DNA from: Zygnema cylindricum
Taxonomy: Eukaryota > Streptophyta > Zygnematophyceae > Zygnematales > Zygnemataceae
Reading direction: 5' to 3'
NCBI GenBank assembly: GCA_037447655.1
Contig: JBBHKE010001237.1
Coordinates: 64,001-95,602, forward strand
Length of the DNA: 31,602 bases
Both the position numbers and the translations under genes were made by a program. Positions 1-31,602 of this stretch are shown here, one piece after another. Numbering within the stretch: position 1 is the stretch's first letter; every line of letters begins with the position of its first letter. Below the pieces are notes generated by a model. The model was given only the letters and a program-made list of their open reading frames with translations. It did not search any database and was not told the origin of the DNA.

Positions 1-534
1 TGTTCGCCCTTCTGCGAAACCTTATATAGGCGGTAGGCGGAGTGTTTGTCTTCGATTTTTTCCGGCGGTCCGCATTACGGACAGCCGTACAGCTGGCACA
101 ATGTAACGCTGCCATGCGACCGTCCGCAATACGGACCGCTGTACCGCTGGCACAATGTAACGAAGTCGCCCGTAGCAGCGTACGGTTGGCATAATCTTAT
201 GTCGCCAGTTGTCAGTGTGCAGACCACCGTCCGGCTGGCATACTCTAACATTGCCAACCATCGGTGTGCAGAGATTCGTACCGCTGGCGAAATTAAAAGT
301 TGTTGTGCGTCGCTGTGCAAACCGCCGTACGGATAGCGTAATGTAACATTGTCATGCGTCGTGTGGAGAGCGCCGTACGGATGGTGAAATTTAACGTTGC
401 CGTGCGTCGCTGTGCAGACCGCCGTAGGGATGGCGTAATTTAACGTTGCCGTGCGTCGCTCTGCAACCCGCCGTACATATGGCGTAATGTAACATTGTCG
501 TGCGTTGTGTGCAGACCGCCGTACGGATGGCGTA
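1..534. repeat. Left arm of inverted GTACGG tandem-repeat array
   Basis: About eleven diverged units of a 48-49 bp tandem repeat. The marker GCGTAAT recurs near 336, 433, 482 and 530. A typical unit holds GCCGTACGGATGGCGTAAT followed by TAACGTTGCCGTGCGTCGC. The outermost 70 bases contain a TATATAGG block and a GGCGGTAGGCGG block. The reverse complement of 13,690-14,040 aligns along this arm from its first base, apart from one extra unit here, so the two arrays are inverted copies. The arm probably starts at or just before base 1. All open frames here change with the repeat phase, so I do not call them genes. Confidence 0.85.
530..534. repeat. Target-site duplication GCGTA, left copy
   Basis: GCGTA directly precedes the TG end of the left LTR and recurs directly after the CA end of the right LTR at 7,730-7,734. 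It is the 5-bp target duplication expected for a Ty1/copia integration. The target was the GCGTAAT motif of the tandem array. Confidence 0.9.
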
Positions 535-1422
535 TGAAATTCTGTGGTATCCATTGACCCACAGAATGAGCAGCCTATGTAAAGCCTCTAGGATAATATT
601 TGCCCCTTCTACTTTCCCGCTGAATAAGTGCAGCCCAGGCACACAAATATTCTGACCACCCTCACCCCTGTGAGAACAAGACTCCCCTGAGTCAAACGCA
701 AAAAGAATCACTCAATTTGCTCACCTGAGCAGTAAGTTATGGCTGGTCAAAGATGACCTTTATAGTTACAAGCTCTCTTAGAGAGAGAGGTACCTAAATT
801 TTACTAAGTCTTGGTCTGCCTACACACGACTACTTACTACTAAACCCTAGTCGAATAGGAACACTATATAGTACAAGAAGGTACAATGGACGATGTACTC
901 ATTGTACGACCATTGTAAGACAAGGTCTACAAGGTGACTCTTGTCAAATCGGAAGCCATGGTTCCTCCTCTCATCTTCTCCGGTATCAAATAATGTGGCG
1001 CCACATGGCACCACGTGATGATATCTCCGTATGCCGCTAAAAGCTCATTTCGCGTGGCGGCTATAATGCCGGCCGTCTAATCAAAACATATTTTACACGG
1101 TGCAGATTCGCGTACATACAGAAATTGCTCCTTTTGGTTAGTCTGCTGTTAATTAGCTGTTGCGTTAATGTTTATATATTTATGAAACCCGTCACGTGTA
1201 TCGTTTCGTAACGCCTTAATGGTTAAGGCGTTAGGCTATAGAGAATCTAGAGGTCATAGATTCAAATCTAGACTTAGGCATCAATTTAGCCAAAATACCA
1301 TTTATTTAAAACTACCATTTTCTAAATATTGCGGCAGCCATGGCGCGCCTTTGATCCTCACTCTCTTTCTTTAAAGCAAAAGTAAAATAGGGAAGTGAAA
1401 TATTAATTACCTCTTTTCAACA
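535..1422 (-). repeat. Copia 3' LTR
   Basis: This LTR is downstream in element orientation. Read on the minus strand it begins TGTTGAAAAGAGG and ends AATTTCA. It pairs with 6,841-7,729 over its whole length. A near-palindromic TATATAG block at about 864-871 is a possible TATA box, and a tRNA-like block lies at 1,206-1,282. Confidence 0.93.
1206..1282 (+). other. tRNA-like / pol III box motif inside the LTR
   Basis: A perfect 11-bp inverted repeat (TAACGCCTTAA, 3-base spacer, then its complement) spans 1,209-1,233. Its second half reads GGTTAAGGCGTTAG, like the D-arm and A-box region of tRNA-Ser or tRNA-Leu. About 25 bases later ATAGATTCAAATCTAG resembles a B box and T arm. The same block is kept in the other LTR at 7,513-7,589. 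No clean cloverleaf with an acceptor stem could be folded by eye, so this is a tRNA-like relic or a chance mimic, not a called tRNA. Confidence 0.4.
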
Positions 1423-1436
1423 CTCCCCTTAATCCT
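1423..1436 (-). promoter_or_regulatory. Copia polypurine tract
   Basis: On the minus strand a purine-rich AAGGATTAAGGGGAG abuts the first base of the 3' LTR. This is the expected site of plus-strand priming in reverse transcription. Confidence 0.75.
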
Positions 1437-3057
1437 TTTCAATTTTAATCCACAGTTTTCTCTGCAATAAATCAACTTAGGGGAAGGCACTAGTTTTGTC
1501 ATCATGTCTGCAATCATTTCTCTATCAATTTTATGAACCAGTTTAATAATTTTATTTTCTACCTTCTCTCTGACAAAGCTTAGTCTAATATCCATTATTC
1601 TTAGCTTTGAAGTGATGTTTCGGATTAGCTGCAATAGAGATAGCAGCTTGATTATCACAAAAAACATTTTGGGTTCCAGACTTCATAAACCCAAGTTCTT
1701 CAAGAAGAGATTTAACCCACATTAATTCTTTGGTGGCAGCACAAGAAGCCATGTATTCAGCCTCCATAGTAGACTGAGAAACTACTTTTTGTTGTTTGCT
1801 ACTCCAACAACATGCACCGGATCCAATTTGCAACACATATCCAGTCGTACACCTCCTTAAAGGCACATCTCTCTAACTAGCATCACTCCAAGTGGTGATG
1901 TCAATGTGCTCCCCTCCCAAATGCAACCATAATTCCCTTGTCCCCACCAGATACCTCATCACCCTTTTGGCAGCCTCCTAGTCTCTCTTTCTTGGTTCAT
2001 TTAGATTTCTACTAAGGACACCTACAGCTGCAGCTATATCCGGACGGGTACAATTCATAAAATAAATTAAACTGCCTACAATCTGCCGATAAGGAATATT
2101 TTCCATAAATTTTCTTTCTATCTCATCCATCTCATCATTAATGATAAATATTCCTCTCTCTTCACTTCCCTCAAACACTTTCTTCAAATCCATAGGAGTA
2201 GTACATCCGTTTGCTTTTTCCATCTGAAATTTTTCTAGCATATTACCGATTGCTTCTTTTTGAGTGAGTCTTATAATTCTATTCCCTCTATCTCTCTCCA
2301 TCTGAATTCCCAAAATGTACTTTGCTTCGCCAAGATCTTTCATATCAAAACTGCTTCTAAGATCCCGTTTTAGTTTGTTAATTTTATCTAAGGACTTGCT
2401 TAAGACCAACAAATCATCCACATAAATAGCAATAAATATCACTCCATTCTCATCCTCAAATAAATATATAGAGTGATCTGAACTAATTTTGATATACCCC
2501 AAATCGGTCAGAAATTCGTCGAGCTTTATATTCCACTCTCGCGGGGCTTGCTTAAGCCCATAGAGTGATTTTATCAATTTGCAAACTTTATTTTCTTCCC
2601 CACTTTTCACGAATCCTTCTGGTTGCCTCATGTAAATTTCTTCTTCCAACTCTCCGTGCAAAAAGGCCGTTTTAATATCCATCTGGTGGATTTCAATATC
2701 CTCCGATGCGGCTATACTTAAAAGGATTCTAACAGAAGGAAATCTGACTACAGGTGCAAAGGTTTCTTCGTAGTCTATCCCCTCTTTTTGAGTATAACCT
2801 TTTGCGACTAACCTAGCTTTGTACCTCTTAATGGTATCATCCGGGTTTAATTTAAGTTTAAAAACCCACTTACATCCAATCGGTTTTCTGTCCAGTGGAC
2901 AATCTATCAACTCCAATGTATTGGCTTCCATGATAGAGGCCATTTCTTCATTTATAGCTGTGATCGACCGGCTACTTTCTGGAGTGTTTATGGCCTCTAA
3001 GTATGTTTGAGGTTCATCTGGGTGAGACTGTTGTCCATAGCCTATTTCAACCATGGA
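1423..3057 (-). pseudogene. Copia pol, reverse transcriptase and RNase H part
   Basis: The open frame from 3,054 to 1,978 gives the copia RT domain: a WVFKLKLN start, [50 protein letters not shown] and the catalytic box YVDDLL. The same frame continues into RNase H after TAG codons at 1,980-1,978 and 1,875-1,873. Both fall where the family normally has Trp (HWEAAKR and SDADWA). RNase H shows STMEAEYMA and FCDNQAAI, then a one-base shift near 1,605-1,620 moves the tail (MDIRLSFVREKV) to another frame. It is inactive unless the stops are suppressed. Confidence 0.93.
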
Positions 3058-3062
3058 TTACT

Positions 3063-4043
3063 CACGGAAACACCCACAGACTACCTCAAAAACAGCTGTG
3101 TTTCAGACGACAGAGATTACTCCACAATAAACAAAATGATCTCAAACTGCACCAATATGTAGTATACCATATACACTGTAAACTCTTAAAGTTACAGCCA
3201 AATCCACCAAGGCATTTAGAAGATATAAGCTTCAGAGTTACCCAAATATAGTTGACAGCTTCACAAACTAACCACTTAGACTGTTCACAGAATCTTACAA
3301 AGATACTAGAATACAATGAAACTTCACACACATATATATTCTATATCATAGAATAACTCCACAAAGTTTCATATGAAAGCACCAATTAGAGTGATCACAC
3401 CAACAAGTCAAAGATGCAGAAAACAGTTTGCCATTACTTTGATTACATGACTGCGATACATAAAATAATCTAAGTCCTGCAAGTTAAACTCAGAGTACAT
3501 AGGCATACCAGCCGTACTGTATCTACTCTAATAAACTAATTAGTCAAAAGGACAAACCTCTGTTGTACATAATATTTACACCGTACTCTTCGTATGTCAG
3601 AAACCAAGCTACCACTAAGCAACTACTAAGCTACCACTACCGTACAATCATCATTACTCGAGATCTATCCTAGTCATATTATCCGCAGCTGCGCTAGATG
3701 CGCTGGCTGCGCTGGCTGCGCTTGTCCGTACGGATCATACAAATAGCCGCAGCTACGTTGACTTAACTGCGTCGCAGCTCCGCAGTACTGGCGGCGCCTA
3801 TTCCAACATTCCGTTTATTTTACATCGGATCGCTTCGCGATCCGCCGTCCATTTGTCACAGCTTGTTCACACCACTCAATGAGTATTTTACGTCACTTTA
3901 ATTATATCAATCCGTTCGCTCCCCCAATCCGTAAATCTATTCAAACCTCCATATTAAATCCAATTAGTAGTTACGGGCAAACTGTCTCGTACGCACGAAA
4001 CTAACTTTTCAAAACAACAGAGACATCTTTGTGAGTTGGTTAT
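3063..4043. mobile_element. About 1-kb insertion inside Copia pol
   Basis: Copia coding stops at 4,044 just after the integrase C-terminal region and resumes at 3,057 just before RT. The intervening bases have no copia similarity. TTACT occurs at both edges (3,058-3,062 and 4,044-4,048); removing one copy plus the insert rejoins the two parts in the same reading frame, so TTACT is a candidate 5-bp target duplication. The rejoined site still has a TAA, which leaves some doubt. The insert has an A/C-rich half and then a GCAGCTGCG-rich block at about 3,690-3,790 resembling 10,440-10,600. No terminal repeats and no coding were seen. Confidence 0.6.
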
Positions 4044-6776
4044 TTACTTGTCGTTCTTAAAGTCGTTTACTACTTCTTCTTCCCCCTTCAAAATCGGACG
4101 CCGGTATGGAAGGCATCCTTGGGTTTCGTTTAGGGAGATTTCAGCTCCCCTATCTTCCAATTCCGGTGTCTCATCAAGTTCCTCATCGGTTTCCACTTCG
4201 TATTGTGGAGTTGCCTTGGATGTTGTCTTTTCCTCCTTCTTCTTTGGTAGATATGCAGATTTTTCTTTTTCTCCCTCTTCCTTCTCTTCATTTTCAAAAT
4301 CAAAGTTAGAAAACTGATCCGTTTCAAATCTAATTTTGACTTCCTTATTATATTTGAATGGATCAATGGACTTCTCTTCATTCATCACCACTATGTGTTT
4401 TACTAAAATTATATCTCTCTTTTTCAAGTCATACACTCGGTATCTTTTTGTGCTCTCATCATATCCTACAAGATATCCTGGCTTCCCTCTCCCCTCTAAC
4501 TTCCATTTAGTCTTATCGGAATCCAAACTATAGACTTGACTTCCGAACACTCTCAAACTAGACATATCAAGCTTTCTTCTTGTCCACCTCTCATACGGAG
4601 TTTCCTCCTTATTTGCTGAAGTTAAGAATCTATTTTTGATGAAATTAGCATAGTTCATAGACTCTGCCCAAAACTGCAACAGTATCCTCTTATCAGTTAA
4701 CATACTTCTGGACATATCTCCTAAAGTTCTATTCACTCTTTCTGCTACTCCATTTTGTTCCTGATTATAGGGAACCGTTTTCTCATGATGAATTCCTTCT
4801 TCTTTAAGATATTCTTCAAATTCCCTTGAGGTGTATTCTTTCCCATTTTCACTTCTTATCTCTTTTATTGAGGTTTCATGTAGTTTTTCACTCCATACTT
4901 TATACTCTTTGAAACATCTTAATACCTCTGACTTATGTCTGAGAAAGTATACCTTCGTGTATCTAGACCAATCATTTGTGATGGTTAACATCCATCTCTT
5001 CCCCCCATGTGAAGCATACCTAGCAGGTCCCCAAACATCAGTGTTAACTAGATCTAATACTTTCTCTCTCCTAAATGTGGTTGCCTTTGGAAATGGAAGT
5101 CTATGAATCTTCCCTTGGGCACATCCACTACAATCATTAAAGGTCTCATTATCCTCAAAAGTAATACCCTCCACTATTCCTTTTTTCTTCATTTTCTTTA
5201 ATCTATCTAGATGCACATGCCCCAACCTTTTATGCCAAAGCATCATCTCACTTGCACACGAGTAGAGAACACTCTTTTCATTGCAAAGAACAATTTTGAA
5301 CATTCCTTGACTGCCCTTCTCAGCTATGAAATAAACCTCATTATCAAAGCTTGCTGTGAAGATTCCTTTCCTAGTTCCTGTTTCAAACTCCTTTTCATCT
5401 AGGACAGCTGTTGAGACTAGGTTTTTGCTAAGCTGTGGAATAGAAAGAACGTCTAAGAGTGTTACAATTGAGGCGTTTCCATCAACTAGAACCTTCAAGT
5501 CAACAGTTCCAAGAAGACTTGTGGTTTCTACTCTACCATCTCCGTACTCTATCTCAACTATTGGGATCTTTCTCAGTTTAGTGAACCACCCCTTATCTTT
5601 GCACATATGCATTGAAGCCCCTGAGTCTATGATCCACCCATCCTCGGGTGGATCGCTCTTACCTCCGAAAGCACACTTTTGTCTCCGTGGAATGTCGACA
5701 TGCTTTTCAGTGTTTTTCGGATTAAGAAGAAGCTCCTCAAGCTCCTCTTCTGGTTCAGTTTTTCCTTCCACTTCCTCATCATGAACTTGAGTCAGGAAAG
5801 CCTTTTTCTTTCCTCCATCCCTTGAGGTTCCTTGACCATCTTTGAGTCGAAGATCTGCAAGTTTGATACAATATGCCATACAGTGTCCCGGTTTCTTGCA
5901 GAAGTGACATAATCCCCCTCGAGAAGTTCCTCTCCCCTGTGTATCAAATCTGCCACCTCCTTGTCCTCTTCCACCAAAGTTTCGATAGGGATCTTTCCCT
6001 CTCTCCTCATCACGCTTCCGCTAATCAGCTCTTGTAGACAATGCTTGAACACTTGGACTCCCTCTCCTAAGCTCTATGGTGCTTTCTTTCACTAAAATCA
6101 TTCCCACTGTGTCATCCCAATTCCAATTGCTATCTCTTATGTCTTGCAATCGGTTAATGATATTCTCATTCTCTTCAGGTAGTTTCATCATTAATGTGTT
6201 CACTCTTTGTCTCTCGGACCATGAGCTACCTGCACTCTCTAACTCTCCAAATAATGATCCTAAATCATTGCAATAATTATTCATACTTCCTCCTTTATAA
6301 GTATAAGTTGCAATCTTATTTTCGGCCAACTGTTGTTGCTGCAATGATCCACTCTTATATTTGTTGACTAGTGATATCCAAATCTGAGATGAAGATTTGA
6401 CATGCATAAGGGGAATGGCAATGCCCTTTGCTACACTTTTAAGAATTAAGAGCTTAGCAACCTTGTCTTTCTAGTTCCACTTTTCATACTCTGATCTTTC
6501 GGTCTGAACCCTTATCGCCGTTTTTGGTGGTGTTGCTGCCGGTATCGCCTTTGGCAATGGTGTCACTTGAGTTGCAACTCTTTCCTTTTCTCCTTCCATG
6601 ACAATCTCCTCTTCTTCCTCATCTTCATCCTCGGTGATGGTGGCAGCTGTTCTACCAACTGTAGAGGCGGAGGTGCCAGAAAAACGTGTCCCTCCAAACC
6701 CAGGTAGAGGTGGGCATCGAATTTGTCCAGACACTATGCCCCCTAGATACTTCTCAAATAGTTTTCCCTCCATCAT
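4044..6776 (-). pseudogene. Copia gag, protease and integrase part
   Basis: One reading frame runs from 6,776 to 4,044 with TAG codons at 6,473-6,471 and 6,023-6,021. In order: an acidic N-terminal region (DEDEEEEE), Gag core, a Gly/Arg-rich stretch, a CCHC zinc knuckle (CHFCKKPGHCMAYC, 5,875-5,920), the aspartic protease motif IIDSGAS, the integrase HHCC zinc site (WHKRLGH to CSGCAQGK), then the integrase core with VNTDVWGP, RSENGKEY and NGVAERVNRT. The second catalytic Asp of the core is Glu here (RSEN instead of RSDN), so this copy is probably integration-dead. The frame ends at a TAA at the edge of the 1-kb insertion. Confidence 0.93.
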
Positions 6777-6825
6777 CGTTTCCCAATAAAAAAAGTCTGA
6801 TCAATCAAATATGGGCACCCAAGAG

Positions 6826-6840
6826 GGTGGGCCCATAACC
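6826..6840 (-). promoter_or_regulatory. Primer-binding site, initiator tRNA-Met anticodon type
   Basis: Immediately inside the 5' LTR the minus strand reads GGTTATGGGCCCACC. The plus strand, GGTGGGCCCATAACC, equals the anticodon arm of plant initiator tRNA-Met as I remember it. Copia of Drosophila is known to prime from a 5' half-tRNA of initiator Met cut in the anticodon arm, and this site has that architecture rather than a match to the tRNA 3' end. Confidence 0.8.
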
Positions 6841-7729
6841 TGAAATTTTGTGGTATCCATTGACCCACAGAATGAGCAGCCTATGTAAAGCCTCTAGGAT
6901 AATATTTGCCCCTTCTACTTTCCCGCTGAATAAGTGCAGCCCAGGCACATAAATATTCTGACCACTCTCACCCCTGTGAGAACAAGACTCCCCTGAGTCA
7001 AACGCAAAAAGAATCACTCAATTTGCTCACCTGAGCAGTAAGTTATGGCTGGTCAAAGATGACCTTTATAGTTACAAGCTCTCTTAGAGAGAGAGGTACC
7101 TAAATTTTACTAAGTCTTGGTCTGCCTACACACGACTACTTACTACTAAACCCTATTCCAATAGGAACACTATATAGTACAAGAAGGTACAATGGACGAT
7201 GTACTCATTGTACGACCATTGTAAGACAAGGTCTACAAGGTGACTCTTGTCAAATCGGAAGCCATAGTTCCTCCTCTCATCTTCCCGGTATCAAATAATG
7301 TGGCGCCACGTGGCACCACGTGATGATATCTCCGTATGCCGCCAAAATCTCATTTCGCGTGGCGGCTATAATGCCGGCCATCCGATCAAAACATATTTTA
7401 CATGGTTTAGATTCGCATACATGTAGAAATTGCTCCTTTTGGTTAATCTCCTGTTAATTAGCTGTTGCGTTAATGTTTATATATTTATGAAACCCGTCAC
7501 GTGTATCGTTTCTTAACGCCTTAATGGTTAAGGCGTTAGGCTATAGAGAATCTAGAGGTCATAGAATCAAATCTAGACTTAGGCATCATTTTAGCCAAAA
7601 TACCCTTTACTTCAAAAACTGCCACTTTCTAAATATTGCGGCAGCCATGGCGTGCCTTTGATCCTCACTCTCTTTATTTAAAGCAAAAGTAAAATAGGGA
7701 AGTGAAATATTAATTACCTCTTTTCAACA
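6841..7729 (-). repeat. Copia 5' LTR
   Basis: This is the promoter-bearing LTR in element orientation. It begins TGTTGAAAAGAGG at 7,729 and ends AATTTCA at 6,841. It is followed by the primer-binding site and flanked outside by GCGTA (7,730-7,734). It carries the same TATATAG block (near 7,171) and tRNA-like block as the other LTR. Confidence 0.93.
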
Positions 7730-7734
7730 GCGTA
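7730..7734. repeat. Target-site duplication GCGTA, right copy
   Basis: Right copy of the 5-bp duplication flanking the Copia element. The sequence that follows (ATCTAACACTGCC) continues the interrupted array unit from 534. Confidence 0.9.
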
Positions 7735-9078
7735 ATCTAACACTGCCCGCATCGCCAAGAGTTCGCCGTACAAACTATCGGCAGTACCGGCCCCTAAAAA
7801 ACGTCGTTAAAACTAAGCGCGGTCCTCCAAAAGTGGCACATAGCGCATTGTAAAAATTTAGCATATTCTCGAATTCATTTTGTATATCCATAGAATTCAT
7901 GACAGTCAAAAAAACATTCATAACATTTGTACGCTTACTCAAGCTGAAAAGTAATTGGCTCAACAGTACAACTTTGGATGCGCTGAACTTTGGAACGACA
8001 GTTCCATTTCGGCTGCCTCAACCTACAGGTGTTCAAAGAAAACTTTACTAAGGTAAACTGATTTGTATAAAGATGTAAGATGTAGAGTTACAATTTCAAA
8101 AAATTGCTTTTTTCATTTGAAAGTGGGGTTTTATCAACATTTGTTGGTGTACACAATGCATATAAAAAATGAATTTCCTATTTCAAAGTGGTCTTTGTTT
8201 ATGAAAATAGTGCAAAATGTGTAGATATGAGTAGCTTACTTAAATTCACTCAACCTATGATAAATCATTGTTGAGTTTGAAAGAGATTGTAATGTTGTAG
8301 TAATGAAGGAGTTTGTAATGTATTTGTGTTGTTGCATTGAATCATGTCATGGTTGTAATCAACAATAGTACGCTTTTCAGTTGAACATAAACCGATAAAG
8401 TTAATTAGCACATATAACGCATGACGGTACAGAAGTGACATTTCGGCTTTATAGAAATGATGTATTATGTTTTCAAGTTGTTTATTGAATCGTGTTATGG
8501 TTGATGGTGTAACATGTGTTGACGTTAGTACGCCTATTTGAATTGAACATAAATCGAGATAGTTAACAAGCACGTAAAACGCATGAAGCTTTTACCTTTC
8601 GGAAATACGTTCAGGAGTGGCATTTGGGCCTAATAGATGCTTGAACCTACAACTGAAGAAATACAATATCATTCAGGTGAGCTAAAACAATCACTTTATG
8701 GTTATTGTTCTATGTAAATTGTATGGGAATTGTTAAAGAACTTTATGAAATGACGACATTGGTTGTCCTCTTAAGTCTTTCGATATGCTGGTAGGATAAA
8801 CACCCTGAAGTAAAAAGTTTGCATAAAAATGTCGTAAAATGTGTATGTGGGACAGATACATGTCAATTTACTCTTCCTATTAAAAAAGCTAATATGATGG
8901 GTTTGAGTTTGAAAAATGTAATGAAAGTGAGTAAAGATGAATGAAAATATAATTTGTTATTTATGACGTACATATAATCGTTGTACCCTTTGTTCATGTG
9001 GCAAATAAAAGCTTGATAAAAAATAGAATGAGATTTGCCAGTGGGAATTGAAAGACATGTATTGACTATATTTTATGC
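7735..9078. other. No gene seen; array remnant and diverged 160-bp duplication
   Basis: The first 70 bases continue the GTACGG array in degraded form. A diverged direct duplication follows. The block around 8,328-8,450 recurs around 8,476-8,630, with AGTACGC at 8,367 and 8,527 giving a 160-bp offset; shared pieces include TTGAACATAAA and AACGCATGA. The rest shows no coding pattern, RNA gene or terminal repeats that I could recognise. Confidence 0.5.
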
Positions 9079-9800
9079 GTGGACGCAGGGTCTAATCCAC
9101 CACGTGGACAACCAACCGCCACACACACTTCTACTACGACCCAAAATACTGCAAATCAACGCGAACAACGGTTGCGCGAAGAGCGTGAAAGAAAGAGAGT
9201 TACACGTGCAGCAAAACAAGGACGGGATGATGGTGTACCAACACAATCACAACGCAACGACACATAACGAGGAGCTACCAAGCGCGCGCGAGAAACCTCG
9301 GAAGAAGGACAACAAATCCAATTTAGAGACCGTGAAAGAAAAAAAGAAAAAGGTGCGTTTGTGTGGTTCATGAAACTACGATGTGATTGTAGTATAGTCA
9401 CACGTTTAACACATAAAGCAATCTGATTGCGAATGTACGCATTTGAATGTTTAATTGAAGAAGCTCTCATGAAAATAGAAAAGGTAGACTACCCCAACTT
9501 TAAAAGAACATTATTCATTTTCAACGTAAATAAATTATTGTTGTAATTAAGCTTTAATAATAAAATAACGGTAAAATAAAACGCAATAGAAGTAGTGGAA
9601 AGAGAAATTGGCGTAGGTCCAAAGTAGTTTACGTAATTACCACATTGGACATGTGAATGCAGTTAGACCCACATCGACGAAAAAAACAAGTGTTCAACGC
9701 AATGAACGGTTACGTCAAGAACGTGCAAGGAAACGAGCACAAGAAACCCCTGAAAAACGTGAAGAGGGCCTACTGAAAGATCGAGAAAGAAAATTGTTGT
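9079..9800 (+). pseudogene. STPR-type Arg/Glu repeat protein fragment, two exon-like blocks
   Basis: Two plus-strand blocks encode the same kind of charged repeat. Block 1 (about 9,089-9,350) has NQREQRLREERERKR and, after an in-frame TAA at about 9,265, KRARETSEEGQQIQFRDRER. Block 2 (about 9,659-9,790) has QRNERLRQERARKRAQETP followed by EKREEGLLKDRERK. The period of about 23 residues and the R(A/V)xETPE core match the STPR repeat known from FMBP-1-like proteins and from N-terminal parts of some Helitron-type and other transposon proteins. A CAG precedes each block and GTGCGT follows block 1, so they could be exons. The host protein cannot be identified, and the stop suggests a relic. Confidence 0.5.
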
Positions 9801-9959
9801 TCTACGACCACCGTTGCAGGTGGAGGAGCAGCAGTAGTAGTAGAAGTAGACATGATACACTCTCAGAAGCTATCAAATTTTTTATTAAACAGCAATCTTC
9901 AAGTGCTCATCAAATCTTATACAAGCATCCAAACCTCACAAAACTCTATCAGAATATAG

Positions 9960-10620
9960 AGTAGCAAAAACACTAACAACTTCCAAAGTTTCAGCTCAAT
10001 TGACTTGACAACACTCAAGATATAATACTCAGAAGTTTCCCAAAAACAGTCTGCAGTTTACTACTTGGAAGTCTGGATACAAAAAACATTCTAAGTCCTA
10101 ACTCTTATACTCTTAGTGAGTATCTACTTTTAGTTGTCCTATTACATAATGTTGCACCGCCGATATAGGTGTTCCTAATAGATATGTCCAAAACACAAAA
10201 CTACCACTGAGATCTACTTACTTCTAATCACGCTAATACTAATTTACCACTCTACAATCACATTACTGAGAATTTGTACTAAATGATTGTACAAATACTC
10301 GCCGCCGGTTAGTTACGTTTGTCCGGATATTTGCACTCAGTCGTTGTAAAGACATCTGTCAGTAAGTCATCTGTGAATCTCGTTCATTGACTCGATTCTG
10401 TTCAACCGTAGCAGCGCAGTCCAGTTCCAGATCATATTCGAATATCCGCAGCTTCGCCACAGCTGCGTTGTCCCATAGCAAAAGTAGCCGCAGCTGCGTT
10501 TGTCTTGTTGCGTAGCAACTGCGTTGGTCCGTACGGACCATATCAAAAATAATCAAAGCTGCGCTTGTTCCATTTGCGTCGCAGCTGCGCTGTTAGAATA
10601 TTGGTGTCGGTACCATTAAA
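9960..10620. repeat. Second copy of the GCAGCTGCG-rich repeat
   Basis: This shares its layout with the Copia insert at 3,063-4,043. An A/C-rich half with the phrase ACCACT...ACAATCA...ATTACT is followed by a block with several CGCAGCTGCG palindromes, a GGTCCGTACGGACC palindrome and GCGTCGCAGCT. The match is partial and ends are not defined. It has no coding potential beyond chance frames. It is probably a non-autonomous mobile element or solo repeat of the same family. Confidence 0.45.
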
Positions 10621-12054
10621 ACTTTTATTGTGCTTCAGTGACGACGCGTGTCCCTATAGATCTATTTTCCCGCCGTCCTGTTGTTTACAAAAGTGTTATT
10701 AATGCATAGTGTACATCAGTTAAATTATAACTGACACAAGTAGACAAATGATATGCTAAGGTTTTGATTTCAAATGCATTTTGTGTAACAAAACACACCA
10801 ACATGAAATCTGTAGCTAAAAATAAACATTTGATTTTTGACAGTTACACATAGATCTATGCGGGTTAGTTAATTATAGTTAGTCAGTTGTCATTGCTAGA
10901 GCAACACGCCATTAAACGTTGTTACAAAGGTGACACTCAGTCATCAATAAACCCATTTAATTTCAACTTCGTTATTTATGTTGTGAAGTAGACTTAATAT
11001 GATTATGAACTTCAAAACATATTTGTTTGCACAAAATGGCATCTTACATGGGGCATTATGCCGGTTTATAATTTTCTAAAACTGTCTTAATTTGTGCTTT
11101 AAATCAAAACACTTTATTAATGTTATTCCCACATATTATTCAATATCATATACTTCATCAAAGACCCACGTGTAGTTGTTCCCAAATATCAGTATATAAA
11201 AACTCCGTACAAGCATAAACGCACACAACACGAACCTTCCTCGTGTAACGGGCATTTTTTGTCTTGTACGCATTCAAAAATACAATAGAAAATACAAAAG
11301 AAATGTCGTAACGCACTTTCGTCACGTCTATTTCTATTAGCGCCCATTCGTCACACTATTTCTGGCAACACTCATTCGTCACAAGAAAAAACGAAACCCT
11401 AAAAAAATGAGGTGGTATTTGACACAGTGACAAGGCGTCTGCAAATAGTACAGAAGTTGTGTTGCACGATGACTTGGTACGCACGTACATGGTACGCAAA
11501 TGGAGATTTTTGGTCGGTGTGAAAATCATTGACGATTTTCAATGTCAAATCTTTAGTTACGTGGCGCCACTCTTTTGCTAACACGTGGATTACAGACTAT
11601 GCGCAATGGAGCTTCGTTTAAAGTGTAACATCTTGTAATGCTGGCCGTACAATTACATAATGTCGTAATAGAACTTCACCTTTACATGTATTTTATCCTA
11701 ATCCTAATTCCTGTACATATTGAAGCCTACACCTGAAAATTTGACTGTCCCCTCAAATCTCCCCTCACAACTGAAGCCTAGTCGTACGGTATTGTGACCG
11801 TACACTATCACGTCCGTATATTAACGTGACCGTACATATATAAATTGTACTAGTAGTTTTGATATTAATAGGGGTTTGAATGTTTAATATACTTCATTTC
11901 ATATTTTTATTCTAAATTTTCATTGTAACATTTCGTACGTTATCGAAATATTTGTAGCTGTCGATTCAGATAATCAAGCGGCCCGCCCGACCCGTCATGT
12001 TTTGTAATACTAGTAAATCAACGCCCGTTACACGGGCATGTACCATGTCAACTA
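10621..12054. other. No gene recognised
   Basis: AT-rich sequence with scattered GTACGG and TGTAC words, poly(A) and poly(T) runs, and no reading frame longer than about 60 codons. No tRNA, conserved protein or terminal repeats recognised. Confidence 0.5.
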
Positions 12055-12611
12055 CATCGCCAATCGCTATTAGCGTAGAAGTTTATTTAGCACATATCAA
12101 AAATTACCGCTGCTTATGCTAATTAAAAATTTAAAAATCTTGAATAAAAAACATACATTCTAAGTGTTTAATAATTCTAATTTGGGTCTTTGAAAAAAAT
12201 AAATGTCGGTCGCAAACATGCTTACACTAATATAGGTATTTGTACAAAATCTGACAAATCGTACACAAATCGTATGTTCACACAATCGAAACGTGGTTGC
12301 TGGACGAATATGTGCGAGCGTGATATTTGACAACCCGATTATATCCCCTTTTTAGAGCGCACATTCTCATGCGTCCGTGGTTACTAAAACTCATTAATTA
12401 TACTTTTTTCACTTAAAAAAATACAATTTTGTACGGTTTGACACTCTTTCTTACACCACACTAATTAAATGATGAAGTACTTCCGTTTTGTATCGTACTA
12501 ACAAATTAACCCTAAATAGAGTAAAGAAAAAAATAGAATGAACTACGCTAATGGAGAAAAAAAAAAGCGGGGTGGAATTAGCTTACATTACGCTTATAGC
12601 GATTGGCGGTG
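12055..12611. mobile_element. MITE A, CACCGC family, 557 bp
   Basis: Left end CATCGCCAATCGCTATTAGCG and right end CGCTTATAGCGATTGGCGGTG are inverted copies, flanked by TA on both sides. The interior resembles that of MITEs B and E: an AGCGCACATTCTCATGCG-like block, then a TTTTGTACGG block and a CACCACACTA block. No coding. TA target sites suggest a Tc1/mariner-type transposase acting in trans. Confidence 0.7.
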
Positions 12612-12613
12612 TA

Positions 12614-12947
12614 GTGTTGGGTATCGAGGTCCTATTGTCGATATTCGATATATCGAATCCATGTACCTAGAAGCTAAATATCCGGATATTCACGTGATTT
12701 TTTTCTTTTCTTCCCGATTTTTTTCTCAACCCCTCCCCCCCCCCCACTGTGGCGCTCGCTCAGTGGGGGGGGGGGGGGGGGTCCGTACGACTATCAATCG
12801 ATTTTCCGTACGATTTTTTTTCTTCAGCTGTACGAACACCCATTTTTCACGATGTATATCGCGATAATTTATGTTGGTCCCGGTACGATATATTGAGGAT
12901 TTTGCTCGATTGATTATCGCGATATGAATTTACCCGATACCCAACAC
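12614..12947. mobile_element. Inverted-repeat element with central G/C hairpin, 334 bp
   Basis: Ends GTGTTGGGTATCG and CGATACCCAACAC are perfect inverted copies flanked by TA (12,612-12,613 and 12,948-12,949). It abuts MITE A and shares its TA. The interior carries a GATATATCGA-type palindrome and the C11/G17 hairpin at 12,735-12,781. Non-coding. Confidence 0.7.
12735..12781. other. C11/G17 hairpin
   Basis: Eleven C then ACTG, an 11-base loop TGGCGCTCGCT, then CAGT and seventeen G. The perfect stem is 15 bp and the G tract overhangs. Such a structure should fold on either strand and is prone to copy-number error, so the exact counts may be unreliable. Confidence 0.85.
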
Positions 12948-12954
12948 TACTGTC

Positions 12955-14040
12955 AAGTTTATCATGCCCGTACCCCGGACGTACGGCAACGTCACGTTGT
13001 GCCAGCAGTACGGCGGTCTGTAGCGCTGACGCATGGCAACGTCACGTGACGCACGGCAACGTCAGTTGTGCTAGCGGTTCAGCGGTCTGTACTGCTGACG
13101 CACGGCAGCGTCACGTTGTGCCAGCGGTAAGGCGGTCCGTACTGCGGACGATCGCACGACAACGTTACACCGCGAATCCTTATTAGTGTCAAAGTTTAAA
13201 TAGTGTTGAAGGTAACTTACTGTAATTGATGCTAATTAGGAATTTGGTTTTTTTTTTAAAAGGTGTATTTTAATTTCGGCTTAATGCTAATTTGGGAACA
13301 ACAAAAATTAAATATTCTCCGTACGATTGTATACATTAACATATGTATTCGTACAAAATATTAGAAATCGTACGTCGTTGTGAAATTTAATTTTCCGTAC
13401 ATGTCAGACTAATTTACTTGTCAGACTAATTCCGTTTTTTGAGTGCACGTTCCTATGCTTGCGCATCTGATTTAATTCATTTTTTGTAAAATTTTCACTT
13501 TAAAAGGTACATTTATGTACGGTCTGACATCGACCGTACACCACACTATTTAGATCTTATTGTACTTTCATTTTTTACGCTATTCAATACGGTACCTTAA
13601 TTAACGTGAAGGAAAAAATAAAATCATGTATCCTATTTAGGAAAAAAACTCAAAATTTCAGGAACCCAAATTAGATTTATATACTCTAATAACGATTCGC
13701 GGTGTACATTCTGCCAGCGGCACGGCGTCCTTCGACGGTTGGCAACGTTACATTGTGCCAACCGTACACGGTCTACACAACGACGGTTGGCAATAATAGA
13801 TTACGCCATCCGTACGGCGTTCTGCACAGCGACGAACAACAACGTTAAATTACGCCATCCGTGCGGCGGTCTGCACACCGACAACTGGCAATGTAAGATT
13901 ATGCCATCCGTACGGCGGTACGGGCGGTACCGTTACATTGTGCCAACGGTACGGCGGTCCGTACTGCGGACAGACGGAAAAAATTGAAGACAGACACACC
14001 GCCTACCGCCTATATAAGGTTTCGCAGAGGGGCGAACAAC
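12955..14040. repeat. Right arm of inverted GTACGG array
   Basis: Tandem units at 12,960-13,165 and 13,707-14,040 read in the opposite orientation to 1-534, for example GGCAACGTTACATTGTGCC and TTACGCCATCCGTACGGC. The last 70 bases (GGCGGTAGGCGG, TATATAGG and a GCGAACAAC end, read as complement) mirror bases 1-70. MITE B interrupts the array at a TA. The paired arms suggest the terminal inverted repeats of one element of about 14 kb, or two array copies in opposite orientation. Confidence 0.8.
13168..13704. mobile_element. MITE B, CACCGC family, 537 bp
   Basis: Ends CACCGCGAATCCTTATTAG and CTAATAACGATTCGCGGTG, flanked by TA at 13,166-13,167 and 13,705-13,706. Removing the element and one TA restores AACGTTACATTCTGCCAGCGG, which is the array consensus, so the TA duplication is directly visible. 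The interior closely matches MITE E (CCGTACATGTCAGACT, GCGCACGTTCCTATGC-like and TTTATGTACGGT blocks). Confidence 0.85.
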
Positions 14041-15784
14041 GTTCCCTTATTTATATAATGATTCTAAATTAGGTTGCTTCTCCATCAGGCGCCAACGGTA
14101 ATCCTACAAAAACGTTTACTGACACTAATATTTCGTTCACTTCTCCATCAGGTCGTGTCAGCAATGTAATCTATCGCGTGTGATCTTTATTTCGATTGGT
14201 GCACGTAGGTTCCTCTTCTGACAGCAAACATAGTCAAAGATTCCAAAAGCAGAATATATGAACTTGTATCCTTACAGCCAGCCGCAAAATTATATTACAT
14301 GCGTTTACAATTTGTACATTTGTGTTTTGTTTTTTTTGTCGTTGTTTTGTCGTTCGTGCTTCGTCGTGGCGCCGCAAATTCCGAGTGTCAACGGATGGTG
14401 GAGGAGGCGTCACGGCACATTCTTCGACAAACACTTTCTCGGTGTTTTCGTTGGATTTGATTCTCGCTTGTTCGAAGGCGCGTGGCAAATGTTCGAAGGC
14501 GCGTGGTTTCGTAGTGACCTTTCCACGCGTAAATATTTTACCTGTCCGGTGATTGGCTAGTGTCCTCCGTGAGGAGAGTAGCCAATCACTAGACGGAGTG
14601 ACCTTTTGCTTCGAAAATTTATAATCGGGCGGTCGACGTTGTCGCCCAAAAGTTTGGAGAATCTTGACGAATCTCCATTAATCATGTTTTATAAGGGTGG
14701 ACTTCTATTAGGCGTCTCAATAATTGTACGGAAAATTTTACTGAAAGGCGTGCCTTCCATTAAGTCGCGACAGTAAACCACTTTTTATTTGCGTGGCTCA
14801 TTCTGGTTGATAACACGTAGGTTAATATTAGATGCTTAAATCTTGAAAGAATCTTAGAATGCAAAGTTTGAACGCAATATTTGTACGAGGGAAGGTAATA
14901 TTTGTACCGTCGGAGGTAATTAATGACTCGTACACAGGGCATTAAATGTACTACCCAAACTTTCAAAACGCAACGACAAAAAGGCGGAGGCAAACTTGAT
15001 GGTGGGAGTGTGACGGGAGAGTTTCGCCAGATTCGCAGCCACCCTGGCGGAAGGCATATGGCCCTTGCGACGTGTAAGCAAATATGCGCGTGCTCCTCGT
15101 GGATTTTTTTTTTCCTTTTCCACGCGACCTATTTTTACACGTTCTGTATTCGAGAACTGTCCTCCCTGTGCACGGTCTTAACAAACTGTAGGGTTGGTGA
15201 CGTGGCGTCACGGATAAAAAGTGTAATTGAATCCGACGGTCCTAATTTACGCATACAACCCTAAACAATTTTCTGTAATGTTGGTTTCGTTGAAAAAAAA
15301 ATATTATGTACGAACCTGTACGGCCTTCAGTAAAAAACCCCACTTTTTCGCTAGTGGAAGTCCACCCTAAAAAAAAAAACAGTACGAAAATGAGCTGGAT
15401 GTGTACGAAAATGTACTTTTTCCAATAAACAACCCCACTTTTCGCCTGATGGAGGTTCACCCTTATCTGTACTCCAATTACTGCCACCCGGTTCTTCCGG
15501 TTATCCGTTACTTTGGCCTCGTGTCCATAGGAAACGACAACCGTCCATCATAGAGTAGAACGATTTTGACCGCCGGAAAAATGTTGAACCCTAATATCAA
15601 CAGGTACAGTAGCGCTGTTGTTCAAAGCGTTCGATTTTTTCCTTTTTCCCGATTTCTATGTATAATTCGTGACACTTGAAAAAATCGCAAAAAAACGCCG
15701 AGTACTTTCTTTCCGGTAAATTGTACGAGAAATTTACGGTATATGTACGGAATTTGACAAAAAGATACGCTGCACTTAATAGTA
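14041..15784. other. No gene recognised; hairpin and short repeats
   Basis: Between the right array arm and MITE C no conserved protein is seen. The sequence holds a direct repeat TTCGAAGGCGCGTGG at about 14,471-14,505, the CCAAT hairpin at 14,549-14,589, and two copies of a CCCCACTTTT-TTCACCCT-like phrase near 15,335 and 15,430. Open frames are short and overlap in several phases, typical of non-coding DNA. Confidence 0.5.
14549..14589. other. Hairpin with paired CCAAT boxes
   Basis: GTGATTGGCTA and TAGCCAATCAC form a perfect 11-bp stem around a 19-base loop that itself contains TCCTC and GAGGA. Each arm carries a CCAAT core, so it could be a paired NF-Y-type site. No adjacent gene is apparent, so function is unknown. 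Confidence 0.5.
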
Positions 15785-16001
15785 CACCGCCAATCGTTAT
15801 TAGCGTGTAAGTTTTTTTAGAGTATACGAATAATTAGCGTGGTTTACGCTAATTGGGAATTTGAAAATTTTCGAAGAAATCGTCCATTCTAATTAGGAAT
15901 TAGGGGTTTTTTTAAATAGTGTGGATAATTCTATTTGAGAATAAAAAAAAAATAAAGCGGGACGGAATTAGCGTACACAACGCTAATAACGATTGGCGGT
16001 G
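15785..16001. mobile_element. MITE C, CACCGC family, 217 bp
   Basis: Ends CACCGCCAATCGTTATTAGCG and CGCTAATAACGATTGGCGGTG are perfect inverted copies, flanked by TA on each side. Further inverted similarity extends inward (GCGTGGTTTACGC). It is the cleanest member of the family here, about the same size as MITE F. Confidence 0.85.
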
Positions 16002-16644
16002 TACTTTCTGTGTGGTAAACTGAACAGAAATTTCACGGAAACGTACGAAATTTTACGTAAATGTACGGAATTTTACCGAAAATATACGGACTTTTACGAA
16101 AAGAGACATTTCAGTGTTGCACCATTTTGCGCGCGGTAAGTTTGAATTCTGTATGATCGTACGGAGATTTTTCATGTTCGAAATAGTACGGATACAAAAT
16201 CACTAACGATTTTAACAATTTTTTCAAATCGTTCAATGCGTTACTTACGTATAATTCGCCGCGATCAACTTTGACAGGCAGTGTACTGTACACCGCGAAT
16301 CGTAATTAGAGTAAATTACTCTAATTCGGTCGCTCAAAATTTTGACTATATCACATGAAATAGAGTAAATGATTCTAATTTTTTCATTATTCTATTTAAG
16401 GTAAAGTTTAATTAGCGTTTTCAATTCTAATATAGGTTCGTTTTAAATTGTGTGGAGTACGGATGACCTCCGACCGTGCAGAATTGTACTTTATCAAGTA
16501 AAAAAGTACAAATAATGATTTAATACAGGCCGTTATCATGTAACTGCGTTTTAACAAACCACGTAGTGCAAACGTCATAGTTTCGTTAAACTGTACGTTT
16601 TGCCAAATTCTGTACGAATACCTTATTTACAGTAGAGGATATTA

Positions 16645-17220
16645 CACCGCGCATCGTTATTAGTGTCAAAGTTTAAATAGTGTGTAAGTAAATATACCGT
16701 CATTGACGCTAATTAAGAATTTGAAAATTAAAAAAAAATAGGTTTATTCTAATTTCAGTGTTCACGCTAATTTGGAACAGCAAAAATGGAAAATTTTCTG
16801 TACGATTATATACATTATTATATGTATCCGTACAAAATATAAAAAATCGTACACCTTTGTGAAATTTATATATCCGTACATGTCAGACTTTTTTACATGT
16901 CAGACCAATCCTGGTTTTTTAGCGCACGTTCCTATGCGAACGCGTCCGATTTAATTCATTTTTTGTAAAATTTTCAACTAAAAAGGTACATTTATGTACG
17001 GTATTACATCGACCGTACACCACACTATTTACATATTAATGTACTTTCNNNNNNNNNNTAACTGCGATTAATTCTTAAACTTTTAATTTTTTTTTTTGCG
17101 TTAACACTGAAATTAGAATAAACCTTTTTTTTTTTAATTTTCAAATTCTTAATTAGCGTCAATGACGGTATATTTACTTACACACTATTTAAACTTTGAC
17201 ACTAATAACGATGCGCGGTG
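16645..17220. mobile_element. MITE E, nested, contains assembly gap
   Basis: Ends CACCGCGCATCGTTATTAG and CTAATAACGATGCGCGGTG, flanked by TA. The left half matches MITE B through its interior. To the right of the ten-N gap, 17,080-17,220 is a near-perfect reverse complement of 16,645-16,765, much longer than the terminal repeats of B, so the right side is either a genuine foldback or an assembly artefact. Confidence 0.7.
17049..17058. other. Assembly gap, ten N
   Basis: Ten undetermined bases inside MITE E. The gap falls between inverted arms, a place where assemblies often fail or misjoin. Confidence 1.
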
Positions 17221-17302
17221 TACTGTAGCGTTCATTACTCTAATTTTTTTTTTTAGTTTTTGAACTCTAATTTTTTCATTACTCTAATTACGATTCGCGG
17301 TG

Positions 17303-18731
17303 TTGCTGCGAGTTGCTTCGGGCAGATTATTTTTATGAAAATTCCCCCAGGGCTCCGAAATGTCTTCTGAAAATGAAATGTCCTTAAATCACCAGACATC
17401 CTCCAAAGCTTGACCGAACGATGACCAACAGCTAAGCGAGAATGAGCCTAGTGAGAAAAAGAGCTCGAGAACATAGAAAATTACAACTGACCATACCTAT
17501 ACCAAGTCCTACTTCTCTCCTCCAATTGAAGATCAGACGTTGAGATTTTTCACACCAACTTTCCCACAAGTAACAACTGCAACTTACCAGTTACAATTAA
17601 CAACTGCAACTTACCAGTTACAATTAACAACTGCAACTTACCAGTTACAATTAACAACTGCAACTTACCAGTTACAAGCAACAACTGCAGCTTACCGTGT
17701 TGTAATCTGACGAGATTATTGTAATGTAGTTTCCAAATTCAGTGGACCAATGTTAATGCAAGGAACTGAATTTTAGAGCGCTCTACGAAGGGCAAACGGA
17801 ATGAGGCGCTATGGAAAGAGCAAGGGGATTATCAGCAGTTGTACAGTAAGATTTATAAGGATTATTGGATGTTTGGCTTAAAAGTTTATAATTTTTTTTA
17901 TCTGCGGTTATTGATTGCAGTGAACAATGTACTTTCTCCATAAGTAGTCGTATTTGGTAGCTTAGCGGAGCTAATCAGCATTGTGGCCTTTTTCATGCAA
18001 ATCATTGAGACCTTTTTCACTGATGATTAAGATCATTGATTGAATGTATCTTCTCAGTTCCCTCAAGGCCTTTGCATACATGAGCTTCACATGCCTAGTT
18101 GGCTTTTTGTAGTCTTTCCCTTAGTTGACATATCTGTCTTTATTCTGAGTCTTTATATGTTTGCGCTCTTGTTTGGTAGTCTAACTTCTCCATGAATGTG
18201 CCTAGTCAATATGTCACGATCCGGAATGGAGTAAAGAAACATTCTCTCTACATAGCATGGACATATATTATCTATGTTAAATAGTTCATTTCAAAATTGC
18301 ATGTGCCAAGGATAGTTGTGTGCCATTGGTGCGTCTGTTTACAATCACGAACATAGTGAAGTTATATTAGTCATTAATGCGCCGTGTTGGAAAATGTGGA
18401 GCAATGTGGAGCTATGTGGTTAAGAAGTCACATATAGTGACTATTGCAACTCTTGCAACTCCAGGGTTAATGCTGGACTAATATGGTCGAACAACATTCC
18501 AGGTTGTATTTTTCTTATTCATTCCTCATTATGAAACCGTTTTTTTCACTGGACATTGCATCGTGCTGATTAGTGAGGCAAGCTTCACATTTTGACCTGC
18601 ACAGATATAGCACTGTGGGCTGAGCAACTTGCTCACAACTTGCAGTGTGGGCAGGAGAGGTATTCTTAATGGGACGGGATTTGGCCAGTAATTATTGTGC
18701 CTGCAGACTGGTTCTTATACACTGCACAAGC
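17303..18731. promoter_or_regulatory. Presumed upstream region of INDH
   Basis: No conserved protein is visible between MITE D and the first INDH exon. The stretch contains the 27-bp minisatellite at 17,571-17,697 and poly(T) tracts. It should hold the INDH promoter and 5' leader, or possibly an untranslated first exon. No convincing TATA box could be tied to a start site. Confidence 0.4.
17571..17697. repeat. 27-bp minisatellite with MYB-like cores
   Basis: Four close copies plus a degenerate fifth of a 27-bp unit start at 17,571, 17,598, 17,625, 17,652 and 17,679. Each copy contains TTACCAGTTACAA and AACAACTGC, i.e. a CAGTTA core and a CAACTG core of the type bound by R2R3-MYB factors. It lies about 1 kb upstream of the proposed INDH start. 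Confidence 0.9.
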
Positions 18732-18909
18732 ATGCAGGAATTTTTAAGGCGAACTGGCAGAGGGTTTACTACATCCCATACAAGCTCTGTCCATCCGGGT
18801 GTACGACGGCAAGTGGGAGTACCTGTAGAACGATTAGCGTTGGAGAATGTTGCTCACATTATTGCTGTTGCTTCAGGGAAGGGAGGAGTTGGCAAATCCA
18901 CTACCGCTG
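18732..18909 (+). CDS. INDH: INDH exon 1
   Basis: Encodes the presumed presequence and the P-loop, ending in STTA plus the first base of a Val codon. The donor is CTG|GTGAGA. The true 5' limit is uncertain because possible acceptors (CTGCAG) lie just upstream. Confidence 0.88.
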
Positions 18910-21900
18910 GTGAGAGAGCCATCCACTTGGAGGACGGAAAACATGAGTGGAGAAGTAGACTTTGTTCCGGAGAGTTTCATGAATGATTTTAATATGTCTA
19001 GAAAGTACTTTCTTGTTAGCAATTGGAGTTTGAATGCATGTCATGTACAGGTCATCATAATTTTGAGAAAAGTCATCAACTGTACAGCTGTTAAAGGCAG
19101 CAAACAAAGAGAAAGAAAGAAAAAAAAAAAAGGGGTAGGGAAGGGGTAGGGGGGAGGACCATCACCTTTTATTTCGGTTTTTCCTAAACCTGAGTCTACA
19201 TTTAAATCTTGTCTAATTGAACCTATTGTAGACTTAAAGCCCAAAAAATCTAATTTTGTACCTATTAATTTAGCAAGATTTGTTATAAATCCAAACTTAG
19301 GGTTTTCTATAGGCTGAGTTATAATTTCAATTAAACCTATACCTTGTCCCACATGCCATTTTTTTTTGAATTTCCATGAATCCTGCTGCAAATTAATATA
19401 AGGCAATTTTACATTAATTCAGATAAATTTATATTTCCGTTTACACCAATTATAGAAGTTCGTTGAAAACCTGACGTAAGGGATCCGTCTAATATATATT
19501 TTCTCATAAACTCTAAACTCTGTAGAATTTTGTAATCAAAACTTTTAGCAGCTATAACTGCCTTTTTAACAAGTTTTAAATTTTATTTAGGGATAGTCTG
19601 ATCTAATTCATATTTACAATTTTTTGGGCTGTACTTATAAGTATGATCTCGGTAAATCTTAGAATTTAAAGCTATAGGTAAACTTATAGTTTTTAATAAA
19701 GTCTTATTGGAAAAAGTGTGCTTACAAGCACAAAAAAGTTTCTGGTTACTGATTTGCTTATGAATTTCTAGCCCTACTTTCATATTAAACCTAATATTAT
19801 TTTTACAATTACAGATTCTAGATTTGTATTTAAAATTTTAGTATTATGATTTCTGTTACTTAAATAAGTTTGATTACTAACAGGTCCAAACATGCACCTT
19901 GTAGTTAAGTATAGTTTTAAGTTTAAGGATCTTAAGTTTTTTATTTAGTAATTTGGTAAATTTCCAAGTCCAGAACCCATTAAAACTAATTTGTAGTGTA
20001 CTAAAGTTTTTAAAATATCTAGATTAAAATTAGGCAAAACTGTAATAACCATTAAATTTTGTAAATTTGTTTTAATTTGATCAAAATTTATAGATTTAGT
20101 AATTTTGGAATTAATATTTTTTAATTTTATTAACTTTTTTGAAATATAACTCAAAGTATACTGTGATTTAAAAGTATCTCTTGCATAGCTGTCAGTTTTA
20201 TACATTAAAAAGGGATAATTTAAATTAAATTTTCTATGTTCAGAATAACTTTATACCAAAACTTTCTTAGGTAATTTATTACAAAAAGTTACTGCAGATT
20301 TTATTAATTTATAATACTCACTACCCGGTCTATATGGAGATTTTTGAGAACCTATAAAGATTATAGGTTTTGTGGGTTTTATAGTATAGTTTATAAAATA
20401 GCTTGAAAATATTAAATTATCAGTACCATGTAAAACTATAATCGCTTTGCTAGGACCTTGATTCAAAAGGTTTATTAAATTATAAAGCTTCTGTAAATGT
20501 CTCAATTCTAAACCCTGACTTAAAATATTATAAGGATTATAATATGCAAATTTTAAATTTAAAGTTTTTAAGCATATCTCTAAATCATTGGGTATATAAT
20601 CTGAATTTAAATATTTTAAAATATAAAAAAGAAAAAGAAAATAAAAAATAAAGAAGAGGGGGGTTTAGTAGCAGGAAAACAAGTGAAACAGTTTTTAACA
20701 TTAGCAGGAATAGATTCTGTATGGGTTAGAATCTCAGGATCAAAAAACCCTATAAATTATATAACAGGTATACTTGAAATTTTAAAAAGCTTTAGAATAT
20801 GTACGGAATAATATTATTGAGAAGCCAAATTAGTATGCCCAAAAAATTAAAAGCTATTTGTGCAAGTTTAAAACTAAAAAGAAGAAATTCCAGGAAATAA
20901 GTCAAGCAGTAGCATACAGATTAAATAGATACGCAATTTGGGGTATTTTAAAAAACCCACTTATTCCAGATAAATTAAATTTACATCCTATAAGAGGTGG
21001 ATTTAAACATATAGAAAGCTCGGATTTATAGATAATTCTGAACAGATTTTTAATAGAATGCAAAAAAATGAATAAACATAGAAAATTAAGAGGTTCTAAT
21101 ACTTATGGAAGAGGTCACAAAAAACATAAATCCGGATCAAAAAGAGGAACTGGAAGAGCAGGTATAGAAGATCACAAAAAATTTAAAAAATTTCCAATAA
21201 GTAAAACAAAAAAACTTAGGTATATCCAATTCACAGAGCTAATTAGCAAGTTTGATACATTCTTGAATAAATCTATATTTTATAAATCTGAATCAAACCA
21301 GTATGTTATTGATTTATGTAAACTAAAAAGAAAAATATTAGGTCCAAAAGATTGTAAAACTTATTATTTATTTTTTAAGCGTAAATTCAAATGAACTTAA
21401 GAGCTACCAACAAGTATAGGAAATATATTTACTCTAATCCTATTCAGTATTTAGAATATGCTCCAGATTTAGAAAAACCCAAGATAAAACTAAGTGATAG
21501 AAAAAAAAAAATTACGCAATTATAAACTTAGGGTTTTATATCTTAATTACTAGCATTCCTACAATAGTAGTAAGTCAAGAATCTACATTTAAATTTAATA
21601 TTTAAAAAACAGAAAATAATTCCTTAGGTGTATTAAGAAGAAGTGCAAGATTTACTGCAGATCTAGCAAGTCTTATGATATTTAAGCTTAATATAATCAA
21701 TTTTAGTCTAGGGTTAAGAAACCAAAAATTATAGGCAGAAAATATCTAATTCTTTAGCATTTATGATTTTATTAGCTCAGTCTTATACAAAAACTGCAGA
21801 GATTTTTAGAAGAACTGATTACTGGTTAGTAGCTAGTAATGCTTTTTGATTTAAAATTTCTGTGTATTTTCAATTATTATTAGGTGGTGTTTCTGTAATT

Positions 21901-24900
21901 TTATTACAATCTATAGGCTAACTATTATAGTTTCTCTAGTGTATCAGGTTTGTATATTTTAGTAGATTTTTCTAGAAGTCTTAAAGAACTGGTTTAAAAA
22001 TATAGGATTTTATCAAATTGAACAAAATTTCAATTATAAAATTTCCTTAATTTATTTTGTCAGTATAGTCAGTTTAATAATTTATTTTTACCAGAAATCT
22101 ACACAAATTAAAATAGTACATCAAAACGTAAGAGGTGTACACGACTACATTCCTTTAAAATATATTTATTGCGAATCCCATCCTTTATTTTTGATGTCTT
22201 ATTTAAAAGACATAATTAACAGAATTATAACTTTTTGCAGGTTTGCTTTTAATGTAGATTTCCCTGCTAATTTTTTTAAATTTCTACAGAGTCACGCTCC
22301 TTTTTATGTGCTTTATATAAATAAGGATTTTTATGTTTTATTGGCTGAGATAATCTATTTGATAATAGGAGTTTATGTTATGTCTTACGCTTGGTTTAAT
22401 TTAACTGGATTAGGTAGTCCTGAAGGTTTAGCTCAGAAAAAGGGGACCCACCCAGGGGGGGGTGGGTTTTTTTTTTTTTTTTTGGCATTTGTTGTACTGT
22501 TGCACTAAGTGTTTGTCCTGCGAGCCAGGCAGACAGCATGGACGTATTCTTGGCTGACTGTTTGGATGTTCGAGTGGTTGTTTTCAGCATATCCTTGGAT
22601 TCTTCAACAAATAACTGAGGAATTTTCAGCATATATAGTTCGTCAAACAGTCCACTTACAAAATCCTTTAACACCTTTACTCTATAAAGGTGGCACTACC
22701 ATTGAGGCAAGCTTTACGGCTGTTGGTTATTGAATCTCCTCCTGATTTCCTGTCGTTTGCGTGTTAGCAGTGAATCTGGCAGTGGCCATGGCACGAGACT
22801 CTGGATTACGAGTTGGATTGTTGGATAGCGATGTGTATGGACCTTCCATCCCTCGGCTAATGAATTTGGAAGGCAAGCCGCAGGTGAATGCAGGTCTGCA
22901 TAGTTCCCTGGAATGTTCCTTTGTGAGCGTGAAAGCTTGAATTTGTTGGGGAAATATTAGTTTTTGTTCGGTCATGAGCAAAGGGTTTAAAAGTTTTGTG
23001 AGCTGACACTTTGAAAGCTGTTAGGCTGGGTTTTTCTTTAGTGCTGTTTCAAATATCCTTTTGAACTTGGAGTGCCTGATTACAGTTATTTTGGCCGATC
23101 GTGTCGTCTGTTGTCTCTGGCGCTTCTTGGGGATTTCTTACTATGCAGTTTCTCACCAGTCTACAGACATCGTTTTCTCTTTTTTGCGAGCTACAGATCC
23201 TGATGTTGTTATTTGTAATCTATTGCGCTATTGTTTCACGCTGTTTATCTTGCATGTTGTAGGATGAGGCTATCAGGCGGTTATTAACATTTGTGCCAAA
23301 GATGTTGCTGTCGCTGTTCTATGTATGTCTTTATCGCAGAACGCAAAATGATTCCTTTGGAGAATTATGGTGTGCGCTGCATGTCAATGGGCTTTCTTAT
23401 GGACCATGGAGCACCAGCAGTATGGCGTGGTCAGATGGTAAGTTTATTTTCACAATAGCTACACAGAAAATTATTTCATGAAAGCTACAATAAAAACGTT
23501 TTCTCAAAAACTACACTATCATTCTGCAGCTCGATTGTGCTATGCATTTTCTGGTTTTTCTTTTTCTCTCCTTCCACCTCCTGCGTGTTGCTCCTTTCCT
23601 CCCGCTTCCCAACTCCCTCCTACCTCCTGTGTTTGCAATAACTCTCCCCTTTGTAAATAGCATGGCTCTTGCAATGCCTGCATTTGTTGCTCTTTCTAAA
23701 ACTGCTGTTTTAGATCTGTTGACGAGGGCTTTTAGGGAGGATCAGACTACGGTGCATCGACATGATATGCCGATATCACAATAATAATCATCACTTAACT
23801 TTCAAATGGCAATACCTCAACTTTGACATTTTACTAGGTCTTTACAATCAGAGTGTAGGAAGACCTGATTCTTTGTTCAGAGGAGTATTTTAGAGCATCG
23901 AAGCATTTATCAGATTGTCAATTCAGTAGGGAAATAGCTGGTATCAAACATACAAGTCCCATGACTTTCCATCCACTAAAATCATGTTTATCCGAATATG
24001 TTGTAATTGTGATAACAAAAACGGGTAGTTATTGATTCTTTTTCCCGATGTATACTGATATCAAAACTGGTCGACATCGACAAGCCCCTGATAAACTTCA
24101 CGAGGAAAATGACTGATGTTGAAGTTGTGATATGAAAGCTAAGTATTGCTGTATATTTACGAGATTATGAGGAGGGCAATGGGCTATGTCCTAAGTAAGA
24201 GTATGGCGCCTATGAAGGGGCTGCGGAAAAAAAGCTCATCACCTGACCAATCACTTTGAGAAGTGGTTTGCTTGGCTATCATGTTATCAAAACTTTCTCG
24301 AGCTTCAACTGTTCGATTTATTTCTGTTTCATTCTATTTTCAACACTCAAAGTCTGTTAATGTACACTCAGTTGGCCAAGGATATGCTGTGAAATCCATT
24401 GACTTTGGTGGATGCGGAAAGAGGATGTTCATGCTTCAGTTATCGATTTCCAGGTTGACTTACGTGTATCAAGGCATTGTATAACTTATTCAGGACCAGG
24501 CAACATTCTCTTTCTAGAATTACTGAGAGATTCTTTCTCGGCGTTTATTAAGTTTTTATTTTGTTTGTTGTTTTTCTGATTTTAGTGCTATCCTAGTCAA
24601 TTTGCAATCGAAGCTATAGTGAACCCATTCAATCCATCAAGCATGAATTCATGCAAACATGAAACATTCTAAGAAGTGTACTTGCTTGGACATCCTAGGG
24701 CAACTTTCCATTTTAAAAGAAGCTGGATACCAAATCAAATTTAATGATGCTCTTGTCGGTGTTTGTAATAGAAGTAAAACTGGGGGTACATTTTTTCACT
24801 TCACCAAATCCATGCATTGGAACTCGTTTTTGTGTAGTTCATATGTTTGGATCACCATTACAATTTTTGGTGTGTCATTTTGACTTCTACGCGCTAATTA

Positions 24901-27900
24901 ATTTGCACCGAATGGACTATACTTCTCACCGTAATTGGCCCGGATCATCCTAATTTACGTTTTGGCCTACACACAGATTTGTGTGGGGGGCGTCATTTAC
25001 TAGAGATAATGTGTCTTTCAAAAGTCCACATAGATCCCTTTTTGGCGTGCATGTTGTTGTTTGGACCTATGAATTAAATGTGTGAACCACAGTGAACGAA
25101 ATGCACACCTACTGAATAGTGGAAATTCAGTGCGAAAGTTCCACATGTTATTCACACTAGTTGGCACACTAAATCAATAGGTTTGCACCATACTCACCAG
25201 TATTCAGCATTTTACAGAAAACATCTCCCATGTACATGAAGTACATTAAACTGAAATTTTTGTTAGAAACTGTAGATGTCATCAATGCTTTGTGGACCAA
25301 TAGGATAATGTGGACCTGCAAATCAGTGTCCATGATTTTATCTTTAACACAGAGTAAACATTAGCGTGGGACAAATTTCGCATTCACACTATTTCTCCTG
25401 TACTACTTCATTAATACAGTAGATTTGTTAGAATTTGTGATGCTATCTCGACCTCTATTCCTCCAACAGTGAATGACCTTAAACTCGTCATTTTTGCTGG
25501 CCCTACTGTTGCAAAATGGTTCATACTTTGCAAACCGTCGAGAATTCCGTAGATGTAATATGCAATAGACAGTGTAGCTTTTCTCACGCCTTTTACAGAG
25601 CACTTGGAGAATGGAACGTGTGGTGAATGCTAGGACAATCATAAACTAAGTGCTGGTTAGAAGAATTTAGATTTTTAAGTTCCATTTCTTTTTTAGTTCC
25701 TGTGTACTTTTGAACTTTAATTTATCAAAAACACAAATTTAGCTATCTGTCTCACTTGTACTTTTATTTTCTACAAAGTTCTCTATTAAGCCTTTATCGT
25801 TAATTTGAATCAACTATTTTAAACCCAACTCATCAAAGAAAACATATAAAGATCTTACAGAGTTCATAAAAAATCTATATGGTTTGTATGGATGTGCAAG
25901 CAGGTAATGAAAGCGCTGGAGCAGCTTGTGAGAGGTGTGGCATGGGGCACTTTAGATGTGATGGTCATTGACATGCCACCAGGTACAGGGGATGCTCAAA
26001 TCTCCATCACCCAACGACTGCCTCTTTCCGGTACACCATCCCTCCTCCCTCCCTCTTTTCCCTCTTTCCCTCCCTCGCTCTGTCCTCTCCGTCCCTCCAT
26101 CCTTTCCCTCCTTTCCCTCTTTCCTTCCCTCCCGCCGTCCTTTCCCTCCTCCCTCCTTCCCTTCTTTGCCTCTTTTCCTCCCTCTCTTCCTCTTTTTAGC
26201 CATATGGCAGTTTGGGGACAAACGTGAAGTTGTCATATGTTTATGTTTATATATGCTGCATATGTGTTTTTGACTCTTAGGTGCTGGTGGCTTTGTTCTG
26301 ATTCTTATGTGTGGTTTCCTACTATGTTTCTTACTATATTCGTGGTTGAGTTTGTTAGCTAGGGCTCAATCATAGTGAAGGAGCTTAACAATAACAAGGA
26401 TAGTGAAGGGACATAATGCTGTCTTACTGCCATCCATCATAGATTACATCAACCTTTCCAATTCACAGGGTGAAACAGTTTAGTGTCTAGAGCTAGTTGT
26501 AAAACATGTTACTGATGAAGTCCATTCCGTTTTTTTTCCAAAGGTGACCAGGGCAGTTATGTAAAGTATAGTATGGTTGAATACCGAGTAGCTCACATTT
26601 GAAATAGTATCTGAATAGAGATAACTTGCATGGATGGTGCAAATCATTATATTTTGTCCAGTTATGTTGTGTACCATGACCGTCCTTGCACTGATCTGAT
26701 GAGCCGTACTTAGGATGAATAGCTATCCTCAGATGTAGCATATGCACATTTTAATCGTCCATGTGAATTTGTGGATATCAAATAAAATTTCTCAATGTTA
26801 GATAACGGGTCTCAAATTGGCTTCTTGATATTTTATTGTGATATGTGTATGGTATCTTGAAGCTGTAATAATGCATGGCATAGTGCAATATGCAATGCTT
26901 AGAACAAAAATTTAAGAAAAGAGCGAGCGTCGACATTTTGCCAAATATTCAAAGCCCCTTGTGGTAAAAAAAGATCAAGAAGATATGATTTTTATTCTTG
27001 TTATACCCGTGACGCCCTGAAAAGGAGAAAAGAAAGTGCTTTGGTAGTCATGACGTTGGGGAGTTTCAAGCCCTAATGAACTCTATGCATTATAAAAAAC
27101 CTGTAGTGGTGCGAAAAGCACAAAAGCACCATGATGTCATGGAGTTATCATACACATGGTGTTAAAGGACTTAAAAAATAATTTAAAATGGAAAAATGAC
27201 ATACTTGTTAGTAGCTACGGCTTTGCAAACCGGACCTCAAGATGTGATAACGGACAGGATGTTGGTCTGTTTAGCAAAAATGTCAGTTAGAAAACTTATT
27301 GGAGACTGTTGCAACCTTTATTGTCTGAGAGTATTGGACTATGTATTGTAAAATCTTTGTATGGCCGTCTGTTGTTGGGCTATTGTATGGAGCTCTGTAC
27401 TATACGGTACTGTTTTAGTTATTGAGTATAATCGGAACGTGACGATGTTGATACTATTAAGGTTTTCTGATGTCTCTATGTCCAATGGAGACATGTCTTA
27501 TACTTAACATTGTGTGGGGTCGCTCAAAACCAGGGGCTGTTATTGTCACAACTCCACAGGACATAGCCCTCATTGACGCTCGTAGAGGAGCCAATATGTT
27601 TCGAATTGTTGAAGTGCCTGTAAGTTCCACCTTTTCCTTAACCTGGGTTTTGCCGTTTCCTTGAGTTGGGTTTTTTAGGGTTTTTTCTGGTTTTTTAGTC
27701 TTTCGTAGGGTGTTTTAGAAGTTGAAGGATTTTGAAACACTAGGTGCGTTGTGTAATAAGTGCAGTAGAAAGGTATTTTGATGATGGGATCTGGAGAAGG
27801 TTTTGAAATGTACTCATTCAGATGTTGTAGCTGTATTTGTGAAAGTTGAGGCCTCCTGAATCCAAACTCACCGATGCATTCCTGTGGTTTGTCTTTTCTA

Positions 27901-28804
27901 CTCCATTCTGGGACATTAAAGGCTGATTGCTTCACCTCTCAGAGCTTTCCGCGTTGCGAGACTGAAGTATGTTAAAGCAACAGGTATAAAGTCATAGGCT
28001 AGATAACATTAAAAACACGAAGGCAGCATTAACTTCTTTGAATATTCCTCCCACTTATGGGTGTGAAATAAATTCATGTTAAGCTGGAGATGCAAAGAAT
28101 AAGTCACAAATTTCTCCTAGAGACCCGGATTTTTCTAGTGAAGTGAATGAATGTTCAAGATCGTGCAAGCTCTCTCTCTCTCTCTCTCTTCCTTCCTCTC
28201 TTACCTAGCTTTTTTATTTCTATTTGGACGAGTCTTTTTGTGTCAGCAAATATTAGTGGATAATCTGCATCATTTGTGGAAGAGAATACCGTAACGGCCA
28301 CCCTGTTCAATTATTTTCCATTCTGAATATTGAGCTTTTGGTGACCAGTTTTTGAGATATTAAACGTCACCTAATATTGCTTACAAAAACTGCAGTTTCA
28401 AGACTTTCCATTTGCATATTGCCGTCGTACGTCAAACTGACTTGTATTTCTCGAATTCTTGAACTTTTTATTAAAAAAGTTCAACTCGCTAAGACCTATT
28501 TATCTAAAGTTCATGAGATGGCTGTTACAGTATATCATTGTCAAGCTAGACATGTTGAAGATCATCGAGTTGGCTTCTTATAAATCTCTGGCCACTAACA
28601 TTTTATTCGTCCTTACACGAAAAGTGCCTATCCCTAGTACACTGAAGGAAAGTGACGTTTGTTCTTTGACATGAACAGATTCTTGGACTAGTGGAGAACA
28701 TGAGCTATTTCTGTTGTCCAAGTTGTGGAACACGTTCCGAGATTTTTGGTCATGGGGGGGGACGCAATACAGCAAAAGAAATGGACATGGAGTTTCTTGG
28801 CGAG
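18732..28804 (+). CDS. INDH: NUBPL/INDH-type mitochondrial Fe-S assembly ATPase, six exons, 3' end missing
   Basis: Six exons splice in phase to 246 codons. The product is a Mrp/NBP35-family P-loop ATPase that inserts Fe-S clusters into respiratory complex I in the mitochondrial matrix. The start chosen at 18,732 gives an Arg/Ser/Thr-rich, acid-poor presequence ([15 protein letters not shown]) suited to mitochondrial import; a longer frame upstream lacks this. Motifs: deviant Walker [10 protein letters not shown] (residues 49-57), [45 protein letters not shown] and the cluster-binding C217-P-S-C220. The family normally continues about 55-70 residues past the last exon found here (an IPL...IREGSD-like block), so one or more 3' exons lie beyond or were missed. 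Wording is closest to plant INDH; HCF101 and NBP35 fit less well. Intron 1 holds archaeal DNA. Confidence 0.93.
19115..19163. other. Left junction of the archaeal insertion
   Basis: A GAAAGAAAG-like purine run ends in eleven A, then GGGG, TAGGG, AAGGGG, TAGGGGGG and AGG. GatE coding similarity begins directly after. The low-complexity purine block belongs to neither the readable archaeal frame nor typical intron sequence, so it may be filler DNA or a repeat at the break. Confidence 0.6.
19160..19783 (-). pseudogene. gatE: Archaeal Glu-tRNA(Gln) amidotransferase subunit E, N-terminal part, broken
   Basis: In Archaea GatE binds and activates Glu-tRNA(Gln) while GatD supplies ammonia, giving Gln-tRNA. 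The sequence begins [10 protein letters not shown] then KLFCAC, the family start (GLEIHxQL, KLFC). A TAA at 19,585-19,583 interrupts it, and the same frame continues with [19 protein letters not shown], matching the conserved RKxxIDGSNTSGFQRT. A frameshift near 19,405 leads to [17 protein letters not shown], then [13 protein letters not shown] and EIKG, matching GIPLIEIaT, GTIRQDvN and EIKG. The frame then ends at the left junction; the remaining GatB/E core, GAD and tail domains are absent. The start ATG overlaps the gatD stop. Confidence 0.92.
19780..20630 (-). pseudogene. gatD: Archaeal Glu-tRNA(Gln) amidotransferase subunit D, C-terminal part, broken
   Basis: GatD is the asparaginase-like subunit that releases ammonia from Gln or Asn for GatE. 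Visible landmarks in order: [15 protein letters not shown] (the catalytic HGTD motif), [18 protein letters not shown] (family VxxGaQRSxDRPSSD), a frameshift near 20,240, [13 protein letters not shown] (family VRKMHTSRRDAFRS), [11 protein letters not shown] (family GTGLGH), a TAA at 19,947-19,945, then [15 protein letters not shown] and a tail ending ILGLI. The N-terminal domain and the first catalytic motif GGTIAS are missing because the frame runs into the central junction at about 20,630. Its TGA overlaps the gatE ATG by four bases (ATGA), a typical archaeal gatDE arrangement. Confidence 0.92.
20626..20661. other. Central junction between two archaeal pieces
   Basis: An A-rich run (AAAAAAGAAAAAGAAAATAA-like) passes into GAAGAGGGGGG. 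To its left gatD lacks its N-terminal half; to its right S5 lacks its N-terminal two-thirds. Two divergently pointing genes both beheaded at one point cannot be a normal intergenic region. It implies a fusion of separate fragments or an internal deletion. Confidence 0.7.
20656..20811 (+). pseudogene. rpsE: Archaeal ribosomal protein S5 (uS5), C-terminal fragment
   Basis: About 50 C-terminal residues of a small-subunit decoding-site protein. [20 protein letters not shown] and [17 protein letters not shown] match the archaeal form (LVAGdvvRkvLelAGIkDvWtktxGxTrTtiNfakA). The fragment begins at the central junction, so the N-terminal RNA-binding part is missing. It ends at TAA 20,809-20,811 and overlaps the L30 start by 13 bases. 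It heads the spc-type gene string. Confidence 0.87.
20799..21075 (+). pseudogene. rpl30: Archaeal ribosomal protein L30 (uL30), frameshifted
   Basis: A large-subunit protein. The ATG at 20,799 opens [13 protein letters not shown]...[15 protein letters not shown], matching the archaeal start MYAVVRVRGxvnvxxxixdTLkmLrLhRvN. Near 20,895 the frame shifts; the next frame reads [17 protein letters not shown] and [15 protein letters not shown] (family RLHPPRGGFexI). A second shift near 21,030 gives [15 protein letters not shown] and TAA at 21,073-21,075. With two shifts corrected it would be about 90 residues, shorter than the usual 150 or so of archaeal L30. It overlaps L15 by eight bases. Confidence 0.82.
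21068..21394 (+). CDS. rpl15: Archaeal ribosomal protein L15 (uL15), intact reading frame
   Basis: A 108-residue uninterrupted frame, the only archaeal gene here without a lesion. The Gly/Lys/Arg-rich N-terminus [20 protein letters not shown] followed by [10 protein letters not shown] is the uL15 signature (RGsRThGxGsxKkHRGaGsrGGrGxAG). Near the C-terminus [17 protein letters not shown] matches the vDlxklGxdKlLGkG region. It is short compared with the usual 140-150 residues, in keeping with a reduced source genome. It overlaps secY by four bases (ATGA). No eukaryotic expression signals are visible, so I doubt it is made here. Confidence 0.87.
   Translation: MNKHRKLRGSNTYGRGHKKHKSGSKRGTGRAGIEDHKKFKKFPISKTKKLRYIQFTELISKFDTFLNKSIFYKSESNQYVIDLCKLKRKILGPKDCKTYYLFFKRKFK
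21391..22440 (+). pseudogene. secY: Archaeal protein translocase subunit SecY, broken
   Basis: SecY forms the protein-conducting channel of the plasma membrane. The start [19 protein letters not shown] matches the archaeal N-terminus. A slip in an A11 run at 21,501-21,511 moves to a frame reading [12 protein letters not shown] (TM1 region). Later pieces include [17 protein letters not shown] and [17 protein letters not shown]. The best-conserved part is the last cytosolic loop and end: [20 protein letters not shown], then [17 protein letters not shown] and [15 protein letters not shown], matching VRGxxxxyPiKLLY and the ETSGldpkxvAxQL tail. Stops at 21,603 (TAA) and 21,847 (TGA) and shifts near 21,735, 21,925 and 21,990 disable it. 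The final IPGF-type residues are cut at the right junction. Confidence 0.82.
22436..22480. other. Right junction of the archaeal insertion
   Basis: SecY coding passes through AAAAAGGGGACCCACCCA and a G8 run into GTGGG and a T17 tract, after which ordinary intron sequence begins. As at the left end, A, G and T homopolymers fill the border. No direct target duplication could be matched between the two ends. Confidence 0.6.
22771..22893 (+). CDS. INDH: INDH exon 2
   Basis: Encodes [12 protein letters not shown], then [17 protein letters not shown] and GKPQVNA, ending one base into the next codon. A GTGAAT at 22,884 is a competing donor, but only the GTCTGC donor at 22,894 keeps the frame into exon 3. 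Confidence 0.9.
22894..23339 (+). other. INDH intron 2
   Basis: 446-bp phase-1 intron from GTCTGC to ATCGCAG. No embedded gene or repeat seen. Confidence 0.8.
23340..23437 (+). CDS. INDH: INDH exon 3
   Basis: Completes Glu and encodes [18 protein letters not shown], then [14 protein letters not shown], the conserved substrate-side loop of the family. The donor is ATG|GTAAGT, phase 0. Confidence 0.92.
23438..25903 (+). other. INDH intron 3
   Basis: 2,466-bp phase-0 intron from GTAAGT to GCAAGCAG. A C/T-rich stretch lies near 23,565-23,650. No conserved coding, RNA gene or inverted-repeat element recognised. Confidence 0.8.
25904..26030 (+). CDS. INDH: INDH exon 4
   Basis: Encodes [19 protein letters not shown] and then [18 protein letters not shown], containing the Switch II/Walker B-like DMPPGTGD of Mrp-type ATPases. 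It ends one base into a Gly codon before GTACAC. Confidence 0.93.
26031..27533 (+). other. INDH intron 4, with polypyrimidine tract
   Basis: 1,503-bp phase-1 intron. Its first 170 bases (26,036-26,200) are a nearly pure CCCTCC/TTTCCC polypyrimidine tract, capable of triplex formation. The remainder holds no recognised feature. The acceptor is AAAACCAG. Confidence 0.8.
27534..27619 (+). CDS. INDH: INDH exon 5
   Basis: Encodes [20 protein letters not shown] and NMFRIVEVP, the highly conserved TTPQxxALxDaxRG block. The donor is CCT|GTAAGT, phase 0. Confidence 0.93.
27620..28678 (+). other. INDH intron 5
   Basis: 1,059-bp phase-0 intron. It contains a perfect (CT)n microsatellite at 28,170-28,189. 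Nothing else recognised. Confidence 0.8.
28679..28804 (+). CDS. INDH: INDH exon 6
   Basis: Encodes [35 protein letters not shown] and MEFLGE. The CPSC pair is the bridging Fe-S cluster ligand motif of the family. The donor is GAG|GTAGGA, phase 0. The following IPLxxxIRE exon was not found before the window end. Confidence 0.92.
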
Positions 28805-29876
28805 GTAGGACTCAGTATATGAAATCGTCTCCCTTGTTATAATATTAAAAAAAAAGTTCCAAGTTCTGGAAGGTATGCTCCATAAATGCGGCATTGGTAT
28901 ATTGGCATTCCCTGATGCGTGCAAATACCACTAATGTTTTTTCATTTGCTCCTCTTTGTTGTGCTTCTTTAGGCGTTGGACGTGATGGTTGACGTTTGCT
29001 AGGTTGTGATTTTTTTTTGTTAGTAATGGCATAGGTACATCGCTCATCGTTATTAAAGATTTGGTGAATTAGGAATGTTAATGCTTTATTAGAATTATCA
29101 ACACTAAATAATGTCTTGCAACATGGCTCATTGTGGTCTTCATGCCTAAATAGTGTTGGTAGCACTAATTTATGATTTTGGGTTAAGAACACACACTCGA
29201 ATGAGAGTGATTAACTCGAGTAGCGATGGGCAGTCCACACTCTCAACACAACCATGAAGGAAACTTTTGAGAGTGGGTGATCCCTCTAGAGTTGTGATTG
29301 TTATGCTGTAGTTTGTACATTGTAATATATTAGTTTCCTCTTAACACGACCGTCAGTGAGACTTTTGATGATAAGTGATATACATCTAAAGCGGTGATTG
29401 ATATATCGTGGTTTCCATGTTATAACGGTTTTAGGTACCTCTTACTACAACCATCAGAGAAACTTCTGATAGTGGGCGACCCATCACATCCGTCACAATG
29501 GATTCAATGGAAGCGAAGGCGTATTCTTCCATAGCCTTAAGGATAGTTCAAAAATTACATGGTTTAGGGGTTGAAAGCCAGAGACAAGCTCCACGCTTCG
29601 TCGTTGATTAGGCGTAAGGTTTCCTGTTTTGTACAAATTAGGAAAAGATTCGGCCTTTTTTTTTCAGCTTGCGTTAATTGAGGACCGGATACGTTTCAAG
29701 TCTTAACGCTCTTACTGGGTACATCGCAACTCTTGAATGGTTGTCAGAATAATCCCGTCTCTTGTACTTTTGTCCTCAATTTGACATCATCAGTTGGGAT
29801 GCCCAGGTAAAAATTGTACCCAGGTGAGACTGTCATTGAAGGTTGTGTTGGAAGTTTGCTGTGAGTTTGTAAGTTA

Positions 29877-30087
29877 CACCGTGTACCGCTATTAGTGTTG
29901 ATGTTTTTTTTGTCATTTGATTCAGTTTTTCTCCGTGCACACGTTTGATTTTTGTTTGGAGACGGTCAATTGAAATGTAAGAATCTCAACTATACATCGT
30001 AACTTCTCCGTTTTATAATTGGACAAGTGTGCACACAGAAAAGCGAATGGTCGAAATTAATGTTAACGCTAATAGTTATTCATGGTG
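29877..30087. mobile_element. MITE F, CACCGC family, 211 bp
   Basis: Left end CACCGTGTACCGCTATTAGTG and right end CGCTAATAGTTATTCATGGTG are inverted copies with a few changes, flanked by TA on both sides. Inside, CGTGCACACG and GTGTGCACAC are further inverted. It shows that the family also sits in the INDH 3' region. Confidence 0.7.
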
Positions 30088-30904
30088 TAGCGCAGCATTC
30101 TTGAGAAAGAGACACTATTTTTACTCTTCTCCATTAGCCTTGGTTACAATGAAAGGTCACTTGCGTTTGAACAGCACAAGCGATATGTTCTTTCTGTGTG
30201 GAGGTTGTACTTAAGGCTATTGTGGATTGTAAGCTCGCAAGGACTGTCCACAAAAAGACAGGTGGTGTTCAACTGTCGCTCCATTACCCCAAAAAATGTA
30301 ACTCTCACAAGAGAGGTGGCACAAGAAAGAAAGATGCTCATCTGTGCATACGAGTATCGGAAACCCTATAAAGTTTAGTAGTTTTGTTGAGTTCTGACTT
30401 CTATTTATCAAACTCATGGAAAAGATGGTTGTTTGGTGGTGAATCTGCTGATGCCTAATCAAGAGCAGCTTGTCATGTCACCTATCTCAGCCATCTTTTA
30501 GCTCATAATGCCCCCAAATATTTTAGGGTGAACAGCTAATGACATTATATTGCTTATCCTCAACAGAAAGAGATCTAGCACAAAACCAAAAATTGCCAAG
30601 TGTCCCTTTTAGAGGCACATTCAACCACCACTCAACAGTTCGGATGTTTACTTGTATGTAAACCAAGTTTTTTTGCAGCAAAAGGATAATAGAGACAACA
30701 CGCAGGATATATTAAAATGCACGATGGTAAACCATCTGAGTCCGGGGGTACAAAAGGGGTGGCATGGCCGAAACTGAAAAACTACCAGCAGGGGAATAAA
30801 ATAACAGCACAACAAAAATAAAAACAAAAAGAAAACAACAACCAGGAAAATAAAAGCACCCAAACTCAAAATGAAAAGCACGACAATTGACAAAGTCAGA
30901 ACTA

Positions 30905-30927
30905 CAACCCCAACCCCAACCCCAACC
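30905..30927. repeat. Short CCCCAA tandem repeat
   Basis: About four copies of a 6-bp AACCCC unit, directly past the 3' end of the non-LTR fragment. It resembles the short tandem tails left by some non-LTR elements. It is too short and internal to be a telomere. Confidence 0.7.
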
Positions 30928-30938
30928 TAATTAAATAA

Positions 30939-31602
30939 CTACAAAAAGCAATCCCGTAAGTCCCCCCATCCCGGGGGAGCACGTTGAGGGAGTTCCGGAA
31001 CCCGGCGACGATCAATAGCTGCAACAGCCGATCGGAGGAGAATAAAAGCTTGCACTCGTTGTAAAGCCACAGATAAGCGTTGACGATAAAAAGAAGTAAG
31101 GACCGAAGGAGGAGGGCTCCCTAGTCCTCGGCGCTCGAAAGCACGTCGAGCACAAGTACGGAGAAACTCGTCCATTGCAACACCCAGACAACCAAAGATC
31201 TCGACCAACATCGGAATAAAGTCATCCATAGGGTCCTGGTGGGCATAATCACGCTCCTTCGCCTTAGCGCCATCACGAGCAGCCACCCCAACATGTCGAG
31301 CCGCTTGACCAACAATTGTAGCTGAAGTAGGGTTCGCCAAAACAATATCACCGAAGATGCGACGGGCACCATCAAGCGGAACAACGTCGATCCGACGCTT
31401 GGGAATAATATGAGAAACTTCCCGACGCACAAAAAAGCCCCCCTCTGAAGCGATAGTCGCAACAGCATTGCGAATAGTGTCGTGCGCCTGGATCAAATCT
31501 CCCCCATGGGAGCAACGAAGCAAATGGACACCATCGGCCCCCAAATTGCGACCACATGCGCAAAGAAGAGAGCGAAGTAAAGGAGGATGGGGGAGGCCAA
31601 GG
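30939..31602 (-). CDS. Non-LTR retrotransposon reverse transcriptase, C-terminal region, partial
   Basis: An open minus-strand frame runs from the window edge to a stop at 30,939 (about 220 residues). Near the edge it reads CACGRNLGADGVHLLRCSHG then GDLIQAHDTIRNAV, matching the Cys/His knuckle (CxCG...HxLxCxHGG...H..iRdA) that follows the RT domain in many LINE-type proteins. Then RRIDVVPLDGARRIFGDIVLA resembles a PD-(D/E)xK nuclease core (RxDvv..dg..ifgDi). MDDFIPMLVEIFGCLG and SVLTSFYRQRLSVALQRVQA form a tail common in such elements of plants and algae. The catalytic RT motifs lie beyond the window. Higher GC than its neighbours supports separate origin. Confidence 0.65.
   Translation of the reverse strand, partial: LGLPHPPLLRSLLCACGRNLGADGVHLLRCSHGGDLIQAHDTIRNAVATIASEGGFFVRREVSHIIPKRRIDVVPLDGARRIFGDIVLANPTSATIVGQAARHVGVAARDGAKAKERDYAHQDPMDDFIPMLVEIFGCLGVAMDEFLRTCARRAFERRGLGSPPPSVLTSFYRQRLSVALQRVQAFILLRSAVAAIDRRRVPELPQRAPPGWGDLRDCFL

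Follow-up and report, generated by a model that had tools for sequence, protein, structure and literature searches.

Fragments of archaeal operons in a nuclear NUBPL intron of Zygnema cylindricum, a probable NUMT-like insertion

Introduction

Mitochondria, plastids and bacterial symbionts are well known to have left fossils in nuclear genomes. NUMTs and NUPTs are nuclear copies of organelle DNA, and single archaeal genes have been gained by eukaryotes such as Galdieria. A strongly reduced archaeon, Candidatus Sukunaarchaeum (238 kb, 189 genes), was found with a dinoflagellate (PMC12736012). Searches of an open-licence library brought up no account of nuclear DNA that carries fragments of archaeal operons, nor of other nuclear fossils of an archaeal associate.

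We analysed a stretch of 31,602 nt from Zygnema cylindricum (GCA_037447655.1, JBBHKE010001237.1:64,001-95,602, forward strand), here called the window, and searched the assembly to which it belongs (352.8 Mb, 2,689 contigs).

Results

The window contains an insert of ~3.3 kb (19,160-22,443; 3,284 bp) with 22-28% GC as against ~43-44% in the flanks; the GC profile drops over 19,200-22,500 and then recovers. Read in six frames, the insert carries gatE and gatD on the minus strand and S5, L30, L15 and secY on the plus strand. The features of the locus, with the evidence for each, are:

18721..18909, plus strand: NUBPL/INDH exon with P-loop (KGGVGKST), 5' coordinate nominal (Pfam PF10609, in-frame splice)
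18910..22770, plus strand: host intron, GT...AG, 3,861 bp (sequence, splice test)
19109..19159, no strand: left border tract, an A-run followed by a G-rich purine tract (sequence)
19160..19783, minus strand: archaeal gatE fragment, N-terminal third, broken by one TAA and one frame change (tblastn, NF003107, 2d6f_C)
19780..20618, minus strand: archaeal gatD fragment with two in-frame TAA, lacking the N-terminus (NF003217, Pfam Asparaginase)
20619..20655, no strand: seam of two archaeal fragments, A/G-rich filler (sequence, reading frames)
20656..20808, plus strand: archaeal S5 (uS5), C-terminal piece (Pfam PF03719, 1.3e-9)
20811..21028, plus strand: weak L30 (uL30) remnant in two frames, placed by position (tblastn 20811-20891, 22.7 bits)
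21068..21394, plus strand: archaeal L15 (uL15), open frame of 108 codons (Woesearchaeota L15, solved uL15)
21391..22441, plus strand: archaeal secY, broken in several frames and cut off at the right border (NF006341, frame pieces)
22442..22484, no strand: right border tract, G/C-rich and then a T-run (sequence)
22771..22886, plus strand: next NUBPL exon, with a run of 28 residues (splice test)

The first-pass annotation had claimed that the INDH exons splice cleanly across the segment, and they do. The exon end at 18,909 joins the exon start at 22,771 in frame across a canonical GT-AG intron, and NUBPL is recognized on both sides by PF10609, at 1.5e-5 on 18645-18908 (slightly below the cut-off) and at 1.1e-14 on the downstream exon side. 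Without the insert the intron would measure ~0.55 kb. The A8..G4 pattern has a single match in the 31.6-kb window, at 19,120-19,135 within the left border tract, and an A-run with a G-rich tract also occurs once in the stretch L006 (4009-4036) among 16 stretches scanned (144.6 kb). Because plain purine tracts are also present elsewhere, the filler chemistry is taken as no more than a lead. Elsewhere in the window lie a Ty1/copia-type element on the minus strand (1978-6052; integrase and RVT_2 in interrupted frames) and tandem repeats of 49 and 97 bp (216-534 and 13733-13919) that have an alike unit and stand 13 kb apart.

The minus-strand genes are best matched by archaeal families. GatE, aligned by tblastn in two segments (19792-19424 and 19412-19164), scores 4.5e-31 with the archaeal equivalog NF003107 as against 5.4e-14 with bacterial/organellar GatB (NCBIfam), and it matches the solved archaeal GatE chains 2d6f_C (4.2e-15, or ~4e-15) and 1zq1_C (2e-13). 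GatD matches Pfam Asparaginase at 7.8e-15 and, among NCBIfam models, scores highest with the archaeal GatD equivalog NF003217 (7.4e-25), above type I asparaginase (5e-21) and the other asparaginase-like models. The gatD stop and the gatE start share ATGA (19,783-19,780), an operon-style overlap of 4 bp; gatD likewise overlaps gatE on one strand, in the order seen in the window, at a Woesearchaeota locus (L016).

The plus-strand genes S5, L30, L15 and secY stand on one strand in the order of the end of the archaeal spc operon, with L30 the weak member, and the four are consecutive in another Woesearchaeota locus (L110) of the same genome as L016. The S5 piece is 36% identical to Woesearchaeota S5 (E 1e-7); its best NCBIfam match is the bacterial S5 model (2.6e-6), marginally ahead of the archaeal one (6.7e-6). 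L15 is 35% identical to one Woesearchaeota L15 (E 7e-8, a single pair) and scores 8.3e-4 against solved archaeal uL15; no match to L15 was found in Pfam or NCBIfam. SecY scores 6.3e-11 with NCBIfam NF006341 and 4.3e-6 with Pfam, the latter under Pfam's curated cut-off. The L15 stop and the secY start share ATGA (21,391-21,394), again a 4-bp overlap of operon style. The C-terminal piece of L30 gave a BLASTP E of 3, and position together with an 11-residue motif weakly suggests its identity.

Pairwise tblastn with one Woesearchaeota protein set was compared with 200 dinucleotide shuffles of the insert. Six archaeal genes had been claimed; five stand above 200/200 shuffles (bits in the insert and in the best shuffle: GatE 73.9/24.3, GatD 53.9/24.3, L15 42.7/22.7, S5 33.5/21.2, SecY 32.0/28.9), and the sixth, L30, at 22.7 bits against a shuffle best of 29.3, does no better than shuffled sequence. 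All NCBIfam scores of the insert genes lie under the curated cut-offs, as those of fragments would. A tblastx comparison of 113 archaeal loci with 131 kb (the window and ten host regions) gave a convincing match only at 19,164-20,532. Five further matches in the window, each to a single locus (4878-4949, 5193-5318, 5906-6064, 10002-10079 and 15381-15461), span 24-53 residues at listed E values from 5e-13 to 1e-5 and were taken as probable artefacts of linked-hit statistics.

A purine-rich seam (~20,620-20,655) cuts off both GatD and S5, which lack their N-termini, and the gatD-gatE and S5-secY groups face each other head to head. Since this one seam truncates both genes, two fragments were joined here into a mosaic, and the reading as a single, continuous archaeal operon region was rejected.

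Used as a DNA probe of the assembly, the insert matched three further places, on the scaffolds C1264, C1851 and C2002; it is not the sole archaeal piece. C1264 holds an L15-secY piece (82% over ~494 bp) whose L15 contains stops and which ends in host-like purine repeats, with ~4.5 kb of N beginning ~100 bp past it. C1851 and C2002 each hold a GatD piece (72% over the GatD motif VLHGTDN...GSQKS) with a common 14-bp deletion that breaks the frame. These two GatD pieces differ at 26/142 sites, distributed over codon positions 1, 2 and 3 as 10/47, 11/48 and 5/47, with no third-position excess, and the host blocks around them are 78-89% alike, forming a duplicated block. This pattern marks the piece as a nuclear pseudogene of long standing.

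Codon positions were also compared with the window. Differences between the window and C1264 number 23/164, 21/164 and 35/166 at positions 1, 2 and 3 (p 0.037, two-sided), a third-position excess hinting weakly that some of the divergence may date from living archaea, and hence that there may have been two transfers. The window GatD shows no such excess relative to C2002 (8/50, 13/51 and 13/50) or to C1851 (11/48, 8/48 and 10/47). Because the stretches L005, L006 and L007 gave no tblastx match to the 113 archaeal loci, their archaeal identity derives from similarity to the window alone. On the minus strand of L007, an AT-rich open frame of 90 codons (4604-4873) with only chance-level Pfam matches lies beside the GatD piece and may be another archaeal gene, and a stretch that, read by eye, resembles a kinesin motor (4148-4474; AYGQTG) adjoins the archaeal piece.

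These pieces bear on whether the contig is an assembly chimera, in which the assembler placed sequence from a contaminating archaeon inside the intron. The low-complexity tracts at both borders and at the seam are places where misjoins happen, and the N stretch adjoins the C1264 piece. Stops and frame changes interrupt the genes of the insert, however, and related pieces 18-28% divergent from it occur on the three other scaffolds, two of these pieces sharing a deletion and lying inside a host block that has been duplicated. Nor was an intact archaeal GatD or GatE found in the assembly, though contaminant contigs might have been removed before release: full-length GatE from L016 matched the window as its sole match, and a GatD query matched the window and C2002. 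We regard a chimera as improbable. Integration into the nuclear genome, which the first-pass annotation had proposed, is upheld by the canonical intron on both sides, the decayed frames, the related pieces at three places and the duplicated block with its common deletion. The idea that the host gained working archaeal genes by horizontal transfer would draw on the open L15 frame of 108 codons, but the remaining genes are interrupted or cut short, the C1264 copy of L15 is itself broken, and an isolated archaeal L15 would presumably be of no use in a eukaryotic cell; we give this reading almost no weight.

The PolD N-terminal domain was not found in the assembly, and archaeal 16S was not seen, the model having matched only host 18S and fragments (a weak search, with 5/2,974 candidates scored). 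Group I introns in 18S are typical of Zygnematophyceae, and one lies at the 3' end of the host 18S gene (C1233; L010 3293-3671). Degenerate, interrupted 18S copies, best matched by the eukaryotic model, lie on four other contigs (L011, L012/L013, L014 and L015).

An alignment-based search of genome contigs with GatE gave at least 588 stretches that matched the patterns and at least 508 relatives, of which the best 80 were kept; all 80 have archaeal record titles, with 29-36% identity in the best segment. With the archaeal equivalogs as best matches of GatD and GatE and gene orders equal to those of Woesearchaeota, the archaeal origin first proposed for the segment holds. The source is a divergent archaeon, to judge from these sequences about equally far from the best 80 archaeal GatE. 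In the GatE tree (81 rows) the end branch leading to the window row measures 7.98 changes per column, partly also due to pseudogene decay, which adds branch length, and the row falls in no supported group. Its nearest rows by path are two Woesearchaeota (support 43), and a constraint holding it with 9 DPANN rows was not rejected (p-AU 0.52), at most a hint of a DPANN-like source. Plain GatE identity places Thermococci (38.1%) and Woesearchaeota (38.9%) about equally near, and GatE was matched in 354/371 genomes of the phylum of Woesearchaeota (best 1.5e-24, 41%). Close relatives were not found among public proteins, where GatD had 1 match at 26%, SecY 0 of 1,592 candidates and L15 0 of 2, and the GatE fragment alone, searched against genome contigs, gave 55 pattern matches and 0 relatives. 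Entry by a giant virus or other mobile element is exceedingly unlikely: the GatE alignment gave 73 pattern matches and 0 relatives in one collection of viral contigs, and both the operon overlaps and the order of the ribosomal genes are of a cellular kind.

Discussion

The locus has host DNA on both sides, decayed genes and related copies at several loci, and we consider it highly probable, judging from the sequences, that it represents genuine integration, as NUMT-like non-functional insertions, of DNA from an unsampled archaeon. Two fragments, gatD-gatE and the S5-L30-L15-secY part of a ribosomal operon, would have come from an archaeal genome that was AT-rich and evolved fast; short purine-rich filler would have linked them head to head, and the product would have been captured in the nuclear NUBPL intron. 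With the splice sites intact the insertion would have been tolerated, and decay of the archaeal genes would have followed. The same archaeal lineage would have contributed further, independent pieces to other scaffolds, one of these pieces being later duplicated with its surroundings. The likely route resembles that of NUMTs, in which foreign DNA in the cell serves as filler when a chromosome break is repaired by end joining; such capture would explain the mosaic, the filler, the intron location and the decay.

The source was perhaps a symbiont. A free-living or ingested archaeon is a real but less favoured alternative, consistent with the failure to find archaeal rRNA or intact archaeal genes in the assembly and with the lack of any sign of an intracellular archaeon; the low GC, the long GatE branch (7.98) and the recurrence of pieces nevertheless fit a reduced, host-bound lineage better. 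A symbiotic source is thus probably the likelier. More tentatively, a zygnematophycean alga or its ancestors may for a long time have carried within their cells an extremely reduced archaeon from a deep lineage not yet sampled, and this archaeon would have shed DNA into the nucleus repeatedly and left scores of insertions; if so, this would be the archaeal counterpart of organelle-to-nucleus transfer. The other known pieces amount to ~20% of the window's archaeal DNA (494 + 165 of 3,284 bp); if that 20% held throughout, a source genome of 0.24-1 Mb would have left ~50-200 kb of dispersed archaeal DNA, an extrapolation from two events under which tens of insertions would be expected in the assembly.

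Should reads confirm the borders, the locus would show at the molecular level that a photosynthetic lineage of eukaryotes and an archaeon were in lasting contact, and gatE, L15 and secY would serve as probes for a living archaeon of this kind. It also bears on how archaeal DNA enters eukaryotic genomes.

Among known systems, NUMTs and NUPTs are alike in being non-coding, decaying, multi-fragment insertions with filler in introns or intergenic DNA, but their source is an organelle, whereas here it is an archaeon. Wolbachia-type bacterial insertions are also fragments of a symbiont genome, mostly dead, within a nuclear genome; here the source is archaeal, and no source genome was found for it. 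The archaeal genes of the Galdieria type share the direction of transfer, from archaea to eukaryotes, but are single working genes, unlike the broken operon fragments described here. Sukunaarchaeum, likened by description only, offers the parallel of a reduced archaeon with a unicellular, alga-like host.
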